From positions 1 to 64,000 of the forward strand of contig SUTA01000004.1 in the NCBI GenBank assembly GCA_015063135.1: a stretch of 64,000 nucleotides of DNA, written 5' to 3'. Positions 1 through 64,000 of the stretch are shown in pieces. The notes under the pieces are model-generated. The model was not told the origin of the DNA and did not search any database. It worked only from the letters and a program-made list of their open reading frames with translations. Source of the stretch: Thermoplasmata archaeon (GTDB lineage Archaea > Thermoplasmatota > Thermoplasmata > Methanomassiliicoccales > Methanomethylophilaceae). The number at the start of each line of letters is the position of its first letter. The stretch's first letter is position 1. A program made the translations under genes and the position numbers.

Positions 1-2
1 TC

Positions 3-185
3 CGGGCGCTGGGATTGGACATCGATCGCCTGATCAATCGATGCAAAAGCAGGGGCAAACCGAGGTTACGGGCAGCGGAGGCTATCGACTGGGCGCGAAT
101 AATCAGGATGAAGTGCCGAATTCACGTTAAATTGGTATTATATACAGAAAAATTTGTACCAACCGAACATGTCGTATTACCCTGA
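3..185 (+). CDS. possible 3' end of a gene cut by the window edge
   Basis: A reading frame open at the left edge continues for 60 codons to a TGA at 183-185. Its translation is basic and helical (for example RALGLDIDRLINRC and AEAIDWARIIRMKC), which is compatible with real protein, but I recognise no family. The frame runs across the TATA box of the next gene and 17 nt into that gene, so its last residues are doubtful. The neighbouring frame also stays open to a TAA at 128-130 but reads as low-information sequence. This is only a possibility. Confidence 0.2.
   Translation, partial: RALGLDIDRLINRCKSRGKPRLRAAEAIDWARIIRMKCRIHVKLVLYTEKFVPTEHVVLP
136..145 (+). promoter_or_regulatory. TATA box of the winged-helix regulator
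   Basis: The AT-rich element TATTATATAC lies about 25-30 bp before the ATG at 169. This is the archaeal TATA spacing expected for a leaderless or very short-leader transcript. It also argues for the ATG at 169 rather than the upstream TTG at 154. Confidence 0.5.
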
Positions 186-492
186 TAGCGCTCTATCCGA
201 AAGGCACGTCTTCACTATACTGATGTGCGCGCTCGAACAAGGCACGATCAGGTCATCCGATGTCCATGAATTCATCAAGAACTGGGGCACCATCGCGGAA
301 AGGCTCGATTTCATGGTGAAAGCAGGTTTGCTCAGCGAGCATACGATTCGCGAGGGGCGCGTATCCCTGAACTACGTTCTAACACCCAAAGGGGAGTTCG
401 TGGCCCGCATGATGAAGATCTGCGACAAGGCCATTGACGGGGAGTTCGACATCGACAAGGACAGTGTCGACGCCGCCATGGGCAAGAGATGA
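169..492 (+). CDS. small winged-helix transcriptional regulator
   Basis: A soluble protein of 107 residues. Residues 10-75 have the helix-helix-helix-wing pattern of archaeal winged-helix regulators: a helix with SERHVFTILMCALEQG, a recognition-helix region around HEFIKNWGTIAERLDFMVKAG, and a wing ending YVLTPKGE. The C-terminal 30 residues are acidic and helical and could mediate dimer formation. I chose the ATG at 169, five codons inside the longest frame, because the TATA box sits about 26 bp upstream. It converges on thrS with a GC hairpin between them. The target is unknown. Confidence 0.6.
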   Translation: MSYYPDSALSERHVFTILMCALEQGTIRSSDVHEFIKNWGTIAERLDFMVKAGLLSEHTIREGRVSLNYVLTPKGEFVARMMKICDKAIDGEFDIDKDSVDAAMGKR

Positions 493-545
493 TGCCCGGG
501 ATACGATCCAGCATAACTAACAATAATTTGGTTAGCAACGGGAAA

Positions 546-565
546 AGAGGGGGCTGGGCCCCTCT
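546..565. terminator. GC hairpin between convergent genes
   Basis: A perfect 7-bp stem (AGAGGGG pairing with CCCCTCT) closes a 6-nt loop. It begins 10 nt beyond the thrS stop on the minus strand and is followed there by CTTTT. It belongs to a recurrent class of GC hairpins at gene ends in this window. Function as a terminator or 3'-end stabiliser is inferred. Confidence 0.55.
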
Positions 566-575
566 GTTGATTGTT

Positions 576-2339
576 TCAGGCGCGGTCTTCGATCTCCTTG
601 CGGACCTGGGCGATGAAGTCGCCGGTAGGAACCGCTCCGAGGTCTCCCTTGTCCCTGGACCTGACGGCGACGATGCTGCCGTCCTCGCTCTCCTTCTCTC
701 CGAGGATGAGCATGTACGGGACCTTCTCGAGCTGCGCTTCGCGGATCTTGTATCCGATCTTCTCGTCTCTGTTGTCGAGCTCCACCCTGATGCCGGCGGC
801 CTTCAGCTGGCCGGCGACCTTGGCGGCGTAGTCGAAGGACTTCTCGGACACGGACAGGACCTTGACCTGGACAGGGGAGAGCCATGTGGGGAACCTGCCG
901 GCGTAGTGCTCGATCAGGATGCCGATGAACCTCTCGATGGAGCCGAATACGACCCTGTGGGCCATGACGGGCCTGTGCTTCTCCCCGTCGGCGCCGATGT
1001 AGCTGATGTCGAACCTCTGGGGCATCTGGAAGTCCAGCTGGATCGTCCCGCACTGCCAGGTCCTCCCGATGGAGTCCTCAAGGTGGAAGTCGATCTTGGG
1101 CCCGTAGAATGCTCCGTCGCCCTCGTTCACCACATACGGGAGGCCGCAGGACTTCAGGGCATTGATGAGGCCGTTGGTGGCCCTCTCCCAGTCCTCGTCG
1201 GACCCCATGCTGTCCTCCGGCCTGGTGGACAGCTCGACATGGTACTTGAAGCCGAACTTGGAGTAGACCTCGTCGATGAGCCTGACCACGTTGGTTATCT
1301 CCTCGGTGATCTGGTCCTCGGCCATGTAGATGTGCGCATCGTCCTGGGTGAAGCACCTGACCCTCATCAGGCCGTGCAGGGTCCCGGACCTCTCGTGCCT
1401 GTGCACGATGCCGAGCTCAGCGAGCTTGATGGGGAGCTCCTTGTAGGAATGGGTCTCCACGCCGTACACCAGGATGGAGCCGGGGCAGTTCATGGGCTTG
1501 ATGCAGAACGTCTCGTCGTCGATCTTGGTGGTGTACATGTTGTCCTTGTAGTGGTCCCAGTGACCGGACTGCAGCCACAGGGCCTGGTTCATGATCAGGG
1601 GGGTGGAGATCTCCTGGTAGCCCTCCCTCTGGTGGATGCCCCTCCAGTAATCGATGAGGGTGTTCTTCAGGGTCATGCCCTTGGGCAGGAAGAACGGGAA
1701 TCCGGGCCCCTCCTCCATGAGGGCGAAGAGTCCGAGCTCCTTGCCGAGCCTGCGGTGGTCCCTCTTCTTGGCCTCCTCGAGCATGGTGAGGTGGGCGTCC
1801 AGGGCCTCCTTCGTGTCGAAGGCGGTGCCGTAGATCCTGCTGAGCATCTTGTTCTTCTCATCCCCGCGCCAGTATGCGCCGGCGAGGGAGAGCAGCTTGA
1901 ACGCCTTGACGGCCTTGGTGTACAGGGCGTGGGGCCCGGCGCACAGGTCGACGAACTCGCCCTGCTTGTAGAAGCTGATGGCGGCATCCTCCGGGAGGTC
2001 CTTCACCAGCTCGACCTTGTAGGTCTCGCCCTTGGACTCCAGGAACTCGATGGCCTCGGCGCGGGGCAGGGTGTAAGTCTCCAGCTTGAGGTTCTCCTTC
2101 ACGATCTTCTTCATCTCGGCCTCGAGCTTGTCGAGGTCCTCGGGGGCGAAGCCGCCCTCCTTGTCGAAGTCGTAGTAGAAACCGTCATCGATAGCAGGGC
2201 CGATAGCGAGCTTCGTTCCCGGGTAGAGCCTCTGAACCGCCTGCGCGAGCACGTGGGATGCGGTGTGGCGGATGACCTTCAGGTCGTCCTCGCATTCCCT
2301 CACGCTTCCATCATTGTACAATGCCTTCATGCAAATCAT
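576..2339 (-). CDS. thrS: threonyl-tRNA synthetase, bacterial type, lacking the TGS domain
   Basis: Charges tRNA-Thr with threonine in the cytosol. The protein is 587 residues. It starts directly in the second additional (SAD) editing domain, with HTASH near residue 26 and the second zinc-type motif DLCAGPH near 142. The class II catalytic core follows: motif 2 region RHERSGTLHGLMRVR, the CIKPMNCPG segment, and QCGTIQLDFQMP. An anticodon-binding domain closes the chain (VQVKVLSVSEKS to the end). A typical bacterial ThrRS is about 640 residues, with an N-terminal TGS domain of about 60 that is absent here. Editing by a bacterial-type SAD domain differs from the separate N-terminal editing domain usual in archaea, so lateral acquisition is likely. 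The start may be the ATG at 2339 or at 2330. Confidence 0.93.
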   Translation of the reverse strand: MICMKALYNDGSVRECEDDLKVIRHTASHVLAQAVQRLYPGTKLAIGPAIDDGFYYDFDKEGGFAPEDLDKLEAEMKKIVKENLKLETYTLPRAEAIEFLESKGETYKVELVKDLPEDAAISFYKQGEFVDLCAGPHALYTKAVKAFKLLSLAGAYWRGDEKNKMLSRIYGTAFDTKEALDAHLTMLEEAKKRDHRRLGKELGLFALMEEGPGFPFFLPKGMTLKNTLIDYWRGIHQREGYQEISTPLIMNQALWLQSGHWDHYKDNMYTTKIDDETFCIKPMNCPGSILVYGVETHSYKELPIKLAELGIVHRHERSGTLHGLMRVRCFTQDDAHIYMAEDQITEEITNVVRLIDEVYSKFGFKYHVELSTRPEDSMGSDEDWERATNGLINALKSCGLPYVVNEGDGAFYGPKIDFHLEDSIGRTWQCGTIQLDFQMPQRFDISYIGADGEKHRPVMAHRVVFGSIERFIGILIEHYAGRFPTWLSPVQVKVLSVSEKSFDYAAKVAGQLKAAGIRVELDNRDEKIGYKIREAQLEKVPYMLILGEKESEDGSIVAVRSRDKGDLGAVPTGDFIAQVRKEIEDRA

Positions 2340-2370
2340 CTCTTCCGCGGCCCCTACGAATGGGTCGCGA

Positions 2371-2380
2371 CTTTTATTGA
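2371..2380 (-). promoter_or_regulatory. TATA box of thrS
   Basis: On the minus strand the element reads TCAATAAAAG, about 32-40 bp before the thrS start. That spacing predicts a short leader. Confidence 0.4.
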
Positions 2381-2417
2381 GTGAATCCGCCCAGTCAAAA
2401 CAGGTTAATATAATTGT

Positions 2418-3548
2418 TCAAAGGACGGACCAGAGAAGCGCGCGGCATCGGCGCTTGACGATGATGCAGAGGATGTCCTCGTCCTGGACCACGTGGTCCA
2501 TCCCGACGGTCTGCCCGGGGAACTTGGCGGACTTCCCCCAGACCATTGCGTACCTGAAGTTGTTCTTGAAGTCCCTGTGGATGAGCTCGCACACGTCCCC
2601 GACGTTGTTGCCGCGCTTGACGATCAGCGGGATGTCCAGGTCGGCCTCCTGGCCCTGGGGCTTCAAGTATATCCTGATCATGTCGATGGTGTCGTACAGG
2701 GCCTGCTTCAGCTCGGGCATTCCCTGGCCTGTGGCCGCGGATATGGGGATGCAGCGGTACTGGCTGTGCATCTCCATGACGGCCTCCAGCTGGCCCTCCC
2801 TGGCCAGGTCCACCTTGTTGATGGCCATGATGGCCTTGATGTAGACCCTGTTGCCGGCGAGGACGTCCAGCATCTGCTCGACGTTGATGTCCTCCCTGAC
2901 CACGACGGTGCAGTTGATGTGGCCGTAGGCCGCGGTCATGTCCCTGATGGTCTCCACGTCGATCTTCGTGAGCTTCAGGGTGGGCTTGACGAGGATCCCG
3001 CCGTGGTCCGACGGGGTGATGACCACGTCGGGCTTGGACTGGTTCAGGCGGATCGCGGCGTTGTACAGCTCCTTGAACAGGACGTTCATGTTGGGGTTGA
3101 AGATGTCCACGACCAGCAGGATGACGTCCGCGGACCTGGCCGCCGCGATGACCTCCCTGCCGCGCCCCTTGCCGCGGGAGGCGTCCTTGATCAGACCCGG
3201 CATGTCCAGGATCTGGATCTTGGCGTGGTTGTACTCCATGACCCCGGGCACGACGTCCAGGGTGGTGAAGTGGTACGCGCCGACCTCGGACTTGGCCCCG
3301 GTCAGCTGGTTGAGGAGCGTGGACTTACCGACCGAGGGGAAACCGACCAGCGCCACGGTGGCGTTCCCGGCCTTCTTGACGTAGAATCCCTTGGTCGGGC
3401 CCTTGGAGGAGCGCCTCTTCTCCTCCTCCTCGGAGAGGCGGGCGATCTTGGCTTTGAGCTTGCCGATATGACCTTCGGTGGCCTTGTTGTACTTGGTCTT
3501 GGAGATCTGCTCCTCCAATTCCTTGATCTGCTCCTCTATGGTCGCCAT
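2418..3548 (-). CDS. DRG-family GTP-binding protein
   Basis: A translation-associated GTPase of the Obg/DRG group, about 376 residues. After a charged coiled-coil N-terminus (residues 1-60) come G1 GFPSVGKST near 68, G3 DMPG near 114, G4 NKVD near 243 and G5 SAA near 269. The C-terminal TGS domain runs from about 290 (DLDIPLIVKRGNNVGDVC) to the end. DRG proteins normally finish at the IIVKR-type terminus. Here about ten extra residues follow, so the true stop may be slightly earlier. It is transcribed toward thrS from its own TATA box. Confidence 0.9.
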   Translation of the reverse strand: MATIEEQIKELEEQISKTKYNKATEGHIGKLKAKIARLSEEEEKRRSSKGPTKGFYVKKAGNATVALVGFPSVGKSTLLNQLTGAKSEVGAYHFTTLDVVPGVMEYNHAKIQILDMPGLIKDASRGKGRGREVIAAARSADVILLVVDIFNPNMNVLFKELYNAAIRLNQSKPDVVITPSDHGGILVKPTLKLTKIDVETIRDMTAAYGHINCTVVVREDINVEQMLDVLAGNRVYIKAIMAINKVDLAREGQLEAVMEMHSQYRCIPISAATGQGMPELKQALYDTIDMIRIYLKPQGQEADLDIPLIVKRGNNVGDVCELIHRDFKNNFRYAMVWGKSAKFPGQTVGMDHVVQDEDILCIIVKRRCRALLWSVL

Positions 3549-3580
3549 TGGGTGCTGCTCCGTGTTCTGGGAAGGCCACC

Positions 3581-3590
3581 CTATATTAGA
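3581..3590 (-). promoter_or_regulatory. TATA box of the DRG GTPase gene
   Basis: The element reads TCTAATATAG on the minus strand, about 33-42 bp before the ATG at 3548. It shares a 92-bp divergent intergenic region with the promoter of the zinc-ribbon gene. Confidence 0.45.
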
Positions 3591-3610
3591 CAGTTGCGCG
3601 AGCGCTGTGC

Positions 3611-3621
3611 CTTTTATATAT
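3611..3621 (+). promoter_or_regulatory. TATA box of the zinc-ribbon membrane protein gene
   Basis: The strong element CTTTTATATAT sits 20-30 bp before the ATG at 3641, predicting a nearly leaderless mRNA. Confidence 0.55.
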
Positions 3622-3640
3622 CGTAGTCAATGGCCCCGCA

Positions 3641-4753
3641 ATGAACGAAGTTGCAGCAGGGAAATCGTTCAAAGACGATTTCAATGCGCTCACACCAAAG
3701 CAATGGATAGCCATCGTCGCCGGTCTGGCCATCTCGCTGGTCCTGGTCCTCTTTGGGGGCGGCGGCCTGTGCTTCGGCATCATCCTGGCGCCGATATTCC
3801 TGTACATGATCCCCCACCTCCTGGGGGTCCAGTCGGTCAGGATCAAGGCCATCATGGGAGTGATCTTCGTCGTCGCGGCCATGCTGATAGGGACGTTCGC
3901 GTTCATGGGGGTCGACAAGGACCTGGACATCAGCAAGGTCAACGACGGGAAGGTCATCTCCGACCCGGAGTTCGACTACGAGGACTACGTCCTCACCGCC
4001 ACCATCGACTTCGACGAGGACTACTACGTCATCGCATCCTTCGCCAAGGTCACGATGTTCAGGTTCGGCATGCCCATGCACGAGGTCATCAAGGACGAGG
4101 ACAAGGTGCCCATGGTGCCCTTGGACTCTGAACGGTACGGCGCGCATCTGGATATGGAGGACGGGGTCCTGTACTACGTGCTCATCCAGGTTAAGTACAT
4201 GGAGGACGGCAAGGAGAAGGAGAAGGCCTCCATGGCATTCCTGGTCAACACCGGAGCCGACGTCGGCATCGACATGTACCTCAAGGGCACGGCCATGGGC
4301 GTTGTGGCCCCCGGTGCGTTCTACTTCCTGCTCGTAGCGTTCTCGTTCCTCATGAGGCGCAGCCTCGGCAAGACCCGCCAGAAGATGGAGGACGAGGGAC
4401 GCCTGTATCCCCAGGGATACGGGAGGTGCAAGGAGTGCGGGACGCTCGTCCTGCCCGGAGAGGTCACCTGCAGGAAGTGCGGCGCCTACATCGATGTACC
4501 GGACGAGATGAAGGCTTCCAAGAAGGACTACTTCGTCTGCACCGAGTGCGGTGCCGAGGTCCCCAACGACGCCAAGGAGTGCCCCAAGTGCGGCGCGAAG
4601 TTCGAGGGGGTTGAGAACGAGGTCGTCCATGCGGACGGCACCGTCGACGTCTCCTCGGAATCCTTCGAGTGCTCCGAGTGCGGCGCCCAGGTCCCCGCGA
4701 ACGCGACCCACTGCCCCAAGTGCGGTGCCAAGTTCGACGAGGACGACGAGTGA
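3641..4753 (+). CDS. membrane protein with three C-terminal zinc ribbons
   Basis: A 370-residue protein of unknown function. Two hydrophobic segments near residues 22-58 and one near 65-85 anchor the N-terminus. An acidic extracytoplasmic-looking domain follows (about 90-205), then another membrane segment near 215-235. The cytosolic tail carries three CxxC-x(n)-CxxC rubredoxin-type zinc ribbons: CKECG/CRKCG, CTECG/CPKCG and CSECG/CPKCG. The second and third are near-identical repeats, which indicates recent duplication. Such zinc-ribbon tails are common in archaeal membrane proteins and may bind protein or nucleic acid. Its role is unknown. Confidence 0.7.
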
Positions 4754-4761
4754 TCCAACGT

Positions 4762-4782
4762 CCGGGGGCGGTCCGCCCCCGG
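4762..4782 (+). terminator. GC hairpin after the zinc-ribbon gene
   Basis: A perfect 9-bp stem (CCGGGGGCG pairing with CGCCCCCGG) with a 3-nt loop starts 8 nt after the stop codon. It is followed by GCCCCTTAGTATAC, a variant of the CCCCTTATC-like sequence seen after other hairpins here. Confidence 0.6.
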
Positions 4783-4786
4783 GCCC

Positions 4787-4797
4787 CTTAGTATACA
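4787..4797 (+). promoter_or_regulatory. TATA box of the first MATE transporter
   Basis: The element CTTAGTATACA lies 25-35 bp before the ATG at 4822, directly abutting the preceding hairpin. Confidence 0.45.
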
Positions 4798-4821
4798 AAG
4801 GACAGCGGTTGGTACCCTGCT

Positions 4822-6246
4822 ATGAGCGACGAGAGCGGCCTCGAGAACGTGAAAGGCACCAAAAAAGTGCTGAAATTCGCCCTGCCCACCATCGTAATGA
4901 TGGTTCTCACCTCGTCGTATGTCATGGTGGACGGACTTATCGTCGCCAACCTCATCAGCACGGACGCTCTGGCAGCGGCCAACCTCGCCATGCCCGTATA
5001 CTCCTTCTTCACCGCCGTCGGATTCATGTTCGCATCCGGTGGCTCCGCGCTCGTGACGAAGAAAATGGGCGAGGGGCGCGTGGCGGAGGCGAGATCGGAC
5101 TTCACCCTGATAGCCATCTCAGGCATCGTCATATCGGTCGCCATCATCGCCGTCTGCCTGCTGTTCCTGGACCCGCTCGTAGACGGACTGGGAGCCGACG
5201 AGACCCTCCACGGCCTCACGAGGGAGTACATGCTGTACTGGGGAGCCTTCGCGCCCTTCGCGGTACTCCAGTTCATCTTCATCCAGTTCTTCATCGTGGC
5301 GGGCAAGCCCGGCCTTGCACTCGCCGCCGCCGTCGGATCCGGCGTGACCAACATCTGCCTCGACCTGCTGTTCATAGGCGGGTTCGGCATGGGAATCGGC
5401 GGGGCCGCAGTCGCCAGCGGCATCAGCGCGCTGATCCCCAGCGTCATCGGGCTCTACTACTTCACCGGCGGCAGATCCGCCTTGCAGTTCGCCAAGCCGA
5501 AAGGGAACAGGCGCATACTGCCCAAGGTCTGCTCCAACGGCGCATCCGAGATGGTCACGGAGCTGTCGGGTTCCGTGGCCTCCCTGGCGTTCAACCTGGT
5601 CATGATGCACTACATCGGCGCGGACGGAGTCGGGGCGATAACCGTGATCATGTACGTCCAGTTCCTGGCCCTGGCCATCCTGCTCGGCTACTCCATGGGG
5701 GTGGCCCCCGTGATGTCCCATGCCTACGGCAGGGGCGACCGCGAAGCCATGTCAGGCCTTTACAGAGTAAGCATGAAGTTCACCCTGGCATTCAGCGTAT
5801 CAGTGTTCTTCTTCATGGAATTCTTCGGATGGGTGGTGGTCGGGCTGTTCAACGCCGGCAACGAGCATCTCTACGAGATCGCTACCGACGGCATCCTGAT
5901 ACATTCGTTCGCCTACCTGTTCATGGGTGTGAACATGTACGCCTCGTCGCTCTTCACATCCCTGTCCAACGGGCTGCTGTCCGCGGTCATATCCGGCCTC
6001 AGGACCCTCATCATCCTGGTGCCGCTCATAGTCTTCCTCCCCGCCGTGATGGGCGTGGACGGGGTCTGGTACGCCATCCCGATAACCGACCTGACTGTCA
6101 TGATCCTCTCCATCTGGCTCTTGATCAAGAATTCCGACAGGTACGGATACGGCAGGCTGTTCGACCGCAAGCCGGCAGCCAGCCGAACCTTTATCATACG
6201 CGACTCCTTCCCCTCGGACGGATGCCCTCAGAACAGACAAGTCTAG
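4822..6246 (+). CDS. MATE-family multidrug/sodium antiporter
   Basis: A predicted 12-helix cation-coupled efflux protein of 474 residues. It has the duplicated six-helix MATE repeat, with typical segments such as [12 protein letters not shown] near residue 35 (first repeat), the [17 protein letters not shown] loop, and [16 protein letters not shown] opening the second repeat. The last 8 codons overlap the start of top6B in another frame, so the extreme C-terminus may be cut short in vivo. The substrate cannot be told from sequence. A second MATE gene lies near 44-45 kb and is only distantly similar. Confidence 0.85.
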
Positions 6247-8255
6247 ACGGCGGATCGCCGAAGAAGCCCTCGACTTCCATAGCCCACACGCTCGCAACGA
6301 AGCAGCAGGAGATCTCCGTCACGGAGTTCTTCGAGAAGAACAAGCAGATCCTGGGGTTCGACTCCAGGTCCAAATCCCTGCTCATGGGCATCAAGGAAGC
6401 GGTCGACAACTCGCTGGATGCCTGCGAAGAGGCCTCAATCCTGCCAAACATCGAGGTCAGGATCGAGAGGATAGGCGACGAGGACTACAAGATATCGATA
6501 GAGGATAACGGACCCGGCATCGTGCACAAGATGATGCCCAACGTCTTCGGGCGCCTGCTCTACGGATCGAGGTTCCACGCCCTGAGGCAGTCCAGGGGCC
6601 AGCAGGGTATCGGGATCTCCGCGACCGTCATGTACGGCAACATCACCACCGGCAAGCCCGCGCACGTCATCTCCAAGATAGAGGGGGAGGACGAGGTCGC
6701 CTGGGGCATGGACATCTTCATCGATACCAAGACCAACCGCCCCGTCGTCACCAACGACAAGGCGTTCACCTGGGAGGGGAGGGACCACGGCACCTTCATC
6801 GAGTACACCATCAAGGGGAGGTACATAACCGGGAAGCAGTCCGTGTTCGAGTACCTGAAGGACACCGCCATCGTCAACCCCCACGCCCAGATCACGTTCC
6901 ACGACCCCGACGGCACCAAGACGGTGTTCGAGAGGGCCACATCCGAGATGCCGCCGAAGCCCAAGGAGATCAAGCCCCACCCAGAGGGCATGGAGATCGG
7001 CGACCTGATGAAGTACGCCGGGGCGACCCAGCAGAAGACCATCAAGGCGTTCCTGAAGAACGACTTCTCCAGAATCACCGACAGGCTCGCCAGCGAGATC
7101 CTCGAGAAATCCGGCGTCGACGGCAACAAGAAGCCGGCGAAGATGACCAGGGAGGAGGCCATAGCCATCCTCGAGGCCATCAAGACCTGCAAGATCATGG
7201 CCCCTCCGACTGACTGCCTCTCCCCCATCGGCGAGACGCTGATCAAGAAGGGCCTGATGCACGTCCTCGAGGGCCTCAGGCCCGAGTACTACGCCACCCC
7301 CGTCACCCGCGCCCCCAAGGCCGTGAACGGCAACCCGTTCATCGTCGAGGCCGGAATCGTGTACGGCGGGGACATCCCATCTGACAGCCAGGTCCAGATC
7401 CTCAGGTTCGCCAACCGCGTCCCGCTGCTCTACCAACAGGGCGCCTGCGCCATCACGAAGGCCATCCAGGACATGGACTGGAGGAGGTACGGCCTCGAGC
7501 AGAGGGGAGGCAAGGGGATCCCCTTCGGCCCCGCGATCATCCTGGTCCACGTAGCGTCCACCAAGGTCCCGTTCACTTCCGAGGGCAAGGAGGCCGTCGC
7601 GTCCTACCCCGAGCTCTCCGCGGAGATCGGCCTGGCGCTGAGGCTCTGCGCCAGGAACCTCAAGAGCCATCTGAACAAGATGGAGAGGAAGCACAAGACC
7701 CACGCCAAGTTCGAGATCGTCCAGGAGATCCTGCCCGACATGGCCAAGAAGGCCGCCGACCACCTCGGGAAGCCGGTGCCGGACCTGAGCAGGACGATCA
7801 CCAACATCATGAACGTGGTCTGGATAGAGCCGACCGTCGAGAAGAAGAAGAACCTCCGCACGGTCAAATACACAATCTACAACTACACTCGGTCCGAGAG
7901 GACCCTGCGGCTGCACGCGCGGCTGCCCAAGGAGTGCGTCAACCTGACGCTGTTCTCCAACCCCGACTTCCTCGACATGAACGATGAGGGCAAGGCGAAC
8001 TGGGAGGTGAAGTCGATCCCGCCGAGCGAGAACCACGTGGTGTCCTTCGAGCTCAAGGGCGAGCTCGCCGACACCTTCGACGCGGACGACATCTACTTCT
8101 CCGGCCTGAACCCCACCATCGTCATGGGCGCAGAGCAGCTGCCCGGCGACTGGGGCATCAAGGGGATGGAGATCGTGCAAAGCAGCGAGGACGACCTCGT
8201 GAGCGACGATGACGAAGATGAATCGATGGAGGCTGAGGATCTTGGCGACGAATGA
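6222..8255 (+). CDS. top6B: DNA topoisomerase VI subunit B
   Basis: The ATPase subunit of archaeal type IIB topoisomerase, which with subunit A relaxes and decatenates DNA. The protein is 677 residues. The GHKL ATPase fold shows the N-box ([14 protein letters not shown] near residue 60), the G1 box (IEDNGPGI) and the G2 region ([17 protein letters not shown]). A helix-two-turns-helix region, the transducer domain and an acidic C-terminal tail follow. I chose the ATG at 6222 because the SVTEFFEKN-type N-terminus of the family begins soon after it. The longer open frame upstream lies over the MATE gene and is not coding. The start overlaps the MATE end by 25 bp, and the end overlaps top6A by 47 bp. 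Confidence 0.95.
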
Positions 8256-9336
8256 CAGACAGAAGGAAGCGCTGGACAGCCTCACGGGCGTAGTCAGCCA
8301 GATCTACGACCAGCTGGACGGTGGCGAGATACCCTCGATGGAGCTCCCGTTGAGGTCCAAGAAGAACATCGAGTTCGACCCCCAGCACAACGTCTGGACC
8401 TACGGCGACCTCAAGACGTCCCGTACCGCCAAGACGGTCAACGGGGCGGTGATGATGCTCAGGACCGTGTACACCGCCGACTTCATCAACGAGATGATCA
8501 AGGAGAACAAGTCGTCCACCTTGAGGGAGATGTACTACATCTCCGAGGGCTGGCACAACGCGAAGTTCCACACCCAGGACGAGAGCAACCTCCTGGCCGA
8601 GGACCTCGAGACGATCACCGGCTGCATGAGGGAGGACTTTAAGCTCCGCCCCGAGGAGTCTGGAGCGCACGTCTATGGGGACGTCAACTTCACCACCATG
8701 ACCAAGAAGGGCATGAAGAAGGTGAACTGCATCGACGACGTCTCCGAGGCTGGGTTCGCGGTGCCGTACAAGGTCGAGGAGGACACGTTCCAAATCGACC
8801 CGGGCAACACCAAGTTCATCATGGCGATAGAGACAGGAGGTATGTTCGCCCGTCTCATCGAGAACGGGTTCCCCGAGAGGTACAACTGCACCCTGGTCCA
8901 CCTGAGCGGACAGCCCGCCAGGAGCACCAGGAGGCTCATCAAGAGGCTCAACGAGGAGCATAACCTGCCCGTCACCGTCTTCACCGACGGCGACCCGTGG
9001 TCCTTCAGGATCTACGCCTCCGTCGCGTACGGGGCCATCAAGACCGCGCACATCTCGTCCTACCTGGCGACGCCCACTGCCCAGTTCATCGGCGTCACCG
9101 CGTCGGACATCCTGAACTACAACCTGCCCACGGACAAGTTGAACGACAAGGATATCGGCGCGCTCAACGCGGAGCTCTCCGACCCCAGGTTCAAGGACGA
9201 GTTCTGGGTCAACGAGATCCAGGCCATGCTCAGCATGAAGAAGAAATCTGAGCAGCAGGCGTTGGCCAAGTACGGTCTGGACTATGTGACGGACCATTAT
9301 CTCCCCGAGAAGCTCACCAACATGGGCATCCTCTGA
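8209..9336 (+). CDS. top6A: DNA topoisomerase VI subunit A (Spo11-like)
   Basis: The DNA-cleaving subunit of topoisomerase VI, 375 residues. The winged-helix (CAP-like) domain holds the catalytic tyrosine in [12 protein letters not shown] near residue 109. The Toprim domain carries the metal-binding glutamate in [10 protein letters not shown] and the DGDPWSF motif. It is translated from within the 3' end of top6B (47-bp overlap), which suggests coupling and equal stoichiometry. The first ATG is used here; the ATG three codons later is an alternative start. A tetraloop hairpin follows the stop. Confidence 0.95.
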
Positions 9337-9346
9337 AACTCCAAAT

Positions 9347-9364
9347 GCCGGGCGCGAGCCCGGC
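9347..9364 (+). terminator. GC hairpin with GCGA tetraloop after top6A
   Basis: A perfect 7-bp stem (GCCGGGC pairing with GCCCGGC) is closed by the stable GNRA-type loop GCGA. It begins 10 nt after the top6A stop and is followed by a T-rich stretch. Confidence 0.55.
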
Positions 9365-9405
9365 TACCTTCATTTTCTAGCCAGTTGGATTGGTTTGATA
9401 GCAAA

Positions 9406-9416
9406 CGATATTAAAC
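9406..9416 (+). promoter_or_regulatory. TATA box of the unknown gene at 9439
   Basis: The element CGATATTAAAC lies 23-33 bp before the ATG. Confidence 0.4.
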
Positions 9417-9438
9417 CTATCGTCCTTACCATCCATCC

Positions 9439-10266
9439 ATGACAGCAGACCCTGACGCACCGGGCGACATGCAGCTGGAGATAATCCGCGGCCTGAGGGG
9501 CGTCATCCACGCGTTCTACCTGGACAAGGACATCCTGGAGGAGCTCCGCAGGGAGGAATCCACGGTCCGCGCCATGGGGAACATCGAAGTCGACAACAGG
9601 GGATTCAACGAGGCCCTGAAGCGCGAGAGCGTCATTTGCATCGTGAAGGACCCCAGATTCAGGCCCCCGCCGGAACCCACGGTGGTCCTCGAGACATCCG
9701 ACGGCGAGATCATCGGCGAGGAGGTATTCCCGTTCACCATGCACAAGTACGAGAACAGGACCGACGTGGTCTGGCTGTCCGACGGGTTCGTCCTGTTCCC
9801 CCAGATCATGGCCAAGGGCGGCGAGCAGTTCGTCATGCCCCCGGTATCCTTCCCGGAGCTCAACGAGAGCAACGGGTGCAAAGACGTCGTCTCCTGCAGC
9901 CCCGCTCCGACCAGCGACCTGATGATCAAGAAACACTACGGCCTGGTCGACAACCCCAAGATCGCCTCCGTCCTAGTGGCTTTCAACAGGATCAAGCGAT
10001 CGCGATTTTCGGGGGGGGGGTCAGCCCCCCCCAGATTTCATTCCCTGGCTGTCTTGCGGCAGACCAGAACGGGACAATGGGCCATCCTTACGACGGTCTC
10101 CGCGACGGAGCCCATCATCGCCCTTTTGAGGTTAGTACGTCCCAAGGAGCCGCAGACGACCAGGTCTGCGTTCCAGGACTCTTTGACGATCTCCTCCGCA
10201 GGACGTCCGATCACCACTTTCGCGGTGACATCTATGCCATTCTCCTCCGCCTTCTCCACCACGTAA
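9439..10266 (+). CDS. unknown conserved-looking protein with an abnormal 3' end
   Basis: I recognise no family. Residues 1-190 look like genuine protein: an acidic N-terminus (MQLEIIRGLRGVIHAFYLDK), a mixed alpha/beta middle and a cysteine pair CKDVVSC near 155. From about residue 191 (position 10009) the frame enters a run of ten Gs. It then reads through the GC hairpin and 229 bp antisense to the next gene, and that tail is low-information sequence. No stop lies near 10000 in this frame. The real protein is probably about 190 residues, with its stop lost to an indel in the G run or to a deletion at the junction. Short leader, own promoter. Confidence 0.5.
   Translation: MTADPDAPGDMQLEIIRGLRGVIHAFYLDKDILEELRREESTVRAMGNIEVDNRGFNEALKRESVICIVKDPRFRPPPEPTVVLETSDGEIIGEEVFPFTMHKYENRTDVVWLSDGFVLFPQIMAKGGEQFVMPPVSFPELNESNGCKDVVSCSPAPTSDLMIKKHYGLVDNPKIASVLVAFNRIKRSRFSGGGSAPPRFHSLAVLRQTRTGQWAILTTVSATEPIIALLRLVRPKEPQTTRSAFQDSLTISSAGRPITTFAVTSMPFSSAFSTT
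10011..10032. terminator. G-run/C-run hairpin between convergent genes
   Basis: Ten Gs, the spacer TCAG and eight Cs can form an 8-bp all-GC stem. It lies 5 nt beyond the stop of the minus-strand MFS-Usp gene. The homopolymers make miscounting of bases likely in any sequencing method. Confidence 0.5.
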
Positions 10267-11744
10267 CCGATGGCAGCTTCGGAATCCTCCTCCCCGGCCT
10301 CCCTCATGATCTCTCCGGTGGATTTCCCATCGCCGAGGCCTGCGTACTTTTCAGTGTCTATCACGAACAGGGCGATGATGGAAGAGCGGTTCTTCTTGGC
10401 GATATTGATGGCATTATCGACTGCGAATCTGCTGTTCTCGGAACCATCTGTAGGGACCAGCAAGACACCGTACATGCTAAAGTCGGTGGACATGGGCTTC
10501 GACGCGCCTATCTTCCTGGTGGACACGCTGGCGCCCTCTCCGTCGGAGCGTCTGGTGGAAGCGCTGAGGATAAAGAACACGGCCGCCATCATCACCGCGA
10601 AGCAGGCCAATGCGCCGAATACGAGGGTATGGGCCCCCAGGATTCCGAATATCAGCGGCACCAGCATCCCTGAGAGGAACGTGGAGAGATTGAGGGCCAT
10701 AGCGTACCCGCCCATGATCTTCCCAGAGGTGTTCGCCATAGACAGCCTGGACAGGGATCCTACGACCGTCGGCATGAGGAGGCCGAGGGAGCAGCCGATC
10801 AGCACCTCAGCGACGAAGAGTATGACGATGACCACCGCCTCCCCGCTGACGAACTCGGGGATGAACAGCAACGCCATTCCCGCGGCCATGAGGAGATAGG
10901 CGCACCCATACGATGTCCTCTCGCTGAGCTTCGTCGCGCTGCGGCTGTAGATGAGGCTGAACACCGCCTGCGATACTCCCATGAGCCCGAGGAGGAGTCC
11001 GCACAGTAGACCGGCGTTGGCTTCGAGACCGATGGAAGGCACGTAGTACGAGAAGTTCGTCGGCATCGAGAACATGATGAACATCTCGCAGAACACAGCG
11101 ACGTAACATACCGCGATCCTTCCTTTCCTATTGGAGATGTCGGCCTCCTCAGATCCTGCCGATATGGAGCGTCTCTCCGGCTCCCTGACGGAGATGATTC
11201 CGAGAAGGATTATCGGGACCCCGATGAGGTATATGAGGAACGGGTAGTTCCATCCGATGTCGGCAAGGGTGCCTCCTAGAGTCTCGAGCAGGAACCCTCC
11301 GACGCCTATGGCTGCCGACTGATAACCTATGACTTTCATGCGCTGGGGGCCGTTCCAGTATTCGCCGATCAACGCGGTGCTGGCCGACGAGATTCCGGTG
11401 AGCCCGATTCCGAGCAGGAAGCGGCAGGCGAGGATCGCCGTGTAGTCATCAAGGAAGTAGGGCAGGACACCCATGACAGTGAAGATGACCAAACATGCGA
11501 AGAGAACCTTGACCTTGCCGAAGCGATCCGCCAGATACCCCACTAAGAATCCGAAGATCGCCACCGAGAGCGCGGGAAGTCCTATGACCAGGGCGGTCAT
11601 GGATTCCGTCTGTACGAAGTGCTCGCCGATTCCTCTCAGGGCGGGAGCGACGGCGGCCGCCCCCATCAGGATGACCATGGATGACAGGAGGATGGTCGCG
11701 AGCGTGATGCCATTCGGAATGAACGGTTTTCTGCTATTATCCAT
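10038..11744 (-). CDS. MFS transporter fused to a UspA domain
   Basis: A 568-residue fusion. Residues 1-400 form a 12-helix major facilitator, with the inter-helix loop GYLADRFGKVK near residue 65 as in other MFS proteins. After a linker of about 30 polar residues comes a universal stress protein domain (about 430-568): VLLVPTDGSENSRFAVD at its start and the ATP-loop-like GRPAEEIVKES with GSLGRTNLKRAMMGSVAE near the end. Usp domains bind nucleotides or ions, so a cytosolic sensor regulating transport is plausible but inferred. I chose the ATG at 11744 because the TATA-like element sits 20-35 bp upstream. An in-frame ATG at 11762 is possible. The substrate is unknown. Confidence 0.85.
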   Translation of the reverse strand: MDNSRKPFIPNGITLATILLSSMVILMGAAAVAPALRGIGEHFVQTESMTALVIGLPALSVAIFGFLVGYLADRFGKVKVLFACLVIFTVMGVLPYFLDDYTAILACRFLLGIGLTGISSASTALIGEYWNGPQRMKVIGYQSAAIGVGGFLLETLGGTLADIGWNYPFLIYLIGVPIILLGIISVREPERRSISAGSEEADISNRKGRIAVCYVAVFCEMFIMFSMPTNFSYYVPSIGLEANAGLLCGLLLGLMGVSQAVFSLIYSRSATKLSERTSYGCAYLLMAAGMALLFIPEFVSGEAVVIVILFVAEVLIGCSLGLLMPTVVGSLSRLSMANTSGKIMGGYAMALNLSTFLSGMLVPLIFGILGAHTLVFGALACFAVMMAAVFFILSASTRRSDGEGASVSTRKIGASKPMSTDFSMYGVLLVPTDGSENSRFAVDNAINIAKKNRSSIIALFVIDTEKYAGLGDGKSTGEIMREAGEEDSEAAIGYVVEKAEENGIDVTAKVVIGRPAEEIVKESWNADLVVCGSLGRTNLKRAMMGSVAETVVRMAHCPVLVCRKTARE

Positions 11745-11763
11745 GCCAAATACCCATTTCATC

Positions 11764-11779
11764 CTTTTATTAAAGTTTA
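11764..11779 (-). promoter_or_regulatory. TATA-like element of the MFS-Usp gene
   Basis: On the minus strand the stretch reads AAACTTTAATAAAAG, 20-35 bp before the ATG at 11744. The 275 bp between here and the SDR gene otherwise hold only AT-rich sequence and short frames that I do not regard as genes. Confidence 0.4.
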
Positions 11780-12037
11780 ATTCGACAAATAGTAGTCGTA
11801 TATTGAACACTTTGTCTTGCCTAAAACATGGTAAATCTATGATGACACAGAGGTCGCGGCATCTCGCCATCAGCAGGATGTCGTGTCAGACGGCCGACGG
11901 CTCGGACAGCTTCGCTGGGTTGATCCCTTCGATTTCAGAAACGACGCATATCACAATCCCGTGTCGAACTCAGATTTGCCTACAGTCCCCAATCCGATTC
12001 CAGACATATTGAATACCCAGATGAACATGATAACTCC

Positions 12038-12808
12038 ATGCCAATCGCTTTGGTCACAGGGGCATCCGGAGGCATCGGAAGGGAGCTGTCGCTCACCCTC
12101 GCTGAGAACGGTTATGACCTGATAGTCGTAGCAAGGAGGGCCGATGAGCTGGATAGGCTAGCGGAGGAGATCGGTTCGAGGTTCGGAAGAGAGGTACGCA
12201 CGATCACTTGCGACCTGTCCGAGCCCGAAGCCGCCGAGAGGATGTGCGCAGGGGCGGGAGACGTGGATGTCCTGGTCAACAACGCAGGCTTCGGAGACTA
12301 CGGACCGTTCGCCGAATGCGATGCCGCCAAGCAGACGCGCATGATAGAACTCAACGTCCGCGCCCTCACTGAGATCACTCGCGCCATCCTCCCTGCGATG
12401 CTCTCCCGCGGCAGCGGGAGGATACTCAACGTCGCATCCGTCGCCGCGTTCGAGCCCGGGCCCCTGATGTCTGTCTACTATGCAACCAAGGCCTACGTCC
12501 TCTCGTTCTCGGAGGCCATCCAGGAAGAGCTACGCGGGACCGGCGTCACCGTCACCGCACTGTGCCCCGGGCCGACCAACACGGGCTTCGCATCCGCCGC
12601 CGGCGCAACCGGCTCCAACTTGTTCAAAGAGGCGGCCGGGGCCGACGTGAAGAAGGTCGCGGCCTACGGGTACCGCTGCATGATGCACGGAAAGCCCGTG
12701 GCAGTCTGCGGGCTGTCGTTCAAGTTCCTGACGTTCTGCGTCCGCCTGTTGCCCAGGGGCGCTACCCGCAGAATGGTGCACTACATCCAGGGCAAGACAA
12801 AGAATTGA
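12038..12808 (+). CDS. short-chain dehydrogenase/reductase
   Basis: A 256-residue classical SDR, a cytosolic NAD(P)-dependent oxidoreductase. The Rossmann cofactor motif TGASGGIG is at residues 8-15 and ARR after beta-2 suggests a preference for NADP. NNAG is near 87, and the catalytic serine and YxxxK are present (VASVAAFEP and YYATKAY). The C-terminal 30 residues are hydrophobic and basic, as in membrane-attached SDRs of the DltE/YqjQ type. The substrate is unknown. An insertion sequence begins about 14 bp after its stop and may have separated it from its original terminator. Confidence 0.85.
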   Translation: MPIALVTGASGGIGRELSLTLAENGYDLIVVARRADELDRLAEEIGSRFGREVRTITCDLSEPEAAERMCAGAGDVDVLVNNAGFGDYGPFAECDAAKQTRMIELNVRALTEITRAILPAMLSRGSGRILNVASVAAFEPGPLMSVYYATKAYVLSFSEAIQEELRGTGVTVTALCPGPTNTGFASAAGATGSNLFKEAAGADVKKVAAYGYRCMMHGKPVAVCGLSFKFLTFCVRLLPRGATRRMVHYIQGKTKN

Positions 12809-12821
12809 AAAATGACCAGCA

Positions 12822-12837
12822 ACAAAAACGAGCGGCA
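12822..12837 (+). repeat. left (sub)terminal inverted repeat of the IS
   Basis: ACAAAAACGAGCGGCA, an exact reverse complement of 14203-14218. It is followed by a run of ten Cs at 12840-12849. Confidence 0.85.
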
Positions 12838-12917
12838 AACCCCCCCCCCGAGGATGGGTCGCAAAGGATGAAGAAGTGCGACATTCATTCTCGATCGCTT
12901 AAGGAGGCGAATGCCGC

Positions 12918-13943
12918 ATGAGATACATTGGCTTAGATGTACATAAGGATAATATCACGGCCTGCGTGCTCACGAGCACGGGCAAGCCGAAGTTCGAGAA
13001 GGATTTCATCAAGGGTTCCGGGCAATGGGACCTCTCCGAGCTGCTGGGTTTCGGGGACAAGGACGGGTTCTGCGTGATGATGGAATCCGGTACGTACGCG
13101 TATCAGCCTTTCAGGTTCTTTTCGGATCTGGGGATCGAGACACATGTGGTCCACGCCCAGGCGCTGAAGGTCATAACGAAATCGGACAAGAAGACCGACA
13201 GGAAGGACGCCTACACCATCGCGAGGATGCTGAGGCTGTGGAAGAGGGGGGACGTCGACCTCCAGATGGCGTTCATGCCGACCCGCGAGCAATGCGAGCT
13301 CAAGGACGTATGCAGATACCGCGAGGAGATCTCGAAGAAGATAGGCGACGAGACCAGGAGGATCAAATCCCACATGTCCAGGAACTGCCAGCATCTTCCG
13401 GATGATTTCGACAACTTCCAGACCAGGAAGGCCAGGGATTATGTGAGGTCCGCCTTCCCGGCGGACATCACACTGATGAGTCGCATGGCCGACCTGGAGA
13501 GGCTAATCGAAGAGAGGGATTCGGTCCAGAAGGAGGTGGAATCCAGGCTCCCGGGTTCCAGGGAGGTGGAGGTCCTGATGACCGTGCCGGGCATCGCCAG
13601 GCAGACCGCCGTCCAGATAATGTCCATGATAGTGGACATCGACAGGTTCGATGATGCGGAGAAGCTCTGCGCGTACTTCGGCATGGTGCCGAGGGTCAGG
13701 GATTCGGGGGGCAAGGAGCATCACGGCCGCATGACCAAGAACGGTGACAGGATGATGAGGGCGGTGATGGAACGTGTGACGCAGTCACACGTCCAGTACT
13801 GCGACTCGTCCGTCACCCGGTACTACAAGAGGAAGTGCTCGGAGATGGGCACGAAGAAGGCGCTCATAACGGCATCGAGGAAGATGCTGTCGGTCATATT
13901 CGCGATGCTGAAGTCCGGCACGGACTTCAGGCTCGCAGCTTGA
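12918..13943 (+). CDS. IS110/IS1111-type DEDD transposase (recombinase)
   Basis: A 341-residue recombinase. The N-terminal RuvC-like DEDD domain shows GLDVHKD (residues 5-11), MESGTYAY near 56, and KKTDRKDAYTIARML near 97-111, supplying the acidic residues. A coiled-coil middle follows (about 120-200). The C-terminal Tnp domain contains LMTVPGIARQTAVQ, AYFGMVPRVRDSGGK and HHGRMTKNGDRMMR, where family members place the catalytic serine. A strong Shine-Dalgarno AAGGAGG lies 10 nt before the ATG. The gene is intact, so the element may be active. The stop codon lies inside a perfect hairpin (13938-13960). Confidence 0.93.
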   Translation: MRYIGLDVHKDNITACVLTSTGKPKFEKDFIKGSGQWDLSELLGFGDKDGFCVMMESGTYAYQPFRFFSDLGIETHVVHAQALKVITKSDKKTDRKDAYTIARMLRLWKRGDVDLQMAFMPTREQCELKDVCRYREEISKKIGDETRRIKSHMSRNCQHLPDDFDNFQTRKARDYVRSAFPADITLMSRMADLERLIEERDSVQKEVESRLPGSREVEVLMTVPGIARQTAVQIMSMIVDIDRFDDAEKLCAYFGMVPRVRDSGGKEHHGRMTKNGDRMMRAVMERVTQSHVQYCDSSVTRYYKRKCSEMGTKKALITASRKMLSVIFAMLKSGTDFRLAA

Positions 13944-13960
13944 ACCGCATCGGTTCAAGC
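13938..13960 (+). repeat. perfect hairpin overlapping the transposase stop
   Basis: GCTTGAACCG and CGGTTCAAGC form a 10-bp perfect stem around a 3-nt loop. It marks the start of the structured non-coding right end of the element. Confidence 0.75.
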
Positions 13961-14202
13961 CTGACTCCCGACATCCGATGCCGATTATGGGATGCGAGGT
14001 CCGAGGTATTCCGCCGTCGCCTTTGTTTGCGGCCATGACCGCCTTGAGAAATTACGGGGTAGGCCGACGACCAGGCTCGAAAAGTCATCCTACGGCCTTC
14101 GGGACCGTCCAAAGTAAATTGCGTTTGCATAACAGGATCGGTGGGTCGGATGCGGGGATCCGTCAGCGTAAGCTATAAACAACAGGCAAAAACATGCAGT
14201 AA
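13961..14202 (+). ncRNA. candidate guide (bridge/seek) RNA region of the IS
   Basis: About 240 bp with no convincing open frame, between the transposase hairpin and the right inverted repeat. In IS1111-group elements the guide RNA that pairs with donor and target DNA is encoded in this position. Potential stem segments include GGATCGGTG with GGGGATCCG near 14137-14162 and CTACGGCC with GGGACCG near 14090. The call rests on element type and position. I cannot fold it or define its ends. Confidence 0.5.
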
Positions 14203-14218
14203 TGCCGCTCGTTTTTGT
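14203..14218 (+). repeat. right (sub)terminal inverted repeat of the IS
   Basis: TGCCGCTCGTTTTTGT, the exact reverse complement of the left repeat. Confidence 0.85.
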
Positions 14219-14239
14219 CAAGTAAACAAAGATAAGGGG

Positions 14240-14259
14240 GCCGGCCCCTGAGGGCCGGC
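14240..14259 (-). terminator. GC hairpin after the FAD oxidase gene
   Basis: A perfect 8-bp stem (GCCGGCCC pairing with GGGCCGGC) with a 4-nt loop begins 11 nt beyond the minus-strand stop. On that strand it is followed by CCCCTTATCTTTG, the recurrent 3' motif of this window. Confidence 0.6.
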
Positions 14260-14270
14260 TTTGATCCGGT

Positions 14271-17012
14271 TTACTGGGTTCCGTCGCCCAGGTCGTGGAC
14301 CCTGTCGAGGGTCTTGTTGTGCTCGAGCTCCTCGTACCTGAACCTCTCGATGTTGGTGGCGAAGGTCTTGTCGGCGGGCATGAGCTTCTTTATGCTCTGC
14401 ATCATGGTGCTTCCGATGCCCATGAGGGACTTGGACAGGTTGATTCCGAACCTGGTCCTTCCGCAGACGACGTGACCGGGGTTGACGACGTCGTAGGGAT
14501 CCATGACGGTCTTGAGGGACCTCATCCTGGCGGTGGTGGGCTGGTCGTGGATGACGTCCAGCATCCAGGCGAAGAACACTCCGAGTCCGGTGGACCTTCC
14601 GCCGTAGATGGCTGCCCTGTCTCCGAGGTAGAAGTTGAACCCGAAGGCGAGCATTCCGGTCATGAGCTCATCGTCCTTGAAGTAGTAAGGCATGAACAGG
14701 GTGGTGGACCTGTCGACCATGACTCCGATGACTCCTCCGGCCTCCATCTTCATGGCCTTGAAGCCCTCGTAGCACTCGTCGGTGAACGCGCCCCACTCGT
14801 GGGCGGGCACGATGACCTCTCCGGGGATCTCTCCGACTCCGACCTTCCTGGCCCTGAACTCGTAGCACCTCTCGTCCCACTCGTGCTGGGCGATCTCGTT
14901 GGCGATCTTCCTTCCGCCGTACTTCTCGGCGATGGCGTCTATGGCGGCCTCCTCGAGGTCGTTGTGGGCGGCGTCTCCCTGAACGGTGACCAGCCACAGG
15001 TTGGACACGTCGGGGGCGTGGACGCCTGCGCGCCTCTGGTTCTCGAAGTGCTTGGCGTCGGACCAGGCGATGTGCAGGGGCCTGAGGGAGGCGTGGGCGA
15101 TGACGTCCTGGATGGGCTCGTTCATGGCCTTGAGGGTGTCGAACTCGTAGGCGAGGCACCTGATCTCTCCCATGGGGTAGATCCTGAATGTCACGGTGCC
15201 CAGCATTCCGAGGGTTCCCTCGGCTCCGGCGAAGAACTGGTTCAGGTTGAACAGCGCGCCGTAGGACCCGGTGGAGTTATATCCGGTGGTGACGATGGTT
15301 CCGTCATCGAGGACGATCTCGGCGTTCAGCACGTTGTCCTTGGCGGAGCCGTACTTGTAGGACCCGACTCCCATGCCGTTGGTGGAGATCCAGGCGCCGA
15401 TGGTACCGGAGGGGAACGAGGAGGGGTACGATCCGATGATGTATCCCTTCTTCATGCAGGCCTCGAGCAGGTTCTTCCAGGTGCAACCGGCCTGGACCTT
15501 GACGTAGAGCTCCTCGGTGTTGATCTCGAGGACCTTCTTCATCTTGGAGGTCATGTCGATGAGGATACCGGCGTTGGTGGGCATGGATCCGCCCAGACCC
15601 CAGGACGCGTTGCCCCTGGGGGTCGCGGGGATGCCGTACTTGTGGGCGATCTTCATGACGGCCGCGATGTCCTTGACGTTCTCGACGCGGCAGACCACGT
15701 CGGGGACGTTCTTGAACGCCATGCCGGCCATCTTCGGAAGGGGAGCCAGGTCGTGGCTGTAGATGATCCTGTCCATGTAGTTCTCGTTGATGTTCTTGGC
15801 ACCGATGGCCTCCTTGAGCTCCTCGACGATCGCGGGAGTGACCAGGCGCTCGAGGTTCTTGGGGGCCTCCTCGTACGCTCCGTCGTTGAACCCGGCCTCG
15901 ATCCTCTTGATGAATTCCTTGGTGGCCTCGTCCCTGAACTTGGACTTGCACCTGCAGCAGCTCCTTCCGCCCATCTCGATGGCCTTATCGGCCGCGGCGA
16001 GGTAGTCCTCGGCCTTGGCTCCGAAGAGCTTGACGACTGCCGTGCTGCGGTCGGGGATGTTCCCACCGATCTCGAAGCTGGCGATGCCCTGGCAGGCCTC
16101 GATGAAGGCGGCCAGGCACTTGAGCGGAATGTAGCATGTGGGGGCCTTGGGGCAGACGGTCTCGTCGTTGCAGATTCCCTGCCAGAGGGCGGCTCCGTCC
16201 AGCTTGGTGGCTCCGGCCTCGGCCATGAGCGCATCGGTGGCGGCGAGGTCGGCCTCGACGAACTGCGCGTCTCCCTGGTAGGCCATGAGGACGGAGGTCT
16301 TCGCGAAGGAGATATGGAGGGGCTTGAGGGAGGGCTCCTGGACCAGCTTGGCGAGAGCGGCGGACATGGCGGGCACGTCAGCGAACTCGTAGGCGCAGGC
16401 CTTGGTGATGCCGGCGGGGTGCATCTTGAAAGTGACCTCGGTGATAATGCCGAGCCTTCCGTAGGATGCGGCCATGGTCTGGGTGAGGTTGTATCCGCTC
16501 ATGTAGTAGCCGATGCAGTCGTAACCGGTCTCGATGACCTCTCCGGTGGCCTCTACTGCGGCGATGTTGTAGATGCTGTCCTTAGCGGTGCCGTACTTGT
16601 AGGAGCCGACTCCGGCCTCCTCGATGTACGCCCAGTCCTCGACGGTGGAATCGGTTCCGGCGGGGTAGACCCCGAGGGTGAATCCCTTCTCGGCGGCGGC
16701 TGCCCTGATGTCCGAGAACTTGGCCCCTGCCTGGGCCCTGATGGTCATGTTGACCTCATCGACGAAGACGATGGCGTCCATGGCGGACATGTCGACGTAG
16801 ACATCGGTATCTACGTGCTTGTTCCTGGTGGCGATGCTCCTGATGGATCCGCCGGCCCTCATGGTGAGGACGACGGCCTTGGACAGCTCCTCGGCGTTGG
16901 CGGGCCTGATGCAGACCTTTCCCTTGATTTTGCAGTCTTTGGATGCGCTCACGACAGATTTGACCTGCTCGAAGTCATCGGCGGACATGCTTCCGCACTC
17001 GTTGGATTTCAT
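14271..17012 (-). CDS. tandemly duplicated FAD-binding (GlcD/VAO-type) oxidase
   Basis: A 913-residue flavoprotein made of two homologous halves. Each half contains GVGSYKYG(T/S)AKD, an AYEF segment followed by SL(K/R)PLHI, and a QGDA segment. The second half keeps the FAD pyrophosphate loop (TPRGNASWGLGGSMP, then GILIDMTSKMKKV). The first half has SIATRNKHVDTDVYVDMSAM there, without the glycine-rich loop, so it may not bind FAD in the usual way. A CCRCK cluster lies near the end of the first half. Relatives are 2-hydroxyacid/lactate dehydrogenases. In Methanomassiliicoccales, GlcD-like proteins have been proposed to pair with HdrD. I chose the ATG at 17012, with AAGGAG 9 nt upstream, over the longer frame to 17060. 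Confidence 0.85.
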   Translation of the reverse strand: MKSNECGSMSADDFEQVKSVVSASKDCKIKGKVCIRPANAEELSKAVVLTMRAGGSIRSIATRNKHVDTDVYVDMSAMDAIVFVDEVNMTIRAQAGAKFSDIRAAAAEKGFTLGVYPAGTDSTVEDWAYIEEAGVGSYKYGTAKDSIYNIAAVEATGEVIETGYDCIGYYMSGYNLTQTMAASYGRLGIITEVTFKMHPAGITKACAYEFADVPAMSAALAKLVQEPSLKPLHISFAKTSVLMAYQGDAQFVEADLAATDALMAEAGATKLDGAALWQGICNDETVCPKAPTCYIPLKCLAAFIEACQGIASFEIGGNIPDRSTAVVKLFGAKAEDYLAAADKAIEMGGRSCCRCKSKFRDEATKEFIKRIEAGFNDGAYEEAPKNLERLVTPAIVEELKEAIGAKNINENYMDRIIYSHDLAPLPKMAGMAFKNVPDVVCRVENVKDIAAVMKIAHKYGIPATPRGNASWGLGGSMPTNAGILIDMTSKMKKVLEINTEELYVKVQAGCTWKNLLEACMKKGYIIGSYPSSFPSGTIGAWISTNGMGVGSYKYGSAKDNVLNAEIVLDDGTIVTTGYNSTGSYGALFNLNQFFAGAEGTLGMLGTVTFRIYPMGEIRCLAYEFDTLKAMNEPIQDVIAHASLRPLHIAWSDAKHFENQRRAGVHAPDVSNLWLVTVQGDAAHNDLEEAAIDAIAEKYGGRKIANEIAQHEWDERCYEFRARKVGVGEIPGEVIVPAHEWGAFTDECYEGFKAMKMEAGGVIGVMVDRSTTLFMPYYFKDDELMTGMLAFGFNFYLGDRAAIYGGRSTGLGVFFAWMLDVIHDQPTTARMRSLKTVMDPYDVVNPGHVVCGRTRFGINLSKSLMGIGSTMMQSIKKLMPADKTFATNIERFRYEELEHNKTLDRVHDLGDGTQ

Positions 17013-17065
17013 TTTCAATCGCTCCTTGCCGCTTATAGCGGTGGCTGTGATTGGTCGCACGCGTT

Positions 17066-17080
17066 CTCTATATAATATGG
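17066..17080 (-). promoter_or_regulatory. TATA box of the FAD oxidase gene
   Basis: On the minus strand it reads CCATATTATATAGAG, about 55-68 bp before the ATG at 17012. That leaves room for a leader of about 30-40 nt carrying the AAGGAG ribosome site. Confidence 0.55.
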
Positions 17081-17119
17081 GTGGGCGTCTATCTCATACC
17101 GATATGAGATTGAATGAGA

Positions 17120-17527
17120 TTATCGGAACCTGGCCATCCCGGCTGAGGAGACCAATGCAGCCAGCTGCCCGGCGGTCGCCCTAAACAGGTGAGTGGGGCA
17201 ACTGCAATCGGAGCAGCCGAACCCCTTGGCCGCAGGGACCATCCCGGATGCCTCGGCCATGCGGGCCAGCTCGCATTCGGGGATGAAATCAGGATAGGAC
17301 TCGAAAGCCTCCGCCGAATCCGCAGCGGATGTCAGATAATCGATGTGCCAACGCAGCGGCTTGTCCCTCCTGAGATGCCTGGAGAGGCGCTGGTCGAGGC
17401 CGCCCATGGCGCTGCCCACGTAGATGTACAGCCCGGGATCGAAATGGAGAATCCCCAGGGCCCCCACGCGGATGTCCGCGGGGGAGCCGAGGGTAACGGC
17501 GAGCACGTACGTGCCCTTTCTGATCAT
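17120..17527 (-). CDS. DUF123 GIY-YIG-like protein
   Basis: A 135-residue member of the archaeal DUF123 family, a GIY-YIG nuclease-fold domain sometimes fused to endonuclease III. It shows the family pattern GTYVLAVTL, YIYVGSAMGGLDQRLSRHLR, WHIDYLT, ECELARM and the cysteine motif GCSDCSCPTHLF. Its ATG overlaps the mmp7 stop (ATGA), so it is the last gene of the MCR-activation operon and probably translationally coupled. Nuclease activity is unproven for the family, and a link to MCR activation is only contextual. Confidence 0.85.
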   Translation of the reverse strand: MIRKGTYVLAVTLGSPADIRVGALGILHFDPGLYIYVGSAMGGLDQRLSRHLRRDKPLRWHIDYLTSAADSAEAFESYPDFIPECELARMAEASGMVPAAKGFGCSDCSCPTHLFRATAGQLAALVSSAGMARFR

Positions 17528-18450
17528 CTGGCTCTGTCCTCGTCCTCGACCTGGGAGCGCGTCTTGATCCTGATGATCACGCTGCTGTTGTCGATCTTGG
17601 ACGGGGAGATGTATGCGACTTCGCCGAGCTTCCTGCCGTAGACGAGGACGTTCTCGAGATACTCCCTGTGCTCCTCGTAGGGGATCTTGACCCTCAGGCC
17701 GTCGAGGTGCAGCACGATCGGCGCCGGCCTCAGGCACATGTCGATGGGCTCGTAGTTCTCCAGGATCTGCTTGACCTCGGCGGGGTGCACGAACAGGGGG
17801 TCCTCCTCGAGGGACCTCTTCTTGTCTCTGAGCACGTCGTCGACGGTGTCGGCGACCTCCTCCAGCTTGGCCCTCTCGTCTGGAAGCCTCATCCTGGAGG
17901 CCTTCCTGCCCACACCGTCGATGATCGCCTCGCAGGCATCGTCGACGCCTTCGGGCCTGGGTCCGCACACGAGCACGGTCGGGACGTGGATCTCGCGCAT
18001 GAGGTCGGCCTTCTTCTCCACGCAGGGCTTGAAGTTGCCCAGCATGAAGACCGCGGCATCGTACTCGTCGATGATGTCCTTCTCGACCTTGGAGATCTGG
18101 GACGTGAGCTTGCCCCTTCCGCGGGCGAGTCCCATGACGACTGTGATGGCCCCGTACCTCCTCAGCTCCTCCGCGATGTCGCAGATGGGGTGGGGCATGT
18201 GATGCCTGCCCAGGGTCGGTCCGACGACGGCGATCTCGGTCCCGGCCAGCGGGACCTCCTTGACGACCCCTCCGATGTCGGTGCACACCCTCGAGATGGC
18301 CTCCTTGTCCTCTCCCGGGATCGACATGATCACGGTGAGCATCTGGGAGCTCCTGTTCCTTTGAAGAACGACGCCTCCGACGTCCTCGATGGCCTCGAAT
18401 AGCTCCTCGGAGCGGTAGACGCCGCCGTCGTACATCATTACCTCGAACAT
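17524..18450 (-). CDS. methanogenesis marker protein 7
   Basis: A 308-residue protein of the marker 7 family. Conserved features include GPTLGRHHMPHPICDIAEELRR near residues 77-98, VVMGLARGRGKLTSQIS near 104-120, CxxxKAD-type and VCGPRPEG segments, and a C-terminal IPYEEHREYLENVLVYGRK. It is found only in organisms with MCR. Published work places marker 7 with McrC, AtwA and markers 3 and 17 in the ATP-dependent complex that reduces F430 nickel to Ni(I). It overlaps mmp17 by 13 bp and the DUF123 gene by 4 bp. Confidence 0.9.
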   Translation of the reverse strand: MFEVMMYDGGVYRSEELFEAIEDVGGVVLQRNRSSQMLTVIMSIPGEDKEAISRVCTDIGGVVKEVPLAGTEIAVVGPTLGRHHMPHPICDIAEELRRYGAITVVMGLARGRGKLTSQISKVEKDIIDEYDAAVFMLGNFKPCVEKKADLMREIHVPTVLVCGPRPEGVDDACEAIIDGVGRKASRMRLPDERAKLEEVADTVDDVLRDKKRSLEEDPLFVHPAEVKQILENYEPIDMCLRPAPIVLHLDGLRVKIPYEEHREYLENVLVYGRKLGEVAYISPSKIDNSSVIIRIKTRSQVEDEDRAR

Positions 18451-19010
18451 CGGGCCCCGCCTCCCATGAACCTGTGGACCTGGATGCCCTCCTCGAGCAT
18501 CTCCGGCCTCAGTATCTCCTCGGTCGCCACAACGGTGATTATGTGGCCGTCGATCAGGGTCTTCCTGTTCTTGATGCCCTCGGGCATCGTCCTCCAGATG
18601 GCGCCCATGATCTCCCTCATGTCCTCCTCGCCGGAGGAGATCTCCATCTCCGCCAGCTCCTCCTCCTTGGCGCCTGCCACGTCGAGGTCGAACCTGGTCT
18701 GCTGAACCACGTTGCTCCTTCCGTAGCGGGCCCACAGGACCCTGAGGATGTCGGGGGCGTAGCGCTCCTGGGTGATGGTGACGTGCACGCCGTCGATCTC
18801 GAACCTGATAGTGGCCGCATCCGGGATGGTCTTCCTGGAGGGCGCCGCTTTCAGGACGACCGAGAACACGAACAGCGGGACGTCGGGCTTGAGGACCAGC
18901 TTGACCCTCTCGATGAGCGTGGCCTTGTTCAGGTCTCCCATTATCTCCTCGAAGAGCTTGGCATAGGCCGCAGAGCCGTACTTGTCCTCTCCGATGACGT
19001 CTACATCCAT
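18438..19010 (-). CDS. methanogenesis marker protein 17
   Basis: A 190-residue protein matching the marker 17 family in length and operon position. It has an N-terminal alpha/beta domain (YAKLFEEIMGDL), a central strand-rich region (TIRFEIDGVHVTITQERYAPDIL) and ends in FMGGGARCSR. It is reported as part of the MCR-activation complex. It lies 9 bp after the mmp15 stop and overlaps mmp7. No catalytic motif is obvious. Confidence 0.85.
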   Translation of the reverse strand: MDVDVIGEDKYGSAAYAKLFEEIMGDLNKATLIERVKLVLKPDVPLFVFSVVLKAAPSRKTIPDAATIRFEIDGVHVTITQERYAPDILRVLWARYGRSNVVQQTRFDLDVAGAKEEELAEMEISSGEEDMREIMGAIWRTMPEGIKNRKTLIDGHIITVVATEEILRPEMLEEGIQVHRFMGGGARCSR

Positions 19011-19019
19011 GGGGCTCCC

Positions 19020-20243
19020 TCACAGGAATCCGGAGCTCAGCAGGGCCCCTCCGACCGCACCGATGTACTGTGAATCCGGCGGCACGATGGGCTTCTCGCC
19101 GAGGACCTCGCCGATGGCGGTTACCAGTCCGGAGATCAGGGATGTCCCGCCGACCTGGATGATCGGGTGCCTGACGTCGATCTCCTGCAGCTGCTGCTCG
19201 TAGACCTGCTCCGCGACCGAATGGCACGCGGCGGCCGCGACGTCCTCGAAGCTCTTCCCCTCTCCGAGGGTGGTGACCAGGTCCTGGATGCCGAAGACCG
19301 AGCAGTAGGAGTTCATCTTGGCGTTCCTCCAGTTGCCCTTGTCTGCGATGGCGCCGAGCTCGGTGACATCGACCTTGAGCCTCTTGGAGGTCATCTCGAG
19401 GAACCTGCCGGACGCTCCGGCGCATATCCCTCCCATGGTGAAGTTATCGGGGACCCCGTCCCTGACGGTGATGGCCTTGTTGTCCATTCCGCCGATATCG
19501 ATGATGGTGGCCTCGCCGCGCTGCTTGTCGGCGAGCCAGACGGCACCCTTGGAGTTGACGGTGAGCTCCTCCTGGACGAGCTTCGCGCCGAAGTGGTCGC
19601 CCAGGGTGAAACGGCCGTAGCCGGTGGTCCCGATGGCCTCGATCTGCTTCATCTCGACGCCGGCCATCTTCATGGCGGCCTCGAGGACCTCGGTGGCGGA
19701 GGCGACGACATCCGCGGATGGAGTCCATGCCTTGCCGATGATCTTGTTGTTCTCCATGATGACAGCTTTGGTCGTGGAGGAACCGGAGTCCAGGCCGGCG
19801 GTGATGCCGGACTGCCTCTCCCTCGCGAGGAGCTCCTTCCTGGTGACTATGGTGACTAGGGCCTCCATCCTGGTGAGCAGCTGGGATGCCTTGAGCCTCT
19901 CCGTGAAGGAGTACGTGACCACGGGCAGCCTGGTGTTCTCCTGGATGAACCTCCTGAGCTCGTTCCTTACCAGCGCGGCCTCGGCGCACCTGAAGCATGT
20001 GGTGATGAAAACCGCGTCGGCATCGTACTTGCCGTCGGCCAGCTGGGCCGCGCGTGCGATCATCAGCTTGAGCTGCGGGGAGCGGGGGTTGAACCCGAAC
20101 CTCTTGACTGCCTCGTCGATGTCCGCGGCGGACACGTCGGGGTAGACGATCTTGGCGCCGACGGACCTGGCCGCCTTCTCGATCTCGTACTGTACGCTGC
20201 TGTACTCGGTACCGCAGGAAAGCTGTGCAATCTTGATGGTCAC
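19020..20243 (-). CDS. methanogenesis marker protein 15 (BadF/HgdC-type ATPase)
   Basis: A 407-residue ASKHA-fold ATPase. After an N-terminal alpha/beta region with CFRCAEAA near residue 88 come the ATPase phosphate-1 motif [14 protein letters not shown] near 152, [13 protein letters not shown] near 208, phosphate-2 [11 protein letters not shown] near 250, the cysteine-containing [15 protein letters not shown] near 274, and the adenosine motif VGGTSLISG near 373. This is the architecture of activators of 2-hydroxyacyl-CoA dehydratases, which use a [4Fe-4S] cluster to inject electrons with ATP. A comparable role in raising electrons to low potential for MCR is a reasonable inference. It overlaps mmp5 by 4 bp. 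Confidence 0.9.
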
Positions 20244-20674
20244 TCCAATCCCTCCAGGAACTCCTTGGTCTGCGCGACGAAGTTGGTCGCCTGCTCGTCA
20301 TCCTCGGGATAGCTCACGTGGAGCGTCGGGATGCCGCGCCTCTTGATCAGGTACTTGACCATCAGGTTGGACCTCTCGCAGCCGACGCAGCCGAAGCTGT
20401 ACGGGCAGTCGTCCATGACGATCGCCGCATCGGCGGCCTCTATGAGGGGGCCCCATAGGGCCATCCTGCCCCTGATCCCCGAGGGCACCTCGACCCCCGC
20501 GTACTTCAGCCCTTTAACGACATCGTCCAGGGTGACGTTCATGGGGGGCATGTCTACCTCCAGGTTGTCGACCCTCTCCTGGATGGCCGCCATCGTGCTC
20601 AGCGGCTCGTGACCGAACCTCTCGACCAGGTCGAAGAGGACCAGGCTGTTCGGCGGATCTATGAAGACCTTCAT
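20240..20674 (-). CDS. methanogenesis marker protein 5
   Basis: A 144-residue marker 5 protein. It begins [21 protein letters not shown] and has a central [17 protein letters not shown] motif (residues 88-103) with three cysteines that could ligate a metal or cluster. It ends in an acidic helix. Its start overlaps the mmp6 stop by one base and its end overlaps mmp15 by 4 bp, which indicates strong coupling. Its biochemical function is unknown. Confidence 0.88.
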
Positions 20675-21093
20675 CAGTGCACCTCGCAAATCTTCTTGAA
20701 GTCGTTTACAGGAATGCGTTTCTTCTCCGCCGGGGGCACGTACTTGGCGCCCTTGTCCACCCTGTCGAGTCCGACCTGGATCTTGGCAAGGAGGGCCCAT
20801 TCCTCCTCCAGCTGCGCGAAGCCCGGGCGGGTGCCGTGCTGGGCGCGGCATCTCCTCGGGTCGCTGCACGGGTAGGCCCTGATCTTGGAGAACACCTCGT
20901 TGCGGTAATCCTCCCTGACCTTGGCCAGTATCTGCAGGCACGTGCTCCTGGGGGCCTCCACGAGGCACCCGTAGCACGTCTCTTTCACTATCACACCCTC
21001 GCCGAAGGAGTGCACCATGCGGACCAGCTGGTCCGGCGTGAGCATCGACCTCGGCGAGATCATGAACAATCTAGTCTCCCTCTCCTCGCTCAT
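20674..21093 (-). CDS. methanogenesis marker protein 6
   Basis: A 139-residue protein of the marker 6 family. Conserved elements include LTPDQLVRMVHSF, KETCYGCLVEAP (residues 38-49) and AYPCSDPRRCRAQHGTRPGF (73-92). These provide four cysteines suggestive of a cluster or disulfide site. It overlaps mmp3 by 4 bp and mmp5 by 1 bp. Its exact role in MCR maturation is unknown. Confidence 0.88.
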   Translation of the reverse strand: MSEERETRLFMISPRSMLTPDQLVRMVHSFGEGVIVKETCYGCLVEAPRSTCLQILAKVREDYRNEVFSKIRAYPCSDPRRCRAQHGTRPGFAQLEEEWALLAKIQVGLDRVDKGAKYVPPAEKKRIPVNDFKKICEVH

Positions 21094-22607
21094 AGGTCCG
21101 CCTCCGTGATGTAGACGACGTCCTCCTCCTCCAGGCCGTCCATCAGCCTGTCGAGGTCGTCGACGAACTTGCCGACGATGTTGGTCCCGTAGGCCTCCTC
21201 GCCTGTAGGGCCGTATTCCTTGCTGTCCTCCAGCCTGATGCCGATGAGGCCGTGGTGCGGCCTGGCCTGGTTGGTGATGCCTATGTCCCCGCGCTTGACC
21301 TTCTTGAACGGGTCCTGCGGGTACAGGTTCTGAGCCCTGCCCTCGTCGCCGTAGAACGTGACCATCGGGAGGCCCTCGAAGGTGAACTGCACCTTGATGG
21401 AGCCCACCGGCTTGTGGTTGAGGCCGGTGACCTTCCTGAAGTAGTGCCTGCTGAGCTCGTCCTTGCGTGACAGCTCTATCTTGAAGACGCGGTCCCTGGG
21501 CACGGCGAATGTCTCGACCTTGCCCGCCTTCATCGCGTCCATGGTGTGCTCCGGGGTCTGCTCCACGATGATGGCATCGTCGGACTGGTCCCCGGTCCTG
21601 ACCTGCTCTATGCCCCTCTCCTTGAGGAACTCGGCGCCGGCCTTCTGCGTGAGGCCCACCGCAAGGGCCCTCGGCGGATTGGTGACCACGGTGAACGTGT
21701 CGCCCTCCTTGGCGTAGGCCACGATGGCCTTGCCCGAGACTATCTGCCCGGCGATGTTGATCGCGGGGGACACCTGCCTGCGGTCCTTGTAGAACATCAG
21801 ACGGCCGTTCCCGATGCCGCGGTTCCTCACTCCGACCGCTCCGTCCTCCCTGGTGGCGCAGTCCTCGTTGGGGATGTGAACGTCCAGGTCCTCCTCGCAC
21901 GCGACCATGCTCCCGGCGGCGATGTCCGCGCGGATGGTCCCGTCGGATGCCAGGATAAGCAGGTGCTCGGCGGATTCGGGGGATTTCTCGTTGAGGTCCA
22001 CGGTGACGTTCGTGTAGACCTTGTAGCCCTCCTCGAGCTTCATGGTCAGCTTCTTCGTGACCGTGACGTTCTCGGTGCTGGTCTCGGACATCACCGGGCG
22101 GACCTCGGTGATGGCGTCGCCCTCCCTCAGCAGGTCGAGGATGTGCCTCCCGACAGTGATCCTTCCGATGACCGCCCTGCCCGCACCGTAGCTCCCCTTG
22201 TGGTTGTCCCTGGCGACCATCAGGTAGGTGGTCTGGTTGTCGAACCCTCCCAGAGAGAGGAACGCGTCGTATGTCTTGTACATGTGCTCGGACCTGTCGA
22301 GCTTGAGGTCCGTGGGGAAGGATCCGAACGCGGCGATGTTGTGGGTGACCCACCTGGCGTTCACCTTGGGGATCTCCTCCATGAGGACCTTCCTCCATTT
22401 AGCGGCGGACTTGCCCTCGTCCAGATGGAGCACCATGATGCCGCGGAGGGTGACGAGCTCGAAATCGCTGGTCTCCTTGACGACCTTGTCCTCGGAGAGG
22501 TACACGGCGATCAGGGTGTCCTTGACGTAGGCCTCGCCCTCCAGGGCCTCCTTGAGGGTCGCGCCCGCCTTGAGCTCCTTCTCCTTGCCGTTGACGACTA
22601 CCTTCAT
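21090..22607 (-). CDS. methanogenesis marker protein 3
   Basis: A 505-residue marker 3 (UPF0288) protein. The N-terminus (residues 1-60) resembles a ubiquitin-like or ThiS-like small beta-grasp domain: [22 protein letters not shown]. Two cyclophilin-like lobes follow, one with [22 protein letters not shown] near 122 and the other with [19 protein letters not shown] near 413. It ends in an acidic helix. It is reported in MCR-activation complexes. It sits between mcrC and mmp6 with 4-bp overlaps on both sides. Confidence 0.9.
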
Positions 22608-23224
22608 CGGTTACCACGCTCCGGCAGCATCGACTGGACCTTGGAGACGATCTCGTCCAGCTTGTCCTGGGTGCAGGTGACTCCCCTGACGACCCCGCTG
22701 ACGATCTGCACGATCTCGCCCTTGGTCTGTATCTTGTCCTCCGGCGGCATGACCACCGAGGTCTTGATCCCGATGGCGGCGAAGTCCTCGTAGTCCACTG
22801 GGCACTGCGCCACCACGATGGCCGGGATGTCCACGTTCCTGAGGATCAGCCTGGCCTTGTAGATGATGTGCATCCTGACGTTGCCCAGGTGGATCAGCGC
22901 CACCTTGTACTGCTGTATCCTCTCGACCTCTATGGGATCCAGTCCGAAGTAGGAGCCCGTGGTCATGTCCGGCGCGTCCGCGGGGACGCCGGAGCCGGCG
23001 TTGACCACAAGGACGCTGGTGTCTATGCCCTCCTCGCGGAGGGCGTACGTTATCTCGCATACCGGCTTCGTGATGTGCCTCCTGCCGGGACCCATCGCGA
23101 TGGCGACGACGTCCCTGCCGGACTCGGAGATGGTCGCCCTCTGGGCGAGGCCTCCTCCGACCCCGAGTCCCATGGACTCCCTGCACTCCACGAAGCTCAG
23201 ATGACGACCCATCTTCTGCTTCAA
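22604..23224 (-). CDS. mcrC: methyl-coenzyme M reductase operon protein C
   Basis: McrC is a component of the MCR-activation complex. The protein is about 206 residues. Family landmarks are [51 protein letters not shown] and [12 protein letters not shown]. The ATG at 23212 is the first methionine. However, a TTG four codons upstream (23224) has a perfect AGGAGGT ribosome site 6 nt before it, so I use the TTG. Here mcrC is linked to atwA and the marker genes rather than to mcrBDGA. Confidence 0.92.
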
Positions 23225-23241
23225 AGGATGACCTCCTGCTC

Positions 23242-24849
23242 TCAATTCTCCCCTTCGGGCACCGGCTCGAGCTCGAACTGCTCCAGGACCTCCTCGGGCT
23301 TGCCGATGGTCACGACCCTGCCGGCCTTCATGAAGGCGGCGCGGTCGCAGCAGTTGAGCACAAAGTCCATGTCGTGGCTGACCACGATGAATGTCTCGCC
23401 AAGGGTCTCCCTGGCCCTGATCACCGATTTGGCCACGATGGTCTTGGTGATGGGGTCCATGGTCCCTGTGGGCTCGTCGAGTATGATGATCTTGGGCTCC
23501 TTGATGAGCACCTGGGCGAACGCGATCCTCTGGCATTCTCCCACGGAGAGGGAGTCGGGGTAGCTGTACAGGATCTTCTCGATGTCCTGCTTGGGGAACC
23601 CGACGCTTATCAGGACCTGGATGGCCTTGACCTTGGCCAGTTCCGCGGGCATCTTCATGCCGATGCAGGTGCTCAGGTTCTGGAGGATGGTGTCGAACGG
23701 GTACAGGGTGTACTCCTGGTGGAGGAACCCGATGTAGGGGGTGGCCCTGCCCTTGCCGGCGAATCCGCTCTCGGACATGTCGATCCAGTCGTCGCCCAGC
23801 TTGATCTTGACGGATCCGCCCGTGGCGGGGGACATGCCCGCGATCATGCGCGACGTGGTGGTCTTCCCGGCTCCTGAGTACCCGACCAGGCCGAAGACCT
23901 CCCTCTCCTTGATGTCGAACGTGACGCCGTCCACGGCCTTGACGACGCCCCTGACGACGGAGAAGTAGTGCTTCTCGGCGTTGTCCAGGGAGATCAGCGT
24001 CTCGCCGAGGTGGCCCGCTGCGGACTTCTCGAAGTGGTAGTCCTTCATGAACTCGGTCGCGATGCCCTGGGGCTCGCCCTGCATGAGGACCTTGCCCGCA
24101 TCGAGCAGGATCGCCTCGTCCGCCATCCTGGTGATGGCCTCGGGCCAGTGGGAGGCGAACACCATGCAGATGTTGTGCTCTCTGACGTAATCGATAAGGC
24201 CCTTGTGGACGATCTCGGCCGTGGTGGGGTCAAGCGTGCCGGTGGGCTCGTCCGCGAGGAAGAATATGGGGCTCTTGGCGAGCTGCCTTGCCATGACCAC
24301 GCGCTGCTTCTCGCCTCCGGAGAGGTCCCTGGCGATGTGCGTGGTCCTGTGGGTCATGTTGACCAGCTCCAGCATCTTGATGGCCAGCTGGATCCTCCTG
24401 TCGCCGTCGATCTCCTTGGGGATGGCCTCCATGACGTTCTCCACGACGGTCATGTCGCCGAACAGGGCGAAAGTCCTCTGGAGCATGATGGCGATCTTGG
24501 ATCTGACCGCGAGCCTGAGGGGGTCGTCGGACTTAAGGGACCAGAGGTCCACGTCCAGAGTCTCGGTCTCCCCGCCGCATGCGCATTTCTCCCCTTTAAT
24601 GGGGAGCCCTATGGCACCGCACTTCTTGCAGCGGTTCACGTGGTAGATGATGCGCCCGGAATCGGGAGCGTACTCCTCGGTGCCCCTGATCATGTGGATC
24701 AGAACGCTCTTTCCGGCAGCGCTCTTCCCTATGAGGCCGATGATCTTGCCCATTGTGAGGGTGGCGCTGACGTTGCTGAGCACGCACTTCCCGTCGAAAG
24801 ACTTGGAGACGTTCTCGATTGTCAAAAGTTCGACCGATGACTTGTCCAT
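23242..24849 (-). CDS. atwA: MCR activation component A2, twin ABC ATPase
   Basis: A soluble 535-residue protein with two ABC nucleotide-binding domains that powers reductive activation of MCR. The first domain has Walker [12 protein letters not shown] (near residue 41), signature LSGGEKQRV and Walker [13 protein letters not shown]. The second has [13 protein letters not shown] (near 327), signature LSVGECQRI and [13 protein letters not shown] zinc-finger-like insertion, [20 protein letters not shown], interrupts the first domain near 76-95 and is characteristic of the family. It is the first gene of the operon, with a TATA box about 25 bp upstream. It faces a TetR gene across a 140-bp divergent promoter region. 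Confidence 0.93.
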
Positions 24850-24857
24850 GCGGGGGG

Positions 24858-24915
24858 TACTGGATTCCTATAATAAAAGGAAACGGTATTAACACGCGTA
24901 ATAGTACATCCAGTA
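24858..24915. promoter_or_regulatory. inverted repeat flanking the atwA promoter
   Basis: TACTGGAT (24858-24865) and ATCCAGTA (24908-24915) are an exact 8-bp inverted repeat enclosing the atwA TATA box. Between them, TATTA and TAATA form a smaller inverted pair around ACACGCG at 24887-24903. Either could be an operator for the divergently encoded TetR protein. This is inference from position and symmetry. Confidence 0.35.
24868..24880 (-). promoter_or_regulatory. TATA box of the atwA-mmp operon
   Basis: On the minus strand it reads CCTTTTATTATAG, about 20-31 bp before the ATG at 24849, implying a leaderless first cistron. Confidence 0.5.
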
Positions 24916-24934
24916 GCCTGACGGCACCCGCTTC

Positions 24935-24946
24935 CATTAAATACCT
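24935..24946 (+). promoter_or_regulatory. TATA box of the tetR-like gene
   Basis: CCATTAAATACC lies about 45-55 bp before the ATG at 24990. Confidence 0.4.
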
Positions 24947-24989
24947 GGCGCTCCGATGTTTTACTATTGCTGGATGGAGGCAAAGGGAG

Positions 24990-25594
24990 ATGAACGCTAA
25001 TGATGACAGGACCACGCATGCCATAGAGCATGCGTTCTGGAACCTCTTCCAGCGCAAGCCCCTCAGCCTCATAACGCTGCGCGAGGTGGCCGACAGGGCC
25101 AGGGTGCCGGTCGATGCCGTGACATCCCGCTACGCGAACTGCCGGTCCATACTCAGGAGCATCGAGGATGAGCAGATAGTCCAACTGGAGGAGCTGTTCC
25201 AGAGCTATGACTGGCGCGGTCTGGACTTCGCCAACCTCTACGAGCATTTCCAGAAGTACTTCTACGAGAACGAGGAGGTCCTGTACCCCCTTGTCATGGA
25301 GCACAAGGACCCCGACTTCGCAAGCGAATACAGGAACATCCTGGAGGACCGCCTCTTCCGGGACCTGAACATCTACACCAAGAAGAAGAACAGCCTAGCG
25401 CCCGAGATCGTCGAGTACCTGATAGAGTGCTTCATCGAGATGTTCCTGATAGGCGTGGCCCAGCACAGGTTCGCGAAGGAAGAGGTGGCGAAGATCGCCA
25501 ACGGCGTGATGCGCGAAGGGTTCGAGAAAGTCCTCCGTGACGACTACGGCGTGGTTTTCAAAATCATCTACATGGACGAGCAGCGACGCCATAG
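24990..25594 (+). CDS. TetR-family regulator without an in-frame stop
   Basis: About 200 residues. The N-terminal DNA-binding domain has the TetR layout (ITLREVADRARVPVDAVTSRYANCRSILRSI, residues 28-58). The rest is a helical ligand/dimer domain (EELFQSYDW ... KEEVAKIANGVMREGFEKVLRDDYG). The expected end is near residue 200, but the frame has no stop there and stays open through most of the next gene as meaningless sequence. A TAG at 25592-25594 is reached only after a frameshift. A single-base error near 25560-25590 is the simplest explanation. It is divergent from the atwA operon and a candidate regulator of it. Confidence 0.7.
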
Positions 25595-25632
25595 TGGATG
25601 GGTTTATCTATTGGATGAACGGTTCATCCATC

Positions 25633-26589
25633 ATGTTGGACGGCGGCGTGAGGACGGGCGGACCCATCCCCAAATTCAACGACTACCACATCTGGAAGGC
25701 CCTGAACCACCTCAGCGACAAGGAACCGGTGGGCAGGAAGAAGCTGGCCTCCGTGCTCGGCATCGGCGAGGGCAGCACCCGCACCATCCTCAACATCATG
25801 CAGGACGAGAACCTGATCTCGATCGGCAAGAGCGGGATCTTCCTGACCAACGAGGGCATCGAGACGAAGAAGAAGCTCCACATGGACGTCGTCCGCATCC
25901 CCGCCGGCGACCTAACCATCGGCGACTGGGACTGCGCCGTCCGCGTCCCGCGCATGGCCCGCAACGTGAAGTACGGCTGCGAGGAGAGGGACCGCGCCAT
26001 CATCTCCGGCGCCAGAGGGGCTACCACGCTCGTCTACACCAACAACAAGCTCATGTTCGCCGGCGAGGAGTACCCCGTCGACGAAGAGACCGAGGAGAGG
26101 ATCAAGTCCGTCTTCAACCTCAGGAACGAGGACGTCGTCATCATCGGCACCGGTCCGGACCCGGAGTCCGCCGAGAACGGCGCCGTCGCCGCCGGACTGT
26201 ACATACTCGGAGGCCTCGGGTTCGGGAAGGAGGACAAGGTCCTGCTGTCCCCGAACATCACCGGCAACGAACTTATCTCCCTGGCGTTCGCCATCCACGA
26301 CCTCGTGGGCGGCCTGCCCGTCTGCGCCAAGAGCAAGAACAACCTCGGCATAAGGATCGAGGAGGGCAGGGTCGTCGACAACGCCTATACCGGCGATGTG
26401 CTGGAGGAGGTCATCGAGGTCGGCACCACGATACGCAGGATCGCAACCTCCGGGCCCTACAAGGGCATAAGAGTCATCGTCACCCCCATCGAGATGGACA
26501 GCCGCGTCATCGCCTCCATCGGGGTCGTCGACATCAGGACCATGGCCGGGAAGGACAACCTAATCAGGCTCAGGAGTGACGAGGAATGA
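25633..26589 (+). CDS. HTH-DUF4443/DUF2111 archaeal protein
   Basis: About 318 residues. An N-terminal winged helix (NDYHIWKALNHLSDKEPVGRKKLASVLGI, residues 12-40) is followed by a DUF4443-like middle domain (GDWDCAVRVPRMA ... RDRAIISGARGAT ... VVIIGTGPDPESAENG). The C-terminal DUF2111 domain follows (LLSPNITGNELISLAFAIHDL, AYTGDVLEEVIE, GPYKGIRVIVTPI, GVVDIRTM). DUF2111 is an archaeal family known mainly from methanogens and is probably a small-molecule sensor linked to the HTH. An in-frame ATG at 25615 is an alternative start. It overlaps the next gene by ATGA and lies beside the MCR-activation operon. Confidence 0.8.
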   Translation: MLDGGVRTGGPIPKFNDYHIWKALNHLSDKEPVGRKKLASVLGIGEGSTRTILNIMQDENLISIGKSGIFLTNEGIETKKKLHMDVVRIPAGDLTIGDWDCAVRVPRMARNVKYGCEERDRAIISGARGATTLVYTNNKLMFAGEEYPVDEETEERIKSVFNLRNEDVVIIGTGPDPESAENGAVAAGLYILGGLGFGKEDKVLLSPNITGNELISLAFAIHDLVGGLPVCAKSKNNLGIRIEEGRVVDNAYTGDVLEEVIEVGTTIRRIATSGPYKGIRVIVTPIEMDSRVIASIGVVDIRTMAGKDNLIRLRSDEE

Positions 26590-26951
26590 GCAGTTGCAAG
26601 GTCTGCGTCGACGCCGGCGTCTGCAAGATGAAGACCATCATAACCGCCAAGGACAACGGGATGGGCATGGTGGACGTCACCCTCGAGAGCGACTGCCCCA
26701 ACATCCTCAGGCTGTCCTGGGTCCTCACCGAGCCGCTGAGCCCCTACGGGGAAGTGGAGGCGGAATTCTCGGAATCCACCGTGTACAAGCTCTGCGAGGG
26801 CAGGATCCCCCACACCGCCTGCCCCGTGCCCAGCGCAATCGTCAAAGCCATAGAGGTGGCCGGGGAGCTCGGCCTGAAGAGGGACGTCTCCATAACCTTC
26901 CTCGAGGACGAGCGAGCTTTCTGGACGGATCCCATCATAACAATATATTAA
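26586..26951 (+). CDS. small conserved cysteine-containing protein
   Basis: A 121-residue protein. It has an N-terminal CKVCVDAGVCKMKT (three cysteines in the first 14 residues), then DVTLESDCPNILRLSWVL, and ends CPVPSAIVKAIEVAGELGLK with SITFLEDE. I recall this CPVPSAI pattern from a small family in methanogens and other anaerobes (DUF6951), but the name is uncertain. Six cysteines suggest metal or cluster binding. The gene overlaps the DUF2111 gene by four bases, so the two are likely made together. Confidence 0.6.
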   Translation: MSSCKVCVDAGVCKMKTIITAKDNGMGMVDVTLESDCPNILRLSWVLTEPLSPYGEVEAEFSESTVYKLCEGRIPHTACPVPSAIVKAIEVAGELGLKRDVSITFLEDERAFWTDPIITIY

Positions 26952-26955
26952 TATT
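26943..26955 (+). promoter_or_regulatory. TATA-like element before htpG
   Basis: ATATATTAATATT lies just at the end of the previous gene and 45-60 bp before the htpG start. Confidence 0.35.
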
Positions 26956-27001
26956 AGGTCTATCAGTACTTCGCCATAAAGCATCAATGGGAGTGCGACA
27001 A

Positions 27002-28909
27002 ATGGCGAAGAAGCAATTCAAAGCGGAGTCCAAGCAGTTGCTGGACTTGATGATCAACTCGATCTACACCCACAGAGAGATCTTCCTCAGGGAAATCATT
27101 TCCAATGCATCGGACGCCATCGACAAGCTGCATTACAAATCGATAACGGAGCCCGACATAGCCGTCGCCCGCGAGGACCTCTTGATCAGGGTGTCCGCCG
27201 ACCCGGAGGCCAGGACGGTCACCGTCTCGGACAACGGCATAGGGATGACCAAGGAGGACATGGACGCCAACCTGGGCGTCATCGCCCACAGCGGGTCCCT
27301 CGAGTTCAAGAAGGGGATCGAATCCGCCGACGTTGACATCATAGGCCAGTTCGGAGTCGGATTCTACTCCTCATTCCTCGTCTCCGACAAGGTCACCGTC
27401 AGGTCCAAGGCCTATGGCCAGGACCAGGCGTGGGAATGGAAGAGCGAGGGCGCGGACGGGTACACAGTGAAGGAGTGCCAGAAGGACGGGTTCGGGACCG
27501 ACGTCATCATGCACATCCGCCCCAACGCGGACGGCGAGGACTTCGACCAGTACCTGGACGACTACGTGCTGCAGATGCTGATCAAGAAGTACTCCGACTA
27601 CGTCCGCTGGCCCATCCACATGGACCTCGAGAAGGGGGCGATGGAGGAGACCGGCGAGGTCGACGAGGAGGGGAACCCCAAGAAGGAGTGGAAGACCCAC
27701 AGGGAGGACACCGTGGTCAACAGCATGGTCCCCATCTGGCAGCGCCCCAAGGACGAGGCCACCGACGAGGAGTGCTTCAAGTTCTACCAGGAGAAGTTCC
27801 GCGACTACGAGGATCCCGTATCCGTGATCAGGGTCAACGCCGAGGGCGCGGTGAGCTACCGCGCCATGCTGTTCATCCCCAAGGCCGCCCCGTACAACTT
27901 CTACAGCAGGGACTTCGAGCCTGGCCTGCAGCTGTACTCCTCCGGCGTGATGATCATGGACAAGTGCAAGGACGTCCTGCCCGAGTGCTTCAGGTTCGTC
28001 AGGGGGGTCGTAGACTCTCCCGACCTCAGCCTGAACATCTCCAGGGAGATCCTCCAGCACGACCGCCAGCTCTCCACGATCAAGGCCAACATCGAGAAGA
28101 AGATCAAGGCAGAGCTTGCCCGCCTCATGGCCGACGAGCCGGAGAAGTACGCGGAGTTCTACAAGAGCTTCGGCACACAGTTGAAGTACTCCATAGTGGA
28201 CGGCTACGGCGCCAAGGCCGACGTCCTGCAGGACCTGATAATGTTCCACTCCTTCGAGAAGGACAAGCCGATCTCGCTGAGGGAGTACAGGGACGCCATG
28301 CCCGAGGGGCAGGAGAAGATCTACTACGCGTCCGCCGACAGCGTCGCCAGGGCCAAGCAGCTCCCCCAGACCGAGCAGGTGAGGGAGAAGGGCTTCGATA
28401 TCCTCTGCATGAGCGAGGAGGCGGACGACTTCGTCGTCAAGACCCTCCGCCAGTACGACGGCAAGGACTTCTGCGACGTCGCGGGCGCCGATCTGGGCCT
28501 GGAGACCGAGGAGGAGAAAAAGGAGGCCGACGAGAGGGACGAGGCCGAGAGGACCGTCACGGACTTCGTGAAGGAGACCCTGGGGGACAGGGTCGCCGCC
28601 GTGAAGCTCTCCAGGAAGCTCAAGACCCACCCGGTGTGCCTGAGCACCCAGGGAGAGGTCTCCCTGGAGATGGAGAAGTACTTCGCCAGCATCCCCGGGG
28701 GCATCGAGTCCAACAAGGTCAAGGCCCAGAGGGTCCTGGAGATCAACGCCGACCACCCCGCCTACGCCGCCCTCAAGGAGGCCGTGTTCTCCGACCAGGA
28801 GAAGGCCAAGGCCATGGCTGAGATCATGTACGGCCAGGCGGTGCTCGTCGCCGGCGTCCCCATGGATGACGTGTCGGCCTACTCCGACAGCGTCTTCAAA
28901 CTGTTCTGA
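27002..28909 (+). CDS. htpG: Hsp90-family chaperone HtpG
   Basis: An ATP-dependent cytosolic chaperone of 635 residues, normal for bacterial HtpG. The GHKL ATPase domain shows LREIISNASDAIDKLHY near residue 28, SDNGIGMTKEDM near 78, and FGVGFYSSFLVSD. The middle domain has LFIPKAAPYNFY and the catalytic-loop region NISREILQHDRQLSTIK. The C-terminal dimer domain ends KAMAEIMYGQAVL and lacks a eukaryotic MEEVD tail. I chose the ATG at 27002, with GGGAG 9 nt upstream; an ATG five codons earlier is possible. Hsp90 is absent from most archaea, so bacterial acquisition is likely. Confidence 0.93.
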   Translation: MAKKQFKAESKQLLDLMINSIYTHREIFLREIISNASDAIDKLHYKSITEPDIAVAREDLLIRVSADPEARTVTVSDNGIGMTKEDMDANLGVIAHSGSLEFKKGIESADVDIIGQFGVGFYSSFLVSDKVTVRSKAYGQDQAWEWKSEGADGYTVKECQKDGFGTDVIMHIRPNADGEDFDQYLDDYVLQMLIKKYSDYVRWPIHMDLEKGAMEETGEVDEEGNPKKEWKTHREDTVVNSMVPIWQRPKDEATDEECFKFYQEKFRDYEDPVSVIRVNAEGAVSYRAMLFIPKAAPYNFYSRDFEPGLQLYSSGVMIMDKCKDVLPECFRFVRGVVDSPDLSLNISREILQHDRQLSTIKANIEKKIKAELARLMADEPEKYAEFYKSFGTQLKYSIVDGYGAKADVLQDLIMFHSFEKDKPISLREYRDAMPEGQEKIYYASADSVARAKQLPQTEQVREKGFDILCMSEEADDFVVKTLRQYDGKDFCDVAGADLGLETEEEKKEADERDEAERTVTDFVKETLGDRVAAVKLSRKLKTHPVCLSTQGEVSLEMEKYFASIPGGIESNKVKAQRVLEINADHPAYAALKEAVFSDQEKAKAMAEIMYGQAVLVAGVPMDDVSAYSDSVFKLF

Positions 28910-28934
28910 GACCGGGTCCTGACCTGGTCCACAC

Positions 28935-28957
28935 GCCCCGGGCACATGCCCCGGGGC
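28935..28957 (+). terminator. GC hairpin after htpG
   Basis: An 8-bp perfect stem (GCCCCGGG pairing with CCCGGGGC) with a 7-nt loop begins 25 nt after the stop. It is followed by CTACTTCTTCTC. Confidence 0.55.
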
Positions 28958-28981
28958 TACTTCTTCTCAAAACGATAAGGG

Positions 28982-29001
28982 GCAGGGGGATGGCCCCCTG
29001 C
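28982..29001 (-). terminator. GC hairpin after the four-helix membrane protein gene
   Basis: An 8-bp perfect stem (GCAGGGGG pairing with CCCCCTGC) with a 4-nt loop. On the minus strand it is followed by CCCTTATCGTTTT. This convergent pair therefore has one hairpin per strand. Confidence 0.6.
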
Positions 29002-29008
29002 GTTTGGA

Positions 29009-29533
29009 TCATTCCTTTCCGGTCGCGTCGCTGATGGCTCCCGTGTATGCAGCCACAGGATCCTCCCTCTTGATGAGGGCGATGATGGGGCTGATGATTG
29101 CCAGGATGACACCAATCAGGCATATCCACAATCCATAGCCGATGCTGACGGTGACTCCGAGCAGGGATCCGGTGTTATCGTTGATGTCGATGACAGCAAC
29201 GATGCAGAAGATCAGGGCCAGGATCATGACGATCAGGGAGATGACAGGGATGTACTTGTTGACCTTGACGCTCTGAACGAAGTTCAGGAGGAAGATGATG
29301 AGAGTCAGGATTCCCCCAATGATGCAGAGCACAGGCGCATATTTGGTCAGCACGTCTTTGATGCCGTCGGCATCAAAATCCGTAACGAAATCCCAGCCAC
29401 TAGCACTGGTGGTTTCCCCATAGCCCGCGGCAACGATTTTGACGGTCTCCCACGGAAGGAAGACGCCAATAATCGCTATCAGGGCGCCAATGATGGCGAG
29501 AATACCGATTATCTGTTTCTTTTGCATATCCAT
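29009..29533 (-). CDS. four-helix membrane protein of unknown function
   Basis: A 174-residue protein with four predicted membrane helices (about residues 7-28, 66-88, 95-117 and 130-152). A polar loop between the first two (TVKIVAAGYGETTSASGWDF) is probably outside the cell. The pattern resembles small tetraspan proteins annotated only as hypothetical. It may start at either of two ATGs two codons apart. It has its own TATA box (29571-29580), and base composition is a little lower in GC than its neighbours. Confidence 0.7.
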   Translation of the reverse strand: MDMQKKQIIGILAIIGALIAIIGVFLPWETVKIVAAGYGETTSASGWDFVTDFDADGIKDVLTKYAPVLCIIGGILTLIIFLLNFVQSVKVNKYIPVISLIVMILALIFCIVAVIDINDNTGSLLGVTVSIGYGLWICLIGVILAIISPIIALIKREDPVAAYTGAISDATGKE

Positions 29534-29570
29534 ACCTTCTGGCTATCCGCCGATTAGGAATCCATGTGTC

Positions 29571-29580
29571 AATTATAAAT
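29571..29580 (-). promoter_or_regulatory. TATA box of the four-helix membrane protein gene
   Basis: On the minus strand it reads ATTTATAATT, 38-47 bp before the start. The remaining intergenic sequence up to 29780 is AT-rich and without a recognisable gene. Confidence 0.45.
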
Positions 29581-29786
29581 CGTTATTGCCGTTTTTTGCT
29601 TATTTTCACATCCAATTGGAACGGTAAGCTTACCTGCTGGATATTCTTGCCAACGTAACCGTTCGACTGAAAAAAAACCTCGAAAACTATGAGAAAATTA
29701 CCTCTTTTGCAAAGAGATTGGATCGTCGAAATGTGCCAGCATCATCGACATGTCCCAAATCGCAGGGGAGAGCCCGCCTCTTCCCT

Positions 29787-29797
29787 TTTTTTATATG
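29787..29797 (+). promoter_or_regulatory. TATA box of the TerB/BrxD/helicase operon
   Basis: TTTTTTATATG lies 20-30 bp before the ATG at 29817, supporting that start and a leaderless operon mRNA. Confidence 0.5.
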
Positions 29798-29816
29798 CAA
29801 CCCCATACGGGTGCGG

Positions 29817-32003
29817 ATGAGGCCATTTTCTGAGCGCACGAAATTCATGCCGGGAGATTCCTTCGAGGAGGACATGCGCCGGCTCGCAGGGGAGGTCCGC
29901 AGCGAGTGCGAGTACATCCCCACGGAGCTGGACCACCCGGACTACAGGATACTCAGCGAAGGCCAGAGAGACTACTACTTCTACTGGCGCTCGGAGCTGG
30001 CCAACGGCAACCTGCTCGTCAACGACGAGGGCCTCATGTGGCTGCGCATGTGCGAGATCGTCAATCTGGACATAGACCCGATGCAGGGCTACCGCGAGCT
30101 GAAGCTCATGCTCGACAGAGGCGGCTACAAGAGGGTGCGCGACACCGTGACATCCACGCTTGTGGACTGGTGCATCGCGCATTCCCTGCCGATACCGCCG
30201 ATATGGATCTGGGGCTGGGACAAGAGGCACGACGTGGTCCTCACCAGCGCCCTGTCGCCCGCCCCCGACAGGCTCCCGCTGGAGTTCATCAAGCGCGAGG
30301 GACAGGTGGACGACGTCTACTACGACATGAACACCGACATGCTGGAGGACGTTTGCAACGCCACCATACAGGCGCTGGACAGGCACCTCATCATGATGAC
30401 CGGGCGCGGCCTGCTGGAGACCTACTCCCGCAGGGACGCGACCATGCACACGGTGTACGAGGGGCTGGTCTGCTTCAAAGAGGACCGCTCATACAGGGTG
30501 AGCTACCTGAGGCCCACCGCCGAGTTCAGGACGATGATGAAATCCATCGTCCGCTACGGGGAGAAGCTCCTGTTCAAGAAGATGGGGTACAACGGCCCCA
30601 ACTGCCCCGGGGCGTTCAAGAACGAGTACAGGAAGATCGCCGATGCCGCGGCGGAAGCAGTCGAGAAGGACGGCTACATCCAGCTGCCCAAATCCGAGCT
30701 GCTGTACAGCGCGGTCCCGGTATCCCGCAGGGAGAGGATGCTCATAGAGATGGGCGAGCAGCTGGAGGAGTCGGAGGGCGGCAAGGTCCTCGAGGACCTG
30801 ACCGCCAAGGCCATGGCCGTCAGGCCCGGATTCGAGTCGGACCTGAGGGACCTCTCGGGGAGGATCCAACCCTACCCGAAGCAGTACGTCCCGTCGGGCG
30901 CGACCAACCTGATCCCCGACCAGGCCTCCGACGATGCCATGGACTACTACCTCTACTGGAGGGACGAGGCGAAGAACGGCACGTTCCACGACACTGACAG
31001 GGGGTACCTGTGGCTCTACCTCTGCGAGCTGATAAACTCTGACGGGGAGCCGAGCAGGGTGCTCGATTCCCTGGCCGAGATGGCGAGGGCCTACGAGCAG
31101 GACGAGGATCGCCCGTTCATCGGATCGGCATATCTCGACTACGCCCTGGCCAACGGCATCAGGAGCGTCGATCCAGGGGTCATCAGGAACAACCTGTCCA
31201 TGAACCTGGCCCTGGACTCGGTGTTCTCCGACGACCCGGTGCTGGACATCGGCACGGTGTCCAAGGCCTCGGGGCTGAAGACCGAAACCGCCCTGAGGGG
31301 GTTCGACGACACCTGCCTGAGGGCGCTCATGATGGCGCTCAGGGAGCTGGATGCCTCCACCCCGATATACCTCAGGTGCAGGCTGAGGTCTGACATGTAC
31401 AGGGACAGGGCGTTCAAGCGCCTGAGGTACTACGGCGACCTGCCGAAGGAGATCTCCGTCGAGTATCTGGACTACCTCGGCAGCGACTCCTTCTCCGACG
31501 GGCTCCGGGACCTGGCCAGATGCGTGCTGCAGACTGTCGCCAAAGCCAGGGGCGGCAAGGGGAAGGTCAAGGTCGACAGGGCGTTCGGGCAGGCCGTCGG
31601 GCAGATCGTGGAGAGATGCGCCAAGGCCGCGGTAGCCACCCAGGACAGGGCGGCGAAGCGCAGGATAGAGATAGACCCGGTGAAGCTCAGGAAGGCGGAG
31701 TCCGACCTGGACGAGGTCACCGGCATGATGGGCGTGGAAGAAGCCGGGGAGGAGGAGCCCGATCAGGCCCCCGAATCCCCGGCGGAGAAGGGATGGTCCG
31801 CGTTCAGGGCATCCCTGACGCCCGACGAGATCGATTACATCGGATCGGTCCTGGCCGGGTCGCCGTCCGCTTCCGGCGGGAAGGCGATCAGGCTCGAGGA
31901 TTCGATCAACGGGAAGGCCATGGACGCCGTGGGCGATGCCGTCGTGGAGGACGGCGAGCCGATAGAGGATTACATAGAGCAGCTGGAGGAGATGATGGGA
32001 TGA
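29817..32003 (+). CDS. protein with two TerB_N-like domains and a TerB_C-like tail
   Basis: 728 residues. Two copies of a TerB_N-like unit are visible. The first, near residues 35-85, contains LSEGQRDYYFYWRSELANG and LMWLRMCEIVNL. The second, near 360-410, contains MDYYLYWRDEAKNGTFHDTD and YLWLYLCELIN. The C-terminal third (about 560-728) is helical, with an acidic stretch and WSAFRASLTPDEIDYIGSVL as in TerB_C proteins. TerB_N/TerB_C proteins are known from stress and phage-defence neighbourhoods, often with ATPases and helicases. The second gene overlaps by ATGA. The exact biochemical role is unknown. The start at 29817 fits the TATA box; the ATG at 29847 is an alternative. Confidence 0.7.
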   Translation: MRPFSERTKFMPGDSFEEDMRRLAGEVRSECEYIPTELDHPDYRILSEGQRDYYFYWRSELANGNLLVNDEGLMWLRMCEIVNLDIDPMQGYRELKLMLDRGGYKRVRDTVTSTLVDWCIAHSLPIPPIWIWGWDKRHDVVLTSALSPAPDRLPLEFIKREGQVDDVYYDMNTDMLEDVCNATIQALDRHLIMMTGRGLLETYSRRDATMHTVYEGLVCFKEDRSYRVSYLRPTAEFRTMMKSIVRYGEKLLFKKMGYNGPNCPGAFKNEYRKIADAAAEAVEKDGYIQLPKSELLYSAVPVSRRERMLIEMGEQLEESEGGKVLEDLTAKAMAVRPGFESDLRDLSGRIQPYPKQYVPSGATNLIPDQASDDAMDYYLYWRDEAKNGTFHDTDRGYLWLYLCELINSDGEPSRVLDSLAEMARAYEQDEDRPFIGSAYLDYALANGIRSVDPGVIRNNLSMNLALDSVFSDDPVLDIGTVSKASGLKTETALRGFDDTCLRALMMALRELDASTPIYLRCRLRSDMYRDRAFKRLRYYGDLPKEISVEYLDYLGSDSFSDGLRDLARCVLQTVAKARGGKGKVKVDRAFGQAVGQIVERCAKAAVATQDRAAKRRIEIDPVKLRKAESDLDEVTGMMGVEEAGEEEPDQAPESPAEKGWSAFRASLTPDEIDYIGSVLAGSPSASGGKAIRLEDSINGKAMDAVGDAVVEDGEPIEDYIEQLEEMMG

Positions 32004-33295
32004 GCGAGGTACAGATACCCAAGAGGACGCTTGTGACTCTGATGAACGCCCTTTCGTCGGGCGTGGTGCCCAGGCGCGGCCTGGAGTACATCGCAGTGGG
32101 CCGCAAGAAGGAGACGGAGACCTTCGTGAACGACCTGGAGGACACCGCCGCGGGAGGCGGGGCCTTCAGGTTCATATCCGGCCGCTTCGGGAACGGGAAG
32201 AGCTTCATGACGCAGATGGTCAGGAACTACGCCATGGACCGCGGATTCTCGGTCATGGACGCCGACCTCGCAGTCAACCGCAGGCTCACCGGGACGAAGG
32301 AGGAGGGGCTGAACACTTACAGGGAGCTGGTGAAGAACACCGCCTACAGGCAGCGCCCCGACGGCGGGGCCATGGAGGCCATCCTGCAGGGCTGGCTGGC
32401 GGACGCCAGGAAGAGGATCGCCACGAGGGACGGCATATCCTCGGACGAGGTGAGCGCCGCATCCGTCGAGAGGGAGCTCCGCGGCATCACCGCCAGCATG
32501 TCGTCCATGCAGTTCTACCAGGACTTCATCAGGGCCGTCGCGGGATACTGCGCCGACTCCATGGCCGGCAACGACGACAGCCCCCGCCTGAAATGGCTCA
32601 AGGGGGAGTACAGGCTCAAGGGCGAGTCCAGGGCGGAGACCGGAATCGCCAACATCATCTGGGACGACAACTGGTACGAGTTCATCAAGCTCTGGGCCGA
32701 GTTCTTCGTCTGCCTGGGGTTCAAGGGCATGGTGGTCTTCATCGACGAGGGCGTCGTGCTGTACAAGATACAGAACCGCACGGCCAGGTCCAACAACTAC
32801 GAGAGGCTGCTGTCGATGTTCAACGACATCATGCAGGGGAAGTCATCCCACCTGTCCATGTACGTCTGCGGGACCCCCGAGTTCATCGAGGACCCCAACA
32901 GGGGGCTGTACAGCTACGAGGCGCTCAGGTCCAGGCTGGTCACTGGCAGGTACGAGAACGGCTACGACAACTACCTCGGACCGGTCATAAACCTCCGCCC
33001 GCTGACGGACGAGGAGATCTTCGTCCTCATCAGGAGGATCAGGGACCTTCATGAGCAGCGCTATGGGTACGAGTCCGGGATCGACGACGCGATGATGGAG
33101 GAGTACCTCAGGGTGGTGCTTGGCAACGTGATATCCACCACCATGGTCACCCCGAGGGAGATCACCAGGGACTTCATCAGCCTGCTGGACACCCTGCACC
33201 AGAACCCCGACGCGTCATTCGACGACATGGTCAACAACCGCTCAGTGGAGGGCACGGACAACCCCGACGACATCATCGAGGACCTCGAGGTATGA
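32000..33295 (+). CDS. BREX-type ATP-binding protein (DUF2791, BrxD-like)
   Basis: A 431-residue AAA-type ATPase. Walker A GRFGNGKSFMTQ lies near residue 58 and Walker B GMVVFIDEGVVLY near 246. Arginine-rich sensor elements follow (RSRLVTGRY ... NLRPLTDEEIFVLIRRI), as does the C-terminal VTPREITRDFISLLD typical of DUF2791. The family is BrxD of several BREX phage-exclusion types and also occurs with TerB_N/C proteins. The start overlaps the stop of the TerB-like gene, and its end overlaps the helicase gene by 4 bp, so the three form one translational unit. Confidence 0.85.
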   Translation: MSEVQIPKRTLVTLMNALSSGVVPRRGLEYIAVGRKKETETFVNDLEDTAAGGGAFRFISGRFGNGKSFMTQMVRNYAMDRGFSVMDADLAVNRRLTGTKEEGLNTYRELVKNTAYRQRPDGGAMEAILQGWLADARKRIATRDGISSDEVSAASVERELRGITASMSSMQFYQDFIRAVAGYCADSMAGNDDSPRLKWLKGEYRLKGESRAETGIANIIWDDNWYEFIKLWAEFFVCLGFKGMVVFIDEGVVLYKIQNRTARSNNYERLLSMFNDIMQGKSSHLSMYVCGTPEFIEDPNRGLYSYEALRSRLVTGRYENGYDNYLGPVINLRPLTDEEIFVLIRRIRDLHEQRYGYESGIDDAMMEEYLRVVLGNVISTTMVTPREITRDFISLLDTLHQNPDASFDDMVNNRSVEGTDNPDDIIEDLEV

Positions 33296-35454
33296 CCAAT
33301 CATTTCGAGCAGCTGCCATGGTTCCTGAAGGAGTACGTCCACAGGAACGGATGGAACGGCTTCAGGGACATACAGACGAGGTCCTTCGACATCTTCGCCG
33401 GCAGCGACGACCACATCCTCATCTCCGCAGGGACGTCCAGCGGGAAGACCGAGGCGGCGATGTTCCCGGTCATAGCCTCGCTGTACAACAACCCTTGCGA
33501 GGGCATCGGCGCGTTGTACATCGGGCCGCTCAAGGCGCTCATCGACGACCAGTTCGCCAGGATGGAGATGCTGCTCAGGGACTCGTACATCCCGGTCACC
33601 GGATGGCACGGGGACATCCCGCAGAACGTCAAGGATAGGCTAATGAGGCATCCTGAGGGCATCCTGCAGATCACCCCGGAGTCGCTGCAGAACATCATCG
33701 CCGACAGCCCCGAGACTCTTAGGAGGCTGTTCGGGAGCCTGAGGTTCGTGGTCATCGACGAGGTCCACGCATTCATGGACTCCGACCGCGGGAGGCAGCT
33801 CCAGTGCTGCCTGCAGAGGCTGGAGGTCTCGGCGGGCTGCGACCCCAGGAGGATCGGGCTCTCCGCAACCATATCAGACCTGGGCGCGGCGGCCGAATGG
33901 CTTTCCGCCGACACCGGCAGGAGGGCCTCGGTGGTCTCCGATCCCATGGTCGGGAAGCGCGATATCAGCATCCAGTACAACTACATCCCCGTGGAAGGCG
34001 AGGAGGACGACCTCGACCGCAAGAGGGGCATCACGCGCTACTACCGCAGGCTCTACGAGGACGTCCGCGGGAGGGACTGCATCGTGTTCGTCAACAGCCG
34101 CTCCGAGGCGGAGATCACCGGCAGGTCGCTGAAGAAGGTGGCCGAGACGTACGGCGAGAAGGACCTGGTCCACGTCCACCACGGGAGCATATCCGGCGAG
34201 CTCAGGAAGGCGGCCGAGAAAGCCCTGAAGGACCCGGTCGGCAAGGCGGCCGTGGTGGCGACGGTCACCCTTGAGCTCGGGATCGACATCGGCGGCCTGG
34301 ACGGCATCGTGCAGATCGGATCACCCATGACGTGCTCGAGCATGGTGCAAGGGTCGGGAGGTCCGGGCGCAGGGGCAACAGGCAGTGCATGACCATCATC
34401 TGCAACGGCGACCCCGTGAAATGGTGGTCGTACGTCGAGGGCGTCGACACCAATCTGGTGAAGGCGGTTGCGCTGACGCTCCTCGTGCTCCGGGAGAACT
34501 GGACGGAGCCCCCGTCTCCGGCGGCGCTGCCCTACGGACTGCTGTACCATCAGACCATGGAGTACCTGCGGGCGGGCCTCGGGGCCAAGTTCCCCATGCT
34601 GGTCTCCGACGTCCTCTCCATGTACCCGTTCAGGGAGATCACCCAGGAGGACTACAGGATACTGATAGGCCACATGGTCAACCAGGACCAGCTCGTGCAG
34701 ATGGAGGACGGAACGCTCCTCATCGGACCCAAGGGCGAGAGGACGGTCTTCAACCGCGACTTCTGCTCCGTGTTCAAGGTCAGGAAGGAGGTCGAGGTCA
34801 TGTGCGAGGGGAAGCCCGTCGGCTCCATTCAGGAGCTCCCCGAGGTGGGCGACCTGATACAGCTCGCCGGCGGGATATGGGAGGTGGTGGAGGTGAAGGA
34901 GGCGCAACTCACCGTGAACGTCGTGGAGTCCGACGGCAACGCCAACAACCCCTGGAAATCCGGGACCCCTCCCCTGGACCCGAGGGTGATGGAGATGATG
35001 CGCGCGGTGCTCCGCTCCGACAGGAGGTACCCGTTCCTGGACGAGGCGGGCAACGATGCCTTGGATGCGTGCAGGGCCACGGCGAGGGAGTGCGGGATGA
35101 CCGAGCTCTTCACCTACATCGACTCGGACACCATCAGGATCCACCCGTGGGTGGGGACCGTGCAGTTCGACACCCTCCGCAGGATAATAGAGAACATGGA
35201 CGGGGTGGACTCCGTCCGGTACGTGCAACCATACTTCATCGACGTGGCCTGCGATATGACGCCGGAGAGGCTGATCGATGGGATCCGCCGCTTCGTGAGG
35301 AAGGGGGACCCCGAATCGCTGGTCACCGACAGGGACCTTGTCCGCGCTGGGAAGTACGACAGATTCGTGCCGCCGGCCCTGCAGTCCAAGGCCTACGCCA
35401 GGGACAGGCTGGACTTCGATTTCGAGCTGGACCCGGATTCCCGATCGGGCGCCG
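33292..35454 (+). pseudogene. Lhr-like superfamily II helicase, frameshifted and truncated
   Basis: The DEAD/DEAH helicase core is clear: LISAGTSSGKTEAAMFP (motif I, near residue 45), VVIDEVHAF (motif II), LSATISD (motif III), and FVNSRSEAEI and HGSIS of the second RecA lobe. At motif VI the frame breaks near 34349. After SMVQ the sequence needs one more G to read RVGRSGRRG, and downstream coding continues in another frame as real protein (QCMTIICNGDPVKWWSY ... FELDPDS). The continuation then ends without a stop at about 35440-35454, where it meets a minus-strand gene. The helicase is therefore either dead or affected by sequence errors. Related proteins are the helicases paired with BrxD in BREX. 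Confidence 0.8.
35440..35449. other. palindrome at the helicase/DUF1846 collision point
   Basis: CCCGATCGGG is an exact palindrome exactly where two converging coding regions both end without stop codons. It may be the remnant of a deleted or collapsed hairpin. Confidence 0.4.
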
Positions 35455-36929
35455 TGGAACAGGCACTTCGTCTGGTACTCCGGCTCGCTGGAAGCGTACA
35501 TCCCGAGCTTCTTGTAGTGGCCCTCGTCCACCGCGGAAATGATGACCGAGGAGTGGACGTCGGAGCCCCTGAGCATGGGCAGCGCGGACAGCGCCTTCTC
35601 GGCCTGAGGGTCGTGGTTCGCCATGATGGCCAGGGCGACCAGCATCTCGTCCAGGTGGAGCCTGGGGTTCTTGTTCCCCAGGTAATCGACCTTGAGCCTC
35701 TGCATGGACTTGATCACATCGGGGGAGATCAGCATCACATCGTCATCGATCCCCGCCAGGGTCTTCAGCGCGTTGAGCAGCATGGCGGACGAAGCGGTGA
35801 GCAGCGGCGACGCCTTGCCCTCGATGACCATCCCGGACGGCAGCTCCGCGGCCACGACCGGCCTGTCGGTCTCCGTCATCCTCTGCCTCACGGCGTTGAC
35901 AACCTTGCGGTACGTGACATCGATGCCGGCCTGCTTCATCAGGATCTCCGACTTGAACAGGACGCTGTCGTCGATGCGGCCCTCCTTGCGGTCCCTGAGC
36001 GCGGTGAAGTAGCGCCTGATGATCTCCTCGTTGGCGGCCTTCCTGACCTTCTCGTCATCGACGATGCAGTTCCCCGCCATGTTCACCCCCATGTCCGTGG
36101 GGGACCTGTAGAGGGACCTTCCGAAGATGCCCTTCAGGATGGCATCGACCACGGGGAACACCTCGATGTCCCTGTTGTAATTGACAGTGGTCTTGCCATA
36201 GGCCTCGAGGTGGAACGGGTCGATCATGTTCTTGTCGTTGAGGTCCGCGGTGGCGGCCTCGTAAGCGATGTTCACGGGGTGGTTCAGCGGGATGTTCCAT
36301 ATGGGGAACGTCTCGAACTTGGCGTACCCCGCGGAGACCCCCCTGCGCTTCTCGTGGTAGAGCTGCGACAGGCACACGGCCATCTTGCCGCTGCCCGGAC
36401 CGGGGGCGGTGACGACGACCAGGGGCTTGGTGGTCTCGACGAAGTCGTTCCTGCCGTAACCCTCATCGCTGGCGATCAGGTCGACATTCGTGGGATAGCC
36501 CTCGATCGGATAGTGCCTGTACACCTTGAGGCCCAGGACCTCCGCCTTCTTCTGGAGCTGATCGGCCGCCGGCTGTCCGGTATACTTGGTGATTACCAGG
36601 CCGCAAACGTGGATGCCGCGGTCGGTGAAGGAATCTACTAGCCTGAAGACCTCGGAGTCGTAGCCGACCCCGATGTCCTTGCGGATCTTGTTCTTGACGA
36701 TGTCCTCCGCATTGATGACGACGATGGCCTCGGCCTCCGATCCGAACTCCATGAGCATCCTTATCTTGGAGTCGGGCATGAAGCCGGGAAGGACGCGGGA
36801 CGCGTGATAATCATCGAAGAGCTTACCGCCGAACTCTAGGTAGAGCTTACCGCCGAACTGGCCGATGCGCTCCCTGATGTGCTCGGACTGGGTCCGGAGA
36901 TACATCTCGTTGTCGAATCCGCTTAGCAT
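35454..36929 (-). CDS. DUF1846 family protein, stop codon missing
   Basis: About 492 residues, matching the normal length of DUF1846, a family common in Firmicutes and actinobacteria. Signatures are GFDNEMYLRTQSEHIRERI at the start, LYLEFGGKLFDDYHASRVLP, APGPGSGKMAVCLSQLYHE near 190, FETFPIWNIPLNHPVN and the C-terminal SSEPEYQTKCLFH. Family members end right there, but here the frame runs on antisense through the helicase for another 1.4 kb of meaningless sequence. I chose the ATG at 36929 because the family N-terminus (GFDNE) follows it; an upstream ATG at 36986 is unlikely. The function is unknown, and bacterial origin is likely. Confidence 0.85.
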
Positions 36930-37024
36930 TGTTGGAAATAGGCCTCTTAGCAGATAAACCTTTTCTACGATTGGACTCGTAATCACAGCTATTCAAAAAG
37001 ATATGACTGAATATTTCATAATTT

Positions 37025-37042
37025 ATTAGATAAATATCTAAT
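37025..37042. promoter_or_regulatory. 18-bp palindrome in an AT-rich divergent promoter region
   Basis: ATTAGATAAATATCTAAT has perfect 8-bp arms around AA. It lies in the 200-bp divergent region between DUF1846 (minus) and the gene at 37132 (plus). The symmetry and AT content fit an operator for a dimeric regulator. A second hairpin-forming stretch, CGATTCG with CGAATCG, lies at 37074-37102. No regulator is identified. Confidence 0.45.
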
Positions 37043-37131
37043 GAATAACTATGTTTTTAGATGATTATCGTGACGATTCGGGGAAGCGCCTTTGGCGAAT
37101 CGCGATATAGTCGTAACCCATCGCCGGTCGC

Positions 37132-37737
37132 ATGGAAGCACCGGCGTTCTTCATCCGCCGCAGGAACGAGGCCATGGAGGCCGCCCGCCCCGTCTTCAAT
37201 GGGACGACCCTCCTGAAACCGCCGTCCTGGTCCCCTCTAGCCGATGCCCTGAAGCATGTCGACAGGGATGTCAGGAAGCCTTTCCTGGCGGTCGACGGGG
37301 ACAGCCTGGCCTCCGGAAGGCTGGGTACTGAGGTGATGAAGAACCTCCGCGTCCGCGGCGCGGATGTCTGGCTCTTGTCGTACGTCGAGATAGCCGAGGA
37401 TGTGTTCGATGCGTTCAACATGGGCGCCGACATGCTCCTCGCCCCGCTGCACACGATCCGCTCTGTGACCGCCCTCAGGGACATCCACGGGGTCTCCGAC
37501 AGCGTGATCCCGACCCTGTTCTGCTCCGGCGGCGAAGCAGCCGGCATCAAGGGGCGTGTCGGGATCTGCGACGCGTTGTCCATGCTGGCCGACGAAGGGT
37601 TCCCCAGATGCTGCGTCCTGGACACCGACGGTTCGGTGGACTGGAATGGCGTGATGGAGGATTTCCCATCGGCGATCCCCTTCTCGGACCGCCACATCGA
37701 GGGATTCGGCCTGACTTTCGCTGCCTGCGATCCCCGA
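37132..37737 (+). CDS. unknown alpha/beta protein (possibly HisA-like), stop codon missing
   Basis: About 202 residues of convincing protein, for example PFLAVDGDSLASGRLGTEVM, GADVWLLSYVEIAEDVFDAF, GADMLLAPLHTIRSVTAL and PRCCVLDTDGSVDW. Alternating strands and helices and the repeated VDGD/DTDG-type strand ends suggest a TIM-barrel relative of HisA, but I am not sure. After about 37737 the frame enters sequence antisense to the next gene and reads as basic, proline-rich nonsense to a stop at 37812. Its true C-terminus seems to be missing. A 5' alternative start is the ATG at 37174. Confidence 0.5.
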
Positions 37738-37738
37738 G

Positions 37739-38263
37739 GGCCTGGGCGATGCGCTCCCTGGAGTCCGAATAAGTCTCCTCCACGGGATGGCCGTCCGTCC
37801 TCTCGACGGTGACGATGCCGATCAGCCCTATGCCCATCGACCTGCAGAACCTCTCCACGACCTTCTGGGCAGGGCAGCCCTCCTCGACGCTGCGACCCCC
37901 GCACAGGAGTGCCAGGCATTCCTTCGGACGCTCCAGTTCGCGGCGGTTCCAATGAAGCTGGAACCTGCCTAGAACCCTGACGGTGGGGGACGAGAGCCCA
38001 TCGAAGAATATGGGCGACGCGATGACCAGGAGATCCGACTCGCCGAAGGACCCGTAGACGAACCTCATGTCGTCCTCCTTCCTGCACCTGCCCTCCGTAG
38101 CGCACGAATCGCATCCGTCGCAGTCTGCGATGGCCATGTCGGAGGGACAGAACATCCTCACGGAATAGCCGCGGGACGCGAGCTCCTCCGCAGCGGCCCT
38201 GCACATGGCCGACGTGTGGCCCTTCGGATTCCCGCTGCCGCAGATGATCGTGGCGACTCCCAT
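37739..38263 (-). CDS. NADPH-dependent FMN reductase-like flavoprotein, stop codon missing
   Basis: About 175 residues. The flavodoxin fold begins GVATIICGSGNPKGHTSAM, an FMN phosphate loop. It continues with the CDGCDSCATEGRCRKEDDM motif typical of iron-sulfur flavoproteins and their relatives, then VIASPIFFDGLSSPTVRVLGRF and LLCGGRSVEEGCPA. It probably passes electrons to or from a [4Fe-4S] cluster or ferredoxin. Coding similarity should end near AQALG at 37740, but no stop follows and 190 bp of antisense sequence is read on. It is divergent from a related gene at 38320. Confidence 0.7.
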
Positions 38264-38319
38264 GCCGTGATTATCGGGCCTTCGGATAATTACCTTTACT
38301 ATTAGCGGCATTACCGGGC

Positions 38320-38757
38320 ATGCAGGGCAGGTACGTTCTCGCAGACGACCCCGATGCGGGCCCCGACTTCCTCGTCACATCGAAGATCAGGAGGTGCAAC
38401 GGATGCTCCACGTGCATCACGTCGTCCCCGGGCAGATGCTCCCAGTACGACGCCCTGTCGCCCGAGATCCCCAGGATCCTGTCCTCAGATGTGCTGGTCA
38501 TAGACTCGGCAGTGGACGGGGATATGGTCCGCATGCCCATGAGGAAGGCCGTGGAGAGGCTCTCCAACATATTCCTCGCGTGGACCGATGCCGGATGGAA
38601 CGTGCCCCAGGACATCGGCAAGACGTCCCTGAGGGAGATCGTCGTCAGCTGCGCAGGCGAGGGCTCCGAGGAGTTCGAGCACTACATGAAGGAGATGCTG
38701 CTGAAGGGCCCCGTGAAGAGGATCTCCTTCGAATACAAACGAAAAATCAAGAATTAA
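38320..38757 (+). CDS. truncated flavoprotein-like CxGCxxC protein
   Basis: A 145-residue protein resembling the gene across the divergent promoter. It has CNGCSTCITSSPGRC and a following PEIPRILSSDVLVIDSAV strand, then helices and a final FEYKRKIKN. The N-terminal strand and FMN phosphate-binding loop of the flavodoxin fold are missing; it starts at MQGRYVLADDPDAGPDF. It may be a cluster-binding partner that no longer binds flavin, or a degraded copy. The start is the first ATG after the promoter region. A GC hairpin follows its stop. Confidence 0.55.
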   Translation: MQGRYVLADDPDAGPDFLVTSKIRRCNGCSTCITSSPGRCSQYDALSPEIPRILSSDVLVIDSAVDGDMVRMPMRKAVERLSNIFLAWTDAGWNVPQDIGKTSLREIVVSCAGEGSEEFEHYMKEMLLKGPVKRISFEYKRKIKN

Positions 38758-38769
38758 AGGGTTTGGGAT

Positions 38770-38787
38770 GAGGGGGCGGACCCCCTC
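38770..38787. terminator. GC hairpin between convergent genes
   Basis: GAGGGGG and CCCCCTC form a 7-bp perfect stem around CGGA. It lies midway between the plus-strand stop at 38757 and the FKBP stop at 38795, so it may serve both strands. Confidence 0.6.
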
Positions 38788-38794
38788 GTGAAAT

Positions 38795-39481
38795 TCATTC
38801 CTTGGGGGTGTTGTCCCAGACCTGGACGAACTCGACGCGCTGGACGCCGAAGATCTCGCGGACGTCGGAGACGACCTTGTACTTGGCGATCATCCAGTTC
38901 TGGTCGAACTTGCAGCGCTCGGACTCGGTGATGACGACCTTGTCGTCGGCGAAGGCGAACTCGAAGCCCTCGGCGGACTCGAAGGCAGCATTGATGACGG
39001 CCTTGGCCTTCTCGTTGTTGTCGGAGATCTCCTCGGTGACGGTGAACTTGTAGTGGAGGTCGTGTCCGGCGAGGTGGTTGTTGAAGTCGACCTTGACGCG
39101 GCCGGCTCCGACGGACATGACGATACCGGTCTTGTTGCCCAGGGAGACTGGCATGCCGGGGTAGGGGTTGATCTCCTGCTTGTAGAACTCCTTGATCGGG
39201 TGGGTCTCGATGAGCTTGGGGTTCCTGGCGCCGGCGGCCTTCTCGCAGGGGATGGTGACCTCGGTCTCCTTTCCGATCTCGGCTGCTGCGACGGCGGCGT
39301 CGAGGTCGGGGAAGAAGCTCTTGGATCCGACGATGTAGGTGATGGGCTCGTAGGTCATCCTCTCGTCGTAGATCCCTGCCTCCTCGGCGGCGGCCTTGTC
39401 GGTCGTGTCGAAGAGCTTGTCGTCCATGTCAGCGAAGTAAGCGCAGTAGTTCAGGCGCACGATTTTCTTTGCATCTGCCAT
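38795..39481 (-). CDS. FKBP-type peptidyl-prolyl isomerase (SlyD-like)
   Basis: A 228-residue prolyl isomerase and chaperone of the archaeal long FKBP group. The N-terminus KKIVRLNYCAYFADMDDKLFDTT starts the FKBP fold. The fold is interrupted by an insert-in-flap domain (about residues 85-130, with INPYPGMPVSLGN) and closed by VKVDFNNHLAGHDLHYKFTV. The last 75 residues form an extra C-terminal domain found in archaeal members. A Shine-Dalgarno AGGTG lies 6-10 nt before the ATG, and a TATA box is about 50 bp upstream. It probably helps fold cytosolic proteins. Confidence 0.88.
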   Translation of the reverse strand: MADAKKIVRLNYCAYFADMDDKLFDTTDKAAAEEAGIYDERMTYEPITYIVGSKSFFPDLDAAVAAAEIGKETEVTIPCEKAAGARNPKLIETHPIKEFYKQEINPYPGMPVSLGNKTGIVMSVGAGRVKVDFNNHLAGHDLHYKFTVTEEISDNNEKAKAVINAAFESAEGFEFAFADDKVVITESERCKFDQNWMIAKYKVVSDVREIFGVQRVEFVQVWDNTPKE

Positions 39482-39529
39482 TTTGAATCACCTGATGTGT
39501 GAAATGGAATGGGCGGACGATACGTCCCC

Positions 39530-39539
39530 TATTATAAAG
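39530..39539 (-). promoter_or_regulatory. TATA box of the FKBP gene
   Basis: On the minus strand it reads CTTTATAATA, about 50-58 bp before the ATG, leaving a leader with an AGGTG ribosome site. Confidence 0.55.
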
Positions 39540-39545
39540 ACTATT

Positions 39546-39572
39546 GCACACGCGCTCCCGCGCATTGTGTGC
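39546..39572. promoter_or_regulatory. imperfect palindrome between two divergent promoters
   Basis: GCACACGCGC and GCGC..GTGTGC form a symmetrical pair around TCCC. It lies exactly between the FKBP TATA box and the tRNA-Thr TATA box. A regulatory role is possible but unsupported beyond symmetry. Confidence 0.3.
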
Positions 39573-39587
39573 ATACGCGAGTGAAAA

Positions 39588-39598
39588 CGTTATAAACG
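39588..39598 (+). promoter_or_regulatory. TATA box of tRNA-Thr
   Basis: CGTTATAAACG lies 35-45 bp before the mature tRNA 5' end. Confidence 0.55.
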
Positions 39599-39632
39599 GG
39601 GGCGCGTTTGTCCCGACCAGCCTACCAACCAT

Positions 39633-39709
39633 GCCGCCTTTGCATAGCCCGGTAGTGCGGCTGACTTGTAATCAGCAGGTCGGGGATTCGAATTCCTCAG
39701 GCGGCTCCA
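39633..39709 (+). tRNA. tRNA-Thr (anticodon TGT)
   Basis: The acceptor stem GCCGCCT pairs with AGGCGGC. The anticodon stem GCTGA/TCAGC encloses loop CTTGTAA, with TGT at 39667-39669. The T arm has TTCGAAT. The CCA end is encoded (39707-39709), and there is no intron. The minus-strand ABC ATPase gene reads into the 3' half of this tRNA on the opposite strand before reaching a stop. Confidence 0.93.
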
Positions 39710-40499
39710 TTTCTCCCACATTGGCACATCGGTTGAGGATCAGTATCCTCGGCCTACCGTAATCGGTGTTGACGACGCACTCGATCCCGAAGACCTTCTC
39801 TATGTTCCCCGGGGTGAGGACGTCCATAGACGGCCCGAAATCGACTACCTCCCCGTCGTCGATCATCAGGATCTCATCGCAGAAGCGCATAGCCAGATCA
39901 AGATCGTGTATTATCAGGCAGGCCATGAATCCCCTCTCCTTGACCGTGGAGCGGATGGTCTCCAGGACATCTATCTGATACCTGATATCCAGATTGCTCG
40001 TGGGCTCGTCCAGCATTATCAGCCTGGCACCCTGGGCTATGGCCCTGGCCACCAGCACCCTCTGGGCCTGGCCGCTGCTCAGTTTGTTGAAGGGCCGGGA
40101 GGCATACTCGGCTACGTTCATGTCCCTCATAGCCTCCCAGGCGATCTCCCTGTCCCGTTCCGTGTAGTTCCAAGCGATATAAGGCAGGCGCCCCATCAGA
40201 ACCACTTCGTAGACCGACGGAGGCATTTGATCGATATAGGCGGTCTGCGGGACGAACCCTATGCGCTTGGCTATCTCGGTACGAGTCAATCCGGAGAGGT
40301 CCTCTCCATCCAATTTGACCTCTCCGGAAGATGGCTCCAGGATGCGTGTTATGCACCTGATGAGTGTCGTCTTGCCCGACCCGTTGGGCCCGACGATCCC
40401 GAGTACCTGGCCTCCCCCCAGATGCAGAGAAATATTCCTGAGGTCTGACTTCTCGCCGTAGCTGAAGTTCAGTCCAGTAACATCTAAAGCCATATTCAC
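39672..40499 (-). CDS. ABC transporter ATP-binding protein (FecE/BtuD type)
   Basis: A 275-residue nucleotide-binding subunit of a metal-chelate/cobalamin-type importer. Walker A GPNGSGKTTLI is near residue 38, the Q-loop is at VPQTAYIDQMP, the signature is LSSGQAQRV and Walker B is LIMLDEPTSNLD, with a switch histidine in LIIHDLD. It pairs with the divergently transcribed binding protein and the FecCD permease. The family C-terminus should end near ILILNRC. The last 13 or so codons run antisense into tRNA-Thr before a stop is met, so the natural stop may be lost. Confidence 0.9.
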   Translation of the reverse strand: MNMALDVTGLNFSYGEKSDLRNISLHLGGGQVLGIVGPNGSGKTTLIRCITRILEPSSGEVKLDGEDLSGLTRTEIAKRIGFVPQTAYIDQMPPSVYEVVLMGRLPYIAWNYTERDREIAWEAMRDMNVAEYASRPFNKLSSGQAQRVLVARAIAQGARLIMLDEPTSNLDIRYQIDVLETIRSTVKERGFMACLIIHDLDLAMRFCDEILMIDDGEVVDFGPSMDVLTPGNIEKVFGIECVVNTDYGRPRILILNRCANVGEMEPPEEFESPTC

Positions 40500-40536
40500 A
40501 CATATTCAATAATACTATTTTAGAATTCGTGTTACG

Positions 40537-40547
40537 TCTATAAATAT
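40537..40547 (+). promoter_or_regulatory. TATA box of the binding-protein operon
   Basis: TCTATAAATAT lies 21-31 bp before the ATG at 40568. An AT-rich segment at 40508-40523 probably serves the divergent ATPase gene. Confidence 0.5.
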
Positions 40548-40567
40548 TTCCAGCGATATGTCCAACT

Positions 40568-41974
40568 ATGGATTCCAAATTCATAGCGATCATCGCAGTC
40601 GCGGTAGTGGCGGTCATCGGAATCGCCGCATTCGTCGCGCTCTCCGGTGGATCTGATCACAAGGATGTGGGAGGATACGGCCTCGAGATATTCGGTAACG
40701 TCGACGGCGATAACGACGTCGACGACAAGGACGCCGATCTCCTCAAGAAATACCTCAAAGCGAAGGAGAATGGGGAGACCCCTCCCTCCATCACCCTCGA
40801 CCTCGCCGACGCGAACGGCGATGGCAAAGTGGATTCGAAAGACGTAGACGAGATCAAGACCATCGCGTCCGGCAAAGCGAAGTACATCCACTTCCTGGAC
40901 GGCAACGGCAAGGAGATGAGGGTGTCAACCGACATCCAGCGCATCGGCGCGGAGTACTTCTGCAACACCGAGCTCTGCATGATCCTCGGAGTCATGGACA
41001 AGGTAGTCGCAGTCGACTACGCTCCCTACATGCAGAAGGATTTCTACTTCCAGGACGAGACCCAGAGGGCCAACGTCAAGAACATGGTCAGCATGAACAC
41101 CCCCGACTACGACATGGTCAACTCGTTCGAGCTAGACATCCTGTTCACCTTCTCGTACGACCCCGACCTGAACGCCACCAAGCAGGCGAAGCTCGTGGAC
41201 TGCGACGTCGTCTACCTGGGACTCTACTACCCCAACCTCCTGAAGGCCGAGAACTCGGACTACGTCCACGGCATCCTGAAGGCAGGGTACATCCTGGGCA
41301 AGGTCGACCGCGCCGAGGCTTACGTCGACTGGATCCTGGGGAAGCTCAACTACCTCATGGAGAAGACTGCGGGCATCCCCGAGGCGGACAAGCCCCACGT
41401 CATGATGACCAACTACCAGAACAGCTACCTCTCGGACGAGGCCCGCACCAACATGACCGCGTACGGGTACAACGACCCGCAGGGACAGGCTCTCCTGGTC
41501 GCCGGAGGCCACAACATCCTCCAGGACATCAGCGAGGAGGCCTACAAGAGCGGGTACAGCAAGTCCGTGCAGTACGATGCCGTATTCAACGACGACCCCA
41601 AGGTGTATGCCGATTACATCTTCTGCCACACGGTCCAGTACACCTATGCGGCGACCGAGATGAAGGGCGTGTCCCACGGGTACTGCACCAACGACTACTC
41701 AGACTTCATCAAGGCATGGAACTTCGCGTACGACAGGCCCCTGGTCTCCGACGAGCTCGGATCCAAGAATCACCTACACATCAACTCCGGGGACCTGAGG
41801 AACGGCTGCAGCGGAGGCGTGCTCCTGGCAGCATACCTGGCCAAGGTTATCAACGCGGACCTCTTCGGAGATCTCGACCCCGTGGCCCTCCACAACAACT
41901 ACGTGAAGGAATGGCTCGGAGTGGATGGATACGATGTCACCACCCAGGCCGTCGTCATCTATCCGAGCGTCTGA
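40568..41974 (+). CDS. membrane-anchored ABC substrate-binding protein with dockerin-like domain
   Basis: 468 residues. An N-terminal membrane anchor (FIAIIAVAVVAVIGIAAFVA) is followed by a type I dockerin-like module with two calcium loops, DGDNDVDDKDADLL and DANGDGKVDSKDVDEI (about residues 45-100). A PF01497-like metal-chelate binding fold follows (RIGAEYFCNTELCMILGVMDKV, YLGLYYPNLLKAE, ENSDYVHGILKAGYILGKVDRAEAY). It probably captures a corrinoid, haem-like or iron chelate outside the membrane. Dockerins normally bind cohesins of surface complexes, so this fusion is unusual. A GC hairpin follows the stop, and a methyltransferase and the permease lie downstream. Confidence 0.82.
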   Translation: MDSKFIAIIAVAVVAVIGIAAFVALSGGSDHKDVGGYGLEIFGNVDGDNDVDDKDADLLKKYLKAKENGETPPSITLDLADANGDGKVDSKDVDEIKTIASGKAKYIHFLDGNGKEMRVSTDIQRIGAEYFCNTELCMILGVMDKVVAVDYAPYMQKDFYFQDETQRANVKNMVSMNTPDYDMVNSFELDILFTFSYDPDLNATKQAKLVDCDVVYLGLYYPNLLKAENSDYVHGILKAGYILGKVDRAEAYVDWILGKLNYLMEKTAGIPEADKPHVMMTNYQNSYLSDEARTNMTAYGYNDPQGQALLVAGGHNILQDISEEAYKSGYSKSVQYDAVFNDDPKVYADYIFCHTVQYTYAATEMKGVSHGYCTNDYSDFIKAWNFAYDRPLVSDELGSKNHLHINSGDLRNGCSGGVLLAAYLAKVINADLFGDLDPVALHNNYVKEWLGVDGYDVTTQAVVIYPSV

Positions 41975-41982
41975 TGAAAACG

Positions 41983-42000
41983 AGGGGGCCCCGGCCCCCT
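41983..42000 (+). terminator. GC hairpin after the binding-protein gene
   Basis: AGGGGGCC and GGCCCCCT, separated by CC, start 9 nt after the stop. TCCCTTATCC follows, matching the recurrent 3' motif. It may reduce expression of the downstream methyltransferase and permease relative to the binding protein. Confidence 0.55.
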
Positions 42001-42025
42001 TCCCTTATCCGAGAATGGTGAATCG

Positions 42026-42991
42026 ATGGACTGGGAGCTTACCTGGATGGAGGAGCTCGAGGGCACCACCCGCAGGGACCTGGACAGCAAGGGGTTCTGG
42101 GACGACAAGGTGGGCAGCCTCTTGGAGAACAGGGGTTTCGGCGCCGACATGACACGGTGGCAGCTATCCGTCCTCGATCCATCGGAAAACGACTTCTGCA
42201 TCGACATCGGCTGCGGATGCGGCCGCCTGTCGATTCCCGTCGCGAAGATGTGCAAGGGCATCGTGGCCCTGGACGGATCCGGCCCCATGCTGGACGAGCT
42301 GTCCGCCCGCGTGGCCCGCGACAGGATATCCAACATAACGGTCACCAGGTCTCACTGGCAGGAGTACGAGCCCGCGAGGCGTTTCGACCTGACGTTCGCC
42401 TCGTTCTCGATGTTCATGCGCGACATGCGCTGCCAGCTGCTGCGGATGTCGGGATGCTCCGACCGCTGCGTGGTGTTCGCCTCCGCCGACCTGAGGATAC
42501 CCGAATCGGCCCAGAGGTCCGTCCTCGGGAGGATCGTCACCCGCTACTCCGATGCCGAGATGATATTCGGCATCGCCGAGGATGCGGGTTTAGAACCGGA
42601 GCTCGAAACCGAGGCTTTCGAGAGGGAGGCCCCGGGTGATCCAGAGAAGACGATACAGAAGCTGGCCGCCATGTGCGGAGTCGGCTCTGACAACGAGGAG
42701 CTGAGAGAATACGTGTTTTCCGGACAGTGCGCCGAGGACCTCTCCGAGGTCCATGCGGGGGCGATATCATGGAGGAACCGACGATGGATGCGGCGAAGGG
42801 CGAGATCAAGCGCCTGCACAAGCGCAGGATCCTGTACATCGTGGTTGCGACCATCGCCCTGGTGCTGCTCATGTCATGGTCGGTCACGATCAGCTCCACC
42901 ACCATCACCCCTGTCCAGGTCTACGAGGTGCTCATCAACACGATCTTCCCGGGGACCTTCGACGTCCCCTACAGGACGACCCACATCGTGA
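42026..42991 (+). CDS. SAM-dependent methyltransferase in the uptake locus
   Basis: A class I methyltransferase of roughly 245 residues. The SAM-binding motif I FCIDIGCGCGRLSIPVAKM is near residue 57, acidic strand 2 is VALDGSGPML, and motif IV is FDLTFASFSMF. The frame does not stop before the permease start at 42769 and continues 223 bp into that gene as low-information sequence. The true end is probably near GAISW at 42768. The substrate is unknown. Position between a binding protein and its permease suggests modification of the imported chelate or of a partner, but that is speculation. Confidence 0.7.
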   Translation: MDWELTWMEELEGTTRRDLDSKGFWDDKVGSLLENRGFGADMTRWQLSVLDPSENDFCIDIGCGCGRLSIPVAKMCKGIVALDGSGPMLDELSARVARDRISNITVTRSHWQEYEPARRFDLTFASFSMFMRDMRCQLLRMSGCSDRCVVFASADLRIPESAQRSVLGRIVTRYSDAEMIFGIAEDAGLEPELETEAFEREAPGDPEKTIQKLAAMCGVGSDNEELREYVFSGQCAEDLSEVHAGAISWRNRRWMRRRARSSACTSAGSCTSWLRPSPWCCSCHGRSRSAPPPSPLSRSTRCSSTRSSRGPSTSPTGRPTS

Positions 42992-43884
42992 TGAACACCT
43001 ATCTCCCGAGGGTGCTCATGGCGATGGTCGCCGGCGCGCTTCTCGCCATCGGCGGCGCGGTCACCCAGACAATCATGCGCAACAGCCTCGCAACCCCGTA
43101 CACCCTAGGAGTCTCCTCCAGCGCCGCCTTCGGCGCATCCCTGTCCATCCTCTTCGGCATAACGGCCGTGGCTGGCAGGTACGGGACCATCCTGAACGCG
43201 TTCATATTCTCCCTGATCCCGGCCATGATAATCCTCCTGGCCTCATCCAGGAGGAACATGTCCCCGGCTTCGATGGTCCTCATCGGAGTGGCGATATCAT
43301 ACATGTTCAGCGCCTGCACCACCCTCTCCCAGTACTTCGGGGATGCCGAGGCCACGAAGACAGCCATGTTCTGGACCGTCGGAGACCTCAACAGCGTCCT
43401 TCTGGAGTTCGTGCCGTATGTGGCAGTCACATTGGTGGCCACTTTCATCATATCTATGTATCTGACGAAGAACATGGACGCCCTCCGCATGGGCGACGAT
43501 ACGGCCACGTCCCTTGGGGTCAACGTCCACACGACAAGGGTCGTGCTCATGGTCCTGGCCTGCTTCTCCACCGCCGTGGTGGTCAGCTTCGTCGGCGCCA
43601 TCGGATTCATCTGCCTGCTGGCCCCCCACATCTCCAGGCTCATCGGAGGCGGGAGCATCAGATTCCTGATCCCGGCATCGGCAGTGACCGGCGCGCTGCT
43701 GCTCACGATAGCCGACATCATCGCCAAGGACCTGGTCAATCCCATAATGCTCCCGGTCGGGGCCATCACCGCCGTGATCGGCGGACCAGTCCTGGTCTAT
43801 CTCCTGTTCAAGAGCCGCAGCTCCTCGTTCCGATTCGCCGGAATCGAGCCCTGGCGGCATCGATGGATTCCTGTATCCTCCTGA
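42769..43884 (+). CDS. FecCD-type ABC permease
   Basis: A 371-residue integral membrane permease of the iron-siderophore/cobalamin class, with about ten helices. Family hallmarks include TYLPRVLMAMVAGALLAIGG near residue 78, RNSLATPYTLGVSSSAAFGA, GVAISYMFSAC and FVGAIGFICLLAPHISRL near 278, and GRGAITAVIGGP-like GAITAVIGGPVLVYLLFK near the end. Homologous sequence ends near SRSSSF (43830); about 17 more residues are read antisense to the MATE gene. It works with the ATPase at 39672 and the binding protein at 40568. Confidence 0.9.
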   Translation: MEEPTMDAAKGEIKRLHKRRILYIVVATIALVLLMSWSVTISSTTITPVQVYEVLINTIFPGTFDVPYRTTHIVMNTYLPRVLMAMVAGALLAIGGAVTQTIMRNSLATPYTLGVSSSAAFGASLSILFGITAVAGRYGTILNAFIFSLIPAMIILLASSRRNMSPASMVLIGVAISYMFSACTTLSQYFGDAEATKTAMFWTVGDLNSVLLEFVPYVAVTLVATFIISMYLTKNMDALRMGDDTATSLGVNVHTTRVVLMVLACFSTAVVVSFVGAIGFICLLAPHISRLIGGGSIRFLIPASAVTGALLLTIADIIAKDLVNPIMLPVGAITAVIGGPVLVYLLFKSRSSSFRFAGIEPWRHRWIPVSS

Positions 43885-45232
43885 ACTCGCGCCTCTGCAG
43901 GTAGGTCAGGCAGAGGCCGCCGAACACATGGACCAGGACCATGCAGTAGATGATAGCCTCGAAGGGATCTATCCCGAAGTAGCCGTATGCGGCCAATGCG
44001 TAGAGGCCCAGCTTGATGAAGGCCCAGATGAAGAAGTAGTTCATGGCGATCTTCGCCCTCTTCATGGACTGGAGCATTGACGATTCCACGGCCATCAGGG
44101 CGCTGAACGGCACCAGTAGTGCGGAGACCCTGAGCGTCCACACAAACCTGGGGAGCAGCTCGTGCATGCTCTCCTCGTAGGTCATTATGGCCATCAGAGG
44201 CTCCGCGAAGACCAGCATGATGGCCGCGGCTGCCACGCCCGCCAGGATCACCAGCTTGAACGTGTAGCTGAAGCTCTCCCTCATCTTGTCCAGGTCGCCC
44301 TGGCCGTACGCGGCCGAGGCCACCGGGATCATGGCGCTGTCCATGGCCCTCCACGGGAGCCCCATCATCCCGATATACCTCCAGGGATAGTTGTACAGCA
44401 TGACTGCCGTGGTTCCGCCGGCGATGACCAAGAAGACGCGCTGAATCAGGTCCGTCACGTTGGATATGATGCTCTGGGCGGTCTTTGGGCCGCCGATATT
44501 GAGGATCTCGGCAACGGCCTGCCTATCGTACCTGAAGTCCTTCATGGCGAGCGGGACGACTGTCCTGCCCTTCAGGTACCAGAACAGGCCGATGGACACG
44601 GAGATGAGCGCCGACACGCAGGTGGACAGCCCGGCGCCGAATATCCCCATGCCCAGGACGTAGATGAGCAGGGGGTCGATGACCATGTTGAGTATGGCCG
44701 CGGTGGATTGGATGATCGTGGATTTCCTGGCGGCGCCCTCGCCCCTCAGCGCCCCTCCGAGGATGGTGTAGACGAGCACTGCGGGCGACATGAGGACGAA
44801 CGGGATCATGTACTCCCAGCCGGGGCCCCTCACGCCGCCTGCGCCCATTATGTCTATGGCGACATCGAAGAAAAGCGTGATGAGCACCGAGGAGATGACG
44901 GCGAAGATTATCCCGAGGATGATCGAGTTGGCGACGAGGTCACCGGCCTCGCGCCCCTCCCCCAGGCGGAAGGATATCGTGGCCGTGGCCGCCACGCTGA
45001 TTCCCAGCCCGGCGCACATCATGAGGCCGTAGAGGGGGGTGACGACTGAGACGGCCTCCGCATCCGTGGTCCCCAGGCCGGACACCCAGAAGGTATCCAC
45101 GAATTGGTTGAGCTCCACTACGAGGAGGGCGATGAAGATGGGGACGACCATGCCTCTGATGGCCCGCTTGGGCTCGCCGAGCAGCCTGTCTAGCTCGGTC
45201 TCGCCGTCCTTCCTCCCGTCCTTCCACAACAT
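43808..45232 (-). CDS. MATE-family transporter
   Basis: A 474-residue, 12-helix MATE protein. The first repeat has VELNQFVDTFWVSGLGT near residue 40 and the central ALRGEGAARKSTIIQSTAAI; the second has GGPKTAQSIISNVTDLIQRV and VASAAYGQGDLDKMRESF. The expected end is near YLQRREFRRIQE, and the final 20 or so codons overlap the converging permease gene by 77 bp. The substrate is unknown. It has no obvious functional link with the uptake operon beyond position. Confidence 0.85.
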   Translation of the reverse strand: MLWKDGRKDGETELDRLLGEPKRAIRGMVVPIFIALLVVELNQFVDTFWVSGLGTTDAEAVSVVTPLYGLMMCAGLGISVAATATISFRLGEGREAGDLVANSIILGIIFAVISSVLITLFFDVAIDIMGAGGVRGPGWEYMIPFVLMSPAVLVYTILGGALRGEGAARKSTIIQSTAAILNMVIDPLLIYVLGMGIFGAGLSTCVSALISVSIGLFWYLKGRTVVPLAMKDFRYDRQAVAEILNIGGPKTAQSIISNVTDLIQRVFLVIAGGTTAVMLYNYPWRYIGMMGLPWRAMDSAMIPVASAAYGQGDLDKMRESFSYTFKLVILAGVAAAAIMLVFAEPLMAIMTYEESMHELLPRFVWTLRVSALLVPFSALMAVESSMLQSMKRAKIAMNYFFIWAFIKLGLYALAAYGYFGIDPFEAIIYCMVLVHVFGGLCLTYLQRREFRRIQESIDAARARFRRIGTRSCGS

Positions 45233-45236
45233 GGTG

Positions 45237-46037
45237 TTACCTTTTTAGGATTCGTAACAACTGCCCTTTGAAATAGTTTCTCGACATGCGTGGCGCAATG
45301 TGGATTATAGAGGATCGCGAGATGACAAGCCACACCGCACCGCCAAACAGGGCGCCGATGAGGGCGGTGGATGCGTTGTTGGTATACTTCGATATGTAAC
45401 CGGCATCCTCAAGCACCACGCCGAAGACGCTGTCGAGGATGTTCCCGAAGACTCCCGCGGCGAAAGGCACCAGGAGCATGGCGTCCAGGCACCCGTCCAT
45501 GATGAGCCATCCCAGGACAGCGATCACGAACGCCGTGGCGGTGGAGACTGCAGTGCCGAGCCTGGACACACCCCCGTTCATCCCCGTCTCGCAGGGCTTC
45601 ATTGTGGTGATCAGGTAGGTCCTCTTGTCGCGGACCCCGATCTCGCTGGCTATGGTGTCCGCACCTGCGACCGCCAGGGTGGCGATGAACATGACGTAGA
45701 ACAGCTCCGGGTCGAAGTTCAGGAAATAGTGCGCCAGGACGATGATGCACGGCGGCAGGCCGACGCCCAGGACGTTCTTCCAATTGCGCTCGCCGGATTT
45801 CCCCTCCTGCAGCCCCTCCGCCATCTTCTGGCGGATCCCGTAGAACGTGGCCGCGAAGCCCGCCATGGTGAAGATCGTCAGGAGGACGAACGCATTGAAA
45901 GAACTGAAGACTGCTACTATGGAGCCAACTGCGAAAGATGCCACGGCCCCGTCAAGCGTGATGCATCTGAGGTAATAGCAGCCCACAGACAGCGCCGCGG
46001 TCAGCGCGATGGCTGCCACGACCAGAACCACGTCCAT
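45237..46037 (-). CDS. DUF92 integral membrane protein
   Basis: A 266-residue membrane protein of the DUF92 family (archaeal/plant CTP-dependent prenyl-phosphate kinase-like group). It has about six helices, with the conserved segments LDGAVASFAVGSIVAV, GADTIASEIGV near residue 128 and GNILDSVFGVVLEDAG near 200. Plant VTE6 relatives phosphorylate phytyl phosphate, so a role in isoprenoid phosphate metabolism is possible. I chose the ATG at 46037, with AGGA 3-4 nt upstream and TATATAT about 15-25 bp upstream. Longer open sequence upstream belongs to the preceding gene. Confidence 0.8.
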   Translation of the reverse strand: MDVVLVVAAIALTAALSVGCYYLRCITLDGAVASFAVGSIVAVFSSFNAFVLLTIFTMAGFAATFYGIRQKMAEGLQEGKSGERNWKNVLGVGLPPCIIVLAHYFLNFDPELFYVMFIATLAVAGADTIASEIGVRDKRTYLITTMKPCETGMNGGVSRLGTAVSTATAFVIAVLGWLIMDGCLDAMLLVPFAAGVFGNILDSVFGVVLEDAGYISKYTNNASTALIGALFGGAVWLVISRSSIIHIAPRMSRNYFKGQLLRILKR

Positions 46038-46372
46038 GTCCTGCCGATATAGTACCGATATATAATGGAATGCCAACAGTATCGAGATGTGCCAGATGTC
46101 GGGAATCGCCTTAAGGCCTCGAGTATCTGGGTGGCGTACTTTATGCATGCGGCCTTGTCCTCCAGGGGGAAGAACATGACCTTTCCCTGGCGGTAGAGCG
46201 TGGTCTCCATGCCGTTCCATTGGAAAACCATCATCTCCTCGTCGGACGACGTTATGGCCGAGGGGTCGATCCCCAGCGCGGCGGGGACCTTCGAGATGTC
46301 GATGTCCATGGGGTCGGCCGGGACGGCCATCAGGGACTTGCCCCCGCACAGGCGGGCGGTCGTGAACCTCAA
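46001..46372 (-). CDS. small conserved archaeal protein downstream of UPF0200
   Basis: About 110-123 residues, starting with a TTG that overlaps the UPF0200 stop (TTGA). The protein begins LRFTTARLCGGKSLMAVPAD and continues with PAALGIDPSAITSSDEEMMV, MMVFQWNGMETTLYRQGK and VMFFPLEDKAACIKYATQIL. I do not know the family; the pattern suggests a small alpha/beta domain. Likely true coding ends near EALRR (about 46100). The remaining codons cross the next promoter and overlap DUF92 by 37 bp. Translational coupling suggests a functional link with the kinase-like gene. Confidence 0.55.
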   Translation of the reverse strand: MRFTTARLCGGKSLMAVPADPMDIDISKVPAALGIDPSAITSSDEEMMVFQWNGMETTLYRQGKVMFFPLEDKAACIKYATQILEALRRFPTSGTSRYCWHSIIYRYYIGRTWTWFWSWQPSR

Positions 46373-46893
46373 AGCAGCGCCTCCAGGGCCTTCCGCGCGG
46401 CATCCCTGAAGTCCTTCAGGGACGAATCGTTCACCAACATGACATCGGACAGGGCGATAACCTCGGCGATGCCCCATCCGACCTCCCTGCGGTCCCTCTC
46501 CAGGAACTCCGACTCGTCGCGGGGGGCGTCCTCCCTGCCGCGGGAGACCAGCCTGGCATAGCGCAGGGAAGGAGGCGCGTGGACCGCGATGATCACGGTG
46601 TCGGCCAGCGACCTGAACGAGGAGACCTCGTCCATGCTCCTGCAGCCGTCCACCAGGAACACGTCGCCTGACATGCGCTCCATGGAGCGTCTGGCCCAGA
46701 CGTCCTTCCCGAACTCCGCCCTCTGGGAGCTGGCGTACTCGCCCAGGGACATCTCTGACGCCTTGCCGCTGGCGGCGTAGGCCTCGCGGACCATGTCCCC
46801 CATGCGGACGAAGGGCAAGCCCATGGAGCCGGCGACCTGGAGGAGCTCCTCCTTCCCGGCCCCGGGCATGCCCGTAACTATGATCGCCCTCAT
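46369..46893 (-). CDS. UPF0200 nucleotide kinase-like protein
   Basis: A 174-residue P-loop protein of the archaeal UPF0200/dephospho-CoA kinase-like group. Walker A GMPGAGKEELL is at residues 8-18. LPFVRMGDMVREAY follows, then a lid region, and VFLVDGCRSMDEVSSFRSL as the second nucleotide-binding strand. RGREDAPRDESEFLERDRRE is a charged lid-like segment. The actual substrate of this family is unsettled. It lies 4 bp after pyrI and its stop overlaps the next start. Confidence 0.8.
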   Translation of the reverse strand: MRAIIVTGMPGAGKEELLQVAGSMGLPFVRMGDMVREAYAASGKASEMSLGEYASSQRAEFGKDVWARRSMERMSGDVFLVDGCRSMDEVSSFRSLADTVIIAVHAPPSLRYARLVSRGREDAPRDESEFLERDRREVGWGIAEVIALSDVMLVNDSSLKDFRDAARKALEALL

Positions 46894-46897
46894 CGGA

Positions 46898-47365
46898 TCA
46901 CAGGAGGTTGTCGGTGATGTTGATGAGGATCCTGTCGCAGTAGCAGCACCTGAGCTTCGGCGGGTGGGTTCCCTCGACGACGAACTCCGGCGCCACTGGC
47001 TCCCCGCGGTTGGTGATGCAGTTGGGGTTGCTGCACCTGGCGAGGCCCACGACGTGGCCCTCCAGGGACACCTTGTACTTCTCTGCGACGTAGTAGTCGC
47101 GGATGATCGAGATGGTGGCATCCGGAGCGATCAGCGCGATCTTGTCGACGGTCTCCGCGTCCAGCTCCCTGTCCTCGATCTTCACCAGGTCCTTCCAGCC
47201 CATGACCTCGGACTGCACATGGATGCCGATGCTGATTGAGGAGTCGATGTTGTTCTCGTTGAACCCGATGATCTTCATCACGTTCAGGGCCTGCCCGCAG
47301 GCGATATGGTCGATGACCGTGCCGTTCCTGATCGGCGGCAGCTTGAACTCCATGGGGGCCTCCAT
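46898..47365 (-). CDS. pyrI: aspartate carbamoyltransferase regulatory subunit
   Basis: A 155-residue allosteric subunit of aspartate transcarbamoylase, which binds nucleotides to control pyrimidine synthesis. The N-terminal domain begins FKLPPIRNGTVIDHIACGQ and has GFNENN and HVQSEVMGWKDLVKIEDREL. The C-terminal zinc domain contains C-x4-C in CSNPNC and CCYC with four ligand cysteines. It follows pyrB, which overlaps its 5' end. Confidence 0.95.
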   Translation of the reverse strand: MEAPMEFKLPPIRNGTVIDHIACGQALNVMKIIGFNENNIDSSISIGIHVQSEVMGWKDLVKIEDRELDAETVDKIALIAPDATISIIRDYYVAEKYKVSLEGHVVGLARCSNPNCITNRGEPVAPEFVVEGTHPPKLRCCYCDRILINITDNLL

Positions 47366-48294
47366 CGGAGCTCACCCCCCATTATGGAGCAGAGGAGGGC
47401 CATCCTGACCGGGACCCCGTTGAAAGCCTGCTTGAAGTACCTGGCGTGCGGAGTGCTGTCCACCTCTGGCGCGATCTCGTCGACCCTCGGCAGAGGGTGC
47501 ATCACTATCATATCGCTCTTGGCCTCCCTGAGGATCGCGTTGTCTATCCTGTACGTTCCTGCGACCTTCGTGTATTCTGCGTGGTCGGGGAACCTCTCCC
47601 TCTGGATCCTCGTGACATACAGCACGTCGGCCTGGCCGATGACGTCGTCCAGCTCCGCCGTCTTGACGGGGTGGCAGCCCTTCTCCTCCAGGTGCTTGAC
47701 GATGTCGTCGGGCATCTGCAGGCTCTCGGGAGCGACCAGCGTCAGCTTGGCGCCGAACATCGTCAGCGCGTCGGCCAGGGAGTGGACGGTCCTTCCGTAC
47801 TTCAGGTCCCCGACCAGGGCGATGTTGAGCCCCTCGAGGGTGCCCTTGGCCTCCCTCATGGTGAAGAGGTCCAGCAGGGTCTGGGTGGGGTGCGACCCGG
47901 CTCCGTCCCCGGCGTTGATGACTGGGTTCTCGGAGAACTTGGCGGCGAGCCTGGCCGCTCCCTCGTAGGGGTGCCTCAGGACGATGGTGTCGCAGTAGGT
48001 GTCGACCATCTTGATCGTGTCCGCTAGGGTCTCCCCTTTGGAGATCGATGTCATGGACATCTCGGAAACGTCTATCACCTGGCATCCGAGCCTGTAGGCG
48101 GCGCTCTCGAAGGAGAGCTTGGTGCGGGTGGATGGCTCGAAGAACAGGTTCCCGAGTATCCTTCCATCGAGAGCGCGGCTGCGCTTCTCGCCCAGGGCGT
48201 ACGGGACCATCTCCTCGGCGAGGTCCAGCACCCCCTCGATCTGATCCTTTGTGAAATCGCGGATAGAAACGACGTCCTTGTCGTAGAGGTCCAT
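47284..48294 (-). CDS. pyrB: aspartate carbamoyltransferase catalytic subunit
   Basis: The catalytic subunit that condenses aspartate with carbamoyl phosphate. Carbamoyl-phosphate motif FFEPSTRTKLSFE is near residue 51, GDGAGSHPTQTLLDL near 129, and MHPLPRVDEI near 265. The enzyme should end near ALLCSIMGG, giving about 304 residues. Instead it reads on 27 residues over the pyrI start. A run of six Gs (47374-47379) sits there, and one extra G would give ATG GGG GGG TGA, a clean stop 7 bp upstream of pyrI. An undercounted homopolymer is therefore likely. Transcribed with pyrI. Confidence 0.93.
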   Translation of the reverse strand: MDLYDKDVVSIRDFTKDQIEGVLDLAEEMVPYALGEKRSRALDGRILGNLFFEPSTRTKLSFESAAYRLGCQVIDVSEMSMTSISKGETLADTIKMVDTYCDTIVLRHPYEGAARLAAKFSENPVINAGDGAGSHPTQTLLDLFTMREAKGTLEGLNIALVGDLKYGRTVHSLADALTMFGAKLTLVAPESLQMPDDIVKHLEEKGCHPVKTAELDDVIGQADVLYVTRIQRERFPDHAEYTKVAGTYRIDNAILREAKSDMIVMHPLPRVDEIAPEVDSTPHARYFKQAFNGVPVRMALLCSIMGGELRWRPPWSSSCRRSGTARSSTISPAGRP

Positions 48295-48417
48295 GCATCC
48301 CAGATTCGGATAAGCGTTCTTTAAGGTTGCGCGCGACTCTTCGATTACCTATAAGACGGAGTTAGGCGTTTGGGGGCAGGATAACATGAAAACCACATCC
48401 TTGAGGGGGGAACCACT

Positions 48418-49359
48418 GTGAGCGAGTACCCCATCGAGATCTCCGGTCTGAGGAAGCAGTACGGCTCCTTCACGGCCCTGGACGGCCTCGACCTCCAGGT
48501 CCGCAGGAACAGCTTCACCGGGCTGCTCGGCCCCAACGGCGCCGGGAAATCCACCACGCTGAAGATCCTGACCAACCTGCAGAAGGCCACCGAGGGCAGC
48601 GTCTTCATCAACGGGATCGACGTCGGGAAGAATCCGAAAGCGGCCCTCCAGGGCGTCGGGACCGTCATCGAGACCCCGGAATACTACCTCTACCTGACGC
48701 CGATCGAGACGTTCGCCTACATCGGCGAGCTCCTGGGCATGACCAAGGAGTCCATCTCCGCCGAGACATCGGAGCTCCTCGAGAAGGTCAAGATGACCGA
48801 TTGGGCCGACAAGCGCATCGGCACGTTCTCCAAGGGGATGAGGCAGAGGATCAGCATCGGGCTGGCCCTGCTGAACTCCCCGGACGTCGTCATCCTGGAC
48901 GAGCCCACGTCGGGCCTGGACCCCAGGGGGATGGCCGAGATGAGGGACATCCTCAAGAACATCAGGAACGAGAACCACGACCTCACCGTCTTCATGTCCT
49001 CGCACATGATGTACGAGGTCTCAGACCTCTGCGACCGCGTGGCCCTGATGAACCACGGGAAGCTCCTGCTCCATGACGACCTGTACAACGTCATAGGCGA
49101 CTCGGACCACAGGAGCGTCATAGTGAAGTTCGCCCAGCCCCCGTCCGACGACGTTATAGCGTCCGTGTCCGGCCTCGCCAACGTCATCGGGGCGGAGAGG
49201 AGCGGAAGCAGCATGAGGGTCAGCTTCAGCGGCGGCATGGACGAGGAGATCCTCCTGTTCAAGCAGCTCGGGGAGCTGGACATAGGGGCGTACTCGATGT
49301 CGGAGAGCCAGAACGCGCTCGAGGAGAAGTACCTCGAGCTGATCAAGGAGTCGAGGTGA
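48418..49359 (+). CDS. ABC transporter ATP-binding protein (exporter type)
   Basis: A 313-residue nucleotide-binding subunit of an ABC-2-type system. Walker A GPNGAGKSTTL is near residue 38, and the signature is atypical (FSKGMRQRI). Walker B is VVILDEPTSGLD, followed by SSHMMYEVSDLCDR. It begins with GTG at 48418, preceded by GAGGGGGG. A TATA element TACCTATAAG is near 48346-48356, and pyrB lies divergently upstream. It partners the permease 4 bp downstream. Confidence 0.9.
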   Translation: MSEYPIEISGLRKQYGSFTALDGLDLQVRRNSFTGLLGPNGAGKSTTLKILTNLQKATEGSVFINGIDVGKNPKAALQGVGTVIETPEYYLYLTPIETFAYIGELLGMTKESISAETSELLEKVKMTDWADKRIGTFSKGMRQRISIGLALLNSPDVVILDEPTSGLDPRGMAEMRDILKNIRNENHDLTVFMSSHMMYEVSDLCDRVALMNHGKLLLHDDLYNVIGDSDHRSVIVKFAQPPSDDVIASVSGLANVIGAERSGSSMRVSFSGGMDEEILLFKQLGELDIGAYSMSESQNALEEKYLELIKESR

Positions 49360-49363
49360 GACC

Positions 49364-50140
49364 ATGGAAGGATTCGCAGACGATCTCAGGATAACATTCG
49401 TAGTCGCGAAGAACGAGATGAGGAAGCACCTCCGCGGCAGGCGCATCATCATCTTCGGGGCGCTGCTGGCGGTCATTTTCGTCGCCATCACCGCGGCCTT
49501 CGTCCTCCTGGGCGACGGCCTCGGGAACGACCCCGAAGCGCTCGCCGGCATATACCTGGCCATCATATCCCTGATGATAATAATCGGGGCGACGCTGTTC
49601 GCGGCATCCAGCCTGGTCTCGGAGTTCACCGAGAGGACGGCCCTGATCCTGTTCACCCGCCCGGTGAGGAGATGGTCCATATTCATGGGGAAGATGCTGT
49701 CATCCGTCGTCCTCCTGATCGCGTTCGCGGCCGTCTACTACGCCCTGGTCGGGGCCCTGTGCATCGCCGGGCCCGGCTCGCTGCCCAGCGGATTCGGGGC
49801 GTCGCTCGGATACACCGCTTGCTACTGCTTCGCCACCGTTGGGATCGCCATGCTGGTCAGCTCGCTGATGAAGACCACCGCGAGCGCGTCCATCCTGACG
49901 TTCTTCCTCCTGGCCCTGCTGCTGGACATGGTGATGACGATCATCGCCATCGCGGCCGGCCTGGATGACACGTGGTACATGCTGAACACCGCGGCCTCCG
50001 CCATCGTGGACTGCCTCGGCACGGACATCACCGGCGAGGAGGTCTCCGTCGACGGCTTCAAGGCGGTCGGGACCATGCTCGCATGGGGGATCGTCCCCGC
50101 GGCGCTCGGCCTGTTCAGGTTCAGCAAGAGGGACTTCTGA
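49364..50140 (+). CDS. ABC-2 type permease
   Basis: A 258-residue membrane protein with six predicted helices. It begins with an amphipathic NEMRKHLRGRRIIIFGALLAV and contains LVSEFTERTALILFTRPVRRW typical of ABC-2 permeases between helices two and three. It ends RFSKRDF. It makes the transmembrane half of an exporter with the upstream ATPase. The substrate could be a drug, lipid or peptide. A 10-bp GC hairpin follows. Confidence 0.85.
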   Translation: MEGFADDLRITFVVAKNEMRKHLRGRRIIIFGALLAVIFVAITAAFVLLGDGLGNDPEALAGIYLAIISLMIIIGATLFAASSLVSEFTERTALILFTRPVRRWSIFMGKMLSSVVLLIAFAAVYYALVGALCIAGPGSLPSGFGASLGYTACYCFATVGIAMLVSSLMKTTASASILTFFLLALLLDMVMTIIAIAAGLDDTWYMLNTAASAIVDCLGTDITGEEVSVDGFKAVGTMLAWGIVPAALGLFRFSKRDF

Positions 50141-50145
50141 TGCCC

Positions 50146-50167
50146 GTCGGGGGCCCCGGCCCCCGAC
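50146..50167 (+). terminator. strong GC hairpin with T run
   Basis: GTCGGGGGCC and GGCCCCCGAC form a 10-bp perfect inverted repeat separated by CC, followed by CAACCTTTTTTAA. This is the most intrinsic-terminator-like of the hairpins. The AT-rich tract also overlaps the presumed promoter of arcS. Confidence 0.65.
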
Positions 50168-50203
50168 CAACCTTTTTTAACTTCTCCTGCAGTCGGCGTC
50201 CTC

Positions 50204-51940
50204 ATGTTGGATGTCGTTTCCAGGTCCCAGAAGGGCAGGTGCTGCGAATACCGCAGGGAATCCTCGGAGATCTCCACCCCGGCAGTGGTCAGGACCAGGC
50301 CGGAGGGCGATGTTTGGATCGAGGTCGGGGCCCAGGGCAGGACGCTCCATTGGTTCGGCTCCGAGGTGCCCATGGAGAGGGGGCTGCTGAAGACCTCCTA
50401 CTCGGACGTCGAATCGGAGGTGCCCGTCATCGACGGCGTGGCCGTAGTCAGGCTACCGCTGCCGGAGAACCTGGAGCTCGGCGAGGACGTGGAGGCCGTT
50501 GTGGTCCCAAACGCCTTCGAGCTCCGCAGGGACCCCCGCAGGATCGTCGACACGGTCATCAAGCTGAGGAGGGCAGCCGGACACGGCAGGCTCCTCATGC
50601 TCAGCGGGCTCGCGGAGCCGTCCACGCTCGCCATCCTCGCGTACATGGGCGTCGACGTCTTCGACACCGCGCTCGCGGACGCGAGCGGCGCCAGCGGCAT
50701 CAGGCTCATCCCAGAGGGCGAGATCGCCACCGGGGAGGACGAGACCGGCCCCAACACCATCGAGCTGCTCACCGAGCTCGACAAGGTCAGGACGTTCATC
50801 GGATGCGACAGGCTCAGGGAGCTGGTCGACCAGAGGGCCCCGTCCAGCGCATCGTCCGTCGCGCTGCTCAGGATATACGACGACGCCGGGTACGAGTACG
50901 CCGAGGAGTCCTGCTCCCGCACCGGGTGCAGGTTCAGCTGCAACACCACCCAGGCCCTCCGCAGGCCCGACGTCAAATCATACAGGGAGAGGATCGCGGG
51001 CTACAGGAAGCCGGAGCACAAGAGGGTGCTCCTGCTGCTCCCGTGCTCCGCGAAGAAGCCCTATCACATATCGAAATCGCACAAGGCGTTCTCGTCCGCA
51101 ATCCACACCGCGCAGCACGACACCCTGGTGCACGAGGTCATCGTCACCTCCCCGCTTGGCATCGTCCCGAGGGAGCTGGACTTCATGTACCCCGCCAACT
51201 CCTACGACATCCCCGTCACCGGCGAGTGGAAATGCGAGGAGAAGAGGTTCATCAGGGAGCTCGTCTCCAAACTGGTGGCCCAGGGATACGACAAGGTGAT
51301 CTGCCATCTGGGCGAGGACTACGAGCTCGTCGAGGGGATCTGCGACATGGAGCAGACCGTCATCGGCGACCCCACGTCCCCCTCATCCATCGAAAACCTC
51401 GACAAGGCGCTCAGGGCGGCCACCAAGGGCATGGAGCCCGTGGACTACATGATAGACAGGAACGCTGCGTTCAGGAGCATCGTGGAGTTCCAGATGGGCA
51501 AGGAGGCCGCTGACCTGCTGATGGGGGGCAACACCTACGCCATCGGGAAGTTCCCGTACTGGAAGCTCATCCGCGAGGACGACAAGCGCAACAAGGTCCA
51601 GCTTGGGATGACCACTCCCGAGAGGGGCATGATGTCCCTCACCATGGACGGCGCGAGGATCCTGGCGGATCACGGCATCAACATCGTCGAGATCCTCGAC
51701 TTCGAGATGAAGGGCAACCTGTTCGCGGTCGGGGTGGTCAAGGCCGACCCCGGGATCCACATAGGCGACGAGGCCATCGCGGTCTGCAACGGCGAGGTCA
51801 GGGGCGTCGGCGTCGCCATGATGTGCGGCCGGGAGATGACCGAGACCAAGCGCGGAATCGCCGTCAAGATGAGGCACAAGAGCCGAGCCACTTTCGGTCC
51901 ACTTTCGGAGGCCCTCCGGGGTAGCCAGATGTCGGAATAG
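50204..51940 (+). CDS. arcS: archaeosine synthase
   Basis: A 578-residue TgtA2/ArcS protein that acts on preQ0-modified tRNA to form archaeosine at position 15. It has the degenerate TGT-like N-terminal half (GVDVFDTALADASGA near residue 148) and the ArcS motif PCSAKKPYHISKSHKAF near 282. The DUF5591-like central domain follows, and a C-terminal PUA domain (RILADHGINIVEILDFEM, AVGVVKADPGIHIGDEAIAV). The last 20 residues contain two copies of a short repeat and may be an extension. It starts at the ATG 37 nt after the hairpin. Confidence 0.9.
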   Translation: MLDVVSRSQKGRCCEYRRESSEISTPAVVRTRPEGDVWIEVGAQGRTLHWFGSEVPMERGLLKTSYSDVESEVPVIDGVAVVRLPLPENLELGEDVEAVVVPNAFELRRDPRRIVDTVIKLRRAAGHGRLLMLSGLAEPSTLAILAYMGVDVFDTALADASGASGIRLIPEGEIATGEDETGPNTIELLTELDKVRTFIGCDRLRELVDQRAPSSASSVALLRIYDDAGYEYAEESCSRTGCRFSCNTTQALRRPDVKSYRERIAGYRKPEHKRVLLLLPCSAKKPYHISKSHKAFSSAIHTAQHDTLVHEVIVTSPLGIVPRELDFMYPANSYDIPVTGEWKCEEKRFIRELVSKLVAQGYDKVICHLGEDYELVEGICDMEQTVIGDPTSPSSIENLDKALRAATKGMEPVDYMIDRNAAFRSIVEFQMGKEAADLLMGGNTYAIGKFPYWKLIREDDKRNKVQLGMTTPERGMMSLTMDGARILADHGINIVEILDFEMKGNLFAVGVVKADPGIHIGDEAIAVCNGEVRGVGVAMMCGREMTETKRGIAVKMRHKSRATFGPLSEALRGSQMSE

Positions 51941-51956
51941 GCATCTCCACTTTCGG
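51888..51956 (+). repeat. three copies of CCACTTTCGG
   Basis: The 10-mer occurs at 51888-51897, 51899-51908 and 51947-51956. The first two lie in the last arcS codons and the third after its stop. No known repeat family is recognised. Confidence 0.6.
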
Positions 51957-51969
51957 GGACCTCCCCCTC

Positions 51970-51982
51970 TTAGCTTTAAATA
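51970..51982 (+). promoter_or_regulatory. orphan TATA-like element
   Basis: TTAGCTTTAAATA stands before about 85 bp with no recognisable plus-strand gene, then the end of the minus-strand DUF368 gene. It could drive a small or antisense RNA starting near 52005. This is only suggestive. Confidence 0.25.
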
Positions 51983-52068
51983 CCCTGCCCGCGTCGTAGG
52001 AATTGAAGGCAAAAGTGCAATCCCCACAGCATGAGTCTTCCACGGCGGGGGAACATATCCATCCTATC

Positions 52069-52980
52069 CTATCCATCCTCCTCCGCCGTTTTTCCATTCT
52101 CTCCCGACGGGGCACTCCCTCGGATAATCGGAACGGATGCTCGGAGATCGGGATCGGAAGCGTACATCCTGGCGACCCTGTTCAACGCGAATCCCAGGAC
52201 GATGCCCGCTACGATGCAGATTATGACGGGGACGGCCATATCGCCCTCGAACCCATCTATCCCCCTGTAGAGGACATCCACGACGGATCCCGCAGTCAGA
52301 CCGAGAATGGTGCAGTACGTGGATTTGCGATGGTTCGTCAGGGCGTAATCGATGCCCTTAGAGAGGACGAACACGCTGAACAGCAAGCCCAGCCCGATCG
52401 GGACGAGCATCCCGAGATCGAAGCTGTTGAACGCATCCAGGAACTTGTCGAACAGGCCCAGAGCCAGGAGCACGGTGGACCCGCTGATGCCGGGCGCGAT
52501 CTTGGACAGCCCGAAGATCACTCCGACTACGAACATTATTGCGAATCCCAGGGCGCCATCGGCCTCGAACTCCTCGCCGTCGCCGAGCAGCATGAAGACC
52601 ATGATGATGGCGAATCCGACGATGAACGCGACGACGTTCATGGGGGTGGTGGGGGTCCCGTCGGAGCCCATCCTGACGATGTCGGGCACCTGGATCACGA
52701 TGAGCGCCGCGAAGAAGAAGAACATCGGGATCTCCCAGTTCTCGATCAGGAAATCCAGGCCGAACGATGCGGCGATGAACCCTATCACGATTCCGATGAG
52801 CAGGAGGAGCACGAACCTGAGGTCCTTCAGGAGCTTCTCCCTCACATGCGCCACATCGGCGATCAGACGGTCGTACAGCCCGAAGATGACGAGGACCGTA
52901 GCGCCGCTGGCCCCGGGGAGCATCGACACTACGCCGGTGATGATACCCGCTACGACGTCCTTCAGGTCCCTGACCGCCAT
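52069..52980 (-). CDS. DUF368 (PopT-like) polyprenyl-phosphate transporter
   Basis: A 303-residue membrane protein with eight or more helices. Two DUF368 repeats carry the paired motifs GVVSMLPGASGATVLVIFGLYDRLI near residue 17 and SKIAPGISGSTVLLALGLFDKFL near 155. Bacterial members recycle undecaprenyl phosphate across the membrane. In an archaeon the likely cargo would be dolichyl phosphate for glycosylation, by inference. It is divergent from the PUA gene. Confidence 0.88.
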   Translation of the reverse strand: MAVRDLKDVVAGIITGVVSMLPGASGATVLVIFGLYDRLIADVAHVREKLLKDLRFVLLLLIGIVIGFIAASFGLDFLIENWEIPMFFFFAALIVIQVPDIVRMGSDGTPTTPMNVVAFIVGFAIIMVFMLLGDGEEFEADGALGFAIMFVVGVIFGLSKIAPGISGSTVLLALGLFDKFLDAFNSFDLGMLVPIGLGLLFSVFVLSKGIDYALTNHRKSTYCTILGLTAGSVVDVLYRGIDGFEGDMAVPVIICIVAGIVLGFALNRVARMYASDPDLRASVPIIRGSAPSGENGKTAEEDG

Positions 52981-53065
52981 GCGACCCGCTAGGTCGATAG
53001 ATTATAAGCAATTTCCCATGGATTGGCGATACTATGATAACCCAGATTACCGTTTTACGACCCAT

Positions 53066-53563
53066 ATGGCAGACATAATGATCCGCAAGAGGAAGAGGAT
53101 GAGGTCGAAGGAGGTCAAGGCCCTGGCATCCGAGCTGGAGGCCGCCCTCGGCATACCCGTGTTCGACGAGGACGATGCCGTGGACATGGCCGAGAGCTCG
53201 GACTTCAACGTCATCTTCGTCGGCCCCGACATCCTGGGCATCGTGTACGACGGCAAGGCCTTCCTCACCGTGAGGGGCATCCTGAAGTACAGGCCCGAGA
53301 AAAGGGCCGTCACCGTGGACATGGGCGCCGTCCCGTTCGTCATCAACGGCGCCGACATCATGGGTCCCGGGATCACCGATGCCGACCCGGACATCCAGGA
53401 AGGCGACCTCGTCTGGATCCGCGACGTCAAGAACGGCCAGCCCCTCGCCATCGGCAAGGCGCTCAGGTCCGGAGAGGCCCTGGCGTCCAAGCAGCCGGGC
53501 AAGGCGATCAAGAGCATCCACTTCGTGGGCGACAAGCTCTGGAAGACCGGTGAGCGATCATGA
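53066..53563 (+). CDS. PUA-domain RNA-binding protein
   Basis: A 165-residue archaeal pre-PUA plus PUA protein related to MCT-1/Tma20-type translation factors. The N-terminal IRKRKRMRSKEVKALASELE starts the pre-PUA part. The PUA fold is VDMGAVPFVINGADIMGPGITDADPDI followed by GDLVWIRDVKNGQPLAIGKAL. I chose the ATG at 53066, which fits the basic N-terminus of the family and TATA-like ATTATAAG at about 53001-53008. An in-frame ATG at 53018 is possible. It overlaps the HD gene by ATGA. Confidence 0.85.
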   Translation: MADIMIRKRKRMRSKEVKALASELEAALGIPVFDEDDAVDMAESSDFNVIFVGPDILGIVYDGKAFLTVRGILKYRPEKRAVTVDMGAVPFVINGADIMGPGITDADPDIQEGDLVWIRDVKNGQPLAIGKALRSGEALASKQPGKAIKSIHFVGDKLWKTGERS

Positions 53564-54855
53564 AGGTCGTCCACGACCCCATACACGGCAGCATCCCCAT
53601 AGGCGGGGTGTTCCAGGACGTCGCGGACCGCCACGAGATGCAGCGCCTCAGGTACGTCAGGCAGCTCGGCATGGGCTTCCTGGTTTTCCCCGGCGCGAAC
53701 CACACCCGCTTCGAGCATTCGCTCGGGGTGTACCACCTGGCGGGCAGGATGGCGGACGCCATCGACCTGTCCAAGGAGGATTCCGACCTCGTCAGGATGG
53801 CTGGCCTGCTGCACGACATGTGCCACTCCCCCTTCTCCCACACCCTGGAGAAGACCACCGAGAAGGCCACCGGGATGGACCACATGGAGCTCGCCAGGGC
53901 CATCGTCACCGGGAAGGCCAGGAACCATCTGCCATCCTACGGCGACCTCTTCGACGGCGTCGGGACCATCGGCGAGATGGTCTCAGCCGAGGGGATCGAC
54001 CCCGAGGAGGTCTGCGACCTCATAGCCTTCCACGAATCCAGGTCCGAGAACCTGGACGGGTTCACCGGCGGGCAGACCTGGTTCAGGTCCAGGGACTACG
54101 CCCACCAGATCATCCACGGCCCGGTCGACGCCGACCAGATGGACTACCTGATGAGGGACGCCCACTACACCGGCATGACCCACGGCGACATCGACTGCGA
54201 GAGGCTCATCAACACCATGGCCGTGCACAACGACCGCATCGTCATCAACCGCGGCGGGATCACGGCGGCGGAGGGGCTGATGGTCTCCAGGTCCCTGATG
54301 TACACCTCCGTGTACTTCCACGAGACCGTGAAGATAGCCGAGAGGATGCTGGTCAAGGCCGTGGAGGACTCCGGGGTCGACCTCTCGTCGCTGTACCTGT
54401 GGAACGACTCCGACCTCATGCAGGCGCTGCTGTCCACGGATGGGCGCGCCGCCGGGACCGCCAGGAGGCTCCTCTCCAGGAACCTCTACAAGAAGGCGGC
54501 CATAGTCTACGCCGAGGAGACCACGGAGGACATCGCGTCCGTATTGGTCCAGTACTCCGGCTCTGCAGGGAGGGCGAGGCTGGAGCAGGAGGTCGCGGAC
54601 GCCGCCGGCGTGGACGTCTACGACGTTGCCGCGGAGGTGACGCCGAAATCCAACCTGCAGTCGCTTGCGAAGGTCGGCAAGACCGACGTGGCGATACTCG
54701 ACTCCGAGGGGAGGGTCAAGCCGCTGACCAGGATCTCCCCGATAGCGAAATCGCTGCAGTCCAGGGACACCTACGGCTGGTCCGTGATGGTGGCGTCGCC
54801 CAAGGACAAGCGCGAGGCCGTCTCCAAGGCCGCCAGGAAGGTCCTCGGCCTTTGA
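53560..54855 (+). CDS. HD-domain phosphohydrolase
   Basis: A 431-residue soluble HD hydrolase of the dGTPase/SAMHD1-like group. VVHDPIHGSIPI is at the start, RFEHSLGVYHLAGRM near residue 47 (first histidine), LLHDMCHSPFSHTLE near 83 with the HD pair, and IIHGPVDADQMDYLMRDAHY near 184 carries the last aspartate. The C-terminal half is helical. It may cleave nucleotide triphosphates or related phosphoesters. Its TGA overlaps the RtcB coding end, so the natural end of one or both genes may be missing. Confidence 0.85.
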   Translation: MKVVHDPIHGSIPIGGVFQDVADRHEMQRLRYVRQLGMGFLVFPGANHTRFEHSLGVYHLAGRMADAIDLSKEDSDLVRMAGLLHDMCHSPFSHTLEKTTEKATGMDHMELARAIVTGKARNHLPSYGDLFDGVGTIGEMVSAEGIDPEEVCDLIAFHESRSENLDGFTGGQTWFRSRDYAHQIIHGPVDADQMDYLMRDAHYTGMTHGDIDCERLINTMAVHNDRIVINRGGITAAEGLMVSRSLMYTSVYFHETVKIAERMLVKAVEDSGVDLSSLYLWNDSDLMQALLSTDGRAAGTARRLLSRNLYKKAAIVYAEETTEDIASVLVQYSGSAGRARLEQEVADAAGVDVYDVAAEVTPKSNLQSLAKVGKTDVAILDSEGRVKPLTRISPIAKSLQSRDTYGWSVMVASPKDKREAVSKAARKVLGL

Positions 54856-56296
54856 TCACGCCGATGGGCGTGAGCTTGGCGACCTTCGCGGTCAGGCCCG
54901 CGTCGCATACGACCCTGATGACCTCGTCCACGTCCTTGTACGCCTGGGGGGCCTCCTCGCAGACGCCCTCTTCCGATCCGTTCCTGAGGTAGATGTCCTT
55001 CTCGGCCATCTCCCTCTTGACCTGGTCCGCGGACAGGCTGCCTATGGCGGCCTTCCTGGACATCTGCCTGCCCGCTCCGTGGCAGGAGGACCCGAACGTC
55101 TGCTCCATCGATCCCCTGCGGCCTGCCAGGACGTACGTCCCGACGCTCATGTCGCCGGGGATGATGACGGGCTGCCCGAAGTCCCTGTACTTCATGGCGA
55201 TCTCGCTGCGGCCAGGCGCGAACGCCCTGGTGGCGCCCTTCCTGTGGACCAGGACATCCTCATAGTGCCTGTCGATGTCGTGGCGCTCCTTCTTCGCGAT
55301 GTTGTGGGCCACGTCGTAGACGACGTCCATCCCCATGGACTCGGCGGAATCGCCGAGGACCTTCTCGAAGGACTCCCTACACCAGTGGGTGATCATCTGC
55401 CTGTTGGCCCAGGCATAATTGGCGCCGCAGCACATGGCGCGGTAGTACCTGTCGCCCAGGTCGGAATCCAGCGGGGCGCATGCCAGCTGCCTGTCGGGCA
55501 GCGGGATGGAATTGGTCCTGATGTAGCGCTCCATCTCCTGGAGGTAGTCGGTGGCTATCTGATGGCCGCATCCGCGGGAACCGCAGTGGACCGTGATGGT
55601 GATGGTTCCCTCCTTGAGCCCGTATGCCTTCGCGGTGGCCTCGTCGAAGACGTTCTCCACCAGGTCCAGCTCCAGGAAGTGATTGCCTGATCCAAGCGAT
55701 CCCAGCTGGGGCAGCCCCCTCTTGCGGGCCTTGTCGCTGACGGCGGAGATGTCCGCGTCCATCATGTGGCCGCGCTCCTCGGTGACCTCCAGGTCCCTCT
55801 CCCATCCGTAGCCGTTCTCGACCGCCCACTCGGAGCCGTTGGCCAGGATGTCGTCGAGCTCCTTGTACCCCACCTGGGTGAGGCCCTTGGACCCGAGGCC
55901 GGACGGGACGTTCTTGTACAGCTCGTCGACCAGGGCCTGCTTCAGCCCGCCGATGTCGTCGAGTGTGAGATCGGTCTTTATGAGACGGACGCCGCAGTTG
56001 ATGTCGAAGCCTATCCCTCCGGGGGAGATGCATCCGGAATCCGCATCCACGGCGGCCACTCCGCCTATCGGGAACCCGTATCCCCAGTGGATGTCGGGCA
56101 TGGCCATCGAGCTCCCGACGATCCCCGGGATGCATGCGACGTTCGCCGCCTGCATGGGGGCATTGTCGGCGCGTATCTGCGAGAGCATGGCCTCGCTGGC
56201 GAAGATGACTGCATTAGTCCTCATCCCCTTGGATTCGTCCTTCGGGATCTCCCACCTGTTGTCGTCGATCCTCCTGAGCTGACCTTCGTATGCCAT
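54848..56296 (-). CDS. rtcB: tRNA-splicing ligase RtcB, stop codon missing
   Basis: A GTP- and manganese-dependent RNA ligase that seals 2',3'-cyclic phosphate ends in tRNA splicing and RNA repair. About 483 residues. Conserved motifs are MPDIHWGYGFPIGGVAA, ISPGGIGFDINCGVRL with the metal cysteine near residue 100, LGSGNHFLEL near 203, VHCGSRGCGHQI near 235, GSSCHGAGRQMSR with the guanylylated histidine near 404, and VVCDAGL. RtcB proteins end at GVIKG. Here GVIKG is followed by about 44 codons of sequence antisense to the HD gene, so the stop codon is absent at its proper place. It converges on the HD gene. Confidence 0.93.
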
Positions 56297-56399
56297 GACT
56301 GCCCTCGCTCCCTGTTATATGTACGAGGATAAAGAACAGTCGGTGCAGGAACAGGGGTGCCGAGAGCCCGACGGTTCTGGCCGCCCGGACCGGCTAGAT

Positions 56400-56487
56400 G
56401 TATCTCCAGTATTATTTATCATCAAATTACAACTAATTTAGTAACACTTTCAGATAATTTTTTATTAACAATCCCTATGTCGGCACG
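56400..56487 (+). promoter_or_regulatory. AT-rich promoter region of the F430 operon
   Basis: This 88-bp stretch is far richer in AT than its surroundings. A TATA-like AATTTTTTATTA at 56456-56467 lies 20-32 bp before the cfbC ATG, which predicts a leaderless transcript. A second element, GTATTATTTATC, is at 56409-56420. No clear operator palindrome is seen. Confidence 0.5.
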
Positions 56488-57282
56488 ATGCGCAGGATCG
56501 CGATTTACGGCAAGGGAGGAATCGGTAAATCCACCACCGCCTCCAACATCTCCGACGCCCTGGCGGAATCCGGGCTCAGGGTCATGCAGATAGGATGCGA
56601 CCCCAAAGCGGACTCCACCAGCAACCTCACCGGAACCTCACGCAGGACCGTGCTGGACACCCTCAGAGAGGGACCTGTCAGCAGCCTAGACGACGTGGTC
56701 TCCGAGGGGAGCCACGGAGTGCTGTGCGTCGAATGCGGCGGCCCGAGGCCAGGCACTGGATGCGCTGGAAGGGGCATCATCGCCGCCTTCCAGGAGCTGG
56801 AGAGGCTCGACGCCGTTTCCGTGTACAAGCCGGACGTGATCATCTACGACGTCCTGGGCGATGTCGTGTGCGGGGGCTTCGCCATGCCCATCCGCAACGG
56901 GTACGCCAGGGACGTGTTCGTGGTGACATCTGGAGAGAAGATGTCGCTCTACGCCGCAGGGAACATCGCGATAGCCGTCAACGACCTGAAGTCGGACGGC
57001 TACGCCAGGTTCGGCGGCCTCATACAGAACTCCAGGGGGGTGGCCGACGAGGATTCGCTCGTGGACAGGACCGCCGAGGACCTTGGATCGTCTGTCCTCT
57101 ACCGCCTGCCGAGGGACCCCGAGGTCCAGAGGTGCGAGGAGCGCGGCACCACCGTGGTGTCCGGCGCCCCCGAATCGGCGATGGCCGACCGCTACAGGGA
57201 GCTGGCCAGGAAACTTTTGGAGAAAACGTCGGACGCGTCCGGAGGGATCAGGATGGACGCCCCGCCGTGCGGATGTGATTGA
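56488..57282 (+). CDS. cfbC: Ni-sirohydrochlorin a,c-diamide reductive cyclase, Fe protein
   Basis: A 264-residue NifH/BchL-like ATPase that feeds electrons to CfbD during the six-electron reduction of Ni-sirohydrochlorin a,c-diamide in F430 synthesis. P-loop [15 protein letters not shown] is at residues 9-23, the switch CDPKADST near 37, and the [4Fe-4S] ligand cysteines are in [15 protein letters not shown] near 91 and [10 protein letters not shown] near 125. It ends in CGCD, with extra cysteines. It is the first gene of the operon and lies 1 bp before cfbA. Confidence 0.93.
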
Positions 57283-57283
57283 C

Positions 57284-58153
57284 ATGAAGCAGGGAATACT
57301 GATAATGGGATACGGAACAAGGAAGGGGAACCTCGTGGAGGTCCTGGAGTCCACGGCCAGGAGGATAAGGGCCATGACGGATTACGAGGTGGCCGTCGGC
57401 TACTTCAGAGTCAGCTCGCCCACCATCAAGGAGGCCCTCGAGTCCCTGGTGGACAAGGGAGTCGAGAGGGTCGCCCTCGTGCCGTACTACGTCGCCGAGG
57501 GGAAGCTCACCCACTTCATGATGCCCGAGAAGATCGACATGCCCGGCTACGCGGAGTTCGCGGAGCTGGAGGTCAAAGGCAAGAAGATCATGGCCTACAA
57601 GGCCCAGGCGTTCAACTTCGACCCCGTGGTCACCGACATAATCTGTGACAAGATCTCCGCCATGGGCGGCACCAAGGACTCCGGGGTCATGGTGCTGGGC
57701 CACGGCACTCTGGACGAGTCCCTCATGAACAGGACCGTCATCCAGAGGAACGCCGAGAGGCTCTCCGCAAGGGGCTACAAGCACGTGGCCTACGCGTTCA
57801 ACGAATTCTGCGAGCCCTCCATCCACGATGCCATGAAGAAGCTGGCGGACGAGGGCGTGAAGGAGATCGTCTGCATCCCGCTGTTCATCGCCATGGGCCT
57901 GCACCTCGGCGACGAGATCCCCGAGCAGCTCGGCATCCCCTCCTACAGCGAGGGCGGCATGGTCGAGTTCGAGGGGAAGAAGATACAGATCAAGTACACC
58001 AGGCCCCTGGAGGACGACCCGCGCCTCACGGAGCTCGTCGTCAGGAAAGCGGTGGAGTTCCTGGAGCGATGGCCATGCGCGTTCTCATCGTGGATGCCAC
58101 CCACGGAGGGCAGGTACTGTCCCGCAGGTACATCGGTTCCGGGGACGAGGTGA
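57284..58153 (+). CDS. cfbA: sirohydrochlorin nickelochelatase, double-length form
   Basis: The F430-pathway chelatase that inserts nickel into sirohydrochlorin. Archaeal CfbA/CbiX-S is normally about 125-145 residues. This one has two CbiX domains (about 265 residues). The N-terminal unit reads ILIMGYGTRKGN and VPYYVAEGKLTHF, with tyrosine where the first catalytic histidine of GHG should be. The C-terminal unit keeps it: VMVLGHGTLDES near residue 139 and FIAMGLHLGDEIPEQLG near 209. Catalysis therefore probably resides in the second half. Coding should end near EFLER (about 58073), but the frame overlaps cfbE by 85 bp. Confidence 0.85.
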   Translation: MKQGILIMGYGTRKGNLVEVLESTARRIRAMTDYEVAVGYFRVSSPTIKEALESLVDKGVERVALVPYYVAEGKLTHFMMPEKIDMPGYAEFAELEVKGKKIMAYKAQAFNFDPVVTDIICDKISAMGGTKDSGVMVLGHGTLDESLMNRTVIQRNAERLSARGYKHVAYAFNEFCEPSIHDAMKKLADEGVKEIVCIPLFIAMGLHLGDEIPEQLGIPSYSEGGMVEFEGKKIQIKYTRPLEDDPRLTELVVRKAVEFLERWPCAFSSWMPPTEGRYCPAGTSVPGTR

Positions 58154-59286
58154 CCCTCGCCGACGTGTACAGGATCGCGACCCCCGAGCTGAGGCGGGAG
58201 ATGGAATCCATCGGCGTGAAGTTCGTCATCGGGACCCCCGAGGGTGACTTCGACCTGGTCACCATGCCCTGCCACTGCCCCGACGTCTTCCTGGAGAAGT
58301 GCACCTACAAGGACAGGGTCTGGTTCTCCGACTCCGTCAACCGCTTCATGGACGACCCCCGGAAGAGGATCGAGATCACCGGCGTGAAGGGGAAGACAAG
58401 CACATGCTACATCCTCGCCCACATCCTCGACTCCTGCGGCATGACAGTGCATCTGGCCACGTCCAGGGGGGCGGGACCGTTCGTTAACGGCGAGCACCGC
58501 ATCAAGGAGTGGAGGAGCATCGCCCCGCCGTACCTCCTGGATCAGGAGCCCGGCGACTACGACATCATGATCAACGAGGTCTCCCTGGGCGGATCCGGGA
58601 GGGCCTACATCGCCTGCATCACTAACCTCCTGGAGGACTACGGCATAGCCAAGAAGACCAGGAAGGCGAGGGATGCGAAGAAGGCCGTGCTCTGCGACAA
58701 CGTCAACATAGTGCAGCCCGACGAGGTCCCCATCTGGGAGGCCTACGGGAAGCCCATCACCCCCAACCCCTGCAGCGTCACCGCCGTCGGCGAGCCCGAG
58801 TTCGGGAAGAGCCTGAGGGTGCGCGTGGAATACGACGGGCCTCACGAGATCGACCTCGACCCCGGGTACCTGTCCCTGCAATACCTGCAGGCCATGGCCA
58901 CCGCCTGCGGCATCGCCCACGAGATGGGCATCCCATGCGACAAGGTCCTTCGCGCGCTGGAGACGTTCAAGGGCGTCCCCGGGCGCGGGGAGATCCGCAG
59001 CGAGGACGGGGTCAGGTACATCATCGAGAGGAACCCCGGGATATCCCACATGTCCGTGGAATGGACGCTGACCTGCCTCGGCAGGATGCACACCCTCGAC
59101 AGGGCCGTCCTGATCATCGACCCCGTGTCCAAGAAGGTCTGCGACAAACTCGACAGGGACCTCATCGCCGAGGTCGCCGCGAAGCACGGCGTGGCCCTGA
59201 TAGTCACCCCCGGCGACGGCACCGAGCCGGACGTCCCGGAGGGCATGGGGACGGTCATCAGGATGACCAAGGAAGGATACCAATGA
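58069..59286 (+). CDS. cfbE: coenzyme F430 synthase, Mur ligase-like
   Basis: The last enzyme of F430 synthesis, which uses ATP to close the six-membered carbocyclic ring. A 405-residue Mur ligase-like fold. N-terminal VLIVDATHGGQVLSRRYI is family-specific. The ATP loop GVKGKTSTCYILAHIL is near residue 105, NEVSLGGSGRAYIACITNL near 172, and LETFKGVPGRGEIR near 303 matches the Mur C-terminal domain. It begins inside cfbA and overlaps cfbD by ATGA. Confidence 0.9.
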   Translation: MAMRVLIVDATHGGQVLSRRYIGSGDEVTLADVYRIATPELRREMESIGVKFVIGTPEGDFDLVTMPCHCPDVFLEKCTYKDRVWFSDSVNRFMDDPRKRIEITGVKGKTSTCYILAHILDSCGMTVHLATSRGAGPFVNGEHRIKEWRSIAPPYLLDQEPGDYDIMINEVSLGGSGRAYIACITNLLEDYGIAKKTRKARDAKKAVLCDNVNIVQPDEVPIWEAYGKPITPNPCSVTAVGEPEFGKSLRVRVEYDGPHEIDLDPGYLSLQYLQAMATACGIAHEMGIPCDKVLRALETFKGVPGRGEIRSEDGVRYIIERNPGISHMSVEWTLTCLGRMHTLDRAVLIIDPVSKKVCDKLDRDLIAEVAAKHGVALIVTPGDGTEPDVPEGMGTVIRMTKEGYQ

Positions 59287-60365
59287 GCGCCATCATCCAT
59301 CCCCGCCCGAATCCGATCGTCGCCGCGATGTACACCGCCAGGGACATGGATGTCGACGTCATAGTCATCCATGGGCCCGCGGGATGCTCCTTCATGGCCT
59401 CGAGGCCGCTGGAGAACGCGGGCGTGCACGTCGTCACATCCGCCATGAAGGACAGGGACCTCATATTCGGCGGGGCGTCCCCGCTGGAGAACGCATTGAA
59501 GGAGGCGAGGGACAGGTTCCACCCCAAGGTCGTGGCGGTGGTCTCCACCTGCGCCAGCACGATCATCGGGGACGACGTCGACGCCATCATCAAGAGGGTG
59601 GACATGGGCGGTGCGAAGTGCTTCGCCATCGACGCCCACGGATGCATGGAGAACAACACCGACGGAGCTGTCAAGGCGCTCGAGGCGGGGGCGGATGCCG
59701 GGATCATCCCCAGGGAGGAGTACGTCAGGCAGACGTCGCTGCTCAAGGCGGCCACCGACCTCGAGAGGGCCAGGGGCATGGCCGGGAAGACCTACCTCAA
59801 GCCCGCGGTCAGCCCGACCAAGTACGCCGTCTGCAAGAGGATCATCGAGACCCTCTCCGCAGGCGGGAAGGTCTCCGTCGCCATGATCGCCAAGAAGGAG
59901 CTCGCCTACCGCTTCGCCGACATGTTCCTGGCGGTCGACGAGGCCCGCAGGAGGTACGGCGGCGAGGTCAGGTACATCGCCAACATGGACCCGGGCCTGG
60001 GGCTCCCGAGGATAAGGCGCTACGTCGCCGAGATCGACAGGGACCTGGAGGCCGGCGGCGTCAGGATACACGACGTAATCGGCGGTCTCGACGAGTACGC
60101 CATCGTGGGCGACAGAATGAGGGAGAGGATCGATTCCTTCGCTCCCGACCTCAGGATCTTCATGGGGATCTGCCACTCCTATCCCGACATCAGGGAGGGC
60201 GACATACTGATCACCGACCAGCCGAGGGAGCTGGCCAACTACCTGAACCAGGGGCTGTCCGCCGTGGGGGAGATCTCCTCCCATAGCATGGTTATGGGCG
60301 CCACCGGCATCGTGCGCCTCGAGACCGCGGACACCCTCAGGGACATGATGGAGCGATCCCTATGA
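59283..60365 (+). CDS. cfbD: Ni-sirohydrochlorin a,c-diamide reductive cyclase, NifD-like subunit
   Basis: A 360-residue nitrogenase-component-1-like protein and substrate-binding partner of CfbC. It contains HPRPNPIVAAMYTARDM at the start, IHGPAGCSFMASRP near residue 30, VVSTCASTIIGDDVDAII near 86 and the HGCMENN segment near 118. The cysteines can ligate a [4Fe-4S] cluster. It is shorter than NifD and acts as a homodimer in characterised systems. It overlaps cfbE and cfbB by 4 bp each. Confidence 0.93.
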   Translation: MSAIIHPRPNPIVAAMYTARDMDVDVIVIHGPAGCSFMASRPLENAGVHVVTSAMKDRDLIFGGASPLENALKEARDRFHPKVVAVVSTCASTIIGDDVDAIIKRVDMGGAKCFAIDAHGCMENNTDGAVKALEAGADAGIIPREEYVRQTSLLKAATDLERARGMAGKTYLKPAVSPTKYAVCKRIIETLSAGGKVSVAMIAKKELAYRFADMFLAVDEARRRYGGEVRYIANMDPGLGLPRIRRYVAEIDRDLEAGGVRIHDVIGGLDEYAIVGDRMRERIDSFAPDLRIFMGICHSYPDIREGDILITDQPRELANYLNQGLSAVGEISSHSMVMGATGIVRLETADTLRDMMERSL

Positions 60366-61723
60366 AAGGCGTGATCATAGCCGGCACCGGGAGCGGAGTG
60401 GGCAAGACCACGCTCACCGCGGGGATCCTCTCGTCGCTTTCCAAACGCATGAAGGTCCAGGCGTTCAAGGTCGGTCCCGACTTCATCGACCCCATGTACC
60501 ACACGGCCGCCACCGGCCGCTTCTCCAGGAACCTGGACTCGTTCATGATGGACGACCAGGTCATCAGGAACGTCGTGGGATACAATTCCAAGGACGCGGA
60601 CATCTGCGTCGTCGAAGGGGTCAGAGGTCTCTACGAGGGCTTCTCCGGCGACTCCGACCTGGGCTCCACCGCGCACATCGCCAAGATCCTCGGGCTCCCT
60701 GTAGTGCTCGTCGTCGATGCGGGCAGCCTCACCAGGAGCGCCGCGGCCATAGTCAACGGTTTCAAGGACTTCGACCCCGACGTCAAGGTCGCCGGAGTCA
60801 TACTCAACAAGGTCTCCGGGCCACAGCACACCGACAAGCTTGATGTCGCCATGGGGCGCTACTGCCCCGGGATCAGGGTCCTGGGGAAGATCAGGAAGGA
60901 CCCAGGCGTGACCCTCGGCCAGAGGCACCTCGGCCTCCATACGATCAAATCGTTCGACGCGGAGACGGCCCAGGGCCTGGAGGCCGTGGGCGACGCCGTC
61001 GACCTAGACGGCCTCGTGGGGCTGGCAGAGGACTTCTCCGTGGACCTGCCTGATTCTTCGCCCTTCCACAGCGATGACGCGCATGCGAAGGTCGCCGTCC
61101 CCATGGACACGGCCTTCTCTTTCTACTACAGGGACAACCTGGACTGCCTCTCGGCCTCCGGGCTCGAGCCCGTCTATTTCGACGCCGTCGGCGGGGAGCC
61201 GCTGCCGGATGCCGACATGGCCTATCTCGGCGGAGGGTACCCCGAGCTGCACGCGCCAGAGATATCCGCTAACAGGGACTTCCTCGAGGGACTTAGCTGC
61301 ATGGCCTCGGAGGGGAAGCCGATATACGGCGAATGCGGGGGCCTGATGACCATGTGCAGGTCGCTGGAGACCGCAGACGGCTCCGTGCACGGGATGGCTG
61401 AGGTCCTGGATGCTAGGACAGTCTTCACCAACAAGCGCCACGGGCCCACCTATGCCATAGCCGAGGCTACGCCCGCCAACCCGTTCTTCACCGGGAGGGT
61501 CAAGGGCCACGAGTACCACTACTCCGACACATACCCTTCCTCTAACCCCGTGTACGGCTTCGACGTGCTCAGGGGGGCGGGTATCGCCGACAAGAAGGAC
61601 GGCCTCGTGTCCGGTAGCTGCATGGGCGCGTACATGCACCAGCACGCACTCTCGATGGGCGATTGGGCCAAAGGATTCAGGAAATCGCTGGTCCGATATG
61701 ACGAACATATCCGCTGGCGTTAA
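60362..61723 (+). CDS. cfbB: Ni-sirohydrochlorin a,c-diamide synthase
   Basis: A 453-residue CobB/CbiA-type glutamine amidotransferase that amidates the a and c side chains of Ni-sirohydrochlorin. The N-terminal dethiobiotin synthetase-like ATPase has GTGSGVGKTTLTAGIL at residues 8-23, KVGPDFIDPMYH and VVEGVRGLYEGFSG. The C-terminal class I glutaminase domain has GGYPELHAPE, the nucleophile YGECGGLMTM with cysteine near 325, and a late GHEYHYS histidine. It is the last gene of the operon, and its stop overlaps the converging ATPase gene by 21 bp. Confidence 0.93.
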   Translation: MKGVIIAGTGSGVGKTTLTAGILSSLSKRMKVQAFKVGPDFIDPMYHTAATGRFSRNLDSFMMDDQVIRNVVGYNSKDADICVVEGVRGLYEGFSGDSDLGSTAHIAKILGLPVVLVVDAGSLTRSAAAIVNGFKDFDPDVKVAGVILNKVSGPQHTDKLDVAMGRYCPGIRVLGKIRKDPGVTLGQRHLGLHTIKSFDAETAQGLEAVGDAVDLDGLVGLAEDFSVDLPDSSPFHSDDAHAKVAVPMDTAFSFYYRDNLDCLSASGLEPVYFDAVGGEPLPDADMAYLGGGYPELHAPEISANRDFLEGLSCMASEGKPIYGECGGLMTMCRSLETADGSVHGMAEVLDARTVFTNKRHGPTYAIAEATPANPFFTGRVKGHEYHYSDTYPSSNPVYGFDVLRGAGIADKKDGLVSGSCMGAYMHQHALSMGDWAKGFRKSLVRYDEHIRWR

Positions 61724-63058
61724 CAAGATCAGATCCCTGCCCTCGGCGTACTCCTCCAGGTCGTCTGTGAATCCCGAACGCGAGAATATGCAATAACGAG
61801 GATTGAAACAACCGTTAGTCGTCTGGGTCCTCAGCTGAAGCTCCCTTGCCTCTCTCTCCCCGGTCAGCTTATTGCGGAATTTGCATTCGCATACCAGATG
61901 GAACTGTATCCCGTCGTTCTCGCAAAGAGCGATGATGTCTATATCGGCATAATCGTCGCCGACCTTTCCCCACCATCTACCGATTTCCATGCAATGATAT
62001 CTGCGACGAATGAACTGACAGCATTCTTCTTCGAATGCTGGCCCGTAGAAATCATTCAGCGCAGGAAGTATGGATTCGTACGCAAGGTCCTCGTCATAGG
62101 CCGTGACTACAGTCATTTTGGGCGCGATAACCTCATAATACAGCCTAACGAGCCCGTCACGTATACGGTAATTCCGCTCCTTCCTCGGCGCCCCGCACAT
62201 GGGATTCAGTGGCTCTACGATCCCGAGGAGCTCCAGCTTCTTCAGTTTCATATAGCACGACTCCTTCGTCTCACCGGTGAGGTCGGAGATCTCCTTCCCT
62301 GATGTGCGACCTCTTGATATCGCCATCACGATTTCTGTCAGCCCGGGAACCCCCTCCCTTATCAGAAGTGCCTCTGCCTCTTCCCTCAGTGGGGCCAATG
62401 GACCTACCAGGGCGTCCTTGATGCACCCCTCTATAGTTCCGCTCCCCATCATGATGTGATATAACGGTATGCCGCCCGCTATCGCATAGACACGGAGAAG
62501 GTCCTCTTCGGACATGCCTGGGTGGAATGCCGCACATTCGTAGAAGGGCAATGGTTCCACTTTTATCGAACCTATGAAGCGCTTGTAAAGCGCACCCTTC
62601 GAGTTGTTGAACAGGTCGTCCATCACCAATGCCGAGGACCCGCAAACTATCAGCATCATATTGGAGTCCTGGAGATCATGGTCGATGAAACGCTGCAGAT
62701 GGGAATTGCACTCTGGACGTTCCTTGCAGAGGTATGAGTATTCATCTATCACCACTACGAAGCGCCCCTCTCCCATATCCAGGCCCGCTATGCGATCGAG
62801 GATGTCTGGAAAATTGACGGTGCCGGTACATTCCGTGCCGGTGTACTGGTCTATTTCCCTCCCGAACGACTCCATGGATGCTTCATACGAATTCTCTACC
62901 GCGGTCAGAAATATGTGCGGTTTCTCCTTGCAAAACTCGCGTATCAGAGCCGTCTTGCCTACACGCCTGCGGCCCCAGATGGCCATGGTCTTGATACCGG
63001 GATTGGAAAACCTCCTCTCCATCTCCCCCAGATACTTTTGTCTGCCCACGAGCTCCAC
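61703..63058 (-). CDS. archaeal DEXX-box ATPase with DUF234 nuclease-like domain, stop codon missing
   Basis: About 452 residues. The N-terminal STAND/AAA-type ATPase has Walker A WGRRRVGKTALIREF near residue 30 and Walker B FVVVIDEYSYL near 101. GGIPLYH follows, then a winged helix (EISDLTGETKESCYMKLKKL). The C-terminal DUF234 domain has a PD-(D/E)xK nuclease pattern: DYADIDIIAL then FHLVCECKFRNKL. Natural coding should end at DLILLTPADMF (61703), but the frame continues 700 bp antisense to cfbB. Such ATPases are abundant, fast-evolving archaeal genes of unclear role. Confidence 0.85.
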
Positions 63059-63109
63059 GCAATCACTCCCGTCCCTACATATGTCTAATCCAATATTTAT
63101 TTATTACAA

Positions 63110-63133
63110 TTAACAAAATAATTTTTTTGTTAA
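63110..63133. promoter_or_regulatory. 9-bp inverted repeat in an AT-rich intergenic region
   Basis: TTAACAAAA and TTTTGTTAA are exact inverted repeats separated by 6 bp, about 50-75 bp before the ATPase start. The 160 bp between the ATPase and tRNA-His are otherwise simple AT-rich sequence. It may be an operator or promoter element. Confidence 0.4.
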
Positions 63134-63220
63134 AAATAGTAACAATAGAATAATTTTGATATAGGTTGATTCGCCAATAGCCTATCGACAATCAAATCTA
63201 CAAACAGGATAAAGATAAGG

Positions 63221-63295
63221 GGCCGGGGCCGAGATTTGAACCCGAGTCAAGGGATCCACAGTCCCCTAGGATAACCAAGCTACCCCACCCTGGCC
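63221..63295 (-). tRNA. tRNA-His (anticodon GTG)
   Basis: The anticodon GTG is at 63257-63259 (minus strand), in loop CTGTGGA. The acceptor GCCAGGG pairs with CCCCGGC (one A-C mismatch). An extra encoded G at -1 faces the C discriminator, the identity pair of tRNA-His. The T loop is TTCAAAT. No CCA is encoded; CCTTATCTTTATCC follows on the minus strand. Confidence 0.92.
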
Positions 63296-63328
63296 ATGGT
63301 GTGAATCGGACTATCCTATTCCCATACA

Positions 63329-63339
63329 TAAAGATTCGC
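63329..63339 (-). promoter_or_regulatory. TATA box of tRNA-His
   Basis: On the minus strand the element reads CTTTATGTATG, about 35-45 bp before the tRNA 5' end. Confidence 0.4.
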
Positions 63340-63409
63340 ACATTCCGATGGCTGCGCCCTCCGCAACGGCCGCACGGTCCTGTGTGCAGCCAGAAGGCAG
63401 ACCTGTCGC

Positions 63410-64000
63410 TCAGTTGCCGCGAATAAGAGCCGACAGGGAATCGGCACGGGACTCGGCCAACTCGATGATGGACGCTATCCTGCCATCGCTGATCGTCCCC
63501 CTGCAATCCGAGAGCACATCATCCACGATCCCTGGGAACTCCCTCACCGCCTGCTCGTCAACCCATGACAGGTCCCGCACGAGTGCAATCTCCTCATCGA
63601 ACGACGGCGCGAACGGGTGGCAGGGACCGACCGAGCGCTTCATTATCATAGGCGTGGGATGCGAATTCCCCAGCGAATCCCCGTGATCGAACAGCGGGGC
63701 CATCCTGTATTCCGAGGCCGTATCCGGATCCCTGACCAATCCGAAGTTGCCCATGTGCCTGTCCTGGTTGCACAGCAGGTAATCTGCCACGATCATCCTG
63801 TCCAGGAACGGGACGGCGTCCACGCCCAAAGCGGCGCATGACGAGACGTAGCGTCCATACACCCCCTCCCCACCGTCCGGCTGGGAGGCCCTCAGGACCT
63901 GCGATGCTGTGACGAACTCGGAACCCTCGTCAACGAAATCGCGGCATACGCTGAACGGCCTATCCGAATCCCATTCGACCGAGTAGTCAACATGGTCTAT
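63410..64000 (-). CDS. HipA-like kinase domain protein, cut by the window edge
   Basis: The frame is open to the right edge, and the last 196 residues are visible. It contains MIVADYLLCNQDRHMGNFGL with the catalytic-loop pattern NQDRHxxN, followed by MAPLFDHGDSLG, where the aspartate corresponds to the kinase DFG-like metal site. This matches the C-terminal lobe of HipA/PI4K-like kinases. The N-terminus lies beyond position 64000. Whether a HipB-like antitoxin precedes it cannot be seen. It could be a toxin or a signalling kinase. Confidence 0.75.
   Translation of the reverse strand: MDHVDYSVEWDSDRPFSVCRDFVDEGSEFVTASQVLRASQPDGGEGVYGRYVSSCAALGVDAVPFLDRMIVADYLLCNQDRHMGNFGLVRDPDTASEYRMAPLFDHGDSLGNSHPTPMIMKRSVGPCHPFAPSFDEEIALVRDLSWVDEQAVREFPGIVDDVLSDCRGTISDGRIASIIELAESRADSLSALIRGN

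Follow-up and report, generated by a model that had tools for sequence, protein, structure and literature searches.

A Methanomethylophilaceae MAG, from a rumen/gut methanogen, carries a complete IS1111-type insertion sequence within the 64,000-nucleotide stretch of DNA that we analyzed (the window). From its sequence and those of its relatives, we consider it very probable that the element is an autonomous member of the IS1111 family in which an RNA encoded downstream of the transposase gene selects the target, and we infer that this right-end RNA is made and used. Natural covariation by itself, with several independent guide changes, supports guide function in archaea and places both guide segments and the target to the base.

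Table 1. Features of the element and of its flanks, in window coordinates.
Feature	Positions	Strand	Basis
Complete IS1111-type element, 1407 bp, ACCAGCA...CAA	12815-14221	+	Conservation boundary (14 left and 11 right ends) and published 7/3-bp extensions
Left target half AAATG	12810-12814	+	Same in 14/14 left junctions, unrelated sequence beyond
Right target half GTAAA	14222-14226	+	Same in 11/11 right junctions
Left subterminal inverted repeat (sTIR), ACAAAAACGAGCGGCA	12822-12837	+	16-bp perfect repeat
Right sTIR, TGCCGCTCGTTTTTGT	14203-14218	-	16-bp perfect repeat
Leader hairpin in which the GGAG ribosome site and the first part of the ATG are buried	12876-12919	+	Folds in 12/12 relatives examined, stems differ
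DEDD transposase/recombinase gene, 341 aa	12918-13943	+	Pfam and NCBIfam matches; model resembles IS621 and ISCro4 recombinases
Hairpin enclosing the stop codon, 10 bp, GCTTGAACCG CAT CGGTTCAAGC	13938-13960	+	A hairpin also in most relatives, stem sequence differs
Predicted guide RNA: 13967-13975 paired with 14149-14156 as the outer stem; two internal loops; AGC-GTAA-GCT hairpin (14165-14174) at the end	13967-14174	+	Covariation, 17 sequences
Loop-1 unit: CCGT/ACGG stem round GCGG/CCGC hairpin, laid out as the guide loop	14014-14057	+	Covariation alignment
5' guide GTCAT, complement of left junction ATG|AC (12812-12816)	14084-14088	+	In L149, GTTAT goes with ATA|AC at the left junction
3' guide AAGTAAA, identical to right junction AA|GTAAA (14220-14226)	14112-14118	+	77/77 letters in 11 divergent elements

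The ends and the target were defined from other copies of the element. At least five further partial copies are present in the same genome, and matches were found in nine other genomes of the genus. Alignment of 14 left and 11 right ends, coming from at least seven genomes, revealed an invariant AAATGACCAGCA ahead of the left repeat and CAAGTAAA past the right repeat, outside of which the flanks are unrelated between copies. The original prediction placed an intact element at 12822-14218; it is indeed intact, but these 25 junctions move its ends to 12815-14221 and give the target as AAATG^GTAAA. All 25 junctions of the window's subfamily show this target, always with the element in one orientation. 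The 16-bp perfect subterminal inverted repeats that had been predicted are present, compared with 12-13 bp retained in close relatives, and terminal extensions of 7 bp on the left (ACCAGCA) and 3 bp on the right (CAA) separate them from the shared target halves. Published IS1111 elements extend 7 bp and 3 bp past their repeats (PMC11187229), and this length fixes the ends within the invariant sequence. The position of the element carries a 1-bp ambiguity because it has A as both its first and its last base. Non-coding DNA amounts to 278 bp downstream of the gene versus 103 bp upstream.

Two peculiarities were seen near the left end. A run of ten C at 12839-12848 occurs in this copy alone, in place of the short, mixed stretch of other copies, and possibly reflects slippage or an assembly error. 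Furthermore, the repeat that serves the L124/L127 lineage as its sTIR (TTGAAAAGTGCGAC) persists internally in the window's lineage (12864-12883), which has its own sTIR about 35 nt closer to the outside. The ends of the element appear to have shifted in the course of evolution between these lineages.

AAATG and GTAAA are invariant in every copy of the window's subfamily, as they would be if they were the outermost parts of the element itself, the AAGTAAA of the RNA were an internal repeat under concerted change and insertion were not sequence-specific. We regard this as very improbable given what is found at the corresponding host loci. The left AAA of the target at L007 corresponds to a conserved Lys codon of the orthologues of a gene that ends in Lys-Leu-stop in most of them, and is hence host DNA. 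At the L004 site, the right AAATAGGG continues the 3' trailer of tRNA-Asp in relatives, and the AAA of the right target half forms part of that trailer. Element-free orthologous sites read AAAAATGGGAAAT (L008 site in G009) and ATGTAAAA (L026/L016 site in G006), and the length of IS1111 extensions is independently known (PMC11187229). One locus fits the opposite reading: in G006, a near twin of G005 that lacks the element, the L028/L022 site (L236, G006:C1:562900-563900) falls 9 nt short of the joined flanks, near the length predicted if AAATG and GTAAA belonged to the element. This shortfall could be either a deletion or the scar of an imprecise excision. The search for empty sites, which had been proposed as a check, revealed flanks that are partly host DNA at orthologous loci lacking the element; three sites were near matches, and a perfectly intact orthologous empty site was not found. 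Judged from near-match rather than perfect empty sites, insertion probably occurs without target duplication.

Unoccupied copies of the target AAATGGTAAA number 0-4 per genome; a reversed-pattern control is void for this sequence because it is identical when read backwards. Two other target forms were considered and found less probable. AAATGAC...AGTAAA with 0-6 intervening bases is nearly absent across 31 genomes, and AAATGAGTAAA, which would correspond to 6/3 extensions, occurs in 6 of the 31 genomes and fits less well with an orthologous site that has AAATGG.

To characterize the region downstream of the gene, we aligned 17 right ends, from the stop codon to the terminal AGC-GTAA-GCT hairpin, from elements with transposase identity down to ~55%. 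The consensus fold consists of a long outer stem, stems nested round the first internal loop and a hairpin flanked by the guides. It comprises 28 pairs, 16 of them with changes on both sides, and 96.2% of cells are paired. Sliding the partners by 1-3 columns lowered pairing to 33-47%, and none of 500 shuffles gave a fold as good as the real one; because this very alignment was used to derive the fold, shuffling provides the fairer control. A covariance-model search recovered further RNAs absent from the training set, and Rfam gave no match over a gathering score. Structured non-coding DNA had been predicted after the gene, with covariance folding as the check. The relatives in the alignment indeed share a covarying RNA structure with compensatory changes.

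Within one internal loop of this fold, a conserved hairpin (14092-14108) is flanked by the two guides, GTCAT before it and AAGTAAA after it. The first two letters of each guide correspond to the element's own ends, not to the empty target, and this reading of two element bases by both guides is possibly a new point. The complete agreement between each 3' guide and its own junction (Table 1) has a permutation p of ~5e-6, which is not a strict probability, the elements being related. Five types of 3' guide were found (AAGTAAA, AAGGAAA, GAATAAA, AAATAAA and GAGTAAA), each exactly equal to its own right junction, and at least five switches between them are inferred on the transposase tree. Among 18 elements with a readable right flank, L122 alone deviates, by one letter. 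The guide of a contig-cut element (L191) matches its flank at 7 of 7 letters, and those of four relics without transposase match at 6, 4, 6 and 6 of 7, mismatches of the kind expected if selection no longer acts. Variation of the 5' guide was seen in one element only, L149, in which both guides (GTTAT, AAATAAA) and both flanks (ATA|AC, AA|ATAAA) are altered together. L138, a close relative in the same genome, keeps the usual guide pair.

The AAA of the left target half has only partial complementarity to the RNA (CCT or CTT after GTCAT). This half is therefore not fully accounted for by pairing, and AAATG itself varies in a single element, as might be expected if the transposase protein recognized the target, the RNA served another role such as regulation or stability and the guide matches reflected chance or shared ancestry. 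Such an account is extremely improbable in our estimation: it would have to accommodate five 3' guide types each exact to its own flank, the fact that L138 and L149, close relatives in one genome, have neither guide and neither flank in common, and the finding that altering the RNA altered the targets of bacterial IS1111 elements (PMC11187229). The comparison of loops with flanks put forward in the original prediction thus yielded an RNA that complements the left junction and equals the right one, the two changing together between elements. Together with the conserved fold, this co-change in sequence supports the idea that a guide RNA programs target choice.

The gene upstream encodes the intact DEDD transposase with a C-terminal serine domain that had been recognized in it at the outset. 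The 341-aa protein matches DEDD_Tnp_IS110 (8.5e-22), Transposase_20 (1.9e-22) and an NCBIfam IS110 'RNA-guided transposase' family (7.1e-65), and the family alignment conserves D7, E56, D94 and D97 together with a G--P----SG motif (G255, P258, S263, G264). It is only ~20-30% identical to bacterial plasmid homologues. For a structure model based on the window protein plus four relatives (mean pLDDT 76), the best solved matches were the IS621 and ISCro4 recombinases (E ~2e-9), with TM-scores of only ~0.4, perhaps because the protein has several domains that move and few sequences went into the model. Distant IS110-type transposases of ~30% identity, at G000:C8:16953-17972 and in two G006 copies, each contain one in-frame TAG. 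The host order is known for TAG as a pyrrolysine codon.

Hairpins mark both ends of the gene. The stop codon was predicted to lie within a 10-bp perfect hairpin, and this is what we find; most relatives also form a hairpin there, from other stem sequences. As first proposed, it may be a start or processing signal of the RNA, and the leader hairpin may limit translation. In elements of the L138/L139 type, the 5' arm of the leader hairpin overlaps the left sTIR.

By analogy with bacterial IS1111, the transposase would bind a processed guide RNA, which would pair with both DNA strands on either side of the resident element, so that its ends would be joined as a circle with the predicted junction ...GTTTTTGTCAA joined to ACCAGCAAC... 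The same RNA would lead the circle to a new AAATGGTAAA, where DEDD and serine chemistry would insert it without target duplication; the guides and flanks of L138 and L149 would direct insertion to AAATAATAAA. In the circle, the transposase would be driven by a promoter near the right end. GCTATAAA is conserved close to that end, and is only suggestive as part of a circle-formed promoter.

A single loop may also recognize the integrated donor. This would account for the two element bases in the guides, and it raises the question of how one loop could handle both donor and target. Alternatively, the RNA could resemble the IS110/IS621-type bridge RNA, with separate target and donor loops and loop 1 as the donor loop, a variant of the favored explanation that is compatible with RNA guidance. 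Two units of like layout (stem, hairpin, AAATT) do lie at 14014-14118, as if a guide loop had been duplicated, and published IS1111 predictions place donor-binding nucleotides in a multiloop (PMC11208160). We nevertheless think separate loops unlikely. Loop 1 has no consistent complement at the element ends (circle junction, sTIRs) and its variable bases differ even between copies with identical ends; in addition, the order of the guides is that of IS1111, not IS110 (PMC11187229), and a single loop already covers the two outermost bases at each end of the element.

As to where insertions sit, a gene or tRNA end on the opposite strand lies within ~50 nt of 11 of 23 occupied right flanks, versus 2 of 30 unoccupied AAATGGTAAA sites (Fisher p 0.0009); 13 of the 30 unoccupied sites are inside genes. 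The insertions with the L004 and L123 right flanks lie in the T-rich trailer, 13-15 nt downstream of a tRNA-Asp gene and a tRNA-Thr gene, respectively. That many insertions fall where a gene or tRNA has its T-rich 3' end is possibly a new point, and the bias is no proof of preference at insertion: it could also reflect purging of harmful insertions. Tentatively, and as a possibility that we hold somewhat less than even, one loop would read across both element-host junctions (two element and 3-5 host bases per side), serving donor recognition as well as target capture, and guides would have changed time and again between T-rich (bottom-strand) sites where genes and tRNAs have their 3' ends, in a safe-harbor strategy that follows archaeal transcription terminators.

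At the depth searched, related elements are confined to one archaeal order. A class-wide search gave no close relative beyond the order, viral contigs held no relative of the element, and no paper that deals with insertion sequences of Methanomassiliicoccales turned up in the literature available for searching. The IS1111 seekRNA elements tested experimentally (ISEc11, ISKpn4, ISPa11 and ISPst6) are all bacterial (Siddiquee et al. 2024, PMC11187229), and the named bacterial elements ISShdy1 and ISKpn2, which we took as a yardstick, have uncertain ends.

The transposase C-terminal domain weakly resembles TIGR-Tas. The differences from TIGR-Tas nucleases (PMC12045711) are that no TIGR array was seen and that the protein serves as the transposase of a mobile element. 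With the IS110/IS621 bridge RNA systems (PMC11208160, PMC11208158), the element shares the recombinase fold and a structured RNA whose internal loops, here by prediction, base-pair with DNA. In contrast to those systems, in which the RNA lies in the left end and repeats are very short, its RNA is at the right end, its sTIRs are long and the guide order is reversed. Loop 1, a possible donor-binding loop, shows no consistent match to the donor junction.

In IS1111 seekRNAs, a complement of the top strand lies 5' of a match to the bottom strand, on either side of a hairpin (PMC11187229). The window's element has two short guides in this order, within a non-coding region 3' of the gene. It also has sTIRs with 7/3-bp extensions, a DEDD transposase of ~340 aa with an S/TG motif (here G--P----SG), one orientation at a short fixed target, and natural guide changes among relatives. 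Unlike its bacterial counterparts, it has an archaeal host, another RNA and target (AAATGGTAAA), sTIRs of up to 16 bp, guides that read two element bases, a second loop of like layout, and conserved leader and stop-codon hairpins. The family offers compact 341-aa candidates from methanogens and, in L138 and L149, a natural guide-swap pair within one genome. On its sequence features, the element is an archaeal member of the already published IS1111 seekRNA kind, with several natural guide changes, and not a new kind.
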